Part shown: positions 1-64,000 of the stretch, in pieces
Layout: the number at the start of each line of letters is the position of its first letter
How positions within the stretch are numbered: position 1 is the first letter of the stretch
Assembly: GCF_008630635.1 (NCBI RefSeq)
Contig: NZ_CP043869.1
Location: 2,108,001 to 2,172,000, forward strand
DNA: 64,000 nt
Source of the DNA: Neptunomonas concharum
GTDB taxonomy: Bacteria; Pseudomonadota; Gammaproteobacteria; Pseudomonadales; Balneatricaceae
Direction: 5' to 3'
Program-made: the position numbers and the translations under genes
Notes under the pieces: model-generated
The model's database searches: none
What the model was told of the DNA's origin: nothing
Seen by the model: the letters and a program-made list of their open reading frames with translations, nothing else

Positions 1-291
1 ATCGCTATCTGGACTGCCGTAGGCCATATCCCTGTTGGCAAAGTCGCAACCTATGGGCAAATCGCAAGATTGGCTGGCTTCCCTAATAGTGCCAGAGCCG
101 TGGGCCGAGCATTGGCTATCCTCCCTAGTGATACTCGCATCCCTTGGCATCGAGTTATCAACGCAAAAGGGCAAATATCTTTCCCCATAGCAAGTGAAAA
201 GTTTAAAGAGCAGGCCCTCAGGCTAACATCAGAGGGGATCTTGATTAAGCAGGGTAAAATTTCATTAACATTATTTGGTTGGGAGCTTTAA
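1..291 (+). CDS. Alkyltransferase-like (ATL/MGMT family) protein, 5' truncated by the window
   Basis: The reading frame is open from base 1 and ends at the TAA at 289-291, so the N-terminus lies outside the window. The visible 96 residues match the DNA-binding half of the O6-alkylguanine methyltransferase fold (IPVGKVATYGQIA, then SARAVGRAL, the recognition helix with the arginine finger). The active-site motif PCHRV of true methyltransferases reads PWHRV here, with Trp replacing the acceptor Cys. That is the hallmark of ATL proteins, which bind O6-alkylguanine and hand it to nucleotide excision repair without transferring the alkyl group. uvrC lies elsewhere in the window but is not linked to this gene. 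Confidence 0.88.
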   Translation: MAIWTAVGHIPVGKVATYGQIARLAGFPNSARAVGRALAILPSDTRIPWHRVINAKGQISFPIASEKFKEQALRLTSEGILIKQGKISLTLFGWEL

Positions 292-292
292 T

Positions 293-313
293 GAGGCTTT
301 GCACAAAGGCCTC
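293..313 (+). terminator. Terminator-like hairpin after the ATL gene
   Basis: GAGGC-TTTG pairs with CAAA-GGCCTC with one bulged G. The stem starts directly after the ATL stop codon and is followed by a short T run (TTTAG). It is weak compared with other terminators in the window. Confidence 0.4.
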
Positions 314-363
314 TTTAGTTCTATTGTTAGTTTTTGGTAAACACAAATCGATAGCCTCTCGAT

Positions 364-1509
364 ATGAGCAGTATGGATAGACGGCGCACGCTAGAAACCG
401 AAAATACAGAGCTAAAGCGTACCCTCAGGCTAACTGCGAAAAAAATTGAGCATAATGAGGCAACGCTGAAACGCTTTTTTGATGTAGAGCTACGTCTTCT
501 GGCGTGTAATCGTCTTGCTGAGCTCTTGGATCTATTATTAAACGATTTCAAGACAACATTTAAACTGTCTGATGTTCGCCTTGTACTCTTTGACCCTGAA
601 CACATCACCCGTGAGCTCTTAGAAAACTTTCTTCCGCACCATAGCAGCCAAATTCAGCTAGAGCCTAACCAGCGTTTCCTGAAACAGCTCTACCCTGCCA
701 AAAAACTATTAGCTGGTGAAATAAGCTCAGATGATAGAAAAGAGCTCTTCCCAAACAACCCTTACATTTTAAGTGCAGCGCTTTTACCCTTAGTTCGGCA
801 GGAGTGTCTTATTGGCAGCTTGCATCTAGGTGCTCAGGATATCCATCGCTACACAGTAGACTATCAATATGATTATTTAGAGCATCTTGCCTCGGTTATA
901 GCAGTGTGTATCGAGAACTGTATCAACCAAGAGAACCTACAGCGCCTAAGCACCTTTGATATGCTGACCAATGTTCACAACCGAAGGGCTTTTGATCAAG
1001 ATATTCTTAAAGAGGTGAACAGAGCAAACCGCAACAATGCTCCCCTCAGCTGTTTGTTTATTGATTTAGATTACTTTAAAGCCATTAACGATACCCATGG
1101 ACACCAAACTGGTGACCGGGTCTTAAAAACTATCGGCCTACTGCTGAAAAGGATACTTAGAAAAACCGACTTGATTGCTAGATACGGCGGCGAGGAATTT
1201 GCTATTTTACTGCCGGGATGTGCAGAAACTCAGGCACAGCAGGTCGCCGAAAACTTACGTAAACAGGTTGCATCGGAAATATTTCGAAGCTTAGAGGGGG
1301 TCCCCTTCAGGATCTCTACTTCTATAGGCTTTTCGACTTTTTACCCAGAACAACACCCAAACCCGCCCGATCTAAAAGAAGCGTCCGAGCACCTTGTTAG
1401 AATATCTGATGAGGCCTTATATCAAGCTAAGCATGAGGGGAGAAACTGCATCAGATTCAAGCCCTTTCCCAAACAGGCTGCAGACAACTCCCCTTTGCAT
1501 AGTGCATAA
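364..1509 (+). CDS. Diguanylate cyclase with N-terminal DUF484/GAF-like sensor domain
   Basis: This 381-residue soluble protein makes cyclic di-GMP from two GTP. Residues 1-35 form a charged helix. Residues 35-195 resemble the DUF484/GAF fold found in cytoplasmic sensor proteins. Residues 205-370 are a GGDEF domain opening with FDMLTNVHNRRAFDQD. The active-site motif is GGEEF at 275-279, and an RxxD product-inhibition site (RKTD) stands five residues before it, so the enzyme looks catalytically competent and feedback-inhibited. There is no membrane segment and no EAL domain. The ligand of the sensor domain cannot be read from sequence. It is transcribed convergently with the hemerythrin gene, with two bases between the stop codons. 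A second ATG lies three codons in; no strong ribosome site separates the two. Confidence 0.92.
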   Translation: MSSMDRRRTLETENTELKRTLRLTAKKIEHNEATLKRFFDVELRLLACNRLAELLDLLLNDFKTTFKLSDVRLVLFDPEHITRELLENFLPHHSSQIQLEPNQRFLKQLYPAKKLLAGEISSDDRKELFPNNPYILSAALLPLVRQECLIGSLHLGAQDIHRYTVDYQYDYLEHLASVIAVCIENCINQENLQRLSTFDMLTNVHNRRAFDQDILKEVNRANRNNAPLSCLFIDLDYFKAINDTHGHQTGDRVLKTIGLLLKRILRKTDLIARYGGEEFAILLPGCAETQAQQVAENLRKQVASEIFRSLEGVPFRISTSIGFSTFYPEQHPNPPDLKEASEHLVRISDEALYQAKHEGRNCIRFKPFPKQAADNSPLHSA

Positions 1510-1511
1510 CG

Positions 1512-2060
1512 TTATGCGTTCATATCTTGCATAAGCGCTTTATATAACTCTTTGTACTCCTCAGCCTGCTTCTCACCGAATAAAGGATCGGCCTCAGCAG
1601 GGAGAGAGATAGCAAGCTCTGCCCAATCCTTATCGCTAGCGACTGCAATCAGCTTAGGGAAAATATGCCCCTCTTCAAAGTCTAAATGCGCTTTTTCATT
1701 AAACACGAAGCTCTCTAAACGAGCAATAAACTCATCCATCGGAAGCACAGCGTCATGGAGAATCCCGTCAATAACCTCTAATAAATCACCACCGATCCCT
1801 TTAAGCTCTTGATGGGCAACTTCACAGTCAGCCATTACTTTATCCAGCTCCGCATCCCTCCCTTTGAAAAAAGCATACATCTTATCTTCTCTAGGGTGGT
1901 GGTGATGCTCTGCATAATTGGCAATGTAACCAATAACATCAGCCATCAAACTAAAATTGGGCTCTCCATCATGCTTTAGCTTTTCAACTTTCTTCTCAAG
2001 GATTTCTAATAGCTTACTGAGGTTCACATGATCTTGATGCAACTCGGATACCACTGTCAT
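1512..2060 (-). CDS. Hemerythrin HHE-domain protein
   Basis: This 182-residue protein is a cytoplasmic four-helix di-iron protein that binds O2 or NO or takes part in iron and nitrosative-stress handling. Metal ligands of the HHE family are visible: HQDH near residue 8, a His-rich HHHHPRED run near 53 giving HxxxE, a mid-protein His (VAHQE), and HLDFEEGH near 125. Length is typical for the family. The start is set by a strong ribosome site, GGGAGGAG, seven bases before the ATG. Upstream lie a perfect FNR/ANR box and a 24-base dyad (separate entries), which points to induction at low oxygen or under NO. A role in NO or oxygen sensing is inferred. Confidence 0.9.
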   Translation of the reverse strand: MTVVSELHQDHVNLSKLLEILEKKVEKLKHDGEPNFSLMADVIGYIANYAEHHHHPREDKMYAFFKGRDAELDKVMADCEVAHQELKGIGGDLLEVIDGILHDAVLPMDEFIARLESFVFNEKAHLDFEEGHIFPKLIAVASDKDWAELAISLPAEADPLFGEKQAEEYKELYKALMQDMNA

Positions 2061-2090
2061 ATTGACTCCTCCCGTTTACTGGTTCTTTAC

Positions 2091-2114
2091 CCTATAACGA
2101 AGGTCCGTTATAGG
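2091..2114. promoter_or_regulatory. Perfect inverted repeat in the hemerythrin promoter
   Basis: CCTATAACG and CGTTATAGG flank a six-base centre, giving nine perfect base pairs of dyad symmetry 31-54 bases upstream of the hemerythrin start. On the minus strand it contains a TATAGG sequence that could serve as a -10 element, so a protein bound here would block or modulate the promoter. The binding protein is unknown. Confidence 0.5.
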
Positions 2115-2116
2115 TC

Positions 2117-2130
2117 TTGATGAGGATCAA
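2117..2130. promoter_or_regulatory. FNR/ANR/DNR box upstream of the hemerythrin gene
   Basis: TTGATGAGGATCAA matches the FNR-family consensus TTGAT-N4-ATCAA at all ten defined positions. Its centre is about 63 bases upstream of the start codon and about 40 bases upstream of a transcription start predicted from the TATAGG element. That is the spacing of a class II activated promoter. Confidence 0.7.
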
Positions 2131-2238
2131 GAAAGCGCAAGCTGACAACTACACCTTAAGTCTAGTTTTCCAAACTGTGCTCAAGAACAACCAATGAAAG
2201 TTAACATTTTCGGTATCTACATCTGTTTGACAAAAAAC

Positions 2239-2850
2239 TTATATAACAGTTTCCAAAAGTGTATTGTGCAGGTGTTTCAATGAAGAGAAGCGATGATCGG
2301 TCAGCTCCGGCCAATGGTGCTCATCTGATTGATAAACATGAACAGTTGTACAATGAGCGGCACGTCCTGCCAATAAATCATACCGATAATCTCCGATCAT
2401 CAATAACGATGCAGGCGGTACTTTCCATTTTTTAGCCAAATGCTGGATGCCCTGAGGGTCTGGCTTAGGAGTGGCCTCGTCACGGCCAATGACCTCAGCT
2501 TCGCAGAAGTACTGGGAGACGCCAAGCGCATCTAAAGAAAGCAATGCAAATTCACGAGTATTACGCGTTAGAATACCCAAAGTGCACGCCTGGGATGCCA
2601 GATAATCGAGTAACCCGTATATCCCGTCGGCAGGTTTAGCCTGTAAAGCATAAAAGTGCTCTAGCTGGTCTAAGCGTTCAGATTTTTCTAGACGAAGCGC
2701 CTCCGGTAAAGCATTCAGGTGGGCTAGAATATCCTCACTTTGCGGGATCCCTAACTCATTCCGAATATGCTCAAAATCATGTACCGGCTGAGTTAACGTA
2801 CCATCTAGATCAAACACCCAGTGGCGGAACTCGTTGAGGGCCTTAGCCAT
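2239..2850 (-). CDS. HAD-superfamily phosphatase (phosphoglycolate phosphatase-like, subfamily IA)
   Basis: This 203-residue HAD hydrolase has all four motifs: FDLDGTLT with the nucleophile Asp near residue 15, LTRN (motif II Thr) near 95, KPDP (motif III Lys) near 129, and GDYRYDLLAG (motif IV) near 152. A helical cap sits between motifs I and II, as in subfamily IA. The likely reaction is dephosphorylation of a small phosphorylated metabolite; the substrate is not readable. It overlaps the 3' end of the upstream AlbA_2-domain gene by eight bases, so the two are translationally coupled. It is distinct from the second HAD gene at 51848-52516. Confidence 0.9.
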   Translation of the reverse strand: MAKALNEFRHWVFDLDGTLTQPVHDFEHIRNELGIPQSEDILAHLNALPEALRLEKSERLDQLEHFYALQAKPADGIYGLLDYLASQACTLGILTRNTREFALLSLDALGVSQYFCEAEVIGRDEATPKPDPQGIQHLAKKWKVPPASLLMIGDYRYDLLAGRAAHCTTVHVYQSDEHHWPELTDHRFSSLKHLHNTLLETVI

Positions 2851-3661
2851 CTATATGGCTCTTTTTATCTTGAGTTAAAGACTCACTTAAACGATCCATT
2901 TTTTCTTCAAGGCGCTGCAGCGCTCGTTGCTGAGTTTCAATATAGGAGGTTTCAAGCAGATGCCGTTCAAGTTTTTCTAAACTCTCTTGGCTATCTTTTA
3001 GAGTTTGCAACAAGTTACGAGAACGCTTTTTGGTACTATCGGTTAGGCTACCTAATCGCCCCAGCGTTCTTTGAAGCTGATCATCCAGATCATGAATATG
3101 CTCAGCAACCGCGCTCATATCACGGCTTAACGATAAGTTGATACCACCAACTTGGCTTTCTAGTTGAGAAACAGCCGTTCGAAACCGCGAAAGAAACTTC
3201 TCCCCCTCCCGATCCATAAACACCAAAAGTAACTCCTCAGGGTAGAGCGCCCTATTCCGCCCTTCTGTTCTAATGGAGTACTCACCACGAGGAGAGCAAT
3301 AAGGCTTTAGATTGCCACTAGGAACCTCGATTCTCATCACCGGCTTAAGGCGTAAGTTTTCAATGTAGATCTGAATCTCCACATTGGGATAGCAGTCAGT
3401 TGCCTTATTTATAATCATTAGGCGTGCATTATCATCAACTTCACAGCCAACGATTTTACCTCTTTGCACGCCGTCTTCGGTAGTGAACTCATCAACACCA
3501 ATAAGCAGCGTGCCTCCAAAAGGCGCATTGGCAAGTGCCACTAGATCACTGCTTTTGACGCCACTGGCCTCACGCTTGAAATCCACATTAGCCGTTTCGG
3601 CAGCAGACAGCATCTGACGGGTCCGTTGTGTCAGACGCTGATACTCTCGCTTAATAGGCAT
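2843..3661 (-). CDS. AlbA_2 (Schlafen-type) domain protein with C-terminal coiled coil
   Basis: The 272-residue product starts with an AlbA_2 putative nucleic-acid-binding domain, recognisable from VDFKREASGVKSSDLVALAN (about residues 27-46) and GGTLLIGVDE (about 49-58), and continuing to about residue 150 with YSIRTEGRNR. Residues 160-270 are rich in Leu, Glu, Lys and Arg and predict a long coiled coil, which suggests oligomerisation or filament-like assembly. AlbA_2 proteins are often called ATP-binding or transcriptional regulators, but their biochemistry is poorly known. The gene sits between a small membrane-protein gene and a HAD phosphatase gene on the same strand, with tight spacing, so an operon is likely. 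Confidence 0.82.
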   Translation of the reverse strand: MPIKREYQRLTQRTRQMLSAAETANVDFKREASGVKSSDLVALANAPFGGTLLIGVDEFTTEDGVQRGKIVGCEVDDNARLMIINKATDCYPNVEIQIYIENLRLKPVMRIEVPSGNLKPYCSPRGEYSIRTEGRNRALYPEELLLVFMDREGEKFLSRFRTAVSQLESQVGGINLSLSRDMSAVAEHIHDLDDQLQRTLGRLGSLTDSTKKRSRNLLQTLKDSQESLEKLERHLLETSYIETQQRALQRLEEKMDRLSESLTQDKKSHIDG

Positions 3662-3669
3662 CCAATCAG

Positions 3670-4056
3670 TTATTTATAAAGATCATCATTGAAAGGATCA
3701 ACTGGGTCTTGCAGCATTTGGTCGTCACTGAAATACAAAACGCGCCCTTCAAACTTCAACCCTTTGCTTGCAAACCAACGCTCGGTATCTTCGCGCCCCT
3801 CTTCTGCATTGCCGACCTGCATTGAAGCCATCATGATACGGTAGAAATAGAGTCCGAATAATGCAGCAGCCGCGCCTAGAAAAAAGTCAGAAGCCAGAGC
3901 AAATAACAGTGCGATGACCGCTACAATCCACACACGGCTAGCACGAGCAGACTTAGCAACCTCATTCGCAAGATCATACTGATCCTGATACTTTAAATAA
4001 CGACGAAAATTCTGCTGTAAGTTAAATTTATCTTCAGAAAGTAACTTGCGATCCAT
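3670..4056 (-). CDS. Small membrane protein of unknown function
   Basis: I do not recognise a family. The 128-residue product has a charged N-terminal helix (to about residue 45), a hydrophobic segment of about 32 residues around 45-78 (one long or two short membrane helices with an Asp in the middle), and an acidic C-terminal tail. The start at 4056 was chosen because AAAGGTG stands seven bases upstream; an upstream in-frame start at 4089 would add 11 residues without a clear ribosome site. It precedes the AlbA_2 gene by eight bases on the same strand, so the two may work together. Confidence 0.72.
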   Translation of the reverse strand: MDRKLLSEDKFNLQQNFRRYLKYQDQYDLANEVAKSARASRVWIVAVIALLFALASDFFLGAAAALFGLYFYRIMMASMQVGNAEEGREDTERWFASKGLKFEGRVLYFSDDQMLQDPVDPFNDDLYK

Positions 4057-4132
4057 CAGTACACCTTTATCAACAATATAAAAATACATTAAACCCAGTT
4101 CTATCAGAACCGTAGATTAGCTATTAGTTCTA

Positions 4133-6763
4133 TCACGCCAAACTTTTGCTAACAACTTCAAAAACATCACGCGACAACTCGCCAGAATCCATAATCCGCT
4201 GCAGCTCTTCCCTCATCATCCCCTGGCGATCAGCAGGGTAGCGTTTCCATCGAGTCAATGGCGTAACTAAGCGGGAGGCTATTTGAGGGTTGAGATTATT
4301 GAGCTCAATAATCTGATCAGCCAGGAAACGATACCCGCTGCCATCCATTGCATGGAAGTTAACGGGATTTAAACTGCTAAATCCAGAAATCAAGCTACGC
4401 ACCTTATTTGGGTTACGCATATTAAATGACTCGTGCTGCATCAGCTGTTTTACGGTATTTAGTGCCCCTTTACTCGGGTTAGACGCTTGCACCGATAACC
4501 ATTGGTTCACAACCAGAGGCTCATTTTTCCAGCGAAGATAGAACTGCTCTAAGATTACTTCGGCTGCTTTTGCGTAGGGCGAGTGCACAACTAATGCCAA
4601 CGCTGCCATGCTATCTGTCATGTTATCAGCGTCCTGAAACTGCGTCAGTGCACGCTCCAACTGCTCTGGTTTACCGGTTTTCATCAGGTAGCTGAGAGCG
4701 AGATTCTTTAATGCTCGCCGAGCAATGCTTGTAGCATCCGGAGCATACTTTTCAGATACATTACAGCGGTCATAAACAGCAATTAACTCAGACGACAACG
4801 CTTCTGCTAATGTTTTAATCACGAATTCACGTACAGCATGAATAGCATCGACATCTATAATATCCGATAGCTCACTCAAATAGGCTTCTGTCGGTAATGT
4901 GAGCACTTTGGAAACCATTGCCTGATCTAAAGATAGATCAGTGAGTACCGCGCGATAAGCTGCCGTCAGTCGATTATCTAACACCAGTTCATTACCGGCC
5001 TGATACTCGCCAATTAATTCTTGAAGGATATCAACACCCAGCTTTTGTGCCGCCTCCCAACGATTAAAGCCATCTGAATCATGGCTCATCAAGAAAACCA
5101 GATCATCTCGCTGATAGCCGTAATGGAGTTTTACGGGTGCTGAGAAGCTTCTCAGTAATGAAGGAATGGGCTTTTCTTCGATCTCTGTAAAGGAGAAACG
5201 TTGCTCAGCCTCTTTTAGCTCAAGCACTTGGGTAGTTTCGCCATTAGACAGCATCATATCCTGCCCACTTTTTCCCAGTAAGCCTACACTCACGGGGATA
5301 TGGAACGGTGCTTTTTCACTCTGCCCAGGAGTCGCTGGACAACGTTGCTTGAGGATCAAGGTATAGATTTGCTGAGACGCGTCATACTCATCCGATACGT
5401 CGATCACCGGTGTGCCCGCTTGGGAGTACCAAAGGCGAAACTGGCTAAGATCAATCCCAGACGCATCTTCCATCGCCTGCACAAAGTCATCAGTGGTTAC
5501 CGCTTGGCCGTCATGACGCTCAAAATAGAGATCACTACCTTTACGGAAGTTTTCAGCGCCCAACAGCGTATGGATCATACGAACCACCTCAGCGCCCTTC
5601 TCATAGATGGTCATTGTGTAAAAGTTGGAAATTTCGATAAAAGACGCAGGCCGAATCGGGTGAGCCATTGGGCCGGCATCTTCTGCAAACTGCGCAGTAC
5701 GCAGGAGTGATACATCTTCAACGCGCTTGACAGTTCGAGAGTTCATATCCGCTGAAAACTCAGCGTCACGAAACACCGTAAAGCCCTCTTTAAGGCTTAA
5801 CTGAAACCAATCCCGACAGGTCACGCGATTGCCCGACCAGTTATGAAAATACTCATGGGCAACGACGCCTTCTACTCGCTGGAAACCAGCATCAGTCGTC
5901 GTTTCAGGGTGTGCTAAAACACAGGAGGTGTTAAAAATATTTAAGCCCTTATTCTCCATGGCCCCCATGTTAAAAAAGTCTACAGCGACAATCATATAGA
6001 TATCGAGATCGTATTCCCGCCCATAAACCTCTTCATCCCAACGCATCGACTTTTTCAGGGAAATCATCGCATAATCAAGCTTGTCTAAGTCTTTTTCTGC
6101 AGCAAAGATTTGCAAGGTGACTTCACGACCACTACCCGTAACATAACGGTCTTCGATAAATGCCAGATCCCCTGCCACCAAAGCAAATAGATAAGCAGGC
6201 TTGGGGAAAGGGTCTTCCCAAGTTACCCAGTGCCGATCACCATCAGCATCGCCACTCGCTACCGGATTACCGTTGGAGAGCAAAACAGGATACGCGGCTT
6301 TATCGGCTTCTATTGTCGTGGTAAATACCGACATCACATCGGGGCGATCCAAATAAAAGGTGATACGTCGAAATCCTTCAGCCTCGCACTGAGTACAGTA
6401 CATACCATCAGAGCGATATAACCCCTCAAGTGCTGTATTCTGGTCCGGATAAATTTCTGTGACCGTTTCTAATACAAAAACATCAGGCACATCGTTAATT
6501 GATAAGCTTTCTTCGGAACGACGATAGTCTTGTTCAGCAAGTACCTGATCATTAACCGCTACTCGACACAGAACCAGATCCTTATCCCCTTGCAGCACCA
6601 GCGCGCTATTCTTAGAGAGGCTTTGGGGGTTGCGTCTAATCTGTAAACGCGCTTTAACGAGTGTCGCGTCGGCTTGCAGTTCAAAACGTAAATCGGTTTT
6701 TTCGATTAAAAACTCAGGAACCTGATAGTCTTTAAGGTAAATCACTTGCGGCTGCTGTGGCAT
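4133..6763 (-). CDS. pepN: Aminopeptidase N (M1 family)
   Basis: This 876-residue cytoplasmic zinc aminopeptidase releases N-terminal residues from peptides in the last steps of protein breakdown. It has the substrate-binding motif GAMENKGLN and the zinc site HEYFHNW (HExxH) about 36 residues later. The third zinc ligand is the Glu in SLKEGFTVFRD. Length matches the E. coli enzyme (870), including the C-terminal helical domain of the DUF3458 type. The next gene upstream on the same strand, a DUF2797 gene, ends 14 bases before it. No frameshift or missing catalytic residue is visible. Confidence 0.97.
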   Translation of the reverse strand: MPQQPQVIYLKDYQVPEFLIEKTDLRFELQADATLVKARLQIRRNPQSLSKNSALVLQGDKDLVLCRVAVNDQVLAEQDYRRSEESLSINDVPDVFVLETVTEIYPDQNTALEGLYRSDGMYCTQCEAEGFRRITFYLDRPDVMSVFTTTIEADKAAYPVLLSNGNPVASGDADGDRHWVTWEDPFPKPAYLFALVAGDLAFIEDRYVTGSGREVTLQIFAAEKDLDKLDYAMISLKKSMRWDEEVYGREYDLDIYMIVAVDFFNMGAMENKGLNIFNTSCVLAHPETTTDAGFQRVEGVVAHEYFHNWSGNRVTCRDWFQLSLKEGFTVFRDAEFSADMNSRTVKRVEDVSLLRTAQFAEDAGPMAHPIRPASFIEISNFYTMTIYEKGAEVVRMIHTLLGAENFRKGSDLYFERHDGQAVTTDDFVQAMEDASGIDLSQFRLWYSQAGTPVIDVSDEYDASQQIYTLILKQRCPATPGQSEKAPFHIPVSVGLLGKSGQDMMLSNGETTQVLELKEAEQRFSFTEIEEKPIPSLLRSFSAPVKLHYGYQRDDLVFLMSHDSDGFNRWEAAQKLGVDILQELIGEYQAGNELVLDNRLTAAYRAVLTDLSLDQAMVSKVLTLPTEAYLSELSDIIDVDAIHAVREFVIKTLAEALSSELIAVYDRCNVSEKYAPDATSIARRALKNLALSYLMKTGKPEQLERALTQFQDADNMTDSMAALALVVHSPYAKAAEVILEQFYLRWKNEPLVVNQWLSVQASNPSKGALNTVKQLMQHESFNMRNPNKVRSLISGFSSLNPVNFHAMDGSGYRFLADQIIELNNLNPQIASRLVTPLTRWKRYPADRQGMMREELQRIMDSGELSRDVFEVVSKSLA

Positions 6764-6777
6764 GTAGGGTCTAACCT

Positions 6778-7608
6778 CTATTCCGAACTCAATGTAATCT
6801 TATAAGACGTGTATTTTCTTAGGTTAATCACCCCAGTATCCAGCATAAGATACTGTCCTTTGATACCCAATAAAACGCCATCAACGTCTGGTTTTTTATC
6901 CAGATTATGAGTTACAACTTTAGTAGGATACTGCAACACAGGGTAAGCAATTTCAACCACTTCTCCTTCTAAAATTGGCTGAATCGACTGTAATCCATGG
7001 CTATTTTGTAATTGGGTTATCTCTTCTTGGCAGCGCAGATACATCTCTTCACGTAATTTGATCATCTCTAACGGCTCAACAGCGCCTTTCAACATAGCTC
7101 GCCAGTTAGTCCGGTCAGAGATGTACTCACCATAGATTCGTTCTACCAAACCCGACAAAATGCGAGCACTCACGCGAAAGGCGGGGATCGCTTGTATCGC
7201 GCCTTGATCAATCCAGCGAGTCGGAACTTGCGTTCCTCGAGTAATACCAACCTTAAGGCCTGAGGCATTGGACAGATATACAATATGCGGCACAAAGCAA
7301 TGCTGTTCTCCCCACGCTGAATCTCGACAACTGCCCTGATGAAAATGGCACTTTTCCGGGCTCATAATACAGCTATCGCATTGAGGCAACTTCGTAAAGC
7401 AGGGATAGCAAAAGCCTTGGCTAAAGCTCTTTTTCGTTTTTCTACCACAATGTAAACAGTTGATGGCTCCAGCGTATGAGAGCGAAATACGCTTACCCAA
7501 TAGCTCATTCATTTCGATCAGCTGATCCCCTAGGGATAACTGATAACGCACAACCTCACCCAACTCTGCACGCATCTTACTCAGCGCACCCTCACCTAAT
7601 ATTTGCAT
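6778..7608 (-). CDS. DUF2797 family protein
   Basis: This 276-residue protein is recognisable as DUF2797. It has a zinc-ribbon-like region, CLHCGR...CYPCF, followed by CDSC and a Cys/His pair (residues about 52-95), then the family signature VYLSNASGLKVGITRGTQVPTRW around 110-132, and a C-terminal beta-rich domain. The function of the family is unknown; the Cys/His clusters suggest one or two structural zincs, and the GxTR segment resembles small nucleic-acid-binding or GIY-YIG-like folds. It is the upstream gene of pepN and follows the YeaC-like gene by 14 bases, so co-transcription is likely. Confidence 0.85.
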   Translation of the reverse strand: MQILGEGALSKMRAELGEVVRYQLSLGDQLIEMNELLGKRISLSYAGAINCLHCGRKTKKSFSQGFCYPCFTKLPQCDSCIMSPEKCHFHQGSCRDSAWGEQHCFVPHIVYLSNASGLKVGITRGTQVPTRWIDQGAIQAIPAFRVSARILSGLVERIYGEYISDRTNWRAMLKGAVEPLEMIKLREEMYLRCQEEITQLQNSHGLQSIQPILEGEVVEIAYPVLQYPTKVVTHNLDKKPDVDGVLLGIKGQYLMLDTGVINLRKYTSYKITLSSE

Positions 7609-7622
7609 GCTACCGTCGTATT

Positions 7623-7886
7623 TTAGTGGTTAATTATTTTAAGAACATCTGGTTGCAATGGATCTGAACCATGTTGCGTTCCATCTTTTTTCGTTCGATC
7701 TATAAATCCTACACGTTGCTCTTCGGGTAGGTATTTCTCATCATAAGCAATGACCGCACGCATGCAGGTCTCTCGCTGCTCATCTGTCAGCTTCTGACCG
7801 GTGGGCCACTTACCTAACTCTATCGCACGTTTTAGCGATGTATGCATCTCAGGCGTCATCGCGTTGATCAGCTCGTCATACGTCAT
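7623..7886 (-). CDS. YeaC-like DUF1315 family protein
   Basis: This 87-residue protein resembles the E. coli YeaC/DUF1315 family, with a helical N-terminus (MTYDELINAMTPEMH) and the conserved stretch GKWPTGQKLTDEQRETCM followed by YDEKYLPEEQRVGF. The function is unknown. Many gammaproteobacteria carry it as a small cytoplasmic protein. The ATG follows the ribosome site GAGGAAGAG. It is transcribed ahead of the DUF2797 gene and pepN, probably as one unit. Confidence 0.82.
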   Translation of the reverse strand: MTYDELINAMTPEMHTSLKRAIELGKWPTGQKLTDEQRETCMRAVIAYDEKYLPEEQRVGFIDRTKKDGTQHGSDPLQPDVLKIINH

Positions 7887-7920
7887 TGGCTCTCTTCCTC
7901 AAAATAGATAATTACAGATG

Positions 7921-8763
7921 CTAAATATGGCGTCTAAAGATCACTTTAACCAAAGGGACGGCCAATAGCCCCGCGACCAGCCCTGCCAGGTGCGCCGTAT
8001 TGGCAATGGCACCAAAGCCTATCGCTTCTAAAAGCCCGGTATATCCCAGCACTAACCAAAACACCATGAAGACAAATAAGGCTGAGGGAAACCCAAAAAA
8101 AGCGATGCGTGCCTGCTTATCCCATAGCCAAGTATACGCAAGAATCGCAAACACAACGCCGGATAACCCTCCAAACATGGGGCCTGACACCCAGAACTGG
8201 GCCACATTAGACAACACTGCGGCCCAAGCAAACAAGAGTAGATAAATACCTATTCCCTGCAACTGCTCTATTCGACGACCAATAACCCAGATCCATAATC
8301 CGTTAAACAAAATATGAGGAAGGTTAAAGTGCATAAAAACCGGTGAAATAAATCGCCAGACTTCAAAAGAGTGCAATGACTCCAGCAGGTGCGAATAGAT
8401 CAATTGCTGATTAATAAAGTGAAAGTCTGTAATGGTTAGCCAGTGCATTAACTCATAACGACTGCCAAAACCTATGGCTACAGAGATAACGATACTAACA
8501 AGCAAAATACCTGTGGTCATCGGGAACTTTAGCGGGTTGATCCGCTGTCTTAACGGTCTTCGAACACTGATCTGTTGAAGGTCGGCACCGCTTTTCCATT
8601 GTTCAAAAATGAAGCGCACCCGATCTGCATTGACATGCTGAGGCACCCACAGCGTTTGCCTTTCCTCATCTTCAACAATACGATGTGGAATTTCATTTCG
8701 CCAAAGAAACTCAGCAAACTCGCCTAAGTCGATACTCAAAGGCACATCAAACACTTTTATCAT
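7921..8763 (-). CDS. Rhomboid-family intramembrane serine protease (GlpG-like)
   Basis: This 280-residue protein starts with a cytoplasmic domain of about 90 residues resembling GlpG and continues with about six membrane helices. The rhomboid signature is complete: HILFN (oxyanion-side His and Asn) in the second helix, the nucleophile Ser in GLSGVVF (GxSG), and the catalytic His in AHLAGLVAGLL in the last helix. Such proteases cleave membrane proteins within or near the lipid bilayer; GlpG takes part in membrane-protein quality control. The substrate here is unknown. It is on the same strand as its neighbours, 19 bases after the metallophosphoesterase gene. Confidence 0.93.
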   Translation of the reverse strand: MIKVFDVPLSIDLGEFAEFLWRNEIPHRIVEDEERQTLWVPQHVNADRVRFIFEQWKSGADLQQISVRRPLRQRINPLKFPMTTGILLVSIVISVAIGFGSRYELMHWLTITDFHFINQQLIYSHLLESLHSFEVWRFISPVFMHFNLPHILFNGLWIWVIGRRIEQLQGIGIYLLLFAWAAVLSNVAQFWVSGPMFGGLSGVVFAILAYTWLWDKQARIAFFGFPSALFVFMVFWLVLGYTGLLEAIGFGAIANTAHLAGLVAGLLAVPLVKVIFRRHI

Positions 8764-8782
8764 AGGTCGCGATACCCTTTCA

Positions 8783-9775
8783 TTATCTGGGACTTACCAC
8801 TTCCGCTTTTACATCCACCCATACAAACTTATTCGCCTGAAGGCGCTTTTCAAAGTCATATCGATAAGCAACTAACTTCCCGTATTTAACGGCGCTGTAA
8901 TCCAGACATGCGACATTGGAAGCGACCGGTACGGGTTGCCCTTCACACCAATAGTGACCGATAAAAAGAGGCTTTTCCTGCTCATCATAATGAATCAAAT
9001 CTTGGTAGTTCTGAGGTGTCAACGGGAGCCTAGCTATATGCTCTGGGAGCGGGTCGGGTTGAAAAACCACATCGATATAGTACTTAGGATCCACTGACCA
9101 AAATTTTGTTCGAAAAAAACGCCGCTTAAAACCATCTCGGCTGACCATGACTTCATTATTGGGCAAGCGCAAGTGGGTGCCGCGCAACAATCTATCCATC
9201 AACACCCATTCGAAGGTATCTGGGACCGCTGAGCGATGCAAAAAGTCATCCGTAATTTGGTTGCCACCTTCCCGCTGTTTAAACTCTGTTATCAGCGCTT
9301 CGTGCCAACAGGCATGAACAACCCGGAAGGTATCCATTTCGAGGAATAGCGGCATCTCCTTAATCCAGCTAAGAAACTCTTGCTTATCCTGAGGATAAGG
9401 GTCCAGCTGTTGTAAAGTCTCTTGCAGAATTCGCCGATGACGCTGAGTATGTTCACGCAAGAATGGATGAGGCAAATCTGGATTGCGGTTCGGCGTGCAG
9501 TAGCAAAGTAAATTATACTCATGATTACCCATCACAATTTGGGCATGGCCGGCTTCTACCATGTCACGCACCAAGTGTAATGCCTCACGAATATGTGGTC
9601 CGCGATCAACAATGTCACCCAAAAAAATAGCCTGACGGCGTGGGTGATAATAAACACCATTACGCTTACTGTAGCCTAAACGGACAAGTAACATCCGCAG
9701 GCTCAAACCACAGCCATGAATATCCCCAATGAGGTCGTAGCCTTCATAGCGCTGCTCAATCGTGCTAGTTCCCAA
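8783..9775 (-). CDS. Calcineurin-like metallophosphoesterase (PPP-type)
   Basis: The 330-residue protein carries the metallophosphoesterase motifs in order: GDIHG near residue 17, GDIVDRG near 53, GNHEYN near 81, His in VVHACWH near 153, and GHYWC near 273. These bind a di-metal centre. The family includes serine/threonine phosphatases and ApaH-like Ap4A hydrolases; the substrate is uncertain. No ATG gives a suitable N-terminus: the frame begins with a TTG at 9773-9775 inside the last codons of nadK, implying translational coupling through an 11-base overlap. The exact start should be treated as provisional. Confidence 0.87.
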   Translation of the reverse strand: MGTSTIEQRYEGYDLIGDIHGCGLSLRMLLVRLGYSKRNGVYYHPRRQAIFLGDIVDRGPHIREALHLVRDMVEAGHAQIVMGNHEYNLLCYCTPNRNPDLPHPFLREHTQRHRRILQETLQQLDPYPQDKQEFLSWIKEMPLFLEMDTFRVVHACWHEALITEFKQREGGNQITDDFLHRSAVPDTFEWVLMDRLLRGTHLRLPNNEVMVSRDGFKRRFFRTKFWSVDPKYYIDVVFQPDPLPEHIARLPLTPQNYQDLIHYDEQEKPLFIGHYWCEGQPVPVASNVACLDYSAVKYGKLVAYRYDFEKRLQANKFVWVDVKAEVVSPR

Positions 9776-10646
9776 GCTTTGTACCCCAGCCTAACTTTTC
9801 ACGGCATGTACGATAGAAATCATAATCCAGTGGGTGTAGCAATTTCAGTTTGTGGGGCTTTTTATGGATCGTGATCACATCCCCTGGCGCTAAACTAATA
9901 TTGATCTGTCCATCACAAGAGACCGTAGGGTAGGTTTCATTTTCTTCGCTAATGACCAACTTAAGCTCACTATTACCATCAACCACGATAGGACGGCTCG
10001 AAAGCGTATGGGGGAACATAGGCACCAAGACCAATGCGTCCAACTTAGGGTGCATAATAGGGCCGCCACCGGACAAAGCATAAGCGGTAGAACCGGTCGG
10101 TGTCGAAACAATCAGGCCATCCGATTTTTGGGTATAGACAAACTGGCCTTCAATATACAACTCAAACTGAATCATCCGTGTGGCTTTACCTGGATGAAGC
10201 ACACAATCATTTAAAGCAGCACCTTCGCCAATAGGCTCACCGGCACGTTTAACCATCATATCCAGAAGAAAGCGGCTTTCGACGGTGTATTTACCCTCTA
10301 ATACCTCAGTAACTTTTTCCTCAACTTCATTTGGTGAAATATCCGTCAGAAAGCCTAAGTTTCCTCGGTTAATACCCAGCACGGGGACATGACACTGAGC
10401 CAGCGAGCGAGCAGCCCCCAGCAAACTACCATCACCACCGACCACTATCACCAAATCACAAATCTCACCCATCATTTTCTGTTTGCATACCTGCTGGCCA
10501 TGGCCCGGCATAAGCTCTGCAACACGCTCATCCAATATCGTATTCAACCCGCGTTCGTTCAAAAAACGGATAAGGTGTTTGAGGGTATCAATGACCAACT
10601 TACTACCTAAACGACCAATCAGCCCAACATTGCGAAAATGATCCAT
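9765..10646 (-). CDS. nadK: NAD kinase
   Basis: This 293-residue enzyme phosphorylates NAD to NADP and is essential in most bacteria. It shows the GGDGSLLGAAR motif near residue 70, the NE/D-type motif ALNDCVLHP near 145, and the glycine-rich TPTGSTAYALSGGGP near 182. Length equals the E. coli enzyme (292). A -10-like TATAAT on the minus strand at 10661-10666 lies 15-20 bases before the ATG, suggesting its own promoter in the gap after the upstream gene. The end overlaps the phosphoesterase gene. Confidence 0.96.
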   Translation of the reverse strand: MDHFRNVGLIGRLGSKLVIDTLKHLIRFLNERGLNTILDERVAELMPGHGQQVCKQKMMGEICDLVIVVGGDGSLLGAARSLAQCHVPVLGINRGNLGFLTDISPNEVEEKVTEVLEGKYTVESRFLLDMMVKRAGEPIGEGAALNDCVLHPGKATRMIQFELYIEGQFVYTQKSDGLIVSTPTGSTAYALSGGGPIMHPKLDALVLVPMFPHTLSSRPIVVDGNSELKLVISEENETYPTVSCDGQINISLAPGDVITIHKKPHKLKLLHPLDYDFYRTCREKLGWGTKLGN

Positions 10647-10722
10647 GAAATTACCCTTAGATTATAAAAAGTGTCAGGATTTAACCTGCATAATTACTGC
10701 ATTGCAAAAACTTTTCAAGCAC

Positions 10723-11649
10723 TTAGCACATGGAACGGCGACCTTGCAGCCCTCCGCTATGCAGTAAAACAATCTTAGCGCCTTCGGGATAATCACCCTG
10801 CGCCACTTTCTCCATAAAGCGCCTAAAAAGCTTCGCGGTATATATGGGATCAAGTGGCACCCCGAAATCAGCCTCTAATTGATGCCATATCATTTTATGG
10901 TCTGCTTTTACCTTGCCATAACCACCGTAGTGGGACTCAAGATCCAGCGACCAATGACACTCGACCGATCTATTCGCACCCGCTAATAAAGACTCAATCT
11001 CCTGATAAAGAAAATCTCCCCCTTTTAATACGGGATACCCTTCTAACTGGACGCGCTTAGGTGCCTTCGATAATAAACCTGCTAATGTACCGCCCGTGCC
11101 ACACGCACACAGAAGATAATCCAAACCCGGCAACTGCTGCGAAATCCCCCTCATCAGCTCACCCACCCCTTTTAACGCCAGCGAGTTAGAACCACCTTCC
11201 GGTATAACGACATCCACCTCATGCTCAGCCATCAGCTTTTGCAGCCAAGCGGCATCAGAGCGTTGCCGATACTGCACACGATCAACAAAATGCAGCTGCA
11301 TCCCCCAACGCTGGGCATCATCCAACATAGGATTTGATACCGGCTCGCCACGAATAATACCCACCGACACCAACCCCAACTGCCCTGCCGCCCACGCCAG
11401 CGCATGAATGTGGTTTGAGTAAGCACCACCAAAACTTAAAAGACGAGTCTGGTTATTCGTTTTTGCCTGCAACAAGTTATATTTCAGCTTATACCATTTA
11501 TTACCGCTGACTTCAGAATGGATCAAATCCGTACGTACCACCGTCACTGATAACCCTTTTTGATCAAACAGAGGGTGAGCCAGCGCCTGAATGATTAATT
11601 CGGGCTGATATGAAAAGAGATCGGAAGGTTGCAAACAAAGCTCCGTCAT
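10723..11649 (-). CDS. PLP-dependent ACC deaminase/D-cysteine desulfhydrase family enzyme
   Basis: This 308-residue fold-type II PLP enzyme has the lysine-containing motif SGNKWYKLKYNL around residues 48-59 and the phosphate/cofactor motif GGAYSNHIHALAWA around 73-86, typical of 1-aminocyclopropane-1-carboxylate deaminase and D-cysteine desulfhydrase. The glycine loop CGTGGTLAGL is near 184. Short gammaproteobacterial members of about 300 residues are more often desulfhydrase-like than true ACC deaminases, so a role in D-cysteine or related amino-acid breakdown is the better guess. It is the first gene of the minus-strand run that continues into nadK. Confidence 0.85.
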   Translation of the reverse strand: MTELCLQPSDLFSYQPELIIQALAHPLFDQKGLSVTVVRTDLIHSEVSGNKWYKLKYNLLQAKTNNQTRLLSFGGAYSNHIHALAWAAGQLGLVSVGIIRGEPVSNPMLDDAQRWGMQLHFVDRVQYRQRSDAAWLQKLMAEHEVDVVIPEGGSNSLALKGVGELMRGISQQLPGLDYLLCACGTGGTLAGLLSKAPKRVQLEGYPVLKGGDFLYQEIESLLAGANRSVECHWSLDLESHYGGYGKVKADHKMIWHQLEADFGVPLDPIYTAKLFRRFMEKVAQGDYPEGAKIVLLHSGGLQGRRSMC

Positions 11650-11712
11650 ATGACTGACATATTCATCGCGTAGAGTCTTGCGCCAAATTATAGCAGCTAA
11701 CAGGCATAGAAC

Positions 11713-11799
11713 ATGGAAGAATATATTGAAGAACTCTTATTAGAAGTCGATGAAACAGATGAAGATGCGGATCTCTACGACGATGCTTGGGAGATGTAG
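11713..11799 (+). CDS. Candidate 28-residue acidic microprotein
   Basis: An ATG at 11713 opens a 28-codon frame ending in TAG. The peptide begins MEEYIEELLLEVDE and is extremely acidic (about half Asp/Glu, no Lys or Arg), with a short amphipathic start that could form a helix. A weak AGGC lies about ten bases upstream. A 12-pair hairpin begins at the last codons (separate entry). It lies between a minus-strand gene start and a plus-strand gene, where its own short transcript would fit. I recognise no family. Chance occurrence is possible because the frame is so short. Confidence 0.35.
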   Translation: MEEYIEELLLEVDETDEDADLYDDAWEM

Positions 11800-11822
11800 C
11801 CTTAACAAGGCCACATCTCTAA
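11790..11822. terminator. Strong hairpin at the end of the 28-residue ORF
   Basis: GAGATGT-A-GCCTT pairs with AAGGC-C-ACATCTC around an AAC loop, twelve pairs with one mismatch. No long T run follows (CTAAAAATC), so it is either a weak terminator or an RNA 3'-end stabiliser. It covers the stop codon of the acidic ORF. Confidence 0.45.
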
Positions 11823-11917
11823 AAATCATCTAAAAACTGTTATGCTTTAACGCAAGACTTCCAAGGATGAACGGCTTCGTATACTCAAGAACCGTTTACG
11901 TACAAGGACGACCAAGC

Positions 11918-13390
11918 ATGAAGCATTTCATAAATAAAATAAAAGCCCTATTAGGTACTTCAAAGAAACACCTCCAAGTACCCATTCTTTGCTATCACAG
12001 CTGGACGATCGGGCAAGACTATCTATCCGACAACCATAAAGCCCTTGAAGCCGACTTAAAACTATTGAGTCGCAAAGGCTACAGCCTTTTACCCGTTAGC
12101 CAACTGGTTTCGATATTGTCAGGAGAAACCCCAGCATCGGCAATATCAGGAAAAAAAGTCGTATGCATTACCTTTGATGACGGCAAAAGCTTCGATTTTA
12201 ACGATGATCATGTTGACGGCATAGGCAGCATTACCAGTTTCCACACCTTATTAAAACAAAGCCAAACATCGCTACCCTTAGCAATGGAGGGTGAGCGAGC
12301 CGTTTCATTTGTGATCGCCTCCCCTAGCGCCAGAGCCGAATTACAAAGATCTCTTAAAGACCATCCAGAACAGTGGCAGGATGACTGGTGGCTAACTTGC
12401 GCAAACGAGGGCATCATTGGTATCGCTAATCACAGCTGGGACCATCTTCATGAAAGCGTAGACCAAGTCAGACAGAGAGAAAATAAAAAAGGATCTTTCT
12501 TCGATATTGACAACTATAAAGATGCAGAGGAACAAATCCTAGCAGCTCAGGAGTATATTAACCATATCACCCGTAACCAATGTCTTCCTTTGTTTGGATA
12601 CCCCTATGGACATGCCCCCTCTTATCTACGTGATGAGTACTTCCCAAAGAATGGAAAAAGACTAGGTATTAAAGCAGCCTTTAGTACCGCAGGCGAACCT
12701 GTCACCCTTAACACCTGTATCTGGGATATTCCCCGCTATGTATGCGGTTTTCACTGGAAAAGTGTAGATGAGCTGGAAAGGCTTCTCGACCATATCGACA
12801 AAACACCACCCACATCAAACCATAAACATAATGAGGAACCTGTTGTGGACACATATCCAGTAGAAAGCACTTATGCCGATAAAGCAGAGCATGTAATACA
12901 TCAGGGTTTTAGCGTAGCCGAAGTCGATGATGCCGAGTTTTTTGTAGGAGACCTGTTTCGCCGTCGCTTCTTTACTGACTCATTCCCCGCCACCCCTCGA
13001 CACTTTGTAGCTTTTGCCCGCTCAGACAATGGCCAAATGATTCCCCTTGGCTATGTCCACTACACGATGTGGGAAAACTGCGCACTATGCGGAGGACTGG
13101 TTATAGATGATAGACAATACAGACGCCTCACCAAGCCCATTCGCTCAGCAATTAGAGAACAAGGAGGTATTGCTGAGTTGCTCCTGCAAGCGTCTTTCAA
13201 AAAACTACCCAACGAGCTTACCGCCATCTGGGGCCATGTCGGAAACCCTCAGTCGGAAGTGGTGTGTAAACGGGCGGGATTTCTGCGCACTACCGATCCC
13301 TATGTCATGGTAATCTGGAGAGACGCGACACTGAGCGAAGCCGAAAAAACAGCTTGGTTAAACAAGGTTATTGAGGTAGGGCCTTTTTAA
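11918..13390 (+). CDS. Polysaccharide deacetylase fused to a C-terminal GNAT-like domain
   Basis: The 490-residue product has an NodB-type polysaccharide deacetylase domain in its first 290 residues, preceded by a short basic helix. The metal/catalytic motif TFDDG is near residue 87 and the second motif reads NHSWDH near 171, giving the HxxxH metal pair. After a polar linker, residues about 320-485 look like a GNAT N-acetyltransferase: a long beta segment with MIPLGYVHYTMWENCALCGG and the C-terminal NPQSEVVCKRAGF, a common GNAT ending. There is no signal peptide, so it probably acts in the cytoplasm. The start at 11918 follows AAGGACG; an upstream in-frame ATG at 11867 lacks a good site. The substrate is unknown; a sugar-nucleotide or glycolipid precursor is a guess. 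Confidence 0.8.
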   Translation: MKHFINKIKALLGTSKKHLQVPILCYHSWTIGQDYLSDNHKALEADLKLLSRKGYSLLPVSQLVSILSGETPASAISGKKVVCITFDDGKSFDFNDDHVDGIGSITSFHTLLKQSQTSLPLAMEGERAVSFVIASPSARAELQRSLKDHPEQWQDDWWLTCANEGIIGIANHSWDHLHESVDQVRQRENKKGSFFDIDNYKDAEEQILAAQEYINHITRNQCLPLFGYPYGHAPSYLRDEYFPKNGKRLGIKAAFSTAGEPVTLNTCIWDIPRYVCGFHWKSVDELERLLDHIDKTPPTSNHKHNEEPVVDTYPVESTYADKAEHVIHQGFSVAEVDDAEFFVGDLFRRRFFTDSFPATPRHFVAFARSDNGQMIPLGYVHYTMWENCALCGGLVIDDRQYRRLTKPIRSAIREQGGIAELLLQASFKKLPNELTAIWGHVGNPQSEVVCKRAGFLRTTDPYVMVIWRDATLSEAEKTAWLNKVIEVGPF

Positions 13391-13454
13391 GCAGCCACGA
13401 TATAGAAAGCCAATAGAGGTAAAAAATCAGATAGAATCGAGCAAGGATAATGGA

Positions 13455-13530
13455 TGGTGGGCGTGGAGAGGTTCGAACTCCCGACATTCGCCTTGTAAGG
13501 GCGACGCTCTCCCAACTGAGCTACACGCCC
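13455..13530 (-). tRNA. tRNA-Val (TAC), copy 4 of the array
   Basis: The 76-base cloverleaf has acceptor stem GGGCGTG/CACGCCC, anticodon loop CTTACAA (anticodon TAC), the T-loop TTCGAAC, and an encoded CCA end. It is the last tRNA in the direction of transcription. Confidence 0.97.
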
Positions 13531-13603
13531 ATAATGGATTGGCTGATGTTTTTGCACGTTTAACTTAGCACTTTAAGCTAATCATGACTAACCCGAAAGT
13601 TAG

Positions 13604-13680
13604 TGGCGGAATGGACGGGACTCGAACCCGCGACCCCCTGCGTGACAGGCAGGTATTCTAACCAACTGAACTACCACTCC
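13604..13680 (-). tRNA. tRNA-Asp (GTC), copy 4 of the array
   Basis: The 77-base cloverleaf has anticodon loop CTGTCAC (anticodon GTC), T-loop TTCGAGT, discriminator G and an encoded CCA end. The acceptor stem GGAGTGG/CCATTCC contains one G-T pair. Confidence 0.97.
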
Positions 13681-13685
13681 GCATA

Positions 13686-13761
13686 TGGTGGGCGTGGAGA
13701 GGTTCGAACTCCCGACATTCGCCTTGTAAGGGCGACGCTCTCCCAACTGAGCTACACGCCC
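13686..13761 (-). tRNA. tRNA-Val (TAC), copy 3 of the array
   Basis: Identical over its length to the copy at 13455-13530, with encoded CCA. Only five bases separate it from the next tRNA-Asp downstream. Confidence 0.97.
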
Positions 13762-13833
13762 ATATGCGTTGGCTTATGTTTTTACACGTTTAACTTAGCA
13801 CTTCAAGCTAACCGTGACTAACCCGAAAGTTAG

Positions 13834-13910
13834 TGGCGGAATGGACGGGACTCGAACCCGCGACCCCCTGCGTGACAGGCAGGTATTCTAACCAACTGAA
13901 CTACCACTCC
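13834..13910 (-). tRNA. tRNA-Asp (GTC), copy 3 of the array
   Basis: Same sequence as the other Asp copies, anticodon GTC, encoded CCA. Confidence 0.97.
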
Positions 13911-13915
13911 GCATA

Positions 13916-13991
13916 TGGTGGGCGTGGAGAGGTTCGAACTCCCGACATTCGCCTTGTAAGGGCGACGCTCTCCCAACTGAGCTACACGCCC
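13916..13991 (-). tRNA. tRNA-Val (TAC), copy 2 of the array
   Basis: Same sequence as the other Val copies, anticodon TAC, encoded CCA. Confidence 0.97.
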
Positions 13992-14063
13992 ATATGCGTT
14001 GGCTGATGTTTTTACACGTTCAACTCAGCACTTTAAGTTAACCGTGACTAACCCGAAAGTTAG

Positions 14064-14140
14064 TGGCGGAATGGACGGGACTCGAACCCGCGACCCCCTG
14101 CGTGACAGGCAGGTATTCTAACCAACTGAACTACCACTCC
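14064..14140 (-). tRNA. tRNA-Asp (GTC), copy 2 of the array
   Basis: Same sequence as the other Asp copies, anticodon GTC, encoded CCA. Confidence 0.97.
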
Positions 14141-14145
14141 GCATA

Positions 14146-14221
14146 TGGTGGGCGTGGAGAGGTTCGAACTCCCGACATTCGCCTTGTAAGGGCGACGCTC
14201 TCCCAACTGAGCTACACGCCC
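14146..14221 (-). tRNA. tRNA-Val (TAC), copy 1 of the array
   Basis: Same sequence as the other Val copies, anticodon TAC, encoded CCA. It is separated from the first tRNA-Asp by 128 bases of spacer that differs from the other spacers. Confidence 0.97.
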
Positions 14222-14349
14222 ATAGTACGGTGGCTATATTTTTGACTGAAAACGCTTAGCACTTCAAGCTTACAGTTGTAATCTTTTAGGATTACTCTTA
14301 CTAACTTCGTGTTGTGAATCCTGAATACAGCTTCATTACAAGATGTTAG

Positions 14350-14426
14350 TGGCGGAATGGACGGGACTCGAACCCGCGACCCCCTGCGTGACAGGCAGGT
14401 ATTCTAACCAACTGAACTACCACTCC
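14350..14426 (-). tRNA. tRNA-Asp (GTC), copy 1 of the array
   Basis: First tRNA of the transcript, anticodon GTC, encoded CCA. The array promoter lies 48 bases upstream. Confidence 0.97.
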
Positions 14427-14473
14427 GTACCGTTAGGTTTGCTTCTTAGAAGTCATCCCTGAACGAGGTGCGC

Positions 14474-14501
14474 ATTTTAATGAGTTTCCCTGTGTTGTCA
14501 A
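14474..14501 (-). promoter_or_regulatory. Sigma70 promoter of the tRNA array with GC-rich discriminator
   Basis: On the minus strand TTGACA (14496-14501) stands 16 bases from TAAAAT (14474-14479), followed by GCGCACC. A consensus -35, a good -10 and a GC-rich discriminator are typical of stable-RNA promoters under stringent (ppGpp) control. Confidence 0.75.
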
Positions 14502-14632
14502 ACGTTTGCGGCGTTTTTTTTTATTTTTTTCGTTTTGGTGAAAATTTGTACATGTTTGCACATATACGCTGGTCGAAAAAATCTCTAGAGTAAAAAGCCC
14601 ATATTTATTTTTGCAAAGATCCAAGGCACCCC

Positions 14633-15169
14633 ATGAACACCCAAGACGCACTCGCCGCTTTTATTGAGCGCTGGTTTGAAAAGTACCAGCAGAACCTACC
14701 AACCATTGCTTTCGACCTAAAGTGGCCTTCCCTATGTTATGCAGAAGACGCCGATGATGGCCATTTTTGCCCATGGCGACCTGTTGAGCAAACACCCTCT
14801 TCCGACATGTTCACTCGGTTGTCACAAGCACTGGAAACGGACATCCACCCGGATATTGTTAGTTATTACACCAGCTTCTGGTCAGCCCCCCTAAGCGCTA
14901 GCTCTAACGAAGGCGATCTGGTTCTACTCCAAGCTTGGAACGAAGAAGATATGGAACGTCTGCGTGCCAATTTGATCGGTCACGCATTAGCCAAGCATAA
15001 ACAGAAACACCCTCTCACCTTCTTTTTCGCATGTACCGAGCCTGACGATGGTATTCTCAGTATCAATAATGACGACGGTACAGTTTGGTTGGAGTACCCA
15101 GGAAAGAAACCCGTCCGACAAGTTGACGGTAGCTTAGGTAGCTTCCTTGCTAGACTCACACCCCAGTAA
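14633..15169 (+). CDS. syd: SecY-interacting protein Syd
   Basis: This 178-residue protein matches the Syd family across its length, including FDLKWPSLCYAE near residue 27 and LVLLQAWNEEDMERLR near 105. Syd is a peripheral inner-membrane protein that binds the cytoplasmic face of SecY and monitors the translocon. Length agrees with E. coli Syd (181). The ATG follows AAGGCACCCC. Its stop codon is three bases from the convergent tag gene, so no terminator fits between them. Confidence 0.93.
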   Translation: MNTQDALAAFIERWFEKYQQNLPTIAFDLKWPSLCYAEDADDGHFCPWRPVEQTPSSDMFTRLSQALETDIHPDIVSYYTSFWSAPLSASSNEGDLVLLQAWNEEDMERLRANLIGHALAKHKQKHPLTFFFACTEPDDGILSINNDDGTVWLEYPGKKPVRQVDGSLGSFLARLTPQ

Positions 15170-15172
15170 TAC

Positions 15173-15838
15173 CTACCAACCCACGGTATACGCCAACAAG
15201 CGACTGATCTGGCACATAGGCCGGCCTGATTCGCTGCGCCATTGGTTAAAGGCAGTTTGCACTGCGGCTAAATCTCGTTGGCTGGTTGGTTTTTTATCAA
15301 CGACTCCTTGAGCTTTCAAGGCGGCTACCACATCATCGGTTAAAACAAAGGTATCTTTCCCTAGCATTCTCAGAAAGTAGGGGGCAGAATTTCCACCTAG
15401 TTGACTTCCCTGTTTTTTTAGCTGGGTCCATAGGCTGGTAATCTCCTCCTCTGGCCACTGTGCGATCCACTGAGTAAACCCACCATGCTGCTGAGCAATT
15501 TCTGTCACCATGTAAGCATTCTGCCTTGTAGCTTTGATTTTTCCCCAATGGCGGATAATTTGATCATTTTGCATCAAGTTTTCTAACTGCTCGTCGCTCA
15601 TCATAGCGACCTTTTCAGGAGCGAAACCGAAAAAAGTCTTTTCGAAGGCTGGCCACTTTGCATCCACAAGTGAATGCTTTAACCCCGCCCTAAAGATCCG
15701 CAAACTCATTAAGGATAGCGCTTCACTATCAGGCCGCTTTGCTAACAGCTCATTCGACAAAGGAACAGGCAAAAGACTTTCCAGCGTCTCACCTTTGTGC
15801 TCCAAGGCATGATTGTACAACCAGTCAAAATCTTTCAT
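15173..15838 (-). CDS. tag: DNA-3-methyladenine glycosylase I
   Basis: This 221-residue repair enzyme excises 3-methyladenine from DNA. It belongs to the longer Pseudomonas-type branch of the family, with SLRIFRAGLKHSLVDAKWPAF cut here to key parts: FRAGLKHSLVDAKWPAFE near residue 50, IIRHWGKI near 93, and a C-terminal half with GKDTFVLTDDVV and PTSQRDLAAVQ. E. coli Tag is shorter (187) and has an N-terminal zinc Cys that is not obvious here. The start is well supported by AAAGGAG seven bases upstream. Confidence 0.88.
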   Translation of the reverse strand: MKDFDWLYNHALEHKGETLESLLPVPLSNELLAKRPDSEALSLMSLRIFRAGLKHSLVDAKWPAFEKTFFGFAPEKVAMMSDEQLENLMQNDQIIRHWGKIKATRQNAYMVTEIAQQHGGFTQWIAQWPEEEITSLWTQLKKQGSQLGGNSAPYFLRMLGKDTFVLTDDVVAALKAQGVVDKKPTSQRDLAAVQTAFNQWRSESGRPMCQISRLLAYTVGW

Positions 15839-15935
15839 ATCTGCTCCTTTCTAAGAAATGACTGTACGTTTACTTGATTAAAAATCACGCCCAAAACCCC
15901 GTTTTACGCGGCATTGGTAGTTCTTTTCAACAAAA

Positions 15936-15963
15936 AAAGGGCGTATGATTAACGGCCTTTTTT
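15936..15963. terminator. Terminator-like hairpin between tag and alaA with no gene in front of it
   Basis: AAAGG-G-CGT pairs with ACG-G-CCTTT (eight pairs, one G-G mismatch) and a run of nine T follows on the plus strand; the minus strand also ends in seven T. It lies between divergently transcribed genes, 60 bases before the alaA start, so it could act as an attenuator in an alaA leader or end a small RNA. Confidence 0.4.
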
Positions 15964-16023
15964 AATTTAAAACCGCACGCCAGTACAAGACAAAGAATAC
16001 TTGCGGGCAACGGGATTGTTAAC

Positions 16024-17238
16024 ATGCCAGTTATCAGAAAATCGAACAAGCTGATCAACGTCTGCTATGACATCCGGGGGCCAGTGCTCCAGGAAGCAAA
16101 GCGTCTTGAGGAGGAAGGCAACCGAATCCTCAAACTCAATATCGGCAACCCAGCCCCTTGGGGGTTTGAGGCGCCAGAAGAGATCGTTCAAGACGTGATT
16201 CGCAATCTGCCTGCCTCACAGGGCTATTGCGACTCCAAAGGCTTGTTCGCCGCCTGTAAAGCCATTATGCAGGAGTGCCAAAAAAAGAATATCCCAAACG
16301 TTACCGTAGAAGATATTTATATTGGTAATGGTGTATCTGAACTTATCGTAATGGCAATGCAGGGTCTATTGAATGACACCGATGAGATGCTCATTCCTGC
16401 ACCGGATTACCCTCTGTGGACGGCTGCAGTCAGCTTGGCAGGTGGTAATCCGGTTCATTATGTCTGTGACGAAGCGTCCGGCTGGGCGCCTGATATTGAG
16501 GATATGCGCAGCAAAATCACGGAGCACACCCGCGGTATTGTGGTAATTAACCCTAACAACCCAACAGGGGCTGTCTATCCAAAAGCTGTTCTGGAGCAGA
16601 TTATGGATCTGGCACGCGAGCACAATCTTATTGTGTTTGCTGATGAGATCTACGATAAAATCATCTACGATGAAGCCGAACATACCTCGATGGCTTCTCT
16701 AGCGGATGATGTCCTTTGCTTGACATTTAACGGCCTATCCAAAACCTATCGTGCAGCAGGCTTTCGCTCCGGCTGGGTTGTCGTGAGTGGTCCAAAACAT
16801 CGCGCTCGTGATTATATCGATGGCCTTGATATGCTCAGCAATATGCGCTTGTGTGCGAATGTACCCTCTCAGCACGCTATTCAAACAGCCTTGGGCGGTT
16901 ACCAAAGCATCAATGAGTTAATCATTCCTGAGGGACGCCTTTATGAGCAGCGCAACCTTGCTTGGAAGATGCTCAATGAGATACCCGGCGTTTCGTGCGT
17001 CAAGCCCAAAGGTGCTTTGTATCTATTTCCAAAGTTAGATCCAACTGTCTACCCCATCAAAAACGATGAGAAAATGGCGCTGGATCTACTACAACAACAA
17101 AAAGTGCTGATTGTTCAAGGTAGTGGCTTCAACATGCCCGATACACAACATTTTAGAATTGTGTTCTTGCCTCGAATTGATGAGCTGGAAGATGCGATTT
17201 CACGTATTGCCACGTTCTTGCGCACTTATCAGCAGTAA
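16024..17238 (+). CDS. alaA: Glutamate-pyruvate aminotransferase AlaA
   Basis: This 404-residue PLP aminotransferase of fold type I aligns closely with E. coli AlaA (405 residues): NVCYDIRGPVLQEAKRLEEE near residue 11, LKLNIGNPAPWGF near 38, YIGNGVSELI near 101, NPNNPTGAVY near 178, and the PLP-lysine motif SKTYRAAGFRSGW near 239. It makes alanine from pyruvate with glutamate as amino donor. The start ATG has only a weak site (GGGATTG). An intrinsic terminator follows the stop. Confidence 0.95.
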   Translation: MPVIRKSNKLINVCYDIRGPVLQEAKRLEEEGNRILKLNIGNPAPWGFEAPEEIVQDVIRNLPASQGYCDSKGLFAACKAIMQECQKKNIPNVTVEDIYIGNGVSELIVMAMQGLLNDTDEMLIPAPDYPLWTAAVSLAGGNPVHYVCDEASGWAPDIEDMRSKITEHTRGIVVINPNNPTGAVYPKAVLEQIMDLAREHNLIVFADEIYDKIIYDEAEHTSMASLADDVLCLTFNGLSKTYRAAGFRSGWVVVSGPKHRARDYIDGLDMLSNMRLCANVPSQHAIQTALGGYQSINELIIPEGRLYEQRNLAWKMLNEIPGVSCVKPKGALYLFPKLDPTVYPIKNDEKMALDLLQQQKVLIVQGSGFNMPDTQHFRIVFLPRIDELEDAISRIATFLRTYQQ

Positions 17239-17243
17239 CTACT

Positions 17244-17268
17244 ATAAGGCGGCTCCCTGCCGCCTTAT
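17244..17268 (+). terminator. Terminator after alaA
   Basis: A perfect ten-pair stem ATAAGGCGGC/GCCGCCTTAT around TCCCT begins five bases after the alaA stop and is followed by CTATCTTTT. Confidence 0.75.
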
Positions 17269-17396
17269 CTATCTTTTCCCAATTCCGTTATACCAACGTT
17301 GTAAATAAGCAAAGTTAGCGCTACTGTTTGTAATAAATATGTCTTTTAAATGACATAAACTCTTTTTCTAGCAATCCAACTTCATCGGACAAAACA

Positions 17397-17765
17397 ATGT
17401 TTATAAAGATTAAGAAAAACTGCGGTATCTATATGGAGCACAACGGTCTGGAGAAGCAGCACCTTGTGCCGGTTACATCTAACTTTCTGATTAATCTGGA
17501 GCAGGTGGCTGAAGTTTCTTTTTATACGATTAAAGAGAAGAAGGTTCGCTATGATCTTGAAGGACATGAGTTTGATATTCAGCCTCACACCCGCGTGATT
17601 CACTTACAGATGGCTTACGCCTATGCCATGCTTAAAGAGAACATCAAAGGCAATAAAGGTCGATTAGTTGAGCGCAGTTATTACAAGCTGTACTTCACTC
17701 CAGAAGAAGCAGGCCAATACGAAGAGTTACGCGGTAGAATCGAGGAGCACGTCCTCAACCTGTAA
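17397..17765 (+). CDS. Conserved-looking hypothetical protein, 122 residues
   Basis: I do not recognise a family. The soluble, charged product has a beta-rich first half (FLINLEQVAEVSFYTIKEKK, a pattern also seen in small DUF proteins that bind nucleotides or peptides) and a helical second half with a KENIKGNKGRLVERSYY segment. It stands alone between two terminators, so it is probably a monocistronic gene. The ATG follows GGACAAAACA. Codon use does not differ visibly from its neighbours. Confidence 0.7.
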   Translation: MFIKIKKNCGIYMEHNGLEKQHLVPVTSNFLINLEQVAEVSFYTIKEKKVRYDLEGHEFDIQPHTRVIHLQMAYAYAMLKENIKGNKGRLVERSYYKLYFTPEEAGQYEELRGRIEEHVLNL

Positions 17766-17791
17766 ACCTTACAACTTCCCCGCGGTGAAAG

Positions 17792-17813
17792 AGGCCATTT
17801 TATGGCCTTTTTT
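17792..17813 (+). terminator. Terminator after the 122-residue gene
   Basis: AGGCCAT and ATGGCCT form a seven-pair stem around TTT, followed by six T. Confidence 0.8.
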
Positions 17814-17883
17814 ATTGCTAATTTAAAAACCTGCTCTACGCTAAATTAAGAAACACGTTAATTATTGCCATTGCAGGTGAAAT

Positions 17884-18711
17884 ATGGAAATACAAGATCT
17901 ACTTAGCCAAACCAGCAAGCTACCTAACGTTCCTGATGTTGTCAGAGAGCTGGTTGTCGCACTAAACAACCCCAATGCAAACTATTCCGATATTTCCAAA
18001 AAAGTTTCCCAAGATCAAACACTATCCCTAAAGATATTACGCTTGGTCAATTCAGCCCATTTTGGCCTCAGTCGAAAGGTTTCATCTATTGATGAAGCAA
18101 CGGTGATGTTAGGGATGCAGCGCCTAAAAACTCTGGTTATCGCCTCAGGTTTTGCAGGCTCTGTTAAAGAGGTGGAAGGCTTAGATATTAAACAGTTTTG
18201 GTCGGAATCGTTCAGAGTTGCAACGCTTGCCCGCTGGTTTGCCGAGAAAACCGATAAAGTAGACCCAGATATTGCCTTTACTGCGGGAATAATACATAAC
18301 ATTGGGAGATTGCTGCTTCACCTTGCCCAACCCAATCGCGCAAAAGCCATCCAAACACTGATCGAAGAGTCTAACGTCGGCCGCACTGAAGCAGAAATGG
18401 AGCGACTTGGCTTTACCTCACAAGATGCGGGTAAAGCATTGCTAGATATGTGGAACTTTCCTAGCGAACTTGGCGAGTCGATCAAACAACATAAAAAGCC
18501 TTTGGCTCATACGGATGCCCAGCCACTTAGCGCCATATTAAACTTGGCTTGCTTTGTTAACGCATCCGTCAGGGAAAAACGAGACGAAGAAAGCGTGAAG
18601 GAGAGTTTCCCCGTTGATGTTGCCCTCTTAGCTGGCGTTGCCCCTGACGTTATTAATGAGCTAGGAGTAGCGCTAACACTTGAATCAGGACTTGAGAGTC
18701 TAGCTGAATAA
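17884..18711 (+). CDS. HDOD-domain signalling protein
   Basis: The 275-residue protein is almost entirely an HDOD domain (residues about 10-205): LPNVPDVVRELVVALNN, then ISKKVSQDQTLSLKILRLVNSAHFG, and IDEATVMLGMQRLKTLV. The metal-binding His and Asp of true HD phosphohydrolases are not conserved as a pair, as is usual for HDOD proteins, which act as regulatory scaffolds in c-di-GMP, chemotaxis or stress signalling. No other output domain is attached. It may be linked functionally to the GGDEF protein at 364-1509, but nothing in the context shows this. Confidence 0.92.
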   Translation: MEIQDLLSQTSKLPNVPDVVRELVVALNNPNANYSDISKKVSQDQTLSLKILRLVNSAHFGLSRKVSSIDEATVMLGMQRLKTLVIASGFAGSVKEVEGLDIKQFWSESFRVATLARWFAEKTDKVDPDIAFTAGIIHNIGRLLLHLAQPNRAKAIQTLIEESNVGRTEAEMERLGFTSQDAGKALLDMWNFPSELGESIKQHKKPLAHTDAQPLSAILNLACFVNASVREKRDEESVKESFPVDVALLAGVAPDVINELGVALTLESGLESLAE

Positions 18712-18723
18712 TGCTCTCAACAT

Positions 18724-18756
18724 TGTTGGCCATGCCGTGAATCTGTATGGCCAACA
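18724..18756. terminator. Hairpin in the convergent gap after the HDOD gene
   Basis: TGTTGGCCAT and ATGGCCAACA form ten perfect pairs around a 13-base loop between convergent stop codons. There is no T run on either strand, so termination is a weaker inference. Confidence 0.5.
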
Positions 18757-18764
18757 GTCACGCC

Positions 18765-19268
18765 TTAAGAGTCTGTATCTATCTCACAGGCTGCCAAACA
18801 AGTAAGCAAGTCCTCTACATCCGACATCGCCCTGTGCCTTCTCACCTGAGCCTTAGCCACAAGACGGTACATGATCATCTGTTCGCCTTCCAATATCATA
18901 TCGATACCTGCCATTGAGAAAGTAGGCTTCAACATCGCCGCATCAAACAAGCGTTGCATCCAGAAAAAATCAAATTCCAAAGCATCACTTACCACTGTAC
19001 TGCCATCTAGCGCGGTATTTAATCTAACGCAGGCTTCCTGCACAGAAATTCCCTGCTCTCTCAACAACTGTGGGGAGATATTATGAATCTGTGCGGCTTG
19101 CTCATCCCAGTCGTTCCACTCATACCCTGAGTCTGGATTTATAAAGAATTCATCCGACCTACCGGTACCGCTGCACTTCCATGCAATCTCAATAGGATAG
19201 GAACGGGAGCCTAAACCACTGGCTTCAATATCAATACAAATTGCATCTATCTTAGTCACTACGCGCAA
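18765..19268 (-). CDS. DnaQ-like 3'-5' exonuclease family protein
   Basis: This 167-residue protein shows the DEDDh exonuclease pattern: D-x-E in CIDIEASGLGS (near residue 12), a mid Asp in VVSDALEFDFFW (near 93), and HRAMSDVEDLL near 147 holding the catalytic His and last Asp. It would degrade DNA or RNA from 3' ends in the cytoplasm. It is shorter than DnaQ epsilon (about 240) and lacks the polymerase-binding tail. It overlaps the upstream methyltransferase gene by 17 bases, so they are co-translated. Confidence 0.85.
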   Translation of the reverse strand: MRVVTKIDAICIDIEASGLGSRSYPIEIAWKCSGTGRSDEFFINPDSGYEWNDWDEQAAQIHNISPQLLREQGISVQEACVRLNTALDGSTVVSDALEFDFFWMQRLFDAAMLKPTFSMAGIDMILEGEQMIMYRLVAKAQVRRHRAMSDVEDLLTCLAACEIDTDS

Positions 19269-20157
19269 ACACCATTGCTTTTACGCCTCTTTCCGGCTGC
19301 CTATCAGGAAAATCTGATTGGGGGTTGAGTAACGCTTTCCATTTAAACTCTGAACAAACTTCTTCCACCAAGTTCCTAATAAAAGAAACATCATGGGCTG
19401 GGTCATTATGGCAGGCAAGCACACGTGCTCCGGGAGATGTTAGCTCAGGTAATCGACGCAATACCTTTAGATAGTCATTGTCTGCAACAAAACTCCCAGG
19501 CTGGAAACTTGGAGGATCAATAACAACTAAATCAAACGGCCCAGAACGACGAATGCGCCCCCAGGATTTAAACATATCATGGCCGACAAAACTCACCTTG
19601 GACAAATCATGACCATTTAATTTGTGGTTCTCTCTGCCAATACTCAGCGCTCTTTTACTCATATCAACATTGACTACCGAGCTAGCGCCACCAGCCATGG
19701 CAGCCACTGAAAAGCCGCAGGTATAGGCAAACAAATTGAGCACTTTACTACCAGCGGCTTGTTGTTTGACCCATTCGCGACCATGTCGCATATCCAAAAA
19801 CAACCCAGTATTTCTAAATTGAGCGGGCGTAATGGCATAGTGCAAGCCAAGTTCGCTACAAACCAAGCGCTCCGGCATTTCACCAAATAGCGTCTCGTGG
19901 GAGGTAACTCGCCCTCGGCCACGTTGCTGAAGCACCACACCCTGTACACCAGAGCGCGCTCGAAAAAAGCTAGCGAGGGAATCTATCAATTCAGGGGGAA
20001 CATCATCATACAGGCGAATTACAACGACTGGAGCAAACCAGTCAATCACTAAAGATTCGTATCCGGGGAAATAACCGCCACGCCCATGAAAAAGGCGGCG
20101 GCATTCATTTGATGCAAGCTCTAATTGTTGTTCTATCCAACGATATATTTCAGTCAC
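19252..20157 (-). CDS. SAM-dependent methyltransferase, RlmI/RlmK-C-like
   Basis: The 301-residue protein resembles the catalytic half of the RlmI/RlmK 23S rRNA cytosine/guanine methyltransferases. SAM-binding motif I is NLFAYTCGFSVAAM near residue 140, motif II ends in VNVDMSKRAL, and the catalytic-loop motif is DPPSF near 215. It lacks the N-terminal PUA domain of RlmI. The target nucleotide is uncertain, but rRNA is most likely. The start ATG follows GAGGCTAAGTG. It forms a two-gene operon with the exonuclease gene. Confidence 0.85.
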   Translation of the reverse strand: MTEIYRWIEQQLELASNECRRLFHGRGGYFPGYESLVIDWFAPVVVIRLYDDVPPELIDSLASFFRARSGVQGVVLQQRGRGRVTSHETLFGEMPERLVCSELGLHYAITPAQFRNTGLFLDMRHGREWVKQQAAGSKVLNLFAYTCGFSVAAMAGGASSVVNVDMSKRALSIGRENHKLNGHDLSKVSFVGHDMFKSWGRIRRSGPFDLVVIDPPSFQPGSFVADNDYLKVLRRLPELTSPGARVLACHNDPAHDVSFIRNLVEEVCSEFKWKALLNPQSDFPDRQPERGVKAMVFARSD

Positions 20158-20292
20158 TTAGCCTCCGATATGTCGTATGATTAGTATAGTGACACAAGCT
20201 GCTATCAACCAGAAAATATCCTGCTATTGCTTGAAACTTTTCAGTAGCGCCCTCATCTAACCTAGAACTTAATTTTTGGGAATGTTTAAACC

Positions 20293-21174
20293 ATGCGAAT
20301 TATTCTCTTTCTTCTGACCAATATCGCCGTTATAGCGGTGGCCAGTATCACCTTGAGCTTATTAGGGGTTGAGCATTACCTCACAGGCACTGGGCTAAAT
20401 CTGACATCTTTACTCATTTTCTGCGCTGTATTTGGCTTTGTAGGCTCATTTATTTCCCTATTTATGTCCAAATTTATGGCTAAACGCTCAACCGGTACAC
20501 GTATTATCATGCAACCGAGTACTCCCGAAGAAAAGTGGTTGATGGATACCGTGGCAGAATTAGCTGAAAAAGCAGGTATTGGTATGCCTGAAGTAGGTAT
20601 TTTTGATGCTCAGCAATCTAATGCCTTTGCGACAGGTTGGAACAAAAATAACGCGCTGGTAGCGGTCAGCACAGGCCTTCTGCAACGTTTTCGCCCAGAA
20701 GAAGCTAGAGCAGTGATGGCCCACGAAATCGGTCATGTAGCCAACGGCGATATGGTGACACTGACTCTTATTCAGGGGGTCGTCAATACTTTCGTTATGT
20801 TCTTTGCACGCATCGTTGGCTACTTTGTAGACTCGCTGTTACGCAAAGATAACGAGGGCGGTGTTGGTATCGGTTTCTATATCGCTACATTCGTCGCGGA
20901 GATTGTATTTGGTATTTTTGCTTCCATGATTGTTGCGTGGTTCTCCCGTCGTCGTGAATACCGTGCTGACGAAGCCGGCGCTGACTTTGCGAGCAATGCG
21001 GGAATGATCGGTGCACTACAGCGCCTGAAAGCGGAATCAGGTATACCAGACCAACTACCTAGCCAAATGACAGCCTTCGGTATTAGCAGTCATATGAAAC
21101 AAGGCTTGATGGAGCTGTTCTCTAGCCACCCACCACTAGACGATCGAATTGCAGCATTGCAAAACCGTCGATAG
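20293..21174 (+). CDS. htpX: Membrane zinc metalloprotease HtpX
   Basis: This 293-residue inner-membrane protease of family M48 has two N-terminal membrane helices, the zinc site HEIGH near residue 143, two more helices around 155-215, and the third zinc ligand region [15 protein letters not shown] near 220. Length is the same as E. coli HtpX. It degrades damaged membrane proteins together with FtsH and is usually under envelope-stress or heat control; no clear sigma32 or CpxR site was identified in the 135-base upstream gap. Confidence 0.97.
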
Positions 21175-21188
21175 GATTACACATTAGC

Positions 21189-21227
21189 CCCTAGATATCT
21201 CTCTGCGCCTTGCTGAGATATCTAGGG
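21189..21227 (+). terminator. Terminator after htpX
   Basis: CCCTAGATATCTC pairs with GAGATATCTAGGG, 13 perfect pairs around a 13-base loop, followed by TTATTTT. Confidence 0.75.
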
Positions 21228-21262
21228 TTATTTTCTTAGCCAGTGAATCTTAAAACTCGTTT

Positions 21263-21583
21263 CTACTGTGGAACCAAGACGCTACATGATTCCAGATCAA
21301 ATGGATTTGGTAGCTGGAATACACCGCCCGTTAAACGTTCAAAGTTTGTAGCTATTCTCTCGCATGCTCGATTTGAAGCATGAACGTTGGGATCATCACA
21401 ATCGATAGCCTCGCAATAGGCGTTACATAAGCCCCAAGCCTTACCATCCAGCACATCACACACTGTTTCTTGAGAAGGTGTGGATGCATCAGGCGTTTTG
21501 GCGAGCACCGACGAGCTAAGTGATACAGCGAATATTGATGCTGCTGAAAGAGCTAAGCCCTTTCTTATAAGTGAAGAAGACAT
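21263..21583 (-). CDS. Small Cys-containing secreted protein of unknown function
   Basis: I do not recognise a family. The 106-residue product starts with an N-terminal signal peptide (basic start, hydrophobic core LALSAASIFAVSLSSSVLA, cleavage expected after VLA). The mature part of about 80 residues has six Cys, including CDVLDGKAWGLCNAYCEAIDC, a spacing that suggests disulfides or a metal site in the periplasm. The start ATG at 21583 has GGGGG eight bases upstream; a TTG at 21598 is less likely. It is downstream of the acyltransferase gene on the same strand, with a 14-base palindrome between them. Confidence 0.7.
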   Translation of the reverse strand: MSSSLIRKGLALSAASIFAVSLSSSVLAKTPDASTPSQETVCDVLDGKAWGLCNAYCEAIDCDDPNVHASNRACERIATNFERLTGGVFQLPNPFDLESCSVLVPQ

Positions 21584-21635
21584 AGTACCAACCCCCAAGA
21601 ATTATCTAATAGTTTCACCTTCACTGTTAACTTTA

Positions 21636-21649
21636 TCCTAAATTTAGGA
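21636..21649. promoter_or_regulatory. Perfect 14-base palindrome before the Cys-rich secreted gene
   Basis: TCCTAAATTTAGGA is fully self-complementary, without a loop, so it fits a dimeric-protein operator better than an RNA hairpin. It is 53 bases before the ATG of the secreted protein and 16 bases after the acyltransferase stop. Confidence 0.45.
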
Positions 21650-21664
21650 CAATAAAAGAAGAAA

Positions 21665-23548
21665 TTACCATTTTTGATGAAATCTCTTAATTATTTCCCG
21701 TTGAAGGTTCTTAGCACCTGCCATCGTCCAGTGCCCGAAGTCCCAATAGATCATCTCCCCTTCTGGGGTCAAGATTTCACAGATATCCTGCTTACAAAAT
21801 ATCTCATCAAGATCAACAAAAGTAGCGCCAATGCTTGCCGCATAGGTTCTTAATTGCCGATTAAGCAGAAGCATCTCCTGGCGCTTGTAGTAATACTTGG
21901 ATGCATACTCGGCAGCCCCAGCCAAGCGACCATGTTCAATCACCAGCTGATACGCAGATTTTTGGTCAAACGTTTGTCTTGGACCTACGATGATCAACTT
22001 AGCGTTGCTATTAACCGCCCTAATCTGCTGGATAGCTCGCTCCAGCCCTGTAATATAGTCTGCTGGGGGTATATTAATTACCCACCTTTCATTTAAGACG
22101 ATGTAATCCGCTACTTGAGCATTCGTTAACGATAGAATTTTATTAAAATTCTCACCGCAATCGGTTTTAGAATCCGGTGAAATTTTCAAATGGAATGCAT
22201 AGCATTCAGACGAAGTCGTTCCGCTGTATCTCACGTCAATACTATCCATGCCTTTAAATGCAAAGAAAATATCGATAGCAAAACTATTCCCGACGACAAA
22301 CATTTTATTGCTGCCCTGAGAAAAAATCCCAACCTCTCCGGATATTAAGTCCCAATACTCACTTCGATCTTTTTCAACATCAGCAACAGCTTTTCTTAAC
22401 TCTTTTGGTAAACGCCATAGCCAGCCTTCATTTTTTGTTGCATGCAAAGCAGGAAGTATCAATAAGCAAGTAGAAAAGCCATAGACAATACCTCCTTTCC
22501 AACTAAATAACGAAGGGAGCCCGTATGAAAATCTAAATGGTCGCTCAATAAAATGATACATAAAGACTGCAATCGCTATTGATAAAGCGATCAGAAAAAC
22601 ACTTTCATATACAGATAGTGATTCCATTACGTAGTATTTATATAAGGCCATAATCGGCCAATGGGCCAAATATAATGAATACGATATGAGCCCAATATAA
22701 ACCATAAGTTTGGAAGTTAGAACAAACCGTCCCGCGGGAGAATTACTATTAAAAACAATAAAGGCAACTAACACTGTCACAAAAAATGCATTAATACCCG
22801 GAAATGAAGTATTTTTATCATAGATAAAAAATAAAGACAGCAAAGCAATCATAGAGAGACTAAAGCATATGGACTTTAGCTTATCATTTCTATAATTAGT
22901 CTTTTCCAACCAAACCAGAACACCCCCTATCATCAACTCAAAAACGCGAAAGGGCATTAAGTAATAAGCCGCACTTTTGTCAATCTTCAGCATAGCGATA
23001 GAAGAAACAGCCGACAACACCGTAAGCATTATTATATAATATAAAACATGACGATCTTTGGCATACTTAAATAGAAACACTAAGAGAAAAGGCCAAAAAA
23101 TATAGAACTGCTCCTCTACGCTTAATGACCAAGTATGCAGCAGCGGCTTAAACTGTGAATCTGTATCGAAGTAGCCAGACTCTCCCCAGAAAAATATATT
23201 AGATAAGGAAAATACTGAATAAATTAAAGACTGGCTAAACTTCTGAAATTCTCGGGGTGCTAAAATATAGAAACAAGCGACAAATGTCGCTATCAGAGTA
23301 AAAAATAGTGCTGGCATTAAGCGCTTGGCACGTCGGCGGTAAAAATTTAAATACGAGAATGATCCATTATTAACATACTCATAACGTATCAGCTTGGTAA
23401 TCAAATAACCGCTAATGACAAAAAATACATCAACGCCAAGATACCCTCCACCTAATACATCAAAACCCGCATGAAATATCACGACAGACAATACGGCAAC
23501 CGCCCTTAAGCCATCAATTTCGGGGCGATACGAGACAGAAGAAGACAT
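21665..23548 (-). CDS. OafA/YrhL-type membrane acyltransferase with SGNH domain
   Basis: The 627-residue protein has an acyltransferase-3 domain (residues 1-345) with about ten membrane helices. It opens with YRPEIDGLRAVAVLSVVIFHAG and contains GVDVFFVISGYLI and HTWSLSVEEQFYI, the catalytic-His and family motifs. A periplasmic SGNH domain follows (about 400-627), with VVGNSFAID near its start and DFGHWTMAG near its end. Such enzymes add acetyl groups to O-antigen or other surface sugars. The gene is clearly richer in A and T than its neighbours, a common sign of lateral transfer in surface-sugar genes. Confidence 0.92.
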   Translation of the reverse strand: MSSSVSYRPEIDGLRAVAVLSVVIFHAGFDVLGGGYLGVDVFFVISGYLITKLIRYEYVNNGSFSYLNFYRRRAKRLMPALFFTLIATFVACFYILAPREFQKFSQSLIYSVFSLSNIFFWGESGYFDTDSQFKPLLHTWSLSVEEQFYIFWPFLLVFLFKYAKDRHVLYYIIMLTVLSAVSSIAMLKIDKSAAYYLMPFRVFELMIGGVLVWLEKTNYRNDKLKSICFSLSMIALLSLFFIYDKNTSFPGINAFFVTVLVAFIVFNSNSPAGRFVLTSKLMVYIGLISYSLYLAHWPIMALYKYYVMESLSVYESVFLIALSIAIAVFMYHFIERPFRFSYGLPSLFSWKGGIVYGFSTCLLILPALHATKNEGWLWRLPKELRKAVADVEKDRSEYWDLISGEVGIFSQGSNKMFVVGNSFAIDIFFAFKGMDSIDVRYSGTTSSECYAFHLKISPDSKTDCGENFNKILSLTNAQVADYIVLNERWVINIPPADYITGLERAIQQIRAVNSNAKLIIVGPRQTFDQKSAYQLVIEHGRLAGAAEYASKYYYKRQEMLLLNRQLRTYAASIGATFVDLDEIFCKQDICEILTPEGEMIYWDFGHWTMAGAKNLQREIIKRFHQKW

Positions 23549-23730
23549 GAAGGAGGAAGTCCTTATCCATTAACCAATACAGGAGAGCCATTCTATCATG
23601 CAGGCTCAGATATTGAAGCCTTTCAGATATATCAGCAAATGCATCACTAAGGACTTCTTAAGACAGTTGTCAATCAGCACTCCCCTACCCTAAGGCCTTA
23701 ATGCTCCTCAAACTAGGGAAGTGAAAGATC

Positions 23731-24729
23731 TCACGAATCAAATGGTTGCGGTTTTGGCGTCGCATCTGTCGAAGGAGGAAGCTGAGGAAGCTGGAAGTTA
23801 GGTTGATCCCCTGTTAGTGTTTTTAGGAATGCGACGATTCTCGCCGTTTCATCTTCACTAAATTTCCTACCTAACTGTAAACGCCCCATTAAATCTACCG
23901 CTTCAGTTAGAGACTCCGCTTCTCCATCATGGAAATAGGGATAGGTAAGTTCAACGTTACGCAGAGTTGGTACTTTAAACTTAAACCGGTCTGCATCTTT
24001 ACCCGTTACCGCACTCAAACCTTCAGCGTTGCCTTTTGCCTGATAAGCCTCAACCACACCCATTTTTTGGAAAGAGTTACCACCCACCGCTTCTCCGTTA
24101 TGGCATGCAACACATCCAGAGTTTTTGAAGAGTGCATATCCAGACAACTCATACTCTGTGATCGCATCCTTATCACCCATCAACCACTGATCGAAAGGAG
24201 AGTTCGGCGTCACTAGTGTTTTTTCAAATTCAGCAATGGCTTGGGTGACTTCATCAATACTCACTTTGTCATGCCCAAATACCTGCTTAAATTCTCTCAC
24301 ATACTGCGGTATGGACTGAATCACATCAATGGCTAACGTATGAGAGGAAGCCATCTCCCCTGGGTTCGCAATAGGGCCACCAGCCTGAGCTTTAAGATCT
24401 GCCGCTCGACCATCCCAGAACTGAGCCAAATTCAAACTGGAGTTAAGAACGGTGGGCGCATTAATAGGCCCCTGCTGCCAATTATGCCCAATAGAGGTTT
24501 TAAGGTTATCAGTTCCTCCCATGCTTAGGTTATGACAGGAGTTACAAGATATAAAACCCGACTTGGATAAGCGGGGATCAAAGTACAATTTTTTCCCCAA
24601 CTCCACCTGAGCCAAGTTGATCTCTTTGACAGGCTTGATCGTTTCAATAGGCTCATTAGCACTAACCATAAATGAAGTTACCACTAACCCAAGCGCCACA
24701 CTACTAGTAACGTGTTTTTTCAGTTTCAC
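23731..24729 (-). CDS. Di-heme cytochrome c peroxidase (CcpA/MauG family)
   Basis: This 332-residue periplasmic enzyme reduces hydrogen peroxide to water with electrons from c-type cytochromes. It has a signal peptide (LGLVVTSFMVSANE) and two heme-c sites, SCNSCH near residue 68 and GCVACH near 208. Further motifs are VPTLRNVELTYPYFHDG and a GRLQLG segment near the C-terminus. The GTG start at 24729 is chosen because AGAGGA lies eight bases upstream; an ATG at 24753 without a ribosome site would add eight charged residues before the signal. The promoter carries two operator-like motifs, and a Fur-family regulator gene is next door on the same strand. Confidence 0.93.
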   Translation of the reverse strand: MKLKKHVTSSVALGLVVTSFMVSANEPIETIKPVKEINLAQVELGKKLYFDPRLSKSGFISCNSCHNLSMGGTDNLKTSIGHNWQQGPINAPTVLNSSLNLAQFWDGRAADLKAQAGGPIANPGEMASSHTLAIDVIQSIPQYVREFKQVFGHDKVSIDEVTQAIAEFEKTLVTPNSPFDQWLMGDKDAITEYELSGYALFKNSGCVACHNGEAVGGNSFQKMGVVEAYQAKGNAEGLSAVTGKDADRFKFKVPTLRNVELTYPYFHDGEAESLTEAVDLMGRLQLGRKFSEDETARIVAFLKTLTGDQPNFQLPQLPPSTDATPKPQPFDS

Positions 24730-24851
24730 TTTGGAGTCCTCTCTATCGTCCAAAACATAGCCCTTTAAGTAAGTAGGGCTAAAGCTTAGCCGCAGAGATC
24801 ACAGGTCAATCTGAGTTAGTTGGCAATGCTCATCTTCGCGGCAAACTAAAC

Positions 24852-24866
24852 TTAGACTTATTCTAA
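24852..24866. promoter_or_regulatory. Fur-superfamily-like (Irr/PerR-type) dyad in the peroxidase promoter
   Basis: TTAGACTTATTCTAA has perfect five-base arms (TTAGA/TCTAA) around CTTAT. It resembles the TTAGAA-type dyads bound by Irr and PerR regulators. It lies 123 bases before the cytochrome c peroxidase start and directly after the Fur-family gene. Confidence 0.5.
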
Positions 24867-24876
24867 ATATGAAACA

Positions 24877-24890
24877 TTGATTTGAATCAG
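24877..24890. promoter_or_regulatory. FNR/ANR-like box upstream of the cytochrome c peroxidase
   Basis: TTGATTTGAATCAG matches TTGAT-N4-ATCAA at nine of ten positions. Cytochrome c peroxidase genes in related bacteria are known FNR/ANR targets. It is next to the Fur-type dyad at 24852-24866, on the side away from the gene. Confidence 0.5.
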
Positions 24891-24924
24891 CCGTAACCAT
24901 AAGGAGGTGTAAGCGCAATTTATT

Positions 24925-25356
24925 TTAGGTATTACGTACGCGGAGTACCAAATCTACCGAATCGATCTCAGTTCCTTGAGGCAGTTCCACACTCTGCAGC
25001 AGGGATAAATTGAAGCTGTCGATATCTGACAACTCTCCGGTATCAAGGTTATAGACGTGGTGATGATGGGAGGTGTTAGTGTCGTAAAACGCCCTTTGGT
25101 TATCAATCACAAGCTCACTGACAAGACCTTTCTCAACAAAGCGCTTTAGACTGTTATAGACCGTTGCCTTAGATATTTTACTACCACTGAGATATAACAT
25201 CTCCTGCAGTTTATCCGCAGTGACATGCTGATGCTCTGCAAGCAGCACTTGCGCGATTGCAACACGCTGCGATGTCGGATAAACACCAGCAGCAGTTAAC
25301 CTTGCGGTAACCTGCTCTTTATCGGCCAAAACAATATGAGAAACTTGTGTATTCAT
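24925..25356 (-). CDS. Fur-family transcriptional regulator (Irr/PerR-like)
   Basis: This 143-residue regulator has the winged-helix DNA-binding domain with TSQRVAIAQVLLAEHQHVTAD near residue 28 (shown in part) and the recognition helix region KISKATVYNSLKRFVEKGL near 60. A His-rich SHHHHVY metal-binding stretch follows near 95. It lacks the CxxC zinc pairs of classical Fur and PerR at the C-terminus, which places it nearer to the Irr-like branch. The adjacent peroxidase gene and a Fur-type dyad in its promoter suggest that the regulator controls peroxide defence. The metal or heme it senses is not readable. Confidence 0.88.
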   Translation of the reverse strand: MNTQVSHIVLADKEQVTARLTAAGVYPTSQRVAIAQVLLAEHQHVTADKLQEMLYLSGSKISKATVYNSLKRFVEKGLVSELVIDNQRAFYDTNTSHHHHVYNLDTGELSDIDSFNLSLLQSVELPQGTEIDSVDLVLRVRNT

Positions 25357-25500
25357 AGGGAAAATTGTAGATCAATTCTTACTAATGCACTACGAGACTT
25401 GAGGCTAAGTCACACCGAACACTCAATCATTAATTGGTACAGAGAGACCCCAAAAGAAGAAACTTTAAGAAATGATACCACTTAACCTGTCATTGTTAAG

Positions 25501-25587
25501 TGGTGCCCGGAGCCGGACTTGAACCGGCACGCTCGTTAGAGCGCAAGATTTTAAGTCTTGTGTGTCTACCAATTTCACCATCCGGGC
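25501..25587 (-). tRNA. tRNA-Leu (TAA)
   Basis: The 87-base class II tRNA has the long variable arm GCGCTCTAACGAGCG, anticodon loop ACTTAAAAT with anticodon TAA, and an encoded CCA. It is the last tRNA behind pgsA. Confidence 0.96.
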
Positions 25588-25619
25588 GGATGGTCCAATA
25601 GCTTATGCTATAGGATCAA

Positions 25620-25693
25620 TGGAGGCGCGGGTCGGAATCGAACCGGCGTACACGGAGTTGCAGTCCGCTGCATGACCACTCTGCCACCGCGCC
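25620..25693 (-). tRNA. tRNA-Cys (GCA)
   Basis: The 74-base cloverleaf has acceptor stem GGCGCGG/CCGCGCC, anticodon GCA in ACTGCAACT, T-loop TTCGATT and an encoded CCA. Confidence 0.96.
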
Positions 25694-25712
25694 TATGCTT
25701 TGCACAATTATT

Positions 25713-25787
25713 TGGAGCGGGAAACGAGGTTCGAACTCGCGACCCCAACCTTGGCAAGGTTGTGCTCTACCACTGAGCTATTCCCGC
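25713..25787 (-). tRNA. tRNA-Gly (GCC)
   Basis: The 75-base cloverleaf has acceptor stem GCGGGAA/TTCCCGC, anticodon GCC in CTTGCCAAG, T-loop TTCGAAC and an encoded CCA. It is the first tRNA after pgsA, as in E. coli glyW-cysT-leuZ. Confidence 0.96.
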
Positions 25788-25890
25788 CCTGTGCAAACAG
25801 TGGGGCGTATTATAGAGAGATCTGAGCCCGTGTCAACCATGTTTAGCATTTATTTTTGCTTAAAGATTAACCACTTAGCGCACTATCGCT

Positions 25891-26439
25891 TTAATCTTCG
25901 GAAGTTAGTTCAGGCCAAGCCGCTTTTAGATAAACAAACATCGACCATAAGGTCAACAAAGCAGCAATATAGAGCGCCCCCACACCAACCCAAGAGATTG
26001 TTGAAGCAGGTTCTACAGAGACTAACAAAAAAATTGCCAGCATCTGTAAAGCTGTTTTTATTTTGCCGATGTAGGATACGGCTACACTGGCGCGCTTGCC
26101 TAACTCCGCCATCCACTCTCGCAACGCGGAGATAATAATCTCTCGACCAATGATAATCATGGCAGGAATCGTCATCCACACTTGCGCAAAGGTTTCCGTT
26201 AGCATCACTAAGGCAACAGCAACCATCAACTTGTCAGCAACAGGATCAAGAAAAGCACCTAACGCCGATGTTTGATTCCATCGACGTGCAAGATAACCAT
26301 CCAACCAATCGGTTGCAGCCGCGACGGCAAAAATAGCGCCCGTGGCTAAAGGAGCCCAGCTGTAGGGCAAGTAGTAAAACAACACAAACACCGGAATTAG
26401 AAAGATCCTAAGGAGTGTAAGCAAGTTAGGTATGTTCAT
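25891..26439 (-). CDS. pgsA: Phosphatidylglycerophosphate synthase
   Basis: This 182-residue inner-membrane enzyme joins CDP-diacylglycerol and glycerol-3-phosphate, the committed step to phosphatidylglycerol and cardiolipin. It carries the CDP-alcohol phosphatidyltransferase signature D-G-x2-A-R-x8-G-x3-D-x3-D as DWLDGYLARRWNQTSALGAF plus LDPVADK (residues about 42-68). Four to five membrane helices are visible. The start at 26439 gives MNIPNLLTLLRI and exactly the E. coli length; an ATG four codons upstream is possible. It lies between uvrC and the Gly-Cys-Leu tRNAs. Confidence 0.95.
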   Translation of the reverse strand: MNIPNLLTLLRIFLIPVFVLFYYLPYSWAPLATGAIFAVAAATDWLDGYLARRWNQTSALGAFLDPVADKLMVAVALVMLTETFAQVWMTIPAMIIIGREIIISALREWMAELGKRASVAVSYIGKIKTALQMLAIFLLVSVEPASTISWVGVGALYIAALLTLWSMFVYLKAAWPELTSED

Positions 26440-26471
26440 AGATAACAACATCAGTGCCGAAAACTCCGCAA

Positions 26472-28289
26472 TCAGGCCTCTGGGTGTAACGCGGCATAGA
26501 TCTCCTCTGCCAACGCCCGGCTTATGGTAGAGACTTTTGTGATTTCTTCAATACTCGCACGCTCAATCATGGTAATTCCGCCAAAATGCTTGAGTAATTC
26601 ACGTCTGCGCTTGGGCCCAACACCGGGAATGCCTTCTAGCTGTGAGGTTTGCCGCGCCTTCCCTCGCCTTGCCCGATGGCCAGTAATCGCAAAGCGGTGA
26701 GCTTCATCACGTATATGCTGTATCAAATGAAGCGCTGCTGAATCCGAGGCTAATGTCACCTCCGTTCCACTGTCTGCCATGATCAGTGTTTCAAAACCCG
26801 CTTTGCGCGTTGTGCCTTTCGCTACCCCGATAATCTGAACATCACCTATTTGCAGCTCATTTAACACAGCTATTGCTTGGGTAACCTGCCCTTTTCCCCC
26901 ATCTATTAAAAGGATATCAGGTAGCACCCCCTCACCTTTTTTAATGCGGGTATATCTGCGCGTCAGCGCTTGATGCATAGCAGCGTAGTCATCTCCGCCA
27001 GTTATGCCCTCAATATTGAAGTGCCGATAGTCTTTTTTTAGCGGGCCGTTACGGTCAAATACCACACAGGAAGCGACCGTTGCCTCACCACTACTGTGGG
27101 AGATATCAAAACACTCCAACCGTGAAGGCGTTTCATCCAAACCGCAGACATCTTGCAGGGCTAAATAGCGTTGATAGATATTCTGTTTACTCGCCAGATG
27201 GCTCGTTAGATTCTGCTCCGCATTGGTCACAGCCAGCTTCAACCACCCTTGACGCTCCCCCTTTACTCGATGGCTAATTTGAACTTTTTTACCGCGCTGC
27301 TCACGTAGCGCCTCTTCTAGACAGTCCTGATCTTCCAGCTCATCGCTAATAATCACATGATTGGGAATTTCACGAGGGGAGCCGATATACCACTGGGCAA
27401 TAAAGGCTGAAAGCACACTGGAGGGACTATCTTCAACCGATACTTTCGGATGGAAAGCTTTACTACCCAGTACACGTCCTCCCCTGACAAAGAGCACGTG
27501 CACACAAACACCGCCAGGCTGAATGGAACAAGCTATAACATCTGCATCGCCTGCACTTCCTGAAACGTATTGCTGCTCTTGGACTAGCTGCAAGCTACTA
27601 ATTTGGTCTCGATACTCGGCTGCTCGCTCAAAGTCCAAACGTTTGGAGGCCTCTTCCATCTGCGCCGCTAACTCTTTCATGATGGTGTGGCTTTTACCTT
27701 CCAGAAACATCGTGGCATGGCGAACATCTTCGGCATAATCCTCTGTCGATATCGCTTCGACGCAAGGCGCACTGCAACGTTTTATTTGGTATTGTAAGCA
27801 AGGCCGCGAACGATTTCGAAAGAAGGCATCATCGCATTGCCTGATACGGAAAACTTTTTGCAGAATACTTAAACTATCATTGACAGCTGCCCTTCCAGGG
27901 TAGGGACCAAAATATTGCCCCTTCTTTCGCTTGGCTCCGCGATGAAAAGTCAGTACCGGGTAGTTTTCACCCGATGAAACAAAGATATAGGGATAACTTT
28001 TGTCATCCCGTAGCAAAATATTGTAGGGGGGGCGATTTTTCTTAATCAGGTTCTGTTCTAGCAACAGCGCTTCTGTCTCGCTGTTGGTCACCGTGATATC
28101 AATATCCGCTATATGGGACACCAAGGCTTGCGTTTTGACCGTCAGCCCTGTTGCCCGGAAATAGCTGCTGACTCGCTTTTTTAGATTTTTAGCTTTCCCG
28201 ATATAGAGGAGTTTTCCAGTGTTATCCCGCATCTGATAAACACCGGGGCGCTGGGTAAGGCGAGATAAAAAGGCTTTACTATCAAACAT
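26472..28289 (-). CDS. uvrC: Excinuclease ABC subunit C
   Basis: This 605-residue nuclease makes both cuts in nucleotide excision repair after UvrAB has found the lesion. It has the N-terminal GIY-YIG domain (GVYQMRDNTGKLLYIGKAKNL), a UVR motif for UvrB contact near residue 205, the RNase H-like C-terminal nuclease domain with ECFDISHSSG and LIDGGKGQ, and a helix-hairpin-helix tail GIPGVGPKRRRELLKHFGG. Length equals the family norm of about 610. It overlaps the preceding 100-residue gene by eight bases. Confidence 0.97.
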   Translation of the reverse strand: MFDSKAFLSRLTQRPGVYQMRDNTGKLLYIGKAKNLKKRVSSYFRATGLTVKTQALVSHIADIDITVTNSETEALLLEQNLIKKNRPPYNILLRDDKSYPYIFVSSGENYPVLTFHRGAKRKKGQYFGPYPGRAAVNDSLSILQKVFRIRQCDDAFFRNRSRPCLQYQIKRCSAPCVEAISTEDYAEDVRHATMFLEGKSHTIMKELAAQMEEASKRLDFERAAEYRDQISSLQLVQEQQYVSGSAGDADVIACSIQPGGVCVHVLFVRGGRVLGSKAFHPKVSVEDSPSSVLSAFIAQWYIGSPREIPNHVIISDELEDQDCLEEALREQRGKKVQISHRVKGERQGWLKLAVTNAEQNLTSHLASKQNIYQRYLALQDVCGLDETPSRLECFDISHSSGEATVASCVVFDRNGPLKKDYRHFNIEGITGGDDYAAMHQALTRRYTRIKKGEGVLPDILLIDGGKGQVTQAIAVLNELQIGDVQIIGVAKGTTRKAGFETLIMADSGTEVTLASDSAALHLIQHIRDEAHRFAITGHRARRGKARQTSQLEGIPGVGPKRRRELLKHFGGITMIERASIEEITKVSTISRALAEEIYAALHPEA

Positions 28290-28584
28290 CAGCTACAGCA
28301 TTATCTTCTTTATTTGCTTGCATATGGAGATAGGTCGCTTCTCGATGAAGCGCTTCCAAACGCCGCCGGGTCTCATCAGTAATGCCTGCCCCCCGAGAAA
28401 GAGATACCTCAAGAAACACACCAATTTCGGCATAGTAATACAGCCTTGCATCAAAACTACTAGCACGGCGCAGCTTACTCAGCGCGATTTTAGCGCCATT
28501 CATTAATATCGTATTGATGTTTGTATCCGAAAGCAGAGGAAAACGATCATTATCATTGCGTTTGGGTAATGGATTTGTATTCAT
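28282..28584 (-). CDS. Hypothetical 100-residue protein ahead of uvrC
   Basis: I do not recognise a family. The soluble helical protein has an Arg/Leu-rich core (IALSKLRRASSFDARLYYYAEIGV cut here to ALSKLRRASSFDARLYYYAE) and a charged C-terminus. In E. coli and many relatives the gene before uvrC encodes the response regulator UvrY/GacA; it is not here. The eight-base overlap with uvrC implies coupled translation, so the protein may matter for uvrC expression. No promoter was confidently identified in the 111-base gap before it. Confidence 0.72.
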   Translation of the reverse strand: MNTNPLPKRNDNDRFPLLSDTNINTILMNGAKIALSKLRRASSFDARLYYYAEIGVFLEVSLSRGAGITDETRRRLEALHREATYLHMQANKEDNAVADV

Positions 28585-28695
28585 AAATGCACCTATGCTT
28601 TGCAGCAGCCTTAACAGCTCGCCACCGACACCTGAGTGGGATACTGTAGGTGAGTTATACTCGGATGTGAACTATTAATCGCGGATATTTATAAG

Positions 28696-29568
28696 ATGAG
28701 CGATGGGTTACTTGTTGATATACATAAAGATCTAACATGGCTTTATGATGCTCCACCGCTACTGGCTGATACCACTATGATGGCCAATTTTAATCCGGCA
28801 GACCATCGATCACATAACGTACTCTCCCAAGAATGGCGTACCTACCCCTGCGCTCCGGCATATCGCTTAGGTAAACAGTTTGAAGATGTGGTAGCAGCAC
28901 TGATACGTAACAGCCCTAGCACTAAACTATTAGCTAGAAACCTAACCATTCTGGACAAAAAACGTACCTTAGGAGAACTTGACTACCTGATGCAGCAGGC
29001 AGGGGGGCAAATCCTTCATTTAGAGGTAGCGATTAAGTTTTATCTGCACCACCCACAGATTCATGGGCTAAGCAGCTTTATTGGTCCCGGCGGGAGAGAC
29101 CGACTTGATATTAAGCAGCACCGTTTACAAACCCACCAGCTTCCACTCACAAAAAAAGCTGAAGTACACCAAGCCTTATTAGATCTTGACCTCCCCTTTC
29201 CAACCCATCGAGCGGCATTACTGACCGGCTACCTATTCTACCCTTATCGCACCTATCACACTGCCTACTGGCCGAAGATCACAGAGCTACATTCTGATCA
29301 CTATAAAGGATGGTGGCTGAGGCATTCAGAAATTGAACAACTGGGTACTCGGCCAAACTCTGACACGTATTTTGTTATTCTGCCTCGCCATCATTGGATC
29401 GCTGGACTGGAACATCAGAAAAACCCAACACCGTTAACGGCAACTGAGTTAAAGAACCAAGTGACAGGAACATACTCACCCAACATGATTGTTGAAGCTA
29501 AAGAAGACAAGGGAAGATGGCAAACGATCAGCCGTGGGATAATTGTAAAGGACAGCTGGCCAGACTAA
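28696..29568 (+). CDS. DUF1853 family protein
   Basis: This 290-residue protein matches DUF1853, with the N-terminal DLTWLYDAPPLL, the central GELDYLMQQ and LHLEVAIKFYLH, and FIGPGGRDRLDIKQHRL around residue 130. The GELD...E.K pattern resembles the D-x(n)-E-x-K catalytic core of PD-(D/E)XK nucleases, so a nuclease-like fold is plausible, although the family is uncharacterised. It is a single plus-strand gene followed by a strong hairpin that also serves the convergent microprotein gene. Confidence 0.85.
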   Translation: MSDGLLVDIHKDLTWLYDAPPLLADTTMMANFNPADHRSHNVLSQEWRTYPCAPAYRLGKQFEDVVAALIRNSPSTKLLARNLTILDKKRTLGELDYLMQQAGGQILHLEVAIKFYLHHPQIHGLSSFIGPGGRDRLDIKQHRLQTHQLPLTKKAEVHQALLDLDLPFPTHRAALLTGYLFYPYRTYHTAYWPKITELHSDHYKGWWLRHSEIEQLGTRPNSDTYFVILPRHHWIAGLEHQKNPTPLTATELKNQVTGTYSPNMIVEAKEDKGRWQTISRGIIVKDSWPD

Positions 29569-29584
29569 AGACGATAGATAGAGA

Positions 29585-29610
29585 GACTGACGCTCACCCT
29601 AGCGTCAGTC
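29585..29610. terminator. Bidirectional hairpin between DUF1853 and the 49-residue ORF
   Basis: GACTGACGCT and AGCGTCAGTC form ten perfect pairs around CACCCT. It lies between convergent stop codons and ends with TTATC on the plus side and TCTCTCTATC on the minus side. Confidence 0.6.
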
Positions 29611-29619
29611 TTATCATGC

Positions 29620-29769
29620 TTATTTTGCGTCGCGGTTAGCACGCGCTTCATCAGCAGCCATGGCTTTTTTCAGCATGGGCACACCGATAACCACCAAAGC
29701 AACACAGCCAACAACAACCGCGATGCTAGGCGCAAAAGAGATCAAACTGTATTTATCAATACCAAACAT
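29620..29769 (-). CDS. 49-residue single-span membrane microprotein
   Basis: The frame starts MFGIDKYSLISF, continues with a hydrophobic span of about 20 residues (SIAVVVGCVALVVIGVPML), and ends in a charged KKAMAADEARANRDAK-like tail. AAGGTG stands eight bases before the ATG, a strong ribosome site. Upstream on the minus strand are a perfect TATAAT at 29814-29819 and, 16 bases further, TTGATC inside a perfect FNR-type box; a terminator follows. Together these make a real gene likely. I recognise no family; small one-span proteins often modulate a larger transporter or respiratory complex. Confidence 0.7.
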   Translation of the reverse strand: MFGIDKYSLISFAPSIAVVVGCVALVVIGVPMLKKAMAADEARANRDAK

Positions 29770-29813
29770 AGAACCACACCTTTAGTCTAATAAGTTATAA
29801 ACGTAATGGTGTA

Positions 29814-29842
29814 ATTATAACAATCTATTGATCTGGATCAAA
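29814..29842 (-). promoter_or_regulatory. Promoter with FNR-type box for the membrane microprotein
   Basis: On the minus strand TTGATC (29836-29841) and TATAAT (29814-29819) are 16 bases apart. The -35 element is part of TTGATCCAGATCAA (29829-29842), a perfect match to TTGAT-N4-ATCAA. The box lies in the last codons of the upstream dehydrogenase gene. A GTTATAA/TTATAAC inverted repeat spans the -10 region. Confidence 0.5.
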
Positions 29843-30694
29843 ACGTTTTACAAGGCTTGAGGTATCCCAACGCCCTCCCCCCATGCGTTGCACTTCCGCA
29901 TAGAACTGATCGACCAGAGCGGTTACTGGCAGCTGAGCACCGTTACGACGCGCTTCATCCAAGGTGATGCCTAAATCTTTCCGCATCCAATCAACAGCAA
30001 ATCCATAATCAAATTTACCATCAATCATCGTTTGATGACGGTTAACCATCTGCCAAGAGCCAGCAGCTCCATGCTGAATAACATCAAAGACCTGAGCTGC
30101 ATCCAGATTAGCTTGCTTAGCAAAATGCACCGCCTCAGATAACCCCTGTACAAGCCCAGCGATACAGATCTGATTCACCATTTTTGCAAGCTGCCCACTA
30201 CCCGCTTGGCCCAATAAACGAATGGACTTGCCATAGGCCTGCATCACCGGTTCCGCTTTATCATAAGCGGCTTGTTCACCACCTACCATGACACTCAGCA
30301 GACCATTCTCAGCACCGGCCTGCCCACCCGACACGGGTGCATCCAAAAAGCCCACGGTTTGAGTTTTTGTCACATCGAAAAGCTCTCGTGCTACTTCAGC
30401 CGAAGCGGTTGTATGGTCCACAAGAATCGAGCCTGCGGACATTGTTTTGAGAATTCCTTGTGCTCCCGTCGTAACCTCTCTCAAATCATCATCATTACCC
30501 ACACAGGTAAATACAATTTCGGCTCCTTTAGCTGCTTCAGCGGGTGTTTCAGCCCAACTACCACCATACACCTCAACCCATTGTTGAGCCTTAGCTTGTG
30601 TACGGTTGAATACCGTTACTTCATGTCCGGCTTTTTGCAAATGTCCCGCCATGGGAAAGCCCATAGTACCCAATCCGATAAAGGCTACTTTCAT
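29825..30694 (-). CDS. NAD(P)-dependent beta-hydroxyacid dehydrogenase family protein
   Basis: This 289-residue oxidoreductase belongs to the 3-hydroxyisobutyrate dehydrogenase / tartronate semialdehyde reductase family. It has the Rossmann motif FIGLGTMGFPMAGHLQKAGH at the N-terminus, DAPVSGGQAGAENGLLSVMV near residue 118 (substrate site), and the catalytic Lys in GQLAKMVNQ near 170. Which hydroxyacid it uses is not readable; the neighbours give no pathway. The ATG at 30694 follows AGGAATTCGTG; the GTG before it is less likely. Its last codons hold an FNR-type box used by the next gene. Confidence 0.9.
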   Translation of the reverse strand: MKVAFIGLGTMGFPMAGHLQKAGHEVTVFNRTQAKAQQWVEVYGGSWAETPAEAAKGAEIVFTCVGNDDDLREVTTGAQGILKTMSAGSILVDHTTASAEVARELFDVTKTQTVGFLDAPVSGGQAGAENGLLSVMVGGEQAAYDKAEPVMQAYGKSIRLLGQAGSGQLAKMVNQICIAGLVQGLSEAVHFAKQANLDAAQVFDVIQHGAAGSWQMVNRHQTMIDGKFDYGFAVDWMRKDLGITLDEARRNGAQLPVTALVDQFYAEVQRMGGGRWDTSSLVKRFDPDQ

Positions 30695-30867
30695 CACGAA
30701 TTCCTATTTTTGAGTTATGGTCACTAACGATTAGTTAAGATTATTTATGCCACACTCCGGTAACATATACCAATCGATCAGATAATCCTAAGATAGAACA
30801 TAAAGAACTTTACGGCTTATTGTTGTTCAAAAATAAGCTGTCCACATCAACCCTTGGAGCTTTGTAG

Positions 30868-31359
30868 ATGTTTTTTCGCCATATATTTGCCAGCCTATTA
30901 ATCATATTCGCAACATTCAGCTATGCCGATGACAGCATGATGTTTAGTGAGCTGGAATTCCCTAATACGGAAGGGGATACCGTCAATATGACCGACTACA
31001 AAGGCAAAGTGGTACTTCTAAACTTCTGGGCAACGTGGTGCCCACCCTGCGTGAAAGAGATGCCCTCTATGCAACGTCTTAAAGAACGCTATGCCGATGA
31101 CGGTTTTGAGATTGTCGCCATTAATGCCGGAGAGGAGCCCGATGTCGTCGATGCTTTTCTACTGCAACTTGATACCGAACTCACTTTCCCCATTTTATTG
31201 GACCAAAAGGGAGTATCGTTTATCGCATTGGGTATTAAAGGACTTCCCATGAGCTTCCTACTTAACAAAGAGGGGCGCAGTGTAATGACGTTTATGGGTG
31301 GCAGAGAGTGGGATGAAAAAGCACAGACCGATTTGATCGAAGCCGAGCTAGCTAAGTAA
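30868..31359 (+). CDS. TlpA/ResA-like periplasmic thioredoxin
   Basis: This 163-residue protein has a signal peptide (FRHIFASLLIIFATFSYA) and a thioredoxin fold of the AhpC/TSA-TlpA type. The active site is WATWCPPCVKEMPSM near residue 57 (CPPC), and the cis-Pro comes in KGLPMSFLL near 131. It would reduce or exchange disulfides in the periplasm, for example for cytochrome c maturation or metal delivery. It is a single gene with its own terminator and lies divergent from the dehydrogenase gene. Confidence 0.92.
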   Translation: MFFRHIFASLLIIFATFSYADDSMMFSELEFPNTEGDTVNMTDYKGKVVLLNFWATWCPPCVKEMPSMQRLKERYADDGFEIVAINAGEEPDVVDAFLLQLDTELTFPILLDQKGVSFIALGIKGLPMSFLLNKEGRSVMTFMGGREWDEKAQTDLIEAELAK

Positions 31360-31374
31360 ACATACTAAAAAGCA

Positions 31375-31400
31375 AAAAGCCGGAATTTAATCCGGCTTTT
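31375..31400. terminator. Terminator between the TlpA-like gene and the aminotransferase
   Basis: AAAAGCCGGA and TCCGGCTTTT form ten pairs around ATTTAA. The T/A ends make it effective in both directions, and it lies between convergent genes. Confidence 0.8.
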
Positions 31401-31433
31401 GAAATAGCTATATCTGAGCTACGCGGCAAATAA

Positions 31434-32612
31434 TTAGCCCTGATAAACCGCTGCTGCTGCCACTAACGCTTGGCCTGTCTTAATGGGCGCACCCATTTCA
31501 GCCAAAGTGCTTTCAAGAGCGGATAAACACAGCGTCACATTACGACGATTACAAGCGGCACCCATCAAGCCGATACGCCATACTTTACCCGCTAAAGCAC
31601 CCAAACCTGCGCCGATCTCCAAACCAAAGTTGCTCAATAGCGCTGATCGAACAGCGGCATCATCAACACCTTCCGGAATCATAACAGAGTTTAATTGCGG
31701 CAGGCGGTATGCTTCTTCAACAAGGAAGGATATACCCATTGCTTCCAAACCAGCTTTCAACGCTTCATGATGTTTGGCATGACGAGCCCAAGAGTTCTCT
31801 AGCCCCTCTTCCTGTAAAATAACAAGCGACTCATGCAAGGCATAGAGTGAGTTCACAGGAGCCGTGTGATGGTAAGCACGCTTGCCATCGCCACCCCAAT
31901 AACCCATGACCAGTTTTTTATCTAGGAACCAGCTTGGTGTACGGCTTTCACGGCTTTGTACTTTTTCTACCGCTTTCTCACTAAAACTAACAGGCGAAAT
32001 ACCCGGAGGACATGACAGACACTTTTGAGAGCCGGAGTAGATAGCATCAATCCCCCACTCATCCATCCGCAACTCAGAACCACCCAGTGAAGTAACCGCA
32101 TCAACGATGGTTAGCGCATCGTACTCTTTAGCAATCGCACACAGACTTTTAGCATCAGAACGTACGCCCGTTGATGTCTCTGCATGAACAAACGCCAAAA
32201 TTTTTGTGTCAGGGTGAGTTTCAAACGCAGCTTTTACTTTATCAACACTGACTGGCGTGCCCCACTCATCAGAGACTAACACCACTTCGCCGCCAAAACG
32301 CTCAACGTTTTCTTTCATGCGTCCACCAAACACACCGTTCTGGCAGACAATCACTTTGTCACCTGGCTCAACCAAGTTAACGAAGCAGGCTTCCATTCCG
32401 GCAGAACCGGGCGCAGACACCGGCATGGTCAGTTCATTCTCGGTCAAAAATGTTTGTTTTAGCAGCGCTTTTAACTCATCCATCATGCGGATGAATTCAG
32501 GATCCAAGTGCCCTATAGTCGGGCGTGACATCGCTTCCAGAACACGCGGGCTTACATCAGAAGGGCCTGGGCCCATTAGAACCCGTTGTGGCGGTTGAAA
32601 TGATTTAATCAT
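31434..32612 (-). CDS. Alanine-glyoxylate/serine-glyoxylate aminotransferase family enzyme
   Basis: The 392-residue class V PLP aminotransferase begins with LMGPGPSDVSPRVLEAMS and has the TSTGV substrate-loop near residue 148, DAVTSLGG near 171, and the PLP lysine in YSGSQKCLSCPPG near 191. These are features of alanine-glyoxylate and serine-glyoxylate aminotransferases, which detoxify glyoxylate to glycine. Length is standard. It is transcribed alone from the gap after mtnN. Confidence 0.88.
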   Translation of the reverse strand: MIKSFQPPQRVLMGPGPSDVSPRVLEAMSRPTIGHLDPEFIRMMDELKALLKQTFLTENELTMPVSAPGSAGMEACFVNLVEPGDKVIVCQNGVFGGRMKENVERFGGEVVLVSDEWGTPVSVDKVKAAFETHPDTKILAFVHAETSTGVRSDAKSLCAIAKEYDALTIVDAVTSLGGSELRMDEWGIDAIYSGSQKCLSCPPGISPVSFSEKAVEKVQSRESRTPSWFLDKKLVMGYWGGDGKRAYHHTAPVNSLYALHESLVILQEEGLENSWARHAKHHEALKAGLEAMGISFLVEEAYRLPQLNSVMIPEGVDDAAVRSALLSNFGLEIGAGLGALAGKVWRIGLMGAACNRRNVTLCLSALESTLAEMGAPIKTGQALVAAAAVYQG

Positions 32613-32660
32613 GAAATATCTCTTTATAGATCTTAATTTAGCAAAAGGTTATTTTTTGGT

Positions 32661-33413
32661 TCAGCCTAGCTCGCCTATTGAAGCAGTGATTTCTGTGACC
32701 ATCTCTGCCGAATGGCGAGCAGCTGTCTCTAAGAACTGCTCGAATGACTGATCCGACTCTTTACCTGCAATGTCAGATAAAGCGCGAATGACAATAAAAG
32801 GGGTCCCAAATTGGTGGCAAGTCTGGGCTATTGCCGCTGCCTCCATCTCGACCGCCTTCATTGAGGGGAAGAGCTCACGCGTTCGAGCAACTCGCACTGG
32901 ATCATTCATAAAGCTATCACCCGTCGCTATGAGCCCGTGTACGGTCTTCATCCCTTCTAGGCGTTCGATACAACGCTCAGCAATCTGCGCTAGTGTTGTG
33001 TCAGGTTCAAACGCTGCGGGTAAACCTGGTACTTGCCCGGGCTCGTAGCCAAACACCGTCACATCCACATCATGATGTCTCACTTCTGAGGAGATAACGA
33101 TATCGCCCACATTGAGTACAGGGTCGAAACCGCCAGCTGAACCCGTATTTAAAATACAGTCCGGTGCAAAGGCATGCAGCAACAATGTGGTACTAACGGC
33201 GGCGTTAACTTTACCAATACCCGATTTCAGGAGCACAACCTCTACCCCTCTCATGGTACCTGTATAAAATTCATATCCAGCGATCACATGGTCCTGTCGA
33301 TCTGAGAGGCTTTCACGAAGAATCTCCACCTCCTGATCCATGGCACCAATAATCCCTACTTTTATCGTTTTTTGTTTTTGAATAATGTCTTTAAGCGACC
33401 GCTGTGTAGTCAT
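32661..33413 (-). CDS. mtnN: 5'-methylthioadenosine/S-adenosylhomocysteine nucleosidase
   Basis: This 250-residue enzyme cleaves adenine from methylthioadenosine and S-adenosylhomocysteine, producing the LuxS substrate S-ribosylhomocysteine. It shows VGIIGAMDQEVEIL, the GSAGGFDP site near residue 92, METEAA-like VEMEAAAIAQ near 189, and SDIAG near 212. Compared with E. coli it has about 17 extra N-terminal residues; no internal start codon fits better. luxS lies divergently, 93 bases away, so the two steps of the activated methyl cycle share a promoter region. Confidence 0.95.
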   Translation of the reverse strand: MTTQRSLKDIIQKQKTIKVGIIGAMDQEVEILRESLSDRQDHVIAGYEFYTGTMRGVEVVLLKSGIGKVNAAVSTTLLLHAFAPDCILNTGSAGGFDPVLNVGDIVISSEVRHHDVDVTVFGYEPGQVPGLPAAFEPDTTLAQIAERCIERLEGMKTVHGLIATGDSFMNDPVRVARTRELFPSMKAVEMEAAAIAQTCHQFGTPFIVIRALSDIAGKESDQSFEQFLETAARHSAEMVTEITASIGELG

Positions 33414-33506
33414 GTAACCGAACTGCCCTTTCGTAGATAGGTTGATCTCGTGCTATGATGCATCGCCATACAGGATACGCAATTTAACCACTGGAACAAA
33501 CTGAAT

Positions 33507-33986
33507 ATGAACGTCGAAAGCTTCAATTTCAATCATACTAAGGTTATCGCACCTTATGTACGTCTTGTTGGTGTCACTCAAGGCGAAAAAGATACCGTGC
33601 ACAAATACGATGTGCGCTTTTGCCAACCCAATAAAGAACATATGCCAATGCCATCGTTGCATTCATTGGAGCATATGATCGCAGAGTTTGTTCGCAATCA
33701 TACCAACGCAGTTTTGGACTTCAGTCCGATGGGATGCCAAACAGGTTTTTACCTATCTTTGCTAAATCATGATAACTACGCGGAGGTGCTCGAAGTGCTT
33801 GAGAAAGCACTGAACGACGTACTGGTTGCAACCGAAGTACCCGCATGTAACGAGTTACAGTGCGGCTGGGCAGCTAGCCACGACTTGGAAGGCGCCAAAG
33901 ATGTTGCGCGCACGATGCTATCTCGCCGAGATGAGTGGCCAACCGTTTTCGTTGATGAAAACGACCCAGATAACTGGTTGTCTTAG
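33507..33986 (+). CDS. luxS: S-ribosylhomocysteine lyase LuxS (AI-2 synthesis)
   Basis: This 159-residue iron or zinc enzyme cleaves S-ribosylhomocysteine to homocysteine and DPD, the precursor of autoinducer AI-2. Metal ligands are visible in SLHSLEH (HxxEH) near residue 53 and the Cys of ELQCGWA near 121; the catalytic Cys lies in MGCQTGFY near 82. The length is slightly short of E. coli LuxS (171). It recycles homocysteine here together with the divergent mtnN; whether the bacterium uses AI-2 as a signal cannot be told from this window because no lsr or luxPQ genes are present. Confidence 0.97.
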
Positions 33987-34007
33987 TTTAAATAACGCAA
34001 TTCCCAT

Positions 34008-34034
34008 AAAGGCCGGATAATCCCGGCCTTTTTT
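34008..34034 (+). terminator. Terminator after luxS
   Basis: AAAGGCCGG and CCGGCCTTT form nine pairs around ATAATC, followed by six T. Confidence 0.85.
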
Positions 34035-34057
34035 AGTGGCTAACAGTTAGTAAGCTA

Positions 34058-34888
34058 CTAACCTTCTTCTGGTTCATCGTCCTGACTCAGCATATCGTCT
34101 TCCACCTCACCGGCTAACGCTTCCATCGTTTCTTTCTCCAGCGACTCAGATGCAGGGTATAGACCTTGCCAACCGAACTGATCAAATAGGCAGGCAACCT
34201 CTCCTGTTACAGATGCTTGTATCAACATAGGTTCACCGGTTGCAGGATGAGGAAACGCTAGCTCTGTTGCCATCAAAAACATACGATGGATATGAAAATT
34301 TTCCCGAAAAAGGCGATTGTGGCGCCCCTCGCCATATTTTGTATCTCCCACTAAAGGGTGGAAGATATGCTTCATATGCCGGCGAATCTGATGTTTTCTT
34401 CCGGTCTTAGGCTTCACTTCCACCAAAGAGTACCTAGCGCATGGATATTTTCCGATAGGAATAGGCAACTCGACAGTACCCAAGCGCCGATAATCAGAGA
34501 TCGCATCCTTTGCAGGCTTATCCCTATCGGATAGCGGATGATCCACTTTCTTATCAAAAATAGGTTTAAGTGGGTAGTCAATGACACCTTCTTCTGGTGT
34601 AAACCCTCTCGTGACACACAAATAGGTTTTCTGCACCTGATGATCCGCAAACAGATGATTCATCCGCTGCGCGGTCTCTTTGTTCTTGGCAAATACAATA
34701 ACACCCGATGTTGCCCTATCTAGTCGATGTACAGTATAGACAGGTTTTCCTCGGAAATAGCACTTAAGCGAGTATACAAGATTGGGCGTTTTACGGGGTG
34801 TAATCCAGCTAGGATGAACCAACAACCCAGCAGGCTTATGAACTGCTATAAGATCGTCATCCTGATAGAGGATATCCAGATAAGGCAT
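34058..34888 (-). CDS. truC: tRNA pseudouridine(65) synthase TruC-type
   Basis: The 276-residue RluA-family pseudouridine synthase contains the catalytic motif HRLDRATSGV near residue 54 and KTYLCVTRG near 90, with the RHQIRRHMKHI element near 180. The opening DILYQDDDLIAVHKPAGLLVH matches TruC, which modifies U65 of tRNA-Ile and tRNA-Asp. The start at 34888 fits the family; the frame stays open to a TTG at 35011, adding 41 residues that do not resemble the family. No good ribosome site precedes either start. An acidic tail of about 30 residues follows the fold. Confidence 0.85.
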   Translation of the reverse strand: MPYLDILYQDDDLIAVHKPAGLLVHPSWITPRKTPNLVYSLKCYFRGKPVYTVHRLDRATSGVIVFAKNKETAQRMNHLFADHQVQKTYLCVTRGFTPEEGVIDYPLKPIFDKKVDHPLSDRDKPAKDAISDYRRLGTVELPIPIGKYPCARYSLVEVKPKTGRKHQIRRHMKHIFHPLVGDTKYGEGRHNRLFRENFHIHRMFLMATELAFPHPATGEPMLIQASVTGEVACLFDQFGWQGLYPASESLEKETMEALAGEVEDDMLSQDDEPEEG

Positions 34889-35037
34889 AAGGTAATTAAC
34901 TAATAACAAAGGAAAAGGAATATCCGAGTAGTTTACTTGGAATCTTTTTAAGGTAATAGAGTCATAAGTGTTGAAATGAACAGAGAAATCGCCATTATAG
35001 AGATTGATCAACCACTACAAACTCTTACGAGGATGAT

Positions 35038-35718
35038 ATGAGTAACGTACGTACAATCGATGCCCGTTCCGAACAGTCGGTACTGCAGACGAACAAAGTG
35101 ATCCGCAACACTTATCTGTTGCTTGCTATGACATTGGTTTTCAGTGCGATCACCGCCGGTATTTCCATGGCAATCAACCCACCTATGATAGTTTACATAG
35201 GTAGCGTGTTGGTAAGTTTCGTCATGATTTTCATTTTAAATAAAATGCAAAACAGCGCAGCCGCACTGCCACTCACCTTTTTATTCACCGGTTTGATGGG
35301 CTTTGGACTTGGCCCTATCCTCAATCATTATCTTGGGCTGCCCAACGGTGGTGAAATCGTTATGACCGCCATGGGTATGACAGCACTGACCTTCGTCGGC
35401 CTATCTGCTTATGTACTAACTAGCCGTAAAGATTTTAGTTTTATGGGTGGTTTTTTAGCAGCAGGCTCCATGATTTTGATTATTGCCATGATCGCTCTGT
35501 TCGTGTTACCCATGTTTGGGGTTAACGTCGGTGGCTTCGGCTTAGCGTTTTCTGCTTTAGTTGTTTTGCTGATGTCTGGCTTTATCCTGTATGACACCAG
35601 CAACATCGTAAATGGCACTTACACTAACTATATTATGGCAACCGTCAGCCTGTACCTGAACATCTACAACTTACTCGTCCACCTACTGAGCCTAGTTGGC
35701 GCATTTAGCGACGATTAA
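35038..35718 (+). CDS. Bax inhibitor-1/YccA family membrane protein
   Basis: This 226-residue protein has seven predicted membrane helices after a short polar N-terminus, with the family motifs GFGLGPILNHY near residue 92 and FILYDTSNIVNG near 180 containing the conserved Asp pair implicated in pH-dependent calcium leak. YccA relatives bind and modulate FtsH. The gene stands alone with an intrinsic terminator. The ATG follows GAGGATGAT. Confidence 0.92.
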   Translation: MSNVRTIDARSEQSVLQTNKVIRNTYLLLAMTLVFSAITAGISMAINPPMIVYIGSVLVSFVMIFILNKMQNSAAALPLTFLFTGLMGFGLGPILNHYLGLPNGGEIVMTAMGMTALTFVGLSAYVLTSRKDFSFMGGFLAAGSMILIIAMIALFVLPMFGVNVGGFGLAFSALVVLLMSGFILYDTSNIVNGTYTNYIMATVSLYLNIYNLLVHLLSLVGAFSDD

Positions 35719-35738
35719 TCTATCCCAAGACGCTCACG

Positions 35739-35775
35739 CGCCCTGTATTCTTTGATAAGATTACAGGGCGTTTTT
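35739..35775 (+). terminator. Terminator after the BI-1 gene
   Basis: CGCCCTGTA and TACAGGGCG form nine pairs around a 14-base loop, followed by five T. Confidence 0.8.
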
Positions 35776-35792
35776 CTTTGTATGGATTATTG

Positions 35793-36188
35793 ATGATTTT
35801 CTCCATTCTTATTTACGGCTCTCCCACCAATAGCCTATCGGTAGAGAGTGCTTACCGATTTACTAAAACGGCACTGGCCGCCGGCCACACGATCCATCGG
35901 GTATTCTTCTATGGTGAGAGCGTCTATGCTGCTTCCAGTTTGTCCGTCACACCTCGGGATGAAGTCGATTGCTTCCAAGCCTGGAAAGAGCTAGCAGACA
36001 CACACGATCTGGATGTAGTTGTATGTATTGCTGCAGCGCTTAAGCGTGGCGTGCTAGACCCACCAGAGGCAAAACGCCACGAGAAATTAGCCTATAACTT
36101 AGCCCCTCCTTTTAGTCTATCTGGACTAGGGCAACTGACCGATGCAGCACTAACCTCAGACCGACTCATCACCTTTGGGAGTGCTTAA
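35793..36188 (+). CDS. tusD: Sulfur relay protein TusD
   Basis: This 131-residue subunit of the TusBCD complex carries a persulfide on its Cys in VVCIAAALKRGV (near residue 78), taking sulfur from TusA and passing it to TusE for 2-thiolation of the tRNA wobble uridine. The start MIFSILIYGSP is at 35793; the upstream in-frame TTG at 35778 is not needed. It is the first gene of a tight four-gene operon. Length matches E. coli TusD (128). Confidence 0.94.
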   Translation: MIFSILIYGSPTNSLSVESAYRFTKTALAAGHTIHRVFFYGESVYAASSLSVTPRDEVDCFQAWKELADTHDLDVVVCIAAALKRGVLDPPEAKRHEKLAYNLAPPFSLSGLGQLTDAALTSDRLITFGSA

Positions 36189-36189
36189 T

Positions 36190-36552
36190 ATGCAGCAGAA
36201 AAAACTCCTTATTATTCTGTCACGCGCTCCTTATGGTAACGCTCACAGTAAAGATGCACTCGATATTGCTTTAACTGCTGCAGCTTTTGAACAAGAGGTT
36301 GCGTTACTGTTTTGTGAGGATGCCTGTTCGATACTACTGAACTCACAACAACCAGAGAAAACAGGTCAAAAAAACTTAGCGAGCATCTGCTCTGCCTTGC
36401 CGATGTATGATATCGAGACGCTATATGTCGAACAGAGAGCTCTGAAAGAAAATGGGATAAACGCCTCTGATCTAATTTTACCTGCTCACGAAGTCGATCA
36501 AGCAGCAATTGCCTCCTTGATTCGTGAAAGTGATATTGTCTTGAGGTTCTAA
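36190..36552 (+). CDS. tusC: Sulfur relay protein TusC
   Basis: This 120-residue DsrF-like subunit of TusBCD is recognised from LLIILSRAPYGNAHSKDALD at the N-terminus and YDIETLYVEQRAL near residue 77. It has no catalytic Cys of its own, as usual for TusC. The ATG at 36190 follows the tusD stop by one base and has GGGAG eight bases upstream. Confidence 0.93.
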   Translation: MQQKKLLIILSRAPYGNAHSKDALDIALTAAAFEQEVALLFCEDACSILLNSQQPEKTGQKNLASICSALPMYDIETLYVEQRALKENGINASDLILPAHEVDQAAIASLIRESDIVLRF

Positions 36553-36555
36553 ACG

Positions 36556-36849
36556 ATGCGCACACTACACACTATCAACCAAGCACCGTCTAACAGTCAG
36601 CTTTGGTCGTCTTGCTTAGCAGCACTGTTACCCGAAGACACACTGTTATTGATAGAAAACGGCGTATTGGGTGGAACACAAGCTCATCGCTTTGCCGCGG
36701 TGCCAAACTCCGTTCTCATATACGCTCTGACACCTGATCTACAAACACGAGGAATAGCAGGGCAACTCGCCCCAAACGTTATTGCTGTTTCAGATGAAAC
36801 CTTTGTACAGCTAGCATGTGAGCACCAAAAAGTTGTGAGTTGGTTCTGA
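36556..36849 (+). CDS. tusB: Sulfur relay protein TusB
   Basis: The 97-residue smallest subunit of TusBCD (DsrH family) starts MRTLHTINQAPSNSQLW and contains EDTLLLIENGVLGG near residue 27. Its stop codon TGA overlaps the start ATG of tusE by one base, which couples translation of the two. Confidence 0.92.
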   Translation: MRTLHTINQAPSNSQLWSSCLAALLPEDTLLLIENGVLGGTQAHRFAAVPNSVLIYALTPDLQTRGIAGQLAPNVIAVSDETFVQLACEHQKVVSWF

Positions 36850-37184
36850 TGCGTGAGATTTCGCTAAACAATCGCCAAATTACACTGGATGATGAAGGCT
36901 ATCTGCTAAATCTTGATGACTGGTCACCCGAGGTTGCCAACTACCTAGCGGATGAAGAAAACCTCACGCTCACCGAGTCACACTGGGAAGTCATTCAGGT
37001 CATCCGTGATTTTTACCATCAATACCAGCTGTCACCAGCTATGCGCCCCTTAGTGAAGGCCGTTGGCATAGCTCTAGGCGCCAACAAGGGCAAGAGCATC
37101 TACCTCATGAAACTCTTCCCAAAAGGCCCAGCGAAACAAGCTGCTAAGCTTGCAGGCTTACCTAAACCCACTAACTGTCTGTAA
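36849..37184 (+). CDS. tusE: Sulfur relay protein TusE (DsrC family)
   Basis: This 111-residue carrier takes the persulfide from TusD on the penultimate Cys of its C-terminal arm (PKPTNCL) and presents it to MnmA for tRNA thiolation. The arm is preceded by the typical LFPKGPAKQAAKLAGLP segment. The second Cys of dissimilatory DsrC proteins is absent, so a tRNA-thiolation role is favoured over sulfite reduction. Length matches E. coli TusE (109). Confidence 0.95.
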   Translation: MREISLNNRQITLDDEGYLLNLDDWSPEVANYLADEENLTLTESHWEVIQVIRDFYHQYQLSPAMRPLVKAVGIALGANKGKSIYLMKLFPKGPAKQAAKLAGLPKPTNCL

Positions 37185-37290
37185 TTTTTTTTATTTTTTA
37201 TCGCTTATGCTGAAGAAAAATCAGCCGAAAATACATTTATTGAAAATCTGGTCTATGCTGGATCATATGTAGAATAAAGAGATAACCAAG

Positions 37291-37851
37291 ATGAGTTTAC
37301 GAGCTGAATCAGACCAACTGAAAATGATTGAAGGGATGCAGCAGTCCAAGCAAGACAAGATGGAGCGTGCTAAGCGCGCCAATCAAGAAGAGGTGATCTA
37401 TCACCAATGGGCGACCTTCAAAGTTAACAATGAACTGTACGGTATTGATGTAATGCAGGTGAAGGAAGTCCTGCGCTACTCCGACATCACCCCAGTTCCT
37501 GGTGCGGACTATTACATCTTAGGTATTATCAACTTACGCGGCAACGTAGCAACGGTTATTGATACACGGCGCTTGTTCAATATGCCAAATGTGGATATTG
37601 ATGACGATACCCGCATCATAATGGTCGAGTATAACGAACAGGAAGTGATCGGTTTAGTGGTAGACAGCGTGGATGAAGTCATCAACATCCCGCAAAATGA
37701 AACAGAGCGCGCACCAAGCGTTACCAGTGATGAAACCAGCCGCCGTTTTGTACAAGGTGTCTGCTACCACAACAACATCCTCACCATCCTCCTTGATATT
37801 GGAAAAATGCTTAGCAGCATTACACCCGTGACAGAAGAAGATTTTCACTAA
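37291..37851 (+). CDS. CheW-like chemotaxis coupling protein
   Basis: The 186-residue protein has a CheW domain (about residues 38-175) with WATFKVNNELYGIDVMQVKEV, TPVPGADYYILGIINLRG and the conserved core of the receptor/kinase adaptor. The first 35 residues form an extra charged helix absent from E. coli CheW (167 residues). No other chemotaxis gene lies in the window, so it may be a stand-alone coupling protein acting with receptors and CheA elsewhere. It has its own terminator. The ATG follows AAGAGATAACCAAG. Confidence 0.92.
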   Translation: MSLRAESDQLKMIEGMQQSKQDKMERAKRANQEEVIYHQWATFKVNNELYGIDVMQVKEVLRYSDITPVPGADYYILGIINLRGNVATVIDTRRLFNMPNVDIDDDTRIIMVEYNEQEVIGLVVDSVDEVINIPQNETERAPSVTSDETSRRFVQGVCYHNNILTILLDIGKMLSSITPVTEEDFH

Positions 37852-37859
37852 ACCATCTA

Positions 37860-37895
37860 ACCGCTACTCCCTTTTCAGCGAAGTAGCGGTTTTTC
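37860..37895. terminator. Terminator after the CheW-like gene, facing mdh
   Basis: ACCGCTACT and AGTAGCGGT form nine pairs around 13 bases and six T follow on the plus strand; the minus strand has no comparable T run. The convergent mdh gene ends 28 bases further on. Confidence 0.75.
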
Positions 37896-37922
37896 TTCAA
37901 TGTGCACTAAATACCTGTTGGC

Positions 37923-39023
37923 TTACATCACGCGATTTGTCGTCATGAATTTGCTCTCTGAGTCCGGACCGGTATTGTCAGCATACAAAGTGACGCCTGA
38001 ACGCAAACAGATCGATAGGCTTTGATGAGAAGCTTCCGTTTCTTTGGGCAGTAAATGCTCAACAACCGCCTTCTCCTCCAATAACTCCTCTTCAGTTTCC
38101 GTCAAACGCTTGCGGCCAAACTCATTCACACTGATATCTTGAACGATTTGGTAGCGCCCATAATTACAACGCACAGGGAATGAGAAGAAGATCCCTTTGG
38201 TAATGCCGTAACTACCATCACTGAGAATACCCATACTGGTGATCTCACCAGGTTCGGTACCTAACACCCAGTCGCGCATCTGATCAACAATAGCTTGAGC
38301 GGCAGAGGCAGCACTAGACAATCCACGCGCTTCTATGATTTCTGCACCACGCTTTTGGACTTTGGGAATAAACTCATCTCGATACCACGCCGTATCTATC
38401 TGAGACAACGCAGGTTTTCCTAGGATCGTTGCTTGATGCAGGTCGGGATATTGAGTGGCTGAATGATTTCCCCAAATCATAATACCACCAATATCGCGGG
38501 TGGTTGCCCCTGAGTGATTCGCCAAGATTCCCTTAGCACGGTTATGGTCTAACCGGGTCAAACAGGTAAACTGAGAAGGGCTGAGATCCGGCGCATTACG
38601 GCTTGCAATCAGCGCATTAGTATTCGCAGGATTCCCGGTAATTAATACCTTAACATCACGGTTTGCATAATCATTCAGGGCTTTACCTTGGCGAGCAAAA
38701 ATGGCGGCATTTTCTTCGAGCAAGTCACTACGCTCCATACCAGGGCCACGGGGCTTAGCACCCACCAACAATGCATAATGTGCGTTATTAAAACCATCTT
38801 CTACATTGTCATGGAGTGTGATGGTGTGCAGAAGTGGATAAGCACAATCCATCAATTCCATAGCAACCCCTCGTAGCGAGTCCATTGCATGAGGAAGCTC
38901 AATTAACTGCAAAATAACAGGCTGGTCTTTCCCCATCATCTCCCCTGCAGCTATCTTAAATAACAAACTATAGCTGATAGCACCTGCAGCACCGGTCACA
39001 GCAATTCTTACGGGACGTCTCAT
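37923..39023 (-). CDS. mdh: NAD-dependent malate dehydrogenase with C-terminal extension
   Basis: This 366-residue enzyme interconverts malate and oxaloacetate in the TCA cycle. It belongs to the cytosolic-type family: [21 protein letters not shown] at the N-terminus (NAD site), [14 protein letters not shown] near residue 130, and the catalytic [10 protein letters not shown] near 187. The family usually ends near 328 after [14 protein letters not shown]; here about 40 more residues follow, with one Cys and a polar end, and no similarity that I recognise. The start at 39023 has AGGAA eight bases upstream; upstream in-frame starts are rejected. Confidence 0.93.
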
Positions 39024-39146
39024 CTTTTTATTCCTGTTAGCTATGATTTTAATAACGTCAATCATGATTACGACTAAAGTACATATACCACAGCCACTAG
39101 GAATTAAAAATGAAATCGGGTTAGAAAAGCACCAAAGAAGGAAGGA

Positions 39147-40046
39147 TTAAAGACTTCGGTAGGAAGGGTCCCGTAAAAATACACTGTGCTGGTTATCAAT
39201 CACCTGATCCAGCTGCATTAAAAATTTTGACTTATCGGCACCGAGCACCCCTTTGAGCGCCAAGAGATTCGATGCATGATCACTACGAAAAATCGTTTTC
39301 TTCATCTCCAACAGCGAGATAAAGTGCTTCATCTCTTTAAATAACTCAACTGAATCCATTGCATGAAACTTCCCAGTAAAAGAAGCTTTATAGCGCTGAT
39401 CTCCCTGTGAGAAAAACAGCACCAGACTCGCTAGGTATTCAGGTTGTGTTGCGTTCATTAAGCGTGCTGTTTCTCGAACATGCTGATCACTATAAAGCGA
39501 GCCACCAAGTCCATTAATGACCATCACTGATCGCTTAATACCCGCAAGCTGCAGTTTATGAAGCCCATCATGGGTGGTTTGCCAGGTTTCGCCTTTATTG
39601 ATGATCGAGAGTACTTCATCATCGCCACTTTCGACGCCCACATACACCATAGACAACCCCAAGGCCTGCAGTTCAGCCAACTGCGCTACGGTTTTATTAT
39701 TCAGGTTTCGCGGCAAACAATAAGCTGTTACACGAGAGACCGATGGCAAGTACTGCCGAATCGCTTCCAATATCGTTTTCAAGCGACGGTAGGACAGTAC
39801 CATTGCATCACCATCAGCGAGAAACACACGACGAATACCCGATAGTTGTTCACCGCATCTTTTTATCTCTTCGATCAACTCAGACTCAGGCTTTGGCCGA
39901 AACTTTTTTTGCTCAGCCGTGTACATTTCGCAAAAAGCACAATGGTTCCAACTGCAACCGTTAGTCACTTGCAGAATCAAGGAACGCGCCTCACTCGGTG
40001 GCCGAAAAAGAGGTTCTATGTAGCTAACAGGTGGCATCGTCCACAT
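39147..40046 (-). CDS. Radical SAM protein of unknown specificity
   Basis: This 299-residue enzyme has a 4Fe-4S site spelled CSWNHCAFC near residue 31. That is a Cx4Cx2C spacing instead of the common Cx3Cx2C. The SAM core continues with VFLADGDAMVLS near 75 and VYVGVESGDDEVL near 137, typical of the oxygen-sensitive AdoMet superfamily related to COG1032-type proteins. The reaction is unknown. The strong ribosome site AGGAGG seven bases before the ATG supports the start. It follows tatD by 17 bases in the same direction, so it is the distal end of the tatD operon. Confidence 0.85.
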   Translation of the reverse strand: MWTMPPVSYIEPLFRPPSEARSLILQVTNGCSWNHCAFCEMYTAEQKKFRPKPESELIEEIKRCGEQLSGIRRVFLADGDAMVLSYRRLKTILEAIRQYLPSVSRVTAYCLPRNLNNKTVAQLAELQALGLSMVYVGVESGDDEVLSIINKGETWQTTHDGLHKLQLAGIKRSVMVINGLGGSLYSDQHVRETARLMNATQPEYLASLVLFFSQGDQRYKASFTGKFHAMDSVELFKEMKHFISLLEMKKTIFRSDHASNLLALKGVLGADKSKFLMQLDQVIDNQHSVFLRDPSYRSL

Positions 40047-40063
40047 TCTGAGCCTCCTAACGC

Positions 40064-40861
40064 TTAATTGGCTTCCAGTTGTTTTGCACGCTTGAACAAC
40101 TGGTAGAAATTTGCTGATGTCGTCTCAGCAACCCGCTCTATAGACACACCCTTTAGATCGGCAATACACTGTGCCACTTCAACTACATACTTTGGCTCAT
40201 TTTTCTTGCCGCGATGTGGTACCGGAGCTAAATAAGGGGCATCAGTTTCGATTAAAATACGCTCCAACGGTATCGTTTTAACGACATCACGTAACTCTTG
40301 AGCATTTTTAAACGTGATAATTCCTGAAAACGAGATGTAATAGTTTAAATCTAATGCGGCTTTTGCCATCTCTACTGATTCGGTAAAGCAGTGCAGCACT
40401 CCACCAGCATCGCCACCGTGTTCCTTTATTAAACGCAAGGTATCTTCACGGGCATCCCGGGTATGCACAATCACCGGCAGGTCTGATTGATCAGCCACCC
40501 TTAGGTGATTGATAAAGCTTTGTTGCTGATAAGCTTTTGTTTCGGTTTGATAATAGTAATCTAAACCACTCTCGCCCAGTGCTACCACACGATGATGATC
40601 TGCAAGCAATGCTTGCAGGTGCGATTCAGATACGATCCCATTCTCATTTTCGACATGTAGCGGGTGTACACCAACAGAGGCAAAAACGTTTTCGTTCTCT
40701 GCAATCATCTCATACATGCCTTGAAACTGTTCTAAATCTATTGAGACGCATAGCAAACGGGAAACATTTCGCTCATGTGCTGCGTCCAGCATGGCTGAGA
40801 AGTTATTGTTGTAGAGAGATAGATCAATCTTGTCGAGATGACAATGTGAATCGATAAACAT
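40064..40861 (-). CDS. TatD-family metal-dependent hydrolase/deoxyribonuclease
   Basis: The 265-residue TIM-barrel hydrolase has the metal motifs FIDSHCHLD at the N-terminus, GESGLDYYYQ near residue 93, HTRDA near 130, HCFTE near 155, and ETDAPYLAP near 204. TatD proteins are 3'-5' DNA/RNA exonucleases or quality-control hydrolases. Position between pilZ and the radical SAM gene matches the Pseudomonas order (tatD-pilZ-holB-tmk). Confidence 0.93.
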   Translation of the reverse strand: MFIDSHCHLDKIDLSLYNNNFSAMLDAAHERNVSRLLCVSIDLEQFQGMYEMIAENENVFASVGVHPLHVENENGIVSESHLQALLADHHRVVALGESGLDYYYQTETKAYQQQSFINHLRVADQSDLPVIVHTRDAREDTLRLIKEHGGDAGGVLHCFTESVEMAKAALDLNYYISFSGIITFKNAQELRDVVKTIPLERILIETDAPYLAPVPHRGKKNEPKYVVEVAQCIADLKGVSIERVAETTSANFYQLFKRAKQLEAN

Positions 40862-40877
40862 AGGAAGAAAATCTGTA

Positions 40878-41228
40878 TTAAAGTGTGTTGGTACGGCGGC
40901 CAGAATTTAAAGCACCCGCAAGGTAAGTCTCAATTTTTTGTACTAAAGCGGTATCTTCTGCTGAGAACTGGATACCGATACCTGGATGCTTACCACCTTG
41001 TGCCGCTTTAGGGGTCACCCAGATCACCTTTCCCGTAACTGGGACTTTATCGGGCTCATCCATTAATGTGAGCAGCATGAATACCTCCTCGCCTAATTGA
41101 TAAGCGCGGGGCGTGGGTATAAATATGCCTCCATTAGTAACGAAGGGCATATAAGCTCTGTAGAGATCTTCCTTAGTCTCTATATTGAGCGACAGAATGC
41201 CGTGACTTATACGAGGAACTACTGACAT
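40878..41228 (-). CDS. pilZ: PilZ-domain type IV pilus protein
   Basis: This 116-residue protein matches canonical Pseudomonas PilZ, including LSLNIETKEDLYRAYMPF and EEVFMLLTLMDEPDKVPVTG, with KVIWVTPKAAQG following. Like PilZ itself it lacks the RxxxR c-di-GMP motif, so it probably does not bind the second messenger and acts in type IV pilus assembly with FimX/PilB. The gene order holB-pilZ-tatD supports this assignment. Confidence 0.93.
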   Translation of the reverse strand: MSVVPRISHGILSLNIETKEDLYRAYMPFVTNGGIFIPTPRAYQLGEEVFMLLTLMDEPDKVPVTGKVIWVTPKAAQGGKHPGIGIQFSAEDTALVQKIETYLAGALNSGRRTNTL

Positions 41229-41248
41229 CGGCTCCTTGAAACTCCCTC

Positions 41249-42268
41249 TTACGACCGTACTAGTGCTGTCCAGTCGATTAGTGTACGTTCTAACAATAAC
41301 TGTTTATTTGGGTTTTGTCTTCGTTGCAACCCCAAACATTCGCTCTGAACGAAATCAGACAAAGTGAAAACTTTCTCTGGCGTTGTATGCTTGGCAACAC
41401 CTGACAGCATTTTAAGCATATCAACGTTGCGTATCATATCATTATTTTGTGTCATCAGAATACGGGTAATGTCAGCTAATAGACCATGAAGCCAGCCTAA
41501 AAGCTGCTCTATATCCTCTTTACTAAATTGGCTAGCGACCTCAAGTGGCGTCACTTTCTGTCTGAGCAAATCACGTAATGCGGTTAAGAAATCAGCTCTC
41601 AAGGCTTGCAGCCCTTCCTTCTTAAAGGTCAGCCCGGCAATAGGTGCACCATGCACAATATTCAGCAATTTACGGGCGGCATCCGTATCGATTTCTAACT
41701 CAGCAGATAGCCAATTAGCGGCCACCTCAGAATTTGGAAGATGACAATCCAAACGCTGGCAACGGCTTTTAATAGTCGGCATAACCTGACCAAGCTGATG
41801 GGTAATCAAAATGAGGAGCGTGTCTCTACCTGGCTCTTCCAAAGTCTTGAGCAATGCGTTTGCTGCGGAGGTATTCATCGCTTCAGCAGGCTCTAACAAT
41901 ACAACCCTATACCCACCTTGCTGAGAAGTATTATGCATAAATTCGGTTAATTGGCGCACCTGATCCACCTTAATCGCCTTACCCGGCGCTTCAGGCTGTA
42001 GGAAATAAAGATCAGGGTGGCCACTGCTATTGAGTAGTTGACAACTACGACACTCCCCACATGCTTTATCATTCAGGGGTTGATGGCACATCACATAACC
42101 TGCGATCGCTTCCGCCAAACGCACCTTCCCGATACCCGGCATACCATTTAATAGCAACGCATGAGGAAGACGCTGGTCATTAAACAGCTTTAATACCCGC
42201 TGCCACTGGCCGTCAAACCAAGGATAAACAACCGCATTTAATGAGTGATAACGATCACTTATTTCCAT
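41249..42268 (-). CDS. holB: DNA polymerase III subunit delta prime
   Basis: The 339-residue clamp-loader subunit has the AAA+ motif LLNGMPGIGKVRLAEA near residue 40 (degenerate Walker A, as in delta prime), a zinc-binding C-x8-C-x2-C-x2-C stretch (CHQPLNDKACGECRSC) near 60, and TLEEPGRDTLLILITHQ near 143. It opens the sliding clamp together with gamma/tau and delta. The stop of tmk overlaps its ATG by one base. Confidence 0.94.
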   Translation of the reverse strand: MEISDRYHSLNAVVYPWFDGQWQRVLKLFNDQRLPHALLLNGMPGIGKVRLAEAIAGYVMCHQPLNDKACGECRSCQLLNSSGHPDLYFLQPEAPGKAIKVDQVRQLTEFMHNTSQQGGYRVVLLEPAEAMNTSAANALLKTLEEPGRDTLLILITHQLGQVMPTIKSRCQRLDCHLPNSEVAANWLSAELEIDTDAARKLLNIVHGAPIAGLTFKKEGLQALRADFLTALRDLLRQKVTPLEVASQFSKEDIEQLLGWLHGLLADITRILMTQNNDMIRNVDMLKMLSGVAKHTTPEKVFTLSDFVQSECLGLQRRQNPNKQLLLERTLIDWTALVRS

Positions 42269-42909
42269 TAAACAAGCCCCAGATGCTTTTCTAAAGCCGC
42301 TGCAATTTGTTCCTGTACATTCGATAATGATTGAGAGGCATCAATCAATGCAAAACGATCAGGTTCCGCTCGCATGCGATGATGGTAGCCTTGGCGGACC
42401 TTTTCAAAAAACGCCTGTTTTTCTTGTTCAAAACGATCGGGGGCGCTGCGCAATTTCGCTCGCTCCATACCTAACTCAACAGGCATATCTAATAGCAGCG
42501 TCAAGTTCGGCCTTAACTCTCCTTGAACATAGGCTTCAAGTTGCTGTATACGATCCCAACAGATGCCCCGTCCTGCTCCTTGATAAGCAAAGGTTGCATC
42601 GGTAAAGCGATCGCTTAAGACCCAATGGCCCTTTTCTAGCTTAGGTCTAATCACTTGGTTTATATGTTGGGCACGCGCAGCGAAGACGAGCAAGATCTCA
42701 GCATCATCACACATAGTCTCTTCGCGAGGAGCAAGTAACAATTCACGAATCTCTTCAGCCAAGGGGGTACCACCGGGTTCCCTTGTTAGGCACAGATTAA
42801 TGCCTCGCTCTTTAAGGAAGGCTTCAATAAACTCAATATTGGTGCTCTTGCCCACACCTTCTGTGCCCTCAATGGTGATAAAGCGACCTGTTGTTTGACT
42901 GCTCATCAT
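42268..42909 (-). CDS. tmk: Thymidylate kinase
   Basis: This 213-residue kinase makes dTDP from dTMP. It has the P-loop IEGTEGVGKST near residue 12, LTREPGGTPLAEEIR near 38, the DR motif LSDRFTDATFAYQG near 97, and the LID. Two ATG codons stand at the start: the first forms an ATGA overlap with the mltG stop, and the second is better placed after GGAG. The operon is mltG-tmk-holB. Confidence 0.96.
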   Translation of the reverse strand: MMSSQTTGRFITIEGTEGVGKSTNIEFIEAFLKERGINLCLTREPGGTPLAEEIRELLLAPREETMCDDAEILLVFAARAQHINQVIRPKLEKGHWVLSDRFTDATFAYQGAGRGICWDRIQQLEAYVQGELRPNLTLLLDMPVELGMERAKLRSAPDRFEQEKQAFFEKVRQGYHHRMRAEPDRFALIDASQSLSNVQEQIAAALEKHLGLV

Positions 42910-43949
42910 GACTCCGGCGTAGATCGGTAACTTTGCTTGCGTTTTAATTGATAAGCCCTGACGGCTCTATTATGGTCTTTAAGTGATGCGGAAAACTGAT
43001 GAGTGCCATCACCTTTCGCTACAAAATAGAGCCATTTACCCACCTCTGGATTTAATGCAGCCTGAATCGCTTCTGGTCCCACCATTGCAATCGGCGTAGG
43101 CGGTAGCCCCTCTATTGTATAGGTATTGTAAGGGGTCGGTGTTCGTAAATCCTTGCGTGTAATATTACCCTGATATTTATCCCCCATACCATAAATCACG
43201 GTAGGATCGGTTTGCAACTTCATACCGATATTTAAACGCTTTACAAACACACCAGCAATAACAGGTCTCTCTTCAGGTACGGCAGTCTCTTTCTCTACTA
43301 TTGATGCCATAACCAAAGCGTCATAAGGAGTTGCGTAAGGTAGGTCTTTATTTCGCTTTTCCCATAAAGAACGCAACAAGTCCTGCTGAGCACGATAGCT
43401 ACGCTTAAGAATATCTAGATCGCTTGTACCTCTTTCAGCACCATAGGTTTCTGCCAAAAACAGACCTTCAGGGTGAAGCTCTTTAGCACCAATCGCCTCC
43501 AGTATCTCCCTATCACTTTTATCACTCAGTTCGATCGCTAGGATATCAGAGTGTTTCTCAAGCGCTTGCCTGACCTGAGCAAAGGTACTGCCTTCGATAA
43601 TTGTAAAATAATGCTGAACACTTTTGCCCGACACGAATAACATTAAAAGCGACTTAGGCGTCATATTCTCATCAATACGGTACTCACCTGCTTTCACTTG
43701 ATGGCTAAGTTTCTCTAAGGTCGCAAAAATTTTAAAATAAAGCGGCTTAGTGATAATACCTTCACCTTCCAACTTCATTAGCAGTTGATTAAAAGAACTT
43801 CCTTTAGGCACGATAAATGAGGAAACAGGCTCTGAAAGTACTAGAGGGGATTTAATATAACGATTCATATCCTGCCACAGCCAATACGCAACGGTCATAG
43901 CCACCAGTAACAGAACAACAGATAATTTCAACAAAGCTTTCAAACGCAA
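42906..43949 (-). CDS. mltG: Endolytic murein transglycosylase MltG
   Basis: The 347-residue protein has one N-terminal membrane helix (LLKLSVVLLLVAMTVAYWLW) and a YceG domain in the periplasm. The catalytic Glu stands in ASIVEKETAVPEE near residue 225, followed by NIGMKLQTDPTVIYG. It cuts nascent glycan strands and sets their length. Its stop overlaps tmk and its start overlaps pabC, so the three are translationally coupled. Confidence 0.95.
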   Translation of the reverse strand: MRLKALLKLSVVLLLVAMTVAYWLWQDMNRYIKSPLVLSEPVSSFIVPKGSSFNQLLMKLEGEGIITKPLYFKIFATLEKLSHQVKAGEYRIDENMTPKSLLMLFVSGKSVQHYFTIIEGSTFAQVRQALEKHSDILAIELSDKSDREILEAIGAKELHPEGLFLAETYGAERGTSDLDILKRSYRAQQDLLRSLWEKRNKDLPYATPYDALVMASIVEKETAVPEERPVIAGVFVKRLNIGMKLQTDPTVIYGMGDKYQGNITRKDLRTPTPYNTYTIEGLPPTPIAMVGPEAIQAALNPEVGKWLYFVAKGDGTHQFSASLKDHNRAVRAYQLKRKQSYRSTPES

Positions 43950-44791
43950 TATTCCTTTTCAAGCAACGACTGTAATGTTTGAGTGAGCCTTCCTACCGGC
44001 CATGTTGTGTTTCCCAAGCGAACGATAGGGCAGATGTTTATCACCGAGTTACATAGGAAAACTTCGGTAGACTGAAGTAGATCATCTAAACGATAACGCT
44101 CTTCACGGGTCTGAATACCCTCTTTCTGCGCGATTTTCAATACAGCCTGCCTTACAACACCGACTATGCCGCACCGGTCTAATAGCGGTGTGTGCAAAAC
44201 ACTATCACGAATAAAGAACAGATTGCTCATCGTACCTTCTACCAGAAAGCCCTCAGTGTCCATCATCAGCCCTTCAGCAATAAATGGATCATCCCACTCC
44301 CCTCGGGCTATAACCTGTTCCAGTCGATTAAGGTGCTTAATTCCAGCAAGTAAGGGGTTAATGGATAGAGGGGTCTTACATGTACGTACTGAAATTCCAT
44401 GCCGTGATTGCTGAGACCAATCCGGTGCACTGCTTATTTGGCTAACAGTGGTAGTAGGATTATCAGGTGTAGGAAAGTAACCCCGAAGACCTTCTCCGCG
44501 CGTAACTATGACCTTAAACACCCCATGAGCATACTTAGCGTTATCGACAGTCGTCAGTAATACCTGAAAATCCGCTTCAATTCGTTGGCGCAAACCTTCA
44601 GTAGAGATTCCAAGGCGGATACACCCATGATGGAGCCGTTGTATATGATCATCCCATAACAGTGCTCTACCCTTTCGAATCTGAATAGTCTCAAACAAAC
44701 CATCTCCGTAACTAAGACCACGGTCAGCGGCAGATACCGAGGAGGAAAATTGTCCATTGACTAATATTGCAGCAGAACGAATAGCGCCCAT
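43940..44791 (-). CDS. pabC: Aminodeoxychorismate lyase
   Basis: This 283-residue PLP enzyme (class IV aminotransferase fold) releases pyruvate from 4-amino-4-deoxychorismate to give p-aminobenzoate for folate synthesis. DRGLSYGDGLFETI is near residue 24 and the PLP lysine is in LAGIKHLNRLEQVIAR near 142. The start MGAIRS at 44791 is preferred over an upstream ATG at 44830 because the latter would read through the fabF terminator hairpin. AGG sits directly before the chosen ATG. Confidence 0.92.
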   Translation of the reverse strand: MGAIRSAAILVNGQFSSSVSAADRGLSYGDGLFETIQIRKGRALLWDDHIQRLHHGCIRLGISTEGLRQRIEADFQVLLTTVDNAKYAHGVFKVIVTRGEGLRGYFPTPDNPTTTVSQISSAPDWSQQSRHGISVRTCKTPLSINPLLAGIKHLNRLEQVIARGEWDDPFIAEGLMMDTEGFLVEGTMSNLFFIRDSVLHTPLLDRCGIVGVVRQAVLKIAQKEGIQTREERYRLDDLLQSTEVFLCNSVINICPIVRLGNTTWPVGRLTQTLQSLLEKEYCV

Positions 44792-44804
44792 CCTATGAAA
44801 TAGC

Positions 44805-44828
44805 GATAAGGGCCTTACGGCCCTTATC
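44805..44828 (-). terminator. Hairpin between fabF and pabC
   Basis: GATAAGGGCC and GGCCCTTATC form ten perfect pairs around a four-base loop, starting directly after the fabF stop. The following bases on the minus strand are GCTATTTC, so termination is probably partial and reduces read-through into pabC. Confidence 0.65.
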
Positions 44829-44829
44829 A

Positions 44830-46068
44830 TCAGATTTTACGGAAAACCAGTGTGCCATTCGTACCACCAAACCCAAAAGAGTTAGAAGCGGTAGCCTCAA
44901 TCTCACACGTTTGCGCTTGATGGGGGACGTAATTCAGGTCACACCCGTCAGATGGGTTGTCCAAATTAATCGTTGGAGGAGCTACCTGGTCTCGAATAGC
45001 TAGAATCGAGAAGATCGCTTCAACCGCCCCAGCAGCGCCTAATAGGTGTCCAATCATCGATTTGGTAGAGCTCATTCGAACATTCGCAACGGATGATCCA
45101 AAAACCAACTTCGCTGCATTCGTTTCAGCTAGGTCTCCAGCCGGAGTCGAGGTGCCGTGCGCATTGATATACTGCACCTGATCAGGATTCAGGCCCGCAT
45201 CACGAATAGCATTCGCCATCGAGCTTGCTGCACCTTCGCCCGTTTCGGGAGGTGCTGTCATATGATGCGCATCATCGCTCATACCAAAACCTACCAATTC
45301 ACAGTAAATCTGAGCGCCTCGTGCTTTGGCATGTTCATACTCTTCAATAACAACAACACCGGCACCATCACCTAGTACAAATCCATCACGATCTCTATCC
45401 CAAGGACGGCTGGCACGTTGTGGCTCATCGTTACGAGTCGAAAGCGCCCTCGCAGCACCAAAGCCCCCAACACCCAGCTCTGTCGTCGCCATCTCCGCAC
45501 CACCGGCCAACATAACATCTGCATCACCATACTGAATCATACGCATTGCCGAACCAATATTGTGCGTACCCGTTGTACAAGCGGTAGTGATAGCGATATT
45601 TGGCCCTTTGAATCCATATTGAATTGCCAAGTTGCCCGATATCATATTGATGATACTACCAGGTACAAAGAAGGGGGATATACGTCGTGGGCTGCTGGTT
45701 TTCAGGGTATTGTAAGTGCTTTCGATTAGGCTTAAGCCGCCAATGCCAGAGCCAATAGCACAACCGATACGGCTTGCGTTTGCATCAGTCACCTCGATAC
45801 CTGAATCCTTGATCGCTTGAGATGCAGCCGCCATACCATACTGGATAAAGAGATCCATTTTTCGGGCATCCTTCGGGCTCATATATTCCGAGACATCGAA
45901 GTTTTTAACCGAAGCAGAGAAACGTGTAGAAAACTGGGAAGCATCAAAATGCTCGATCGCTGCAGCGCCACTTTTTCCAGCGAGAATACTCTCCCAAGTA
46001 CCCGTAACAGTGTTACCTACCGGTGTCAACATACCTAATCCGGTAACTACCACCCTTCTTCGAGACAT
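44830..46068 (-). CDS. fabF: Beta-ketoacyl-ACP synthase II
   Basis: This 412-residue condensing enzyme elongates acyl-ACP with malonyl-ACP. The Cys-His-His triad is present: Cys in [12 protein letters not shown] near residue 163, His in [11 protein letters not shown] near 302, and His in [11 protein letters not shown] near 339. The glycine-rich SFGFGGTNG near 398 completes the family pattern. The start follows GGAGTGACGTT. Because the usual fabH is absent from this cluster, it is the only condensing enzyme here. Confidence 0.97.
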
Positions 46069-46101
46069 AACGTCACTCCAGTCTAAAATCTATAGAAATA
46101 G

Positions 46102-46135
46102 AAAAGCCGCACTCTACGGAATAGATGCGGCTTTT
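46102..46135 (-). terminator. Terminator or attenuator between acpP and fabF
   Basis: AAAAGCCGCA and TGCGGCTTTT form ten pairs with an inner TCTA/TAGA extension. On the minus strand CTTTTCTATTTC follows. It explains higher acpP than fabF expression in one operon. Confidence 0.7.
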
Positions 46136-46166
46136 CGGTCAAACCTTGATCTCAATGACGAGTCGA

Positions 46167-46400
46167 TTACTGATGAGCGTTTACGTAATCGATTGCTAGC
46201 TGAACAGTTGTGATCTTTTCAGCTTCTTCATCAGGAATCTCAGTTTCGAACTCTTCTTCCAGAGCCATAACCAACTCAACGGTATCCAGAGAATCAGCAC
46301 CTAAGTCTTCAACAAAAGAAGCTTCGTTAGTTACTTCTTCTTCTTTAACACCCAGCTGTTCCGCGATGATCTTCTTAACGCGCTCTTCAATATTGCTCAT
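46167..46400 (-). CDS. acpP: Acyl carrier protein
   Basis: The 77-residue acidic protein has the phosphopantetheine attachment Ser in [19 protein letters not shown] (Ser near residue 37). It carries growing acyl chains for fatty-acid and lipid A synthesis. The ATG follows AGGAAGAGTT. A likely own promoter lies at 46497-46524. Confidence 0.98.
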
Positions 46401-46496
46401 AACTCTTCCTATCTTTTTATCAACCCTTCACACCGAAGGTACGAAATCGTGATTTTATTAGAACCAACCCTGCCTTAGCAAGGAGGTGTGTTTAAA

Positions 46497-46524
46497 TTCA
46501 TATCAGCTGACGGCCAATTATCAA
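46497..46524 (-). promoter_or_regulatory. Candidate acpP promoter
   Basis: TTGATA (46519-46524) and TATGAA (46497-46502) lie 16 bases apart on the minus strand in the 167-base gap between fabG and acpP, leaving a leader of about 90 bases before the acpP ATG. Confidence 0.5.
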
Positions 46525-46567
46525 CAAATCGCCGAAAAAAACAATTCTTTCAGTCAAATACTCTGAT

Positions 46568-47311
46568 TTAACTCATGTACATGCCGCCATTCACCTGAAT
46601 AGACTCACCGGTAACATACGCCCCACCTTCGCTGGCAAGAAATCCGATGACCGATGCAACCTCTTCTGGACGTCCCAGACGATTCATAGGAATCTGTGAT
46701 TGCAGAGCCGCTTTGTGCTCCTCTGGAAGGCCACTGGTCATATCTGTATCAATAAATCCAGGTGCCACACAATTCACTGTAATATTACGCGAACCGATTT
46801 CCCTTGCTAAAGCGCGAGTGAAACCTTCCATTCCTGATTTTGCAGCAGCATAGTTAGCTTGACCGGCATTACCCATAGAAGCCACGACAGAGCTGACACT
46901 GATGATACGCCCCCAGCGCGCTTTTGTCATACCACGCAAGCAAGCTTTTACGACCCTATAGACAGAAGTCAAATTAGTGTTAAGAACAGAATCCCATTCA
47001 TCATCTTTCATGCGCATCATGATGTTATCACGCGTGATGCCTGCATTATTGACGAGAATCGCAACAGGTCCAAACGTTTCCTGTATGGATTTAACGACAG
47101 ATTCCACCGACTCTGCGCAAGAAACATCTAACGTCAGTCCACGCCCTTGAATGCCTGCTTCAGCAAGGTAGTCACTAATAGACTGTGCCCCTGTATCACT
47201 GGTTGCCGTGCCTACCACGACTGCACCTTGACGACCCAACTCAAGCGCAATCGCCTTACCAATACCACGTGTCGCACCTGTTACCAGCGCAACTTTACCC
47301 TCAATACTCAT
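46568..47311 (-). CDS. fabG: 3-oxoacyl-ACP reductase
   Basis: This 247-residue SDR reduces beta-ketoacyl-ACP with NADPH. It has GATRGIGKAIALELG at the N-terminus, NNAGITRDNIMMRM near residue 89, and the catalytic YAAAKSG near 154. The C-terminal GESIQVNGGMYM is the FabG ending. It lies between fabD and acpP, and the ATG follows GAAGGAATACACG. Confidence 0.97.
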   Translation of the reverse strand: MSIEGKVALVTGATRGIGKAIALELGRQGAVVVGTATSDTGAQSISDYLAEAGIQGRGLTLDVSCAESVESVVKSIQETFGPVAILVNNAGITRDNIMMRMKDDEWDSVLNTNLTSVYRVVKACLRGMTKARWGRIISVSSVVASMGNAGQANYAAAKSGMEGFTRALAREIGSRNITVNCVAPGFIDTDMTSGLPEEHKAALQSQIPMNRLGRPEEVASVIGFLASEGGAYVTGESIQVNGGMYMS

Positions 47312-47324
47312 CGTGTATTCCTTC

Positions 47325-48257
47325 TCAAAGTGTCAAAGCAGCGTCGAGACCCGCTGGTTCATTAATAGCCTGCACCACTAATGCTTTATGAATTTTCTTA
47401 TTTAAGCCAGATAGCACTTTACCCGGACCGCACTCCAGAGTGATATCAACACCCTGATCTACCATGGACTGTACACTGTTCGTCCACAATACAGGACTAT
47501 AAAGCTGCGTCAAAAGGTTAGCCTTAAGCACCTCAATGCTGCTTGGTACGGATGCAGACACATTTTGAATCACAGGAATACTGGGCATTGTTACCTCAAT
47601 AGCAGCCAATGCGTCAGCCAACTGCTCGGCAGCAGGCTTCATTAAGGCACAATGTGATGGAACGCTCACCGCCAAAGGGATTGCACGTTTAGCACCCGCC
47701 GCTTTACAGGCGACAATGGCACGATCAACCGCATCTTTTTCACCTGCGATAACCACCTGCCCTGGGCAGTTGTAGTTTACAGGGGATACTATCTGTCCTT
47801 CTTGAGCAGACTCACAAGCTGCCACAATCGCATCATCTGCTAACCCAAGAATGGCCGCCATTGCACCACTGCCTTCTGCAACAGCCTGTTGCATAAACTC
47901 ACCACGCAGCCGTACTAAGTTAACACCATCTACCAATGAAATAGCACCTGCACACACCAACGCAGTGTACTCACCTAAGCTATGTCCGGCCATCATTACC
48001 GGTTGTTTTCCACCCTTTTCCTGCCAAAGCCGCCATAATGCTACGCCTGCGGTCAAAAGAGCAGGTTGGGTTTTATCTGTCTGGTTTAATTCAGCTTCAG
48101 GCCCTTGTTGAACTAGGTTCCACAAGTCATATCCCAAAACGCCGGAAGCTTCCGAGAAAGTCGCTTGAATAATTGGGTTTTCAGACGCCAAATCAGCCAA
48201 CATCCCCAAATGTTGGGAGCCTTGGCCCGGAAAAACAAATGCAACAGACTGCGACAT
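47325..48257 (-). CDS. fabD: Malonyl-CoA:ACP transacylase
   Basis: This 310-residue enzyme loads malonyl groups onto ACP. It has FPGQGSQHLGM at the N-terminus, the nucleophile Ser in AGHSLGEYTAL near residue 92, and VSVPSHCALM near 201 with the catalytic His. The start at 48257 has AGAGGG seven bases upstream; an ATG six codons before it has none. Gene order plsX-fabD without fabH is notable. Confidence 0.96.
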   Translation of the reverse strand: MSQSVAFVFPGQGSQHLGMLADLASENPIIQATFSEASGVLGYDLWNLVQQGPEAELNQTDKTQPALLTAGVALWRLWQEKGGKQPVMMAGHSLGEYTALVCAGAISLVDGVNLVRLRGEFMQQAVAEGSGAMAAILGLADDAIVAACESAQEGQIVSPVNYNCPGQVVIAGEKDAVDRAIVACKAAGAKRAIPLAVSVPSHCALMKPAAEQLADALAAIEVTMPSIPVIQNVSASVPSSIEVLKANLLTQLYSPVLWTNSVQSMVDQGVDITLECGPGKVLSGLNKKIHKALVVQAINEPAGLDAALTL

Positions 48258-48355
48258 TAGATGCCCTCTACTCATTGAACTCTATACACGAACATAATGA
48301 ATGTTATGCTACAAAAAGGTTGTAGTTTACAATATTAAGCAGGAATTAGAACGCC

Positions 48356-49387
48356 CTATTGATCTTTGGACGTGAGATATGAAGCCAACCGCTCACTGAT
48401 CTTACTGGGTACGTTTTGCTCTACCTCGATAATGGCTTGCTCAAGCGCATAAGCAAAGCAGTTTTTGTTAGCGCCACCATGGCTCTTCATCACAATACCC
48501 TGCAACCCTAACAAAGTAGCCCCATTTCGCCGAGAAGGGTCCATTTGCTCTTGTAACTCACGCAATACAGGGTAAGCCAAAAAAGCGAGCAAGCGCCTAT
48601 ATAAGTTTCGCGTAAAGCTTCGACGTACTTTACGAGAGATCAATTTAGCCAACCCTTCACTACTTTTTAGTGCGATATTACCAACAAAGCCATCACAAAC
48701 AATAACATCCGCCTTTCCCGCAAAGACATCATTACCTTCTATAAAACCGATATAATTTAACCCTTTCTGCTGACGTATTAGTTCATGGGCTAGGCGTACT
48801 TGTTCATTTCCCTTAATAGCTTCTTCACCAATGTTCAAAAGACCAATACGTGCAGGGACACCCTCAAGAGCCTCAAACATAACACTTCCCATAATCGCAA
48901 ACTGCAGTAAATGCTCCTCGCTGCAATCCACATTAGCCCCCAAATCGAGCATGTAACAATGCCCTTGCATCGTTGGCACAGATGCAATAATCGCAGGTCG
49001 ATCAATACCGGGCTGCATTTTTAAATGCTGACGACCAAACGCCATCAAAGCCCCCGTATTTCCCGCACTTACGCAAGCTGCGGCGCTGCCCTCTGCAACC
49101 ATTTTCACAGCCACAGCCATCGATGAATCCTGACGATGGCGAATAGCAGCCGAAGGCTTGTCATCCATCTGCACCGAATCACCTGAAGCGACAATTGTTA
49201 AGCGAGCTTTGATATCATCAGACAAACGCATACGCCCTAATTGCTTATTCAGCAAATCAGCTTCGCCGACAAGGAGAATTTCAAGCGCAGGATGTTTTTT
49301 TAAAACAGAAGTGCAAGCAGGAAGGGTAACACGGGGACCGAAGTCCCCGCCCATCGCATCAACCGATAGAATGACGCGATTTGACAA
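48356..49387 (-). CDS. plsX: Phosphate acyltransferase PlsX
   Basis: The 343-residue enzyme makes acyl-phosphate from acyl-ACP, feeding PlsY in phospholipid synthesis. It shows SVDAMGGDFGPRVT at the N-terminus, ACVSAGNTGALM near residue 103, MLDLGANVDCSEEHLLQFA near 144, and KSHGGANKNCFAYALEQA near 303. The best start is a TTG at 49385-49387, five bases after the rpmF stop, since no ATG or GTG fits the family N-terminus; this implies coupling to L32 translation. Confidence 0.94.
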   Translation of the reverse strand: MSNRVILSVDAMGGDFGPRVTLPACTSVLKKHPALEILLVGEADLLNKQLGRMRLSDDIKARLTIVASGDSVQMDDKPSAAIRHRQDSSMAVAVKMVAEGSAAACVSAGNTGALMAFGRQHLKMQPGIDRPAIIASVPTMQGHCYMLDLGANVDCSEEHLLQFAIMGSVMFEALEGVPARIGLLNIGEEAIKGNEQVRLAHELIRQQKGLNYIGFIEGNDVFAGKADVIVCDGFVGNIALKSSEGLAKLISRKVRRSFTRNLYRRLLAFLAYPVLRELQEQMDPSRRNGATLLGLQGIVMKSHGGANKNCFAYALEQAIIEVEQNVPSKISERLASYLTSKDQ

Positions 49388-49392
49388 CGAAA

Positions 49393-49572
49393 TTATTCGC
49401 TATCGTTGTTTACAACCTGACGGCCACGGTAGAAACCGTCAGCTGTCACTTGGTGACGACGATGCGTTTCACCAGTTGTTGCGTCTACAGACAAAGTCGG
49501 ACCAGAAAGTGCATCGTGCGAACGACGCATGTCACGACGTGAACGAGACTTTTTGTTTTTCTGTACTGCCAT
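49393..49572 (-). CDS. rpmF: 50S ribosomal protein L32
   Basis: The 59-residue protein begins [20 protein letters not shown] and has [17 protein letters not shown] near its end, the usual L32 sequence. The pair yceD-rpmF followed by plsX is conserved across gammaproteobacteria. AGGAGTTAGCTAACC precedes the ATG. L32 of this type lacks the zinc Cys pairs found in some other bacteria. Confidence 0.97.
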
Positions 49573-49590
49573 GGTTAGCTAACTCCTAAA

Positions 49591-50112
49591 TCATTTCTTA
49601 TCGGCCTTCAGCTGGGCCAATACGCTGAACGGGTTCGGTTTCTCTATTTCGGCTTCTTTAGCCATATCCTCATCGCCGAATTGGGTCTGAATACTGCAGT
49701 CTGCATGGTATGGAACTAAAGGCAGACTGAGGATCAATTCCTCTTCAACAATGTCCAACAATTCGATCTCTTCGTCCTCAACGATCAACGGGTCATAGTA
49801 TCTAGGCAGTTGTTTTGCCTTATCTTCGTTGAACGCGATAGCCAGATTGAACTCTGCCTGGACATCGACTTCGACCGGTTCTAGACAACGCTGGCAAGTC
49901 ATGTGTACACGACCTTTGGCATTGCCTGTAATAATACGGATCCTTAATTCATCCAGAGAAAAAAGCAAATCGACATCCACAACATCGCTATCTCCACAAA
50001 GATAGGACGCCAGACGCGGCATCTTTTCTACACTGGCTGTACCTGTCAACCGTATCTCCCGCTCAGCAAGCTTTCGCGGGTCAATTATTCTCGGTAAGTT
50101 ACCGTACGACAT
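49591..50112 (-). CDS. yceD: YceD/DUF177 family 23S rRNA accumulation protein
   Basis: The 173-residue protein has the DUF177 core around MTCQRCLEPVEVDVQAEF near residue 80 (a C-x2-C pair) and a long acidic middle stretch. It is required for normal 23S rRNA levels in bacteria and plants; the fold may bind rRNA or L32. It starts the minus-strand operon yceD-rpmF-plsX-fabD, with the divergent maf gene 123 bases away. Confidence 0.92.
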   Translation of the reverse strand: MSYGNLPRIIDPRKLAEREIRLTGTASVEKMPRLASYLCGDSDVVDVDLLFSLDELRIRIITGNAKGRVHMTCQRCLEPVEVDVQAEFNLAIAFNEDKAKQLPRYYDPLIVEDEEIELLDIVEEELILSLPLVPYHADCSIQTQFGDEDMAKEAEIEKPNPFSVLAQLKADKK

Positions 50113-50235
50113 AAGCGCGCAATTCTAGGGCTCTAAGGCCCTCCTGTCAAAGGAAAACGGGTTCCATTATTAAAAAAAAGCGTTACTATTTTACGCCTTC
50201 ATTCATAAATAGATAACCCTTTAGGAAAAAGAAAC

Positions 50236-50814
50236 ATGCAGCCTCTGGTTCTGGCCTCAAGCTCTACTTATCGACATGCCTTGTTGGAAAAGCTTTGTTT
50301 GCCCTTTTTATGCGCCAGTCCAGATATTGATGAATCTCAGCAACCCGGAGAAACCGCGCAACAACTGGTGCTTCGACTTGCCCAATCAAAAGCTGAAGCA
50401 CTTAAGCACCAATTTCCCGGTGCTCTGATAATCGGTTCAGATCAAGTCGCTGTGCTTGGCCAACACATATTAGGCAAGCCGGGTACTCGGGAAAATGCTA
50501 TCCAGCAATTGACAGCCTGTTCAGGAAAAAAGGTTACTTTTCTAACGGGCCTTGCCCTCCATGATAACCAGTCAGGCAGCACTCAAGTCGATATCGTACC
50601 CTTCCATGTGTATTTCAGAACACTAAGCGACTCTCAAATCCAGAGCTATATTGATAGAGAGTCACCCCTAAACTGTGCAGGAAGTTTCAAATCCGAGGGG
50701 TTAGGCATTGCTCTTTTTGAAAAGTTAGAAGGTGAAGACCCTAACGCGCTGATAGGGCTTCCTTTAATTAAATTAACAACCATGCTGGAAAAAGCGGGCT
50801 TGTCAGTTTTGTAA
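50236..50814 (+). CDS. yceF: Maf-family nucleotide pyrophosphatase, YceF type
   Basis: The 192-residue enzyme hydrolyses modified nucleotides; the YceF branch prefers 7-methyl-GTP. It shows LASSSTYRHALLEKL at the N-terminus, the RLAQSKAEAL segment near residue 54, the IIGSDQVAVL motif with catalytic Asp near 70, and CAGSFKSEGLG near 148. Gene order maf, sppA after yceD on the other strand matches Pseudomonas. The ATG is preceded by AGGAAAAAGAAAC. Confidence 0.93.
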   Translation: MQPLVLASSSTYRHALLEKLCLPFLCASPDIDESQQPGETAQQLVLRLAQSKAEALKHQFPGALIIGSDQVAVLGQHILGKPGTRENAIQQLTACSGKKVTFLTGLALHDNQSGSTQVDIVPFHVYFRTLSDSQIQSYIDRESPLNCAGSFKSEGLGIALFEKLEGEDPNALIGLPLIKLTTMLEKAGLSVL

Positions 50815-50834
50815 ACTAACAAGCCCATTTGCCT

Positions 50835-51851
50835 TTAGCGTATGGATAAACCGTTGCTCAAACCCAAGCTGGTAGCTACGGTTTTACCGAAAGATACACC
50901 TAATCGATCAATCATCTCCTCGAGTCGGGAGACTTTCGGGGAGTAGTTTACTATTTTTTCGACACCAACAACTTCACGTGCGACATAACTAGTACTCCCC
51001 AATCCATCGACCAAGCCCTTCTCCAATGCCTGTTCCCCCGTCCAAACTAGACCCGAGAACAACTTAGGATCCTCTTTTAGCTTGTCTCCACGTCCCTTTT
51101 TAACCTGATCAATAAACTGCTGGTGCGTTGTATCCAAAACCGACTGCCAGAACACTTTATCGCTCTCCTTCATTGGACTAAACGGATCAAGGAAGCCTTT
51201 ATTGTCACCCGCCGTCATTGCTCGACGTTCAACACCAACTTTATCCATCAGATCAACAAACCCAAATCCGCCCGAAATCACTCCGATAGAACCGACCAAG
51301 CTAGCTTTATCCGCATAGATTTCATCGGCTGCCGCAGCGATGTAATAAGCGCCTGATGCACCTATGTCCATAATGACAGCATATAAAGGCTTTTCAGGGT
51401 AAAGCGCGCGCAGACGTTTAACCTCATCGTATACATAACCGGCCTGTACAGGGCTACCACCTGGGCTATTAATACGCAAGATAACAGCTTTTGAGTTATC
51501 AGCTTCAAAGGCCTCTCGTAGTGACCAAACCAAGCTATCGGCATTAGCCTCTTCTTCTGCCGAAATAGGGCCCATCACTTCAATAACAGCGGTATGCTCA
51601 ACATTTTCGCCGGTAATATCATCTGTAATGTTTCTACCCATGAAAAACACTGCTAATAACGCAAACAAGTACGCAAACGTTAGTACTTTGAAAAAGATAC
51701 CCCACCTACGTGCTCGCCTCTGCTCAACAAATAGCCCATTGAGCATCTTTTCTATCAGCTTCCATTCTTTGCCTGAGCCTTTTTCTCGGGCACGGCTAAG
51801 CTCCTTTTCTAAACCACTATCCTGTTGTTCGCCCCAGTGATTATCCGTCAC
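50835..51851 (-). CDS. sppA: S49-family signal peptide peptidase (SppA, short form)
   Basis: This 338-residue inner-membrane protease has one membrane helix near residues 48-68 (FFKVLTFAYLFALLAVFFMG) and a ClpP-like S49 fold. The catalytic Ser stands in DIGASGAYYIAAAADEI near 168 and the Lys in YADKASLVGSIGVISG near 185. It degrades cleaved signal peptides and membrane fragments. Its start overlaps the HAD gene stop by four bases (ATGA). Confidence 0.93.
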   Translation of the reverse strand: MTDNHWGEQQDSGLEKELSRAREKGSGKEWKLIEKMLNGLFVEQRRARRWGIFFKVLTFAYLFALLAVFFMGRNITDDITGENVEHTAVIEVMGPISAEEEANADSLVWSLREAFEADNSKAVILRINSPGGSPVQAGYVYDEVKRLRALYPEKPLYAVIMDIGASGAYYIAAAADEIYADKASLVGSIGVISGGFGFVDLMDKVGVERRAMTAGDNKGFLDPFSPMKESDKVFWQSVLDTTHQQFIDQVKKGRGDKLKEDPKLFSGLVWTGEQALEKGLVDGLGSTSYVAREVVGVEKIVNYSPKVSRLEEMIDRLGVSFGKTVATSLGLSNGLSIR

Positions 51852-52516
51852 TTATTCTCTCCTGCGTTGTCATCTAGCCACGCTTCTAACTCATGAAAAT
51901 TGTGAATCTCCAATATCGGCTGATACTTACGCAAACGCTCTATATGATGCGCTCCATAACTAACCGCCATTCTATCCACACCTGCACGTACCGCCATTTC
52001 AAGATCAAATTCCGTATCTCCGATCATAACAGCCTGCTCAGGTTCGACCCCAGTTCGCTGAAATATATCCATTAGCATGTCAGGCTTAGGCTTGGAAGCC
52101 GTCTCATCAGCACAAGCTGTCACTTCAAATAGCCAACCTAGACCGGTTTCGGCTAAGACCCTATCTAAGCCTCGACGGCTTTTTCCGGTTGCCACAGCAA
52201 GCCTAAAGCCCTTTTCATGCAGGCTTTCCAGTGTCTTTTTAGCCCCAGGAAATAGACTGGTAGGCGTTCGATCCGCCTCTAAATAATAGTATGAATAGCG
52301 CTCTTTTAAAGGCTCGATCAAGGCGTCATTAATACCGGGGTAGAGTTGCTGTATCGCTGCCCTCAATCCAAGCCCTATGATCTCCCTTGCTTCGTGATCT
52401 TGCAGCGCAAGCAAATCCAAATCCTGCGCGGCGGATTGGATACTGGAAACGATTCGGTCAGTGGAGTCCATTACCGTACCATCCCAATCAAATATCAACA
52501 GTGAATACACCCTCAA
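51848..52516 (-). CDS. HAD-superfamily phosphatase upstream of sppA
   Basis: This 222-residue subfamily IA phosphatase has FDWDGTVMDSTD (motif I) near residue 9, ATGKSRRGL (motif II) near 113, KPKPDM (motif III) near 150, and MIGDTEFDLEMAVRAGV (motif IV) near 172. It resembles the Gph-like gene located between rluC and sppA in Pseudomonas. Here rluC and rne do not follow upstream, so the local synteny ends at this gene. The substrate is unknown. Confidence 0.91.
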   Translation of the reverse strand: MRVYSLLIFDWDGTVMDSTDRIVSSIQSAAQDLDLLALQDHEAREIIGLGLRAAIQQLYPGINDALIEPLKERYSYYYLEADRTPTSLFPGAKKTLESLHEKGFRLAVATGKSRRGLDRVLAETGLGWLFEVTACADETASKPKPDMLMDIFQRTGVEPEQAVMIGDTEFDLEMAVRAGVDRMAVSYGAHHIERLRKYQPILEIHNFHELEAWLDDNAGENK

Positions 52517-52641
52517 ACTCCTTGAGTACGATAGCGCTCATGATCAAAAGAATGGTCGCGACCTTATCACACAGCCCCGCTCAGATAAAAGTTTATAGAC
52601 ATAACAAAGCACACACTCAGCTTTGTTATGTCACTATAGGG

Positions 52642-53385
52642 TCAATTTTCTTGGATTACGGGGCGTATGTGAAGCTCGCTCACATCAATATAGGCGGGTT
52701 GAGTGATCGCATAAAAGATAGCGTTAGCAATGTCAGAAGGCTTAAGGATCTCCGAACCCTCTGCATACATGTTAGCCTTAACAGCTTCGCGAATTTTATC
52801 GTGATTAATACTATCTGGCAGTTCAGTATCAACCGCACCAGGTTGAATATCAGTCACTCGCACACCATAACGAATTGCTTCTTTTCTTAGTGTGTCGGAT
52901 ATCGCCCTGACTGCATGTTTAGTACCTGCATAAACACCTGCGCTTTGGTAAGTCTGTCGAGCAGCGATAGAACTTATGTTAACAATATGTCCATCTTTTC
53001 GCTTTGCCATGCCCGGATACACCGCATGTATTGCATAGAGGACGCCTTTAATATTTACATCAATCATCTGCTCCCATTCATCCACTCGACCAGCCAGAAT
53101 AGGGCTTATGGGCATAGTACCTGCGTTGTTGATCAAAATATCAATGCCGCCAGCCTCTTCAAGCTTTTCACCCAAGGCTTGCATTGCAGCACGACTTGAG
53201 ACATCTACCGGCTCAACGCGTACCTTCGCACCCGTTGCTGATAATTCAGCAGCTAGAACCGCCAAGCGCTCAGCCCTGCGAGCACTGAGTACTAACTCAG
53301 CCCCCGCTTTTGCCAAGCACCTCGCCGTGGCCTCCCCTATGCCAGAGCTAGCCCCTGTAATCCAGACTTTTTTACCTTCAAGCAT
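52642..53385 (-). CDS. SDR-family oxidoreductase
   Basis: The 247-residue short-chain dehydrogenase has GASSGIGEATARCLAK at the N-terminus, NNAGTMPIS near residue 87, and the catalytic YAGTKHAV near 152 with Ser in NISSIA. The basic residues after the first beta strand (SARRAERL) favour NADP. The specificity is unreadable; similar proteins reduce 3-hydroxy acids or aldehydes. The ATG follows AGAGGACTCAC. It ends a three-gene run paaN-enoyl-CoA hydratase-SDR on the minus strand. Confidence 0.9.
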   Translation of the reverse strand: MLEGKKVWITGASSGIGEATARCLAKAGAELVLSARRAERLAVLAAELSATGAKVRVEPVDVSSRAAMQALGEKLEEAGGIDILINNAGTMPISPILAGRVDEWEQMIDVNIKGVLYAIHAVYPGMAKRKDGHIVNISSIAARQTYQSAGVYAGTKHAVRAISDTLRKEAIRYGVRVTDIQPGAVDTELPDSINHDKIREAVKANMYAEGSEILKPSDIANAIFYAITQPAYIDVSELHIRPVIQEN

Positions 53386-53404
53386 GTGAGTCCTCTATTT
53401 CAGA

Positions 53405-54190
53405 TCAACGATGTTTAAACTCAGGCTTTCGCTTTTCAGCGAACGCGTTCATACCCTCTTTGCAATCCTCAAACGCAAACGAAGCTGCAAAGTTACGTCG
53501 TTCAAACGCAATACCATCACCTAGGTCTGCATCAACCGCCATATTCACGCACTCTTTGATCATCATAACCGCAGGGCGGGAGTTAGAGGCTATTTTGCGA
53601 GCTGTTTTAAACGCTGTTTCTAATAGCTCTTGCGCTGGTACAATACGAGAAACCAAGCCGCAATGCTCAGCTTCCTGAGCATCCATCATGCGACCTGTTA
53701 GGCACATCTCCATAGCTTTTGCTTTGCCAACAGCTTTAGTTAGGCGCTGCGTACCACCTGCACCAGGTATCGTTCCGATACTGATTTCTGGCTGTCCAAA
53801 TTTCGCCGTATCCGCAGCGATGATAAAGTCGCAAGCCATGGTCATTTCACAACCACCACCCAATGCAAACCCGGCAACGGCTGCAATAACAGGCTTACGC
53901 GCGTCATCTATAGCACGCCAGCAATCCCGCTGAATGTAAGGAAAGTTAGCCATATGCAGCTCATGAAAAGATAAGTCCTTCATCTCTTTAATATCAGCAC
54001 CTGCTGCAAATACCTGATCACCACCGGTAATAATGATACAGCCGACTTCTTCATCCTTCTCAAGTGCATCAACGGCTTGACCCACTTCAAAGGTCAACGT
54101 TTTATTCAATGCGTTCATTACTTTAGGGCGATTCAGCGTAATGATGCCTACGCCTTGCTTAACTTCTACTAATATTGTTTCGTAACTCAT
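53405..54190 (-). CDS. Enoyl-CoA hydratase
   Basis: This 261-residue crotonase-fold enzyme hydrates trans-2-enoyl-CoA. The oxyanion-hole motifs are AAGADIKEM near residue 68 and GFALGGGCEMTMACDFI near 102. The two catalytic Glu residues are in GGGCE and in GQPEISIGTIPGAGG near 134. PaaF-like hydratases from phenylacetate degradation look similar, which fits the neighbouring paaN, but no other paa gene is present. The start has GAGGAA eight bases upstream. Confidence 0.91.
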   Translation of the reverse strand: MSYETILVEVKQGVGIITLNRPKVMNALNKTLTFEVGQAVDALEKDEEVGCIIITGGDQVFAAGADIKEMKDLSFHELHMANFPYIQRDCWRAIDDARKPVIAAVAGFALGGGCEMTMACDFIIAADTAKFGQPEISIGTIPGAGGTQRLTKAVGKAKAMEMCLTGRMMDAQEAEHCGLVSRIVPAQELLETAFKTARKIASNSRPAVMMIKECVNMAVDADLGDGIAFERRNFAASFAFEDCKEGMNAFAEKRKPEFKHR

Positions 54191-54214
54191 TGTTTTATTC
54201 CTCAGCACTCAAGC

Positions 54215-55894
54215 TCACTTTGGATGACGACGGCTCTGTACCACTCGGAAGCGGTTCGCTACATACGCCAAGTCGGATAAACACGCATTCGCCGCTGGGT
54301 TGCTGCCCGTGGCATGGAAGTCACTGTAAGCCGCGCTTTGGTTGACGAACACGCCACCGGTCAGGTTGCAGCTTAGGGCAACGCCGGCATCCAAGGCGGT
54401 TTCTTCAATGCTGTCCAGTACGCTGTCGTTGTTGCTGTAGCATCCTAGGGTGATGGCGCCGTGGGTTTTAATCGCTTCACTGGCCAATTGGATGGAGTGT
54501 GCGGTGCTGTCGGTTTTTACCACAAAACTGATGGGGCCAAACAGTTCTTGCATGTAGGTGTCTGCTTGGTCAGCATCGATGCTCATCAACAGCGGTGAAC
54601 GTACGCGTGCGTTCGGGAAGTGCGGGTGCGTGAGTGCTTCGGATTCCCGCAGAACGTTACCCAGTGTTTTGCTGTTTTCGATACGCTCAGCGGTGACCGG
54701 GGCTTGGATAGCACCCAGTACCATAGCAGCACGTTCAGGATCGGATAAGAATTTGCTGACGGCGCTGGCGATGTCGTTGGCAACGTCATCAAAGGTTTTG
54801 TGGCCTTGGTCTGTATCGATACCGCCTTTAGGTACGAAGATATCCTGAGGGGTGGTACACATCTGCCCAGAGTAGAGGCTGAGGGTGAACGATAGGTTGC
54901 GGAGCATCCCTTTGTAGTCATCACTGGAGTCGATGATGATGGTGTTCACGCCGGCTTTCTCGGTGTAGACCTGCGCTTGGGTGCAGTTCGCTTCTAGCCA
55001 GTTACCAAACGGTGTGTTGCCGGTGAAGTCGATCAGTTTGATCTCGTCACGTTTTGCAAGGTCGGCGGTGCAAGGCTTAGCGGGGTCTGCATCAATCACC
55101 ATAGAGACGATGTGCGCCGGTAGGCCGTTTTCGGTGAGTACGTCCTGTGCGATTTTGACGCTGATCGCGGCAGGAAGTATGGCGGCTGGATGGGGTTTGA
55201 CAATCACCGGGTTGCCCGTAATTAAGTCAGCGAACAGGCCTGGGTAGGTGTTCCATGTTGGGAAGGTGGAACAACCAATCACTAAGCCGATACCGCGGCC
55301 GACAGCGGTGTAGGTTTTGTTGAGTACCAGTGGGTCATGTTTACCCTGAGGCTTGGTCCAGACGGTATTCGCGGGGGTATGCATCATCGCTTCGTAGCCG
55401 TAGGCAACGGCTTCTAGGCCACGGTCTTGTGCATGGGGGCCACCCGCTTGGAAAGCCATCATGAAGCCTTGGCCGGAGGTGTGCATCACCGCATAGCCAA
55501 TTTCAAAGCTACGTTGGTTGATGCGTTCTAGTATCTCTAAGCAGATCGCGGCACGTCCTTGCGGGCCCACGCCACGCCAAGCTTTGCGAGCATCGTTCAT
55601 GGCCGGTAATAGTACATCCAAGTCTACCAGCGGGTATTTGATATTCAGGTCAATACCGTAAGGAGAGACTTCACTGCCCGCTTCGCCGGTGATTCCGGGC
55701 ATCGCCAGTGCGAAGGATTGGTTCAGGTAGCTTTTAAACGCGGCTTCGCCATCGGCATTGGCGGTTTCACCATAGGCCCGTGGGCTGGGGTTTTCTGGGT
55801 AAGGGCTCCAGTAGTCACGGGTTTTGATGGCATGGGTAGCGGCGTTCAGGGTGTCCTGATGTTTGGCAAACAGGGTATTCAATGCTTCGCTCAT
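54215..55894 (-). CDS. paaN: PaaN-type aldehyde dehydrogenase (phenylacetate degradation)
   Basis: The 559-residue protein matches the PaaN family of aldehyde dehydrogenases linked to phenylacetate breakdown. Features include RDYWSPYPENPSPRAYGE near residue 26, the NAD-fold stretch IDFTGNTPFGNWLEANC near 290, and SLYSGQMCTTPQDIFVP with the catalytic Cys near 340. The gene is clearly richer in G and C, with many GCG/GGC codons, than the AT-leaning neighbours, so it may have arrived separately. It lacks a fused MaoC hydratase domain, unlike PaaZ. The ATG follows AGAGAATCATC. Confidence 0.9.
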   Translation of the reverse strand: MSEALNTLFAKHQDTLNAATHAIKTRDYWSPYPENPSPRAYGETANADGEAAFKSYLNQSFALAMPGITGEAGSEVSPYGIDLNIKYPLVDLDVLLPAMNDARKAWRGVGPQGRAAICLEILERINQRSFEIGYAVMHTSGQGFMMAFQAGGPHAQDRGLEAVAYGYEAMMHTPANTVWTKPQGKHDPLVLNKTYTAVGRGIGLVIGCSTFPTWNTYPGLFADLITGNPVIVKPHPAAILPAAISVKIAQDVLTENGLPAHIVSMVIDADPAKPCTADLAKRDEIKLIDFTGNTPFGNWLEANCTQAQVYTEKAGVNTIIIDSSDDYKGMLRNLSFTLSLYSGQMCTTPQDIFVPKGGIDTDQGHKTFDDVANDIASAVSKFLSDPERAAMVLGAIQAPVTAERIENSKTLGNVLRESEALTHPHFPNARVRSPLLMSIDADQADTYMQELFGPISFVVKTDSTAHSIQLASEAIKTHGAITLGCYSNNDSVLDSIEETALDAGVALSCNLTGGVFVNQSAAYSDFHATGSNPAANACLSDLAYVANRFRVVQSRRHPK

Positions 55895-55975
55895 GATGAT
55901 TCTCTGTCGTTAATCTGTAGGAGTGGCATGCTATATGAGAGAACAATACAACAATTATTTTGATACATAAACACA

Positions 55976-55989
55976 TTAAACAGGTTTAA
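55976..55989. promoter_or_regulatory. Inverted repeat upstream of paaN
   Basis: TTAAAC-AG-GTTTAA is a perfect 6+6 dyad 82-95 bases upstream of the paaN ATG. It could bind a TetR/PaaR-like or fatty-acid-responsive repressor, but the regulator is not known. Confidence 0.4.
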
Positions 55990-56096
55990 ATATTGTATCC
56001 CTTTATGCTTATGTATAAAATTCACCCACTCGTCGACCTTGCTCTCCATCATTGGTTTGCTTATAGGTTGTTTGGTACTTTTGCACGATGCCCTTC

Positions 56097-56119
56097 AGGC
56101 GGAGGATTCCGCCTTTTTT
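56097..56119 (+). terminator. Terminator-like hairpin upstream of the exporter gene
   Basis: AGGCGGA and TCCGCCT form seven pairs around GGAT and six T follow. It lies 93 bases before the start codon of the exporter with no gene in front, so it suggests a leader attenuator or the end of a short RNA. Confidence 0.6.
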
Positions 56120-56211
56120 CTTTTCACGCAATAATCTGTTGCCGTAATCGATGTTGTTACAGATCATTATATTTCGCTAGAGTAACCCGCTATAGATATA
56201 AAGGATCAACC

Positions 56212-57411
56212 ATGTTCGTACCTACATCTTTAGCTACTATTTTACTTCTCGCATCGGTCGTCGCACTTGGCCCTCTTTCCACCGATATGTACTTACCTTC
56301 ACTTCCCCGGCTTACCGATGAACTGAATGCCTCTGTTGATCAAGTTCAAATCACTTTATCCATCTTTTTTGCAGGCTTTGCCTTTGCCCAGCTTCTGTAT
56401 GGCCCACTCGCTGACCGGTTTGGAAGAAAATCTATCCTGCTGGGTGGTTTAGTGTTGTTTACAGCAGCCTCTTTCGGCTGTGCGACAGCGACCAGCATTG
56501 AAGAGCTGATTCTGTATCGTTTTTTACAGGCACTGGGAGCTTGTGGCGGGCCAGTATTAGGCCGCACCATGATTCGGGATATCTATGGCCCTACCCAATC
56601 GGCACGCGTACTATCTATGATGGGCACCATCATGGCCTTAGCCCCTGCGGTTGCTCCCATTATTGGTGGTTATATGCTGCTGGTATTTAACTGGAGTGCC
56701 ATTTTTATTTTTCTAGGTGTCTACGGAGCTATAGTCACGCTCATGATTTTCTTTAAAATCAGAGAATCTCTGCAACCTGAAAATGTTAATAGCCTAAGGC
56801 CCAGCGCTATCCTGAGAAATTACGGCGAATTAATCAGCAGCCGAGTGTTTTTAGGTTATACCTTGTGTTGCAGTTTTACATTCTCAGGACTGTTTTCTTT
56901 TCTATCTGGCTCCTCTTTTGTTTTGATCGACTTCTTCGGTGTACCCGAGAAGAACTACGGCTTCTACTTCACCGCCGTTGTTTTAGGCTACATGACAGGC
57001 ACACAGCTTGCCCAAAGGTTAGGCCCCAAATTGGGTATTAATAAAATGCTAGTGTTAGGCACATCCATCGCCACAATCGCAGGGGGTGCAATGCTTAGCG
57101 CATCGTTACTTTCAATACACAACTTGTATTGGCTAATCAGCTGCCAGGTCGTTTTTATGATAGCTGTAGGTATGGTGATGCCCCAAGCAATGGCCGGTGC
57201 TATGGGCCCCTTCCCAAAAATGGCAGGTACAGCCTCAGCACTGCTAGGTTTTACCCAGTCAGCCATAGCTGCCGTCGTGGGCTTGATAGTTGGCCATAGC
57301 CATACAGGGACGCCAACGGTTATGGCAGCCAGCATTGCCGCTATGGGAACTTTAGCGTTACTCAGCTACCTAATTATTATTAAGCCTATTTCAGCCAATC
57401 AACCAAACTGA
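56212..57411 (+). CDS. Bcr/CflA-family MFS drug-efflux transporter
   Basis: The 399-residue protein has about 12 membrane helices and the Bcr/CflA signature GPLSTDMYLPSLPRL near residue 21, followed by the MFS motif YGPLADRFGRKSIL near 58. Such proteins export bicyclomycin, chloramphenicol, sulfonamides or small peptides in exchange for protons. AAGGATCAACC before the ATG at 56212 decides the start; the frame is open further upstream, but that part reads through the terminator-like hairpin and is not membrane-like. A separate hydrolase gene follows 52 bases later. Confidence 0.93.
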   Translation: MFVPTSLATILLLASVVALGPLSTDMYLPSLPRLTDELNASVDQVQITLSIFFAGFAFAQLLYGPLADRFGRKSILLGGLVLFTAASFGCATATSIEELILYRFLQALGACGGPVLGRTMIRDIYGPTQSARVLSMMGTIMALAPAVAPIIGGYMLLVFNWSAIFIFLGVYGAIVTLMIFFKIRESLQPENVNSLRPSAILRNYGELISSRVFLGYTLCCSFTFSGLFSFLSGSSFVLIDFFGVPEKNYGFYFTAVVLGYMTGTQLAQRLGPKLGINKMLVLGTSIATIAGGAMLSASLLSIHNLYWLISCQVVFMIAVGMVMPQAMAGAMGPFPKMAGTASALLGFTQSAIAAVVGLIVGHSHTGTPTVMAASIAAMGTLALLSYLIIIKPISANQPN

Positions 57412-57463
57412 AGCTAATAAGGGCTCTTTCTTAGCGCTTGTCTGAAGACAAAAGGAGAACAGG

Positions 57464-58009
57464 ATGCTCATTCACCCCGATAAATCATGTCTGCTGGTTG
57501 TTGATATACAGGACAAGCTAGTCCCTGCCATTCACCAACGAGAAACATTGGTAGAAAACAGTAAGTGGTTAATTGAAATTGCTAACTTTTTGAAAGTACC
57601 CGTGTTCACATCCGAGCAGTACCCAAAAGGGTTAGGCCATACAATTGAAGCACTTAAAGAGGTATTAACTGATAGCACCTACATGGAGAAAACGTTTTTC
57701 TCATGTATGTCAGAACCTGCTTGCAACCAAGCCATCAATAACAAACGACCTGACCAAGTTGTCGTCATAGGCATGGAAGCACATGTTTGTGTACTGCAAA
57801 CGGCTATTCAATTAAGGCAACAAGCCAGAGAAGTCTTTGTTGTAGAAGATTGTATATCTTCAAGAAACCCCACGGATAAAGCTTGCGCGCTTCAAAGAAT
57901 GAGAGCCTGTGGTATCCACATAGTCACTCGTGAGATGGTTGCATTTGAATGGCTGCAAAAAGCAGGCACTCCCGAATTTAGACATATCAGCCAGCAATAC
58001 ATCCGCTAG
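57464..58009 (+). CDS. Isochorismatase-family hydrolase (YcaC-like)
   Basis: This 181-residue cysteine hydrolase of the isochorismatase fold has the catalytic Asp in CLLVVDIQDKLVP near residue 15, a Lys in TYMEKTFFS near 72, and the nucleophile Cys in GMEAHVCVLQTAI near 108. YcaC-like members hydrolyse amides such as nicotinamide; the substrate here is unknown. GGAGAACAGG lies before the ATG. It follows the exporter in the same direction without a strong terminator, so the two may share a transcript. Confidence 0.9.
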   Translation: MLIHPDKSCLLVVDIQDKLVPAIHQRETLVENSKWLIEIANFLKVPVFTSEQYPKGLGHTIEALKEVLTDSTYMEKTFFSCMSEPACNQAINNKRPDQVVVIGMEAHVCVLQTAIQLRQQAREVFVVEDCISSRNPTDKACALQRMRACGIHIVTREMVAFEWLQKAGTPEFRHISQQYIR

Positions 58010-58019
58010 CATAATTATC

Positions 58020-58040
58020 AGGGGCTAACCCTTAGCCCCT
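58020..58040 (+). terminator. Hairpin after the isochorismatase-like gene
   Basis: AGGGGCTAA and TTAGCCCCT form nine perfect pairs around CCC. It has a weak T run (ACTTTAG), so termination is inferred only from position and stability. Confidence 0.6.
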
Positions 58041-58198
58041 ACTTTAGTAAAATATTCTCATTTTCCTCTTTTACAGAAAACATCCCCCAAAAAACCTCTT
58101 AAAAACCCAAAAATCCTCTGCGTATTTATCTATAGAATCTCGGGACAATAATTCTAACTAGCGCCTTGCGCGCATCACCCCTTCGGAGACATGGTCAT

Positions 58199-59716
58199 AT
58201 GCAATCAATTGTCGATTCTCTAAACGGAATCATCTGGAGTCCTGCACTCATCTACTTGTGCCTCGGCGCAGGCTTATTTTACTCAATTCTCACCCGTTTC
58301 GTTCAGGTTCGTATGTTCGGCGAAATGTGGCGCTTGCTGTTTTCTGGCAACAGTTCTGACAAAGGTATCTCATCTTTCCAGGCACTGGCGGTTTCTCTGT
58401 CAGGACGTGTTGGTACAGGTAACATCGCTGGTGTCGCAGCCGCGATCGGCTTTGGCGGCCCAGGTGCAGTTTTTTGGATGTGGGTCGTTGCCTTTTTAGG
58501 AGCGGCAACTGCTTATACTGAATCAGCTCTAGGTCAGATCTATAAAGAAGAACATGAAGGCCAATACCGTGGCGGCCCTGCTTTTTACTTTGAAAAAGCG
58601 ATGGGACAAAAGTGGTTTGCCTGGATTTTTGCAATTGCAACTATTATGGCTTGTGGCGTTATGCTACCTGGTGTTCAGTCTAATGGTATTGGTAACGCAG
58701 CTGAGCTTGCTTTTGGCTCAGGCGCTATGATCAGCACCTCTATGGGCGATCTCAGTTTCACTAAAATCATTGCTGCTATTAGCATCGTGCTGATTTTAAG
58801 CTTCATTATCTTCGGTGGTGTAAAGCGTATCGCGAGCTTTACGCAGGTTGTCGTTCCTTTTATGGCACTTGCTTATATTGTTATCGCTTGCTCTGTTGTA
58901 GCACTCAATCTTGAGCAATTACCCGGCATCATTGGCATGATCATTTCTGATGCGTTTACGCCTATGGCTGGATTTGGTGCTGCGATTGGCTGGGGTGTAA
59001 AGCGTGGCGTATATTCCAACGAAGCCGGTCAAGGTACTGGCCCTCACGCTGCAGCTGCGGCAGAAGTTGACCACCCTGCTCAGCAAGGTCTGGTTCAAGC
59101 CTTCTCGGTTTATATTGATACCTTGTTCGTTTGCTCTGCAACTGCGTTTATGATCCTTATTACTGGTGCATACAACGTACACGGTGCTGCAGAAGGCGTA
59201 TTCCTTGTACAAAACATCGCCGCTGATATCGCAGCAAACAGCCCTGCTTACACTCAAACGGCAGTAGAACAGGTACTACCTGGTGTAGGTAAGCCTTTCA
59301 TTGTGTTGGCGTTATTCTTCTTCTCTTTCACAACTATCTTAGCTTACTACTACATTGCAGAAACTAACCTCGCTTACCTTAAGCGCTCACTGAAGCTGCC
59401 TGGCTTTGACTTCCTGCTAAAACTTGTGCTTTTAGCTGCTACTTTCTACGGTACAGTTAAAACAGCAAACTTAGCTTGGGGCTTAGGTGACGTAGGCGTA
59501 GGCTTAATGGCTTGGCTGAATATCGTTGGTATCTTAATCATCTTCTTTATCTCTAAACCTGCTATTAAAGCGCTTAAAGACTATGAAGCGCAGCGCAAAG
59601 CCGGTGTAACGAAGTACACTTTCGATCCTGAAAAATTAGGCATCGAAGACGCTGACTTCTGGGTAAATAAGATGAAAAAAGAAGGTAAAAAAGAGCAAGA
59701 GAAAGAAGCTGTCTAA
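58199..59716 (+). CDS. Alanine/glycine:cation symporter (AGCS family)
   Basis: The 505-residue membrane protein has about 11 helices and the AGCS motifs GTGNIAGVAAAIGFGGPGAVFWMW (cut: VGTGNIAGVAAAIGFGG) near residue 72 and GVYSNEAGQGTGPHAAAAAE near 271. It imports alanine, glycine or related amino acids with sodium. The ATG at 58199 is chosen because GGAGA lies about ten bases before it and the earlier in-frame start at 58166 adds only basic residues. The C-terminal tail is strongly charged (KKEGKKEQEKE). Confidence 0.94.
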   Translation: MQSIVDSLNGIIWSPALIYLCLGAGLFYSILTRFVQVRMFGEMWRLLFSGNSSDKGISSFQALAVSLSGRVGTGNIAGVAAAIGFGGPGAVFWMWVVAFLGAATAYTESALGQIYKEEHEGQYRGGPAFYFEKAMGQKWFAWIFAIATIMACGVMLPGVQSNGIGNAAELAFGSGAMISTSMGDLSFTKIIAAISIVLILSFIIFGGVKRIASFTQVVVPFMALAYIVIACSVVALNLEQLPGIIGMIISDAFTPMAGFGAAIGWGVKRGVYSNEAGQGTGPHAAAAAEVDHPAQQGLVQAFSVYIDTLFVCSATAFMILITGAYNVHGAAEGVFLVQNIAADIAANSPAYTQTAVEQVLPGVGKPFIVLALFFFSFTTILAYYYIAETNLAYLKRSLKLPGFDFLLKLVLLAATFYGTVKTANLAWGLGDVGVGLMAWLNIVGILIIFFISKPAIKALKDYEAQRKAGVTKYTFDPEKLGIEDADFWVNKMKKEGKKEQEKEAV

Positions 59717-59735
59717 CACTTGACTCTCTTCCATC

Positions 59736-59763
59736 AAAGCCGCTGAATTTCAGCGGCTTTTTT
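59736..59763 (+). terminator. Terminator after the AGCS symporter
   Basis: AAAGCCGCTGA and TCAGCGGCTTT form 11 pairs around ATT, followed by a T run. Confidence 0.85.
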
Positions 59764-59911
59764 ATTTCTTCACAAATAACATCAGATACAACTAAATAAC
59801 TAGATACTAATATTGATCTTCATCATCCTTCGCTTTGATAACGAGTGCTAAGAATAAGCAAAAGTCATATTTTACTTATAGGCAAGATATGAACAGTGGA
59901 GGCTGATTAAA

Positions 59912-61672
59912 ATGATAACTACAAAGAAAGCACTAGCACTTATAAGCTGCTGGAGTTTGTGCACTTTCTCTTCAGCAACCCAAGCAGGAAGCGTTGATGT
60001 TGTAGAGTATTACCACCCTATTCTTGGTCATTACTTTATTACATCTGGGGAAACGCAAATATTAGATAACGGTGGGGCTGGCGGTAACTGGATTCGTACC
60101 GGCCAGTCTTTTAAAGCATGGCCAACAGCTGGCGAAGCTCCAAGTTCAGCTAAAGCGGTTTGTCGTTTCTACGGCAGAGGGCCGAACTCTCACTTTTATA
60201 CTGCTAGCCCGGAGGAGTGTGAATATGTCAAAGCAAACGATCCCGGCTGGGAGTACGAGGGCATCGCTTTTTATATAGAAACACCGGTTAATGGTGTCTG
60301 CGCTTCGGGTGTGCCAGTGTTGAGATCCTATAACAACGGTTTTGCTAATAACGATTCAAATCATCGTTATATGACGTTGAGCAATATCCAAAGCGATATG
60401 ACAGCGCTTGGTTGGGCCGCAGAAGGTGTCGCCATGTGTTCTACCGAAGCATCAACAAACAATGGTCAACTGCCAGAGCAAAAGTCTGTCACAGTTGCTA
60501 CAAATACAGCGGGAAGCATTGCCACCTCTGGCGGCGCGAAATTAGAAGTACCCGTCGGAGCCGTCGCTAATACCCCCTCTGGGGAGTCTGGTGTACTCTC
60601 TATCACTATGGGGGTGGACACCACTGCGAAGGTAACAATACCAGTAGGCACCGCGTTAGCCTCTAAAGTGTACAAGCTATCACCCTCCGGCCATGTTTTT
60701 CAGACGCCAGTGGCAGTGACATTACCTGTTACCAGCAATATACCGGGCAATCAATTGGCTATGTATATCCAAAATGAGGATGGCACTCTTCAAAATCTGG
60801 GTGGCGAGTATGATGCAGGCACTAACACGGTAAAAGCCTATACGACACATTTTTCATCACCGTTCTTAGTATCAGCTCCACGCGGTCTGTTTTCTAACCA
60901 ATGTATTTTGGTGGATAACACAGGGGCTTCAGCTTATGAGAACAAGTTATTCTGTGTTGATAAAGTGAACTATCTTACATTCCCTGATGCGTTCCCCTAT
61001 CAAAGCCAGTTTCAGGGCCTAGTCACCGCTTATACTAATCAGGACCTTGGGCCAACGGCTAAATGGCATATTCCTCCTGGTAACTATGATGTGTGCATTG
61101 AGGAGGTTTCCCGTACTAACCAGATAGCCACCCCTAAATTCATCGGCAGTAAGATAATCAAGGATGTTTTTGTACCCTATGATGAGAATGGCCTGTTTTG
61201 TTCACCCACGATCTATGTCTCTAATCTAGAGCAAGTAGGTAGCTATCATGGCTTATCTTCAGAACGTTGCGCATGTAACTCCGAAGCGACACCGGGCAGC
61301 AAGGCGGGAGCGCTCAATGTCAGCTTAACATGGAACAGTAGCGCTTCCCCTGTTGACTTGGACATTCGCGTTACTGATCCTAATGGTGAGTTGATCGACT
61401 GGGATAATACGAGTTCGTCAACGGGAGGTTCTTTGGATTGGGATAACCAATGTTATAACTACGCCAATGGTAAAACAGAGAACATATCTTGGACGACAGC
61501 GCCAAAAGGGAACTATGTAATAGAGGTCGATTTCTACGAGGCCTGTAATACCGGCGGCCCTAGTTCAATACCGTTTACCGTTAATGTCACTATCAATGGT
61601 CAAACAACCTCATACCCTGGCACTGCTTATGCTGGAAAAGTAACCACGGTAAGAACTATAACGGTTCAGTAA
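59912..61672 (+). CDS. Secreted multidomain protein (DUF5648-, ZU5- and YfaP-like)
   Basis: The 586-residue product begins with a signal peptide (ALALISCWSLCTFSSATQA). Residues about 27-175 contain three repeats built around HYFITS, HFYTAS and HRYMTLS, the pattern of DUF5648 surface proteins. Residues about 205-320 resemble a ZU5-like beta domain (KLEVPVGAVAN to HFSSPFLVSAP). Residues 320-450 form a Cys-containing middle region. Residues about 465-585 resemble the YfaP/DUF2135 sandwich (VSLTWNSSASPVDLDIRVTD, then PKGNYVIEVDFYEAC). It has no membrane anchor or sorting tail. The likely role is surface or extracellular binding; the ligand is unknown. The ATG follows GGAGG. A terminator closes the single-gene unit. 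Confidence 0.8.
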   Translation: MITTKKALALISCWSLCTFSSATQAGSVDVVEYYHPILGHYFITSGETQILDNGGAGGNWIRTGQSFKAWPTAGEAPSSAKAVCRFYGRGPNSHFYTASPEECEYVKANDPGWEYEGIAFYIETPVNGVCASGVPVLRSYNNGFANNDSNHRYMTLSNIQSDMTALGWAAEGVAMCSTEASTNNGQLPEQKSVTVATNTAGSIATSGGAKLEVPVGAVANTPSGESGVLSITMGVDTTAKVTIPVGTALASKVYKLSPSGHVFQTPVAVTLPVTSNIPGNQLAMYIQNEDGTLQNLGGEYDAGTNTVKAYTTHFSSPFLVSAPRGLFSNQCILVDNTGASAYENKLFCVDKVNYLTFPDAFPYQSQFQGLVTAYTNQDLGPTAKWHIPPGNYDVCIEEVSRTNQIATPKFIGSKIIKDVFVPYDENGLFCSPTIYVSNLEQVGSYHGLSSERCACNSEATPGSKAGALNVSLTWNSSASPVDLDIRVTDPNGELIDWDNTSSSTGGSLDWDNQCYNYANGKTENISWTTAPKGNYVIEVDFYEACNTGGPSSIPFTVNVTINGQTTSYPGTAYAGKVTTVRTITVQ

Positions 61673-61691
61673 CAGAGTTTACCCCCTCATC

Positions 61692-61721
61692 AGAACCCGG
61701 CTTTTGCTGGGTTCTTTTTTT
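61692..61721 (+). terminator. Terminator after the secreted multidomain gene
   Basis: AGAACCCGGC and GCTGGGTTCT form ten pairs (one G-T) around TTTT, followed by seven T. Confidence 0.85.
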
Positions 61722-61734
61722 CCAATACATATTC

Positions 61735-61796
61735 CTGTCACAAACGCTTCATAAAACCGACATGTCTAGATAACTGATCTGTCACATCTCGCCCAT
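61735..61796 (+). promoter_or_regulatory. Pho-box-like array upstream of phnC
   Basis: CTGTCAC occurs at 61735-61741 and again at 61779-61785, exactly 44 bases (four 11-base turns) apart. Between and after them, at 11-base steps, come GCTTCAT, CCGACAT and CGCCCAT, which partly match the PhoB half-site CTGTCAT. Such phased half-sites are the structure of a Pho box and suit a phosphonate uptake operon. Confidence 0.6.
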
Positions 61797-61827
61797 AGGA
61801 TACTCATAAAGCCATGAGGAATCCTGA

Positions 61828-62656
61828 ATGTCAGTCATCGAAATACATAACCTGAAAAAAACATTTTCAAAAAGCAGCATCGCACTTAAAGGGATCAATC
61901 TAACGGTTGCATCCGGCGATATGGTTGCCCTTATAGGCCCTTCGGGCTCAGGTAAGTCAACACTGATGAGACATATTTCAGGGCTGACACTCGCCAACAA
62001 AGACACGGATGGGTTTGTACCGTGTATTCGACCATGATATCCAACGTAATGGTCGTCTTAACAAAAACATTCGCGCTAACCGCGCCCGCATAGGTCATGT
62101 CTTCCAGCAGTTTAATCTTGTCAATCGCTTATCTGTTATGACCAATGTACTCATCGGTGGGCTCAGCCGAATCCCAAGCTATCGCAGCCTACTAGGCTGG
62201 TTTACGGAAGAGGAAAAACGCGCTGCGCTAGAGGCACTGGATCGAGTCGGCCTAAAGGACTTTGCCCTGCATAAAGCATCAGAACTTTCCGGCGGACAAC
62301 AACAACGGGTAGCCATTGCCCGAGCATTGATGCAAAAGGCCGATATTATTCTCGCCGATGAACCTATTGCCTCTTTGGACCCTGAATCATCCCGTCTAGT
62401 CATGGAAACCCTGCAGCGCATTAATCAAGACGACGATATCACGGTCGTTGTGACCTTACACCAAGTTGATTACGCCCAAAAATATTGCCGTACAGCCGTT
62501 GCACTTAAAGAGGGAGAGATTTTCTTCATTGGCGATATGAACGTATTAAGCGCGGAAAAGCTAACACACATTTATGGAACCCCACAGGCTACACAGCAGC
62601 AGGATGCCGCATCTTTACCAAAGACTTCTGATAACTACCAACTCAACCCTGTTTAA
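61828..62656 (+). pseudogene. phnC: Phosphonate ABC transporter ATPase PhnC, split by a frameshift
   Basis: Two overlapping frames give one PhnC-type ATPase. The first (61828-62037) encodes MSVIEIHNLKKTF and the Walker A GPSGSGKST at residues 37-45, and runs into a TGA at 62035. The second (frame +1, open through 62656) encodes [10 protein letters not shown], the Q-loop VFQQFN, signature [15 protein letters not shown], Walker [14 protein letters not shown] and the H-loop His. Removing one C from the CC at 62020-62021 would join them as DGFVRVFDHD with no loss, so a one-base insertion or a sequencing error is the simplest reading. As written, neither half alone could work. phnD and phnE downstream look intact. 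Confidence 0.85.
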
Positions 62657-62683
62657 AAACTAACCCACTCTGGAGCTCGATCC

Positions 62684-63697
62684 ATGAAATTAAAATCACT
62701 GCTGTCTAAACTGGCTACTGGCCTGACATTGACTACAGCCATTGCAGGCGCTGCCCTTACTCAGGCTGAAGAGATGAAAACCCTGAACTTCGGCATCATC
62801 TCTACAGAATCTTCACAGAACCTAAAAACTATTTGGGTCCCTTTCCTGGAAGATATGTCTAAAAAACTAGGCATGGAAGTTAAACCCTTTTTTGCATCTG
62901 ACTATGCGGGCATCATCCAAGGTATGCGTTTTGATAAGGTCGATGTTGCATGGTATGGCAACAAGTCAGCAATGGAAGCCGTGGATCGCGCCGGCGGTGA
63001 AATTTTCGCTCAAACCGTTGATGTGACAGGTAACCCAGGATACTGGAGCTTGCTAATTGCACACAAGGACAACCATAAGATCAACAATGTCGAAGACATG
63101 CTAAAGCATAGTGCCGAACTTAGCTTTGGCAATGGCGACCCTAACTCAACTTCTGGCTTCCTCGTACCTAGCTACTATGTGTTTGCCAAGAACAGTGTTG
63201 ACCCGAAAAAAGCGTTTAAGCGCATGACCAATGCTAGCCATGAATCGAACTTCCTCGCAGTGGCTAATGGTCAGGTTGATGTTGCAACTAACAACACTGA
63301 AAGCTTAGGTCGAATCGAACGTACTAATCCGGAAAAGCTGGATGAGGTAAAGATCATCTGGAAATCACCGCTTATCCCTTCAGACCCTATTGTATGGCGT
63401 AAGAATTTGCCGGAAGAAGTAAAAGGCAAAGTTTATGACTTTATGATGAGCTATGGAAAAACCAATGACGCCAAAGAGCTGGATATTCTTAAATCACTCC
63501 AGTGGGCACCTTTCAAAGCATCTAGCGATGATCAATTACTACCGATTCGCCAGTTGGTGCTTTTCAAAAACCGCATCAAATTGGTTAACGACTCAAATAT
63601 GAGCGCTGCTGACAAAGCCGCCAAAATTAAAGAGATCGATAACCAGTTAGCTGAGTTAAATCGCCGTATGGATGCATTGGCTGCCGCTGCTCAATAA
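62684..63697 (+). CDS. phnD: Phosphonate ABC transporter substrate-binding protein PhnD
   Basis: This 337-residue periplasmic protein has a signal peptide (KLATGLTLTTAIAGAALTQA) and the PhnD fold: LNFGIISTESSQNLK at the mature N-terminus, FFASDYAGIIQGMRF near residue 65 and FGNGDPNSTSGFLVP near 148 lining the ligand site. It binds phosphonates such as 2-aminoethylphosphonate and delivers them to PhnE. A ribosome site CTCTGGAGC lies before the ATG. A strong terminator-like hairpin separates it from phnE. Confidence 0.95.
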   Translation: MKLKSLLSKLATGLTLTTAIAGAALTQAEEMKTLNFGIISTESSQNLKTIWVPFLEDMSKKLGMEVKPFFASDYAGIIQGMRFDKVDVAWYGNKSAMEAVDRAGGEIFAQTVDVTGNPGYWSLLIAHKDNHKINNVEDMLKHSAELSFGNGDPNSTSGFLVPSYYVFAKNSVDPKKAFKRMTNASHESNFLAVANGQVDVATNNTESLGRIERTNPEKLDEVKIIWKSPLIPSDPIVWRKNLPEEVKGKVYDFMMSYGKTNDAKELDILKSLQWAPFKASSDDQLLPIRQLVLFKNRIKLVNDSNMSAADKAAKIKEIDNQLAELNRRMDALAAAAQ

Positions 63698-63712
63698 TCG
63701 AATAAGACCCCA

Positions 63713-63738
63713 CAGGGCAGACGAACTCTGCCCTGTTT
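63713..63738 (+). terminator. Hairpin between phnD and phnE
   Basis: CAGGGCAGA and TCTGCCCTG form nine perfect pairs around CGAAC, followed by TTTTA. It probably lowers phnE expression relative to phnD, a common arrangement for binding-protein-dependent transporters. Confidence 0.7.
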
Positions 63739-63755
63739 TACCCTCGGAAGTTTTT

Positions 63756-64000
63756 ATGACTACGTTAACTCCTACGATACCTCGCCAACCTTTTAACTGG
63801 ATGTCTGCCCTCAGCTGGGGGTTACTCATGATCATGCTTGCCTGGGGTTGGGATGCCGCAGAGATGAACCCTTGGGTGTTGATCCGAGACAGTGACAACA
63901 TGCTGGAGTTTGCCTCAGACTTTTTCCCTCCAGACTTTAATGACATAAATTACTATCTAGAAGAGATGGCGATCACCGTTCATATCGCACTTTGGGGTAC
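63756..64000 (+). CDS. phnE: Phosphonate ABC transporter permease PhnE, 3' truncated by the window
   Basis: An ATG at 63756 opens a frame that continues to the window end without a stop (81 codons visible). It shows an N-terminal membrane helix (LSWGLLMIMLAWGWD), a periplasmic stretch with NPWVLIRDSDNMLEFASDFF and PPDFNDINYYLEEMAITVHIA, which is the usual PhnE N-terminal region. The transmembrane permease core lies outside the window. CGGAAG stands before the start. Confidence 0.88.
   Translation, partial: MTTLTPTIPRQPFNWMSALSWGLLMIMLAWGWDAAEMNPWVLIRDSDNMLEFASDFFPPDFNDINYYLEEMAITVHIALWG

Follow-up and report, generated by a model that had tools for sequence, protein, structure and literature searches.

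The phosphonate transport and C-P lyase genes form the operon phnCDEFGHIJKLMN, and phnC is named as a member of a gene cluster in the excerpted part of PMC1508146. An 8-bp insertion puts phnE out of frame in E. coli K-12 and abolishes phosphonate uptake, and phnE revertants arise by slippage (excerpted part of PMC6469041). The window analysed here is a stretch of 64,000 nucleotides, positions 2108001–2172000 of a genome that consists of one 3.56-Mb contig, with completeness rated at 100 and contamination at 0.04. At its 3′ end lies an operon with the same gene order and gene families as phnCDEFGHIJKLMN; it differs in that a surplus base breaks phnC in two and that phnP, itself intact, is located ~0.3 Mb away. 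Two genes following phnC fall wholly or partly in the window:

62684..63697, + strand: phnD, intact, phosphonate-binding protein (TIGR03431, 340 bits, above the cut-off)
63756..64000, + strand: 5′ part of phnE, which continues beyond the window (whole in L082, a copy of the window's own locus: TIGR01097, 305.8 bits, above the cut-off)

The match of phnD bears out the sequence-only reading, a model's annotation of the same DNA, which had described this gene as full. In L082, phnC is followed by phnD, phnE, phnF, phnG, phnH, phnI, phnJ, phnK, phnL, phnM, and phnN, each of which scored above a curated family cut-off (phnI and phnJ were assigned by Pfam, and phnF was barely above its cut-off at 157.6 vs 156.8 bits). 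Apart from phnC, the operon is intact through phnN. Searches of the genome found neither a second PhnD match nor a second PhnC-grade match, the E value dropping from 2.3e-140 to 2.6e-22 at the next ABC ATPase. Therefore, PhnCDE should be dead if the surplus base is real. There were five PhnE matches in the genome, one of them above the cut-off. Elsewhere in the window, eight consecutive tRNA genes were observed on the minus strand at 13458–14426. They are of two alternating kinds (four at 71.1 and four at 67.6 bits) with a period of ~230 nt and a last step of 286 nt, and look like a tandemly amplified array.

phnC is represented by two overlapping open reading frames:

61828..62037, + strand: phnC 5′ fragment, 69 aa, with Walker A (ATG at 61828, TGA at 62035–62037)
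62009..62656, + strand: phnC 3′ part, 215 aa, in the +1 frame (frame open from 61988)

The 5′ fragment corresponds to about the first quarter of PhnC and carries Walker A (GPSGSGKST, 61936–61962), and the two frames share a 50-nt overlap (61988–62037). The 3′ part contains the later ATPase motifs, VTLHQ among them, which we take to be the Q-loop, signature, Walker B, and H-loop. All five motifs are thus present in phnC, distributed over two frames. The sequence-only reading had given the same frames, TGA, and Walker A position and had called the motifs after the break undamaged, and all of this held when the ORFs were determined again. The two halves match consecutive stretches of the NCBIfam model TIGR02315 for the phosphonate ABC ATPase (positions 1–54 and 63–243 of 243) with separate scores of 60.8 and 238.1 bits. 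Because phnC is split, it does not reach the whole-protein cut-off of this model (266.1 bits) as found.

The difference from intact copies was located in a short interval:

62008..62023, + strand: 16-nt interval, longer by one net base than the 15 nt of the intact same-genus copies

This interval starts directly after residue 60, whose codon ends at 62007, and runs up to the conserved V at 62024 in the C part. Both same-genus phnC copies (L002, which is the same gene as L084, and L085; 71–75% identical to phnC of the window) have 15 nt at the matching stretch. Alignment with phnC of close relatives had been proposed as a check in the sequence-only reading, and the intact homologues indeed show one base fewer in 62008–62023. 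That reading had placed the surplus base as one C at 62020–62021. The alignment column preceding R-V is occupied by I (50 relatives) or V (29 relatives), and this column is matched only if the extra base is placed late in the interval; the one C at 62020–62021 agrees with I or V in 79/79. Placements in the more 5′ G or T runs do not fit the column. With the base at 62020–62021, the site contains no homopolymer of more than 2 bases, and the 5′ ORF ends with about five out-of-frame residues before the TGA. No repeats of at least 12 nt were found in 61828–62660. The pattern is that of a frameshifted gene, be it a pseudogene or an error: orthologues are in one frame, and the window copy is set off from them by an indel whose length is not a multiple of three.

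To the 80 loci from the initial search for relatives, the same-genus loci L084 and L085 were added. The comparison set comprised 80 loci holding both phnC halves, with at least 50% identity in the C half. A single open phnC frame of at least 250 aa was present in 79 of these 80 loci, and both halves were in the same frame in 83/83 loci other than the window copies, the only exceptions being the window's own L001, L082, and L083. The remaining locus of the 80, L052 (Advenella mandrilli WQ 585), is interrupted by a nonsense codon and shows no frameshift: there is an in-frame TAG at 2329–2331, at the second Q of FQQFNLV in phnC, ahead of an open phnD. This allele is an independently broken phnC. 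In an order-wide search, 23 of 390 genomes gave 24 matches with an E value no higher than 1e-45. With the window's own match set aside, 22 had a stop-free frame of at least 268 residues, and the exception, a match in G304 with 45% identity, contains a TGA. The same-genus genomes G001 and G003 were not in this draw and have no entry among its matches; their phnC matches are single open frames of 292 and 285 aa, respectively. Within the genus, 5 of 8 genomes lacked a phnC-grade match (best E 1.1e-23).

We surveyed the assembly for other frame breaks by comparing 611 ORFs (at least 100 aa) from stretches of G003 and G001 with 319 kb of this genome, so that the survey covers genes with a counterpart in the sampled stretches. 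Hits were obtained for 261 queries, of which 188 had at least 45% identity and 70% coverage; after removal of 22 shadow ORFs, 166 queries remained, representing 139 distinct genes (37 of them in the window) and 138.5 kb of coding matches. Before this clean-up, 20 queries were flagged: the two of phnC, which alone were in two frames, and a further 18 that contain stops in frame. Three of the 18 were inspected: a 433-aa query, presumably a TrpB-like gene, with the stop upstream of the likely start, and two short queries with a single stop each. All flags except those of phnC and a 104-aa ORF were removed as shadows or merged with clean queries. The 104-aa ORF (genome coordinates 2077176–2077487) is antisense to two open frames and was judged to be spurious. 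Since phnC alone of the 139 genes crosses frames, the assembly is not generally indel-ridden, and a general indel problem was rejected. A single event among 139 genes argues against poor polishing of the assembly, but from it a rare error cannot be told apart from a rare mutation.

The constraint on phnC was evaluated at conserved columns. The phnC pieces retain 64 of 65 columns invariant in the 79 relatives (N part, 14/14; C part, 50/51), the sole break being R to K where R occurs in 79/79. At 95% columns, phnC also has D to I (D in 76/79); in a leave-one-out control, 16 of the 79 relatives break at least two of their conserved columns. At columns conserved in at least 80% of relatives, private changes numbered 6/129 in phnC vs 9/669 in phnD–I (Fisher p 0.023), and the lineage compared with sister branches gave 6:2 for phnC and 9:27 for phnD–I (p 0.013), the other four of the six Fisher tests giving p 0.066, 0.15, 0.20, and 0.24. 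phnG by itself had 3/51 private changes at conserved columns. Counts against two sister branches, given without statistics, were 21:3 for phnC and 84:63 for phnD plus phnF–I with outgroup L004, and 13:5 and 56:50 with outgroup L008, phnJ–L being left out of these single-outgroup counts since the outgroup loci end nearby. Silent sites were saturated in the phn comparison, and dN/dS is therefore uninformative. Taken together, the private changes hint weakly, if at all, at relaxed constraint on phnC.

Upstream of phnC, we found a palindrome-like element:

61762..61773, + strand: ATGTCTAGATAA, palindrome-like element, probable PhnF operator

The surrounding GACATGTCTAGATAACTG (61759–61776) is identical across three same-genus operons, and ATGTCTAGATAA is related to the palindrome TTGTCTAGACAA. 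With up to 2 mismatches, TTGTCTAGACAA occurred in 40 of 80 phnC upstream stretches (250 nt each, the window's own included) vs 15 of 1600 composition-shuffled controls; this pattern was picked after the sequences had been seen, and the 40 do not count as independent, many of the 80 loci being closely related. TTGTCTAGACAA is similar to NyGTMTAKACNy, the consensus of the HutC subfamily, to which the regulator PhnF is assigned (both in the excerpted part of PMC4494728). Because of this resemblance and of the subfamily to which PhnF belongs, the palindrome is probably the operator of PhnF, itself encoded in the operon. The element is intact in the window, and no decay was seen in it, in the region before the phnC start, or in the remaining operon. 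The Pho-box-like sites that the sequence-only reading ascribed to the operon were not recovered: no Pho box was found near phnC at up to 3 mismatches to the consensus, and the three such sites in the window (4.9 expected by chance) all lie elsewhere.

The split gene would still yield a working ATPase only if +1 frameshifting, programmed or leaky, takes place in the overlap 61988–62037. A programmed +1 frameshift is known from E. coli prfB, which uses a Shine-Dalgarno-like element and a CTT TGA site. The downstream frame of phnC is likewise +1, every motif beyond the break is undamaged, and shifting at the TGA within the 50-nt overlap would, judging from the sequence, preserve the protein length. 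However, phnC lacks the combination of a Shine-Dalgarno-like element with a CTT TGA site, and its split is not conserved, PhnC being in a single frame in 79 of 80 relatives and interrupted by a nonsense codon in the other. A strict prfB-like pattern had no match in the genome, whose own prfB (L161, G000:C1:2895914–2896966, minus strand) reads through 365 codons in a single frame and lacks the programmed shift. No stimulator for a +1 shift, either a prfB-like element or a stable RNA structure, was found at phnC: the RNA of 62017–62140 folded no better than shuffles (z −0.10). No repeat of at least 12 nt was found in the gene. Programmed +1 frameshifting was rejected on these grounds, and frameshifting of any kind is highly improbable. 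That a full-length ATPase is made from phnC as found, for example at a slow CCA-TGA site, with uptake set by the frameshift efficiency, is more improbable still. Equally little credence is given to a restart at the ATG at 62009 within the overlap, which would produce a separate half-ATPase working with the 69-aa piece or alone. The 3′ part has no Walker A, no clear ribosome-binding site was seen by eye ahead of 62009, and the arrangement occurs in 0 of the 79 open relatives. Even jointly, frameshifting and a split working ATPase are very unlikely. All the frameshift features tested were absent, in line with the preference of the sequence-only reading for recent or artefactual damage.

Two readings of the surplus base thus carry most of the weight. 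On balance, we favour a recent loss-of-function allele of phnC, private to the strain or lineage, as the best reading, at somewhat better than even probability. Its main rival, a substantial possibility that we place below even, is a sequencing or assembly error, in which case phnC is intact in the living strain and its phosphonate importer works. An error would explain why a single one-base indel stands in an operon otherwise intact and why nearly every invariant column is retained on both sides of the break, and the lack of decay elsewhere in the operon or upstream is equally expected under it. However, the site has no homopolymer of more than 2 bases if the base is placed correctly, the other 138 compared genes have no frame break, and phnC shows a slight excess of private changes. 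The real mutation is favoured because there is no long homopolymer, no repeat, and no general indel problem, and because of the private changes in phnC; the nonsense allele of L052 and the phnE precedent of E. coli K-12 were also counted for loss of function.

Under this preferred reading, a real and recent one-base insertion in phnC would be confined to the strain or lineage. Translation of phnC would begin normally, leave the frame about 20 codons past Walker A, and end at codon 70. The complete ATPase would then not be made and import by PhnCDE would be lost, while phnDE and the C-P lyase genes would stay readable as a cryptic operon. We infer both the presence of the surplus base in the DNA of the cell and the loss of uptake.

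Should the base be real, gene content would be a misleading guide in annotation, pointing wrongly to phosphonate uptake by PhnCDE when one base makes the operon cryptic; if it is an error, the case is a caution against scoring the species as a phosphonate non-user. Under either reading of phnC, the lesson is an ordinary one. Compared with the cryptic phnE of E. coli K-12, as presented in the excerpted part of PMC6469041, a transporter gene is frameshifted and the catabolic genes are intact in both, whereas here the gene is phnC and the change involves a single base where E. coli K-12 has an 8-bp insertion. Because no repeat was found in phnC, there is no obvious slippage route back. If the base is real, the split phnC would make the operon cryptic in the same way as in E. 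coli K-12, via another gene.
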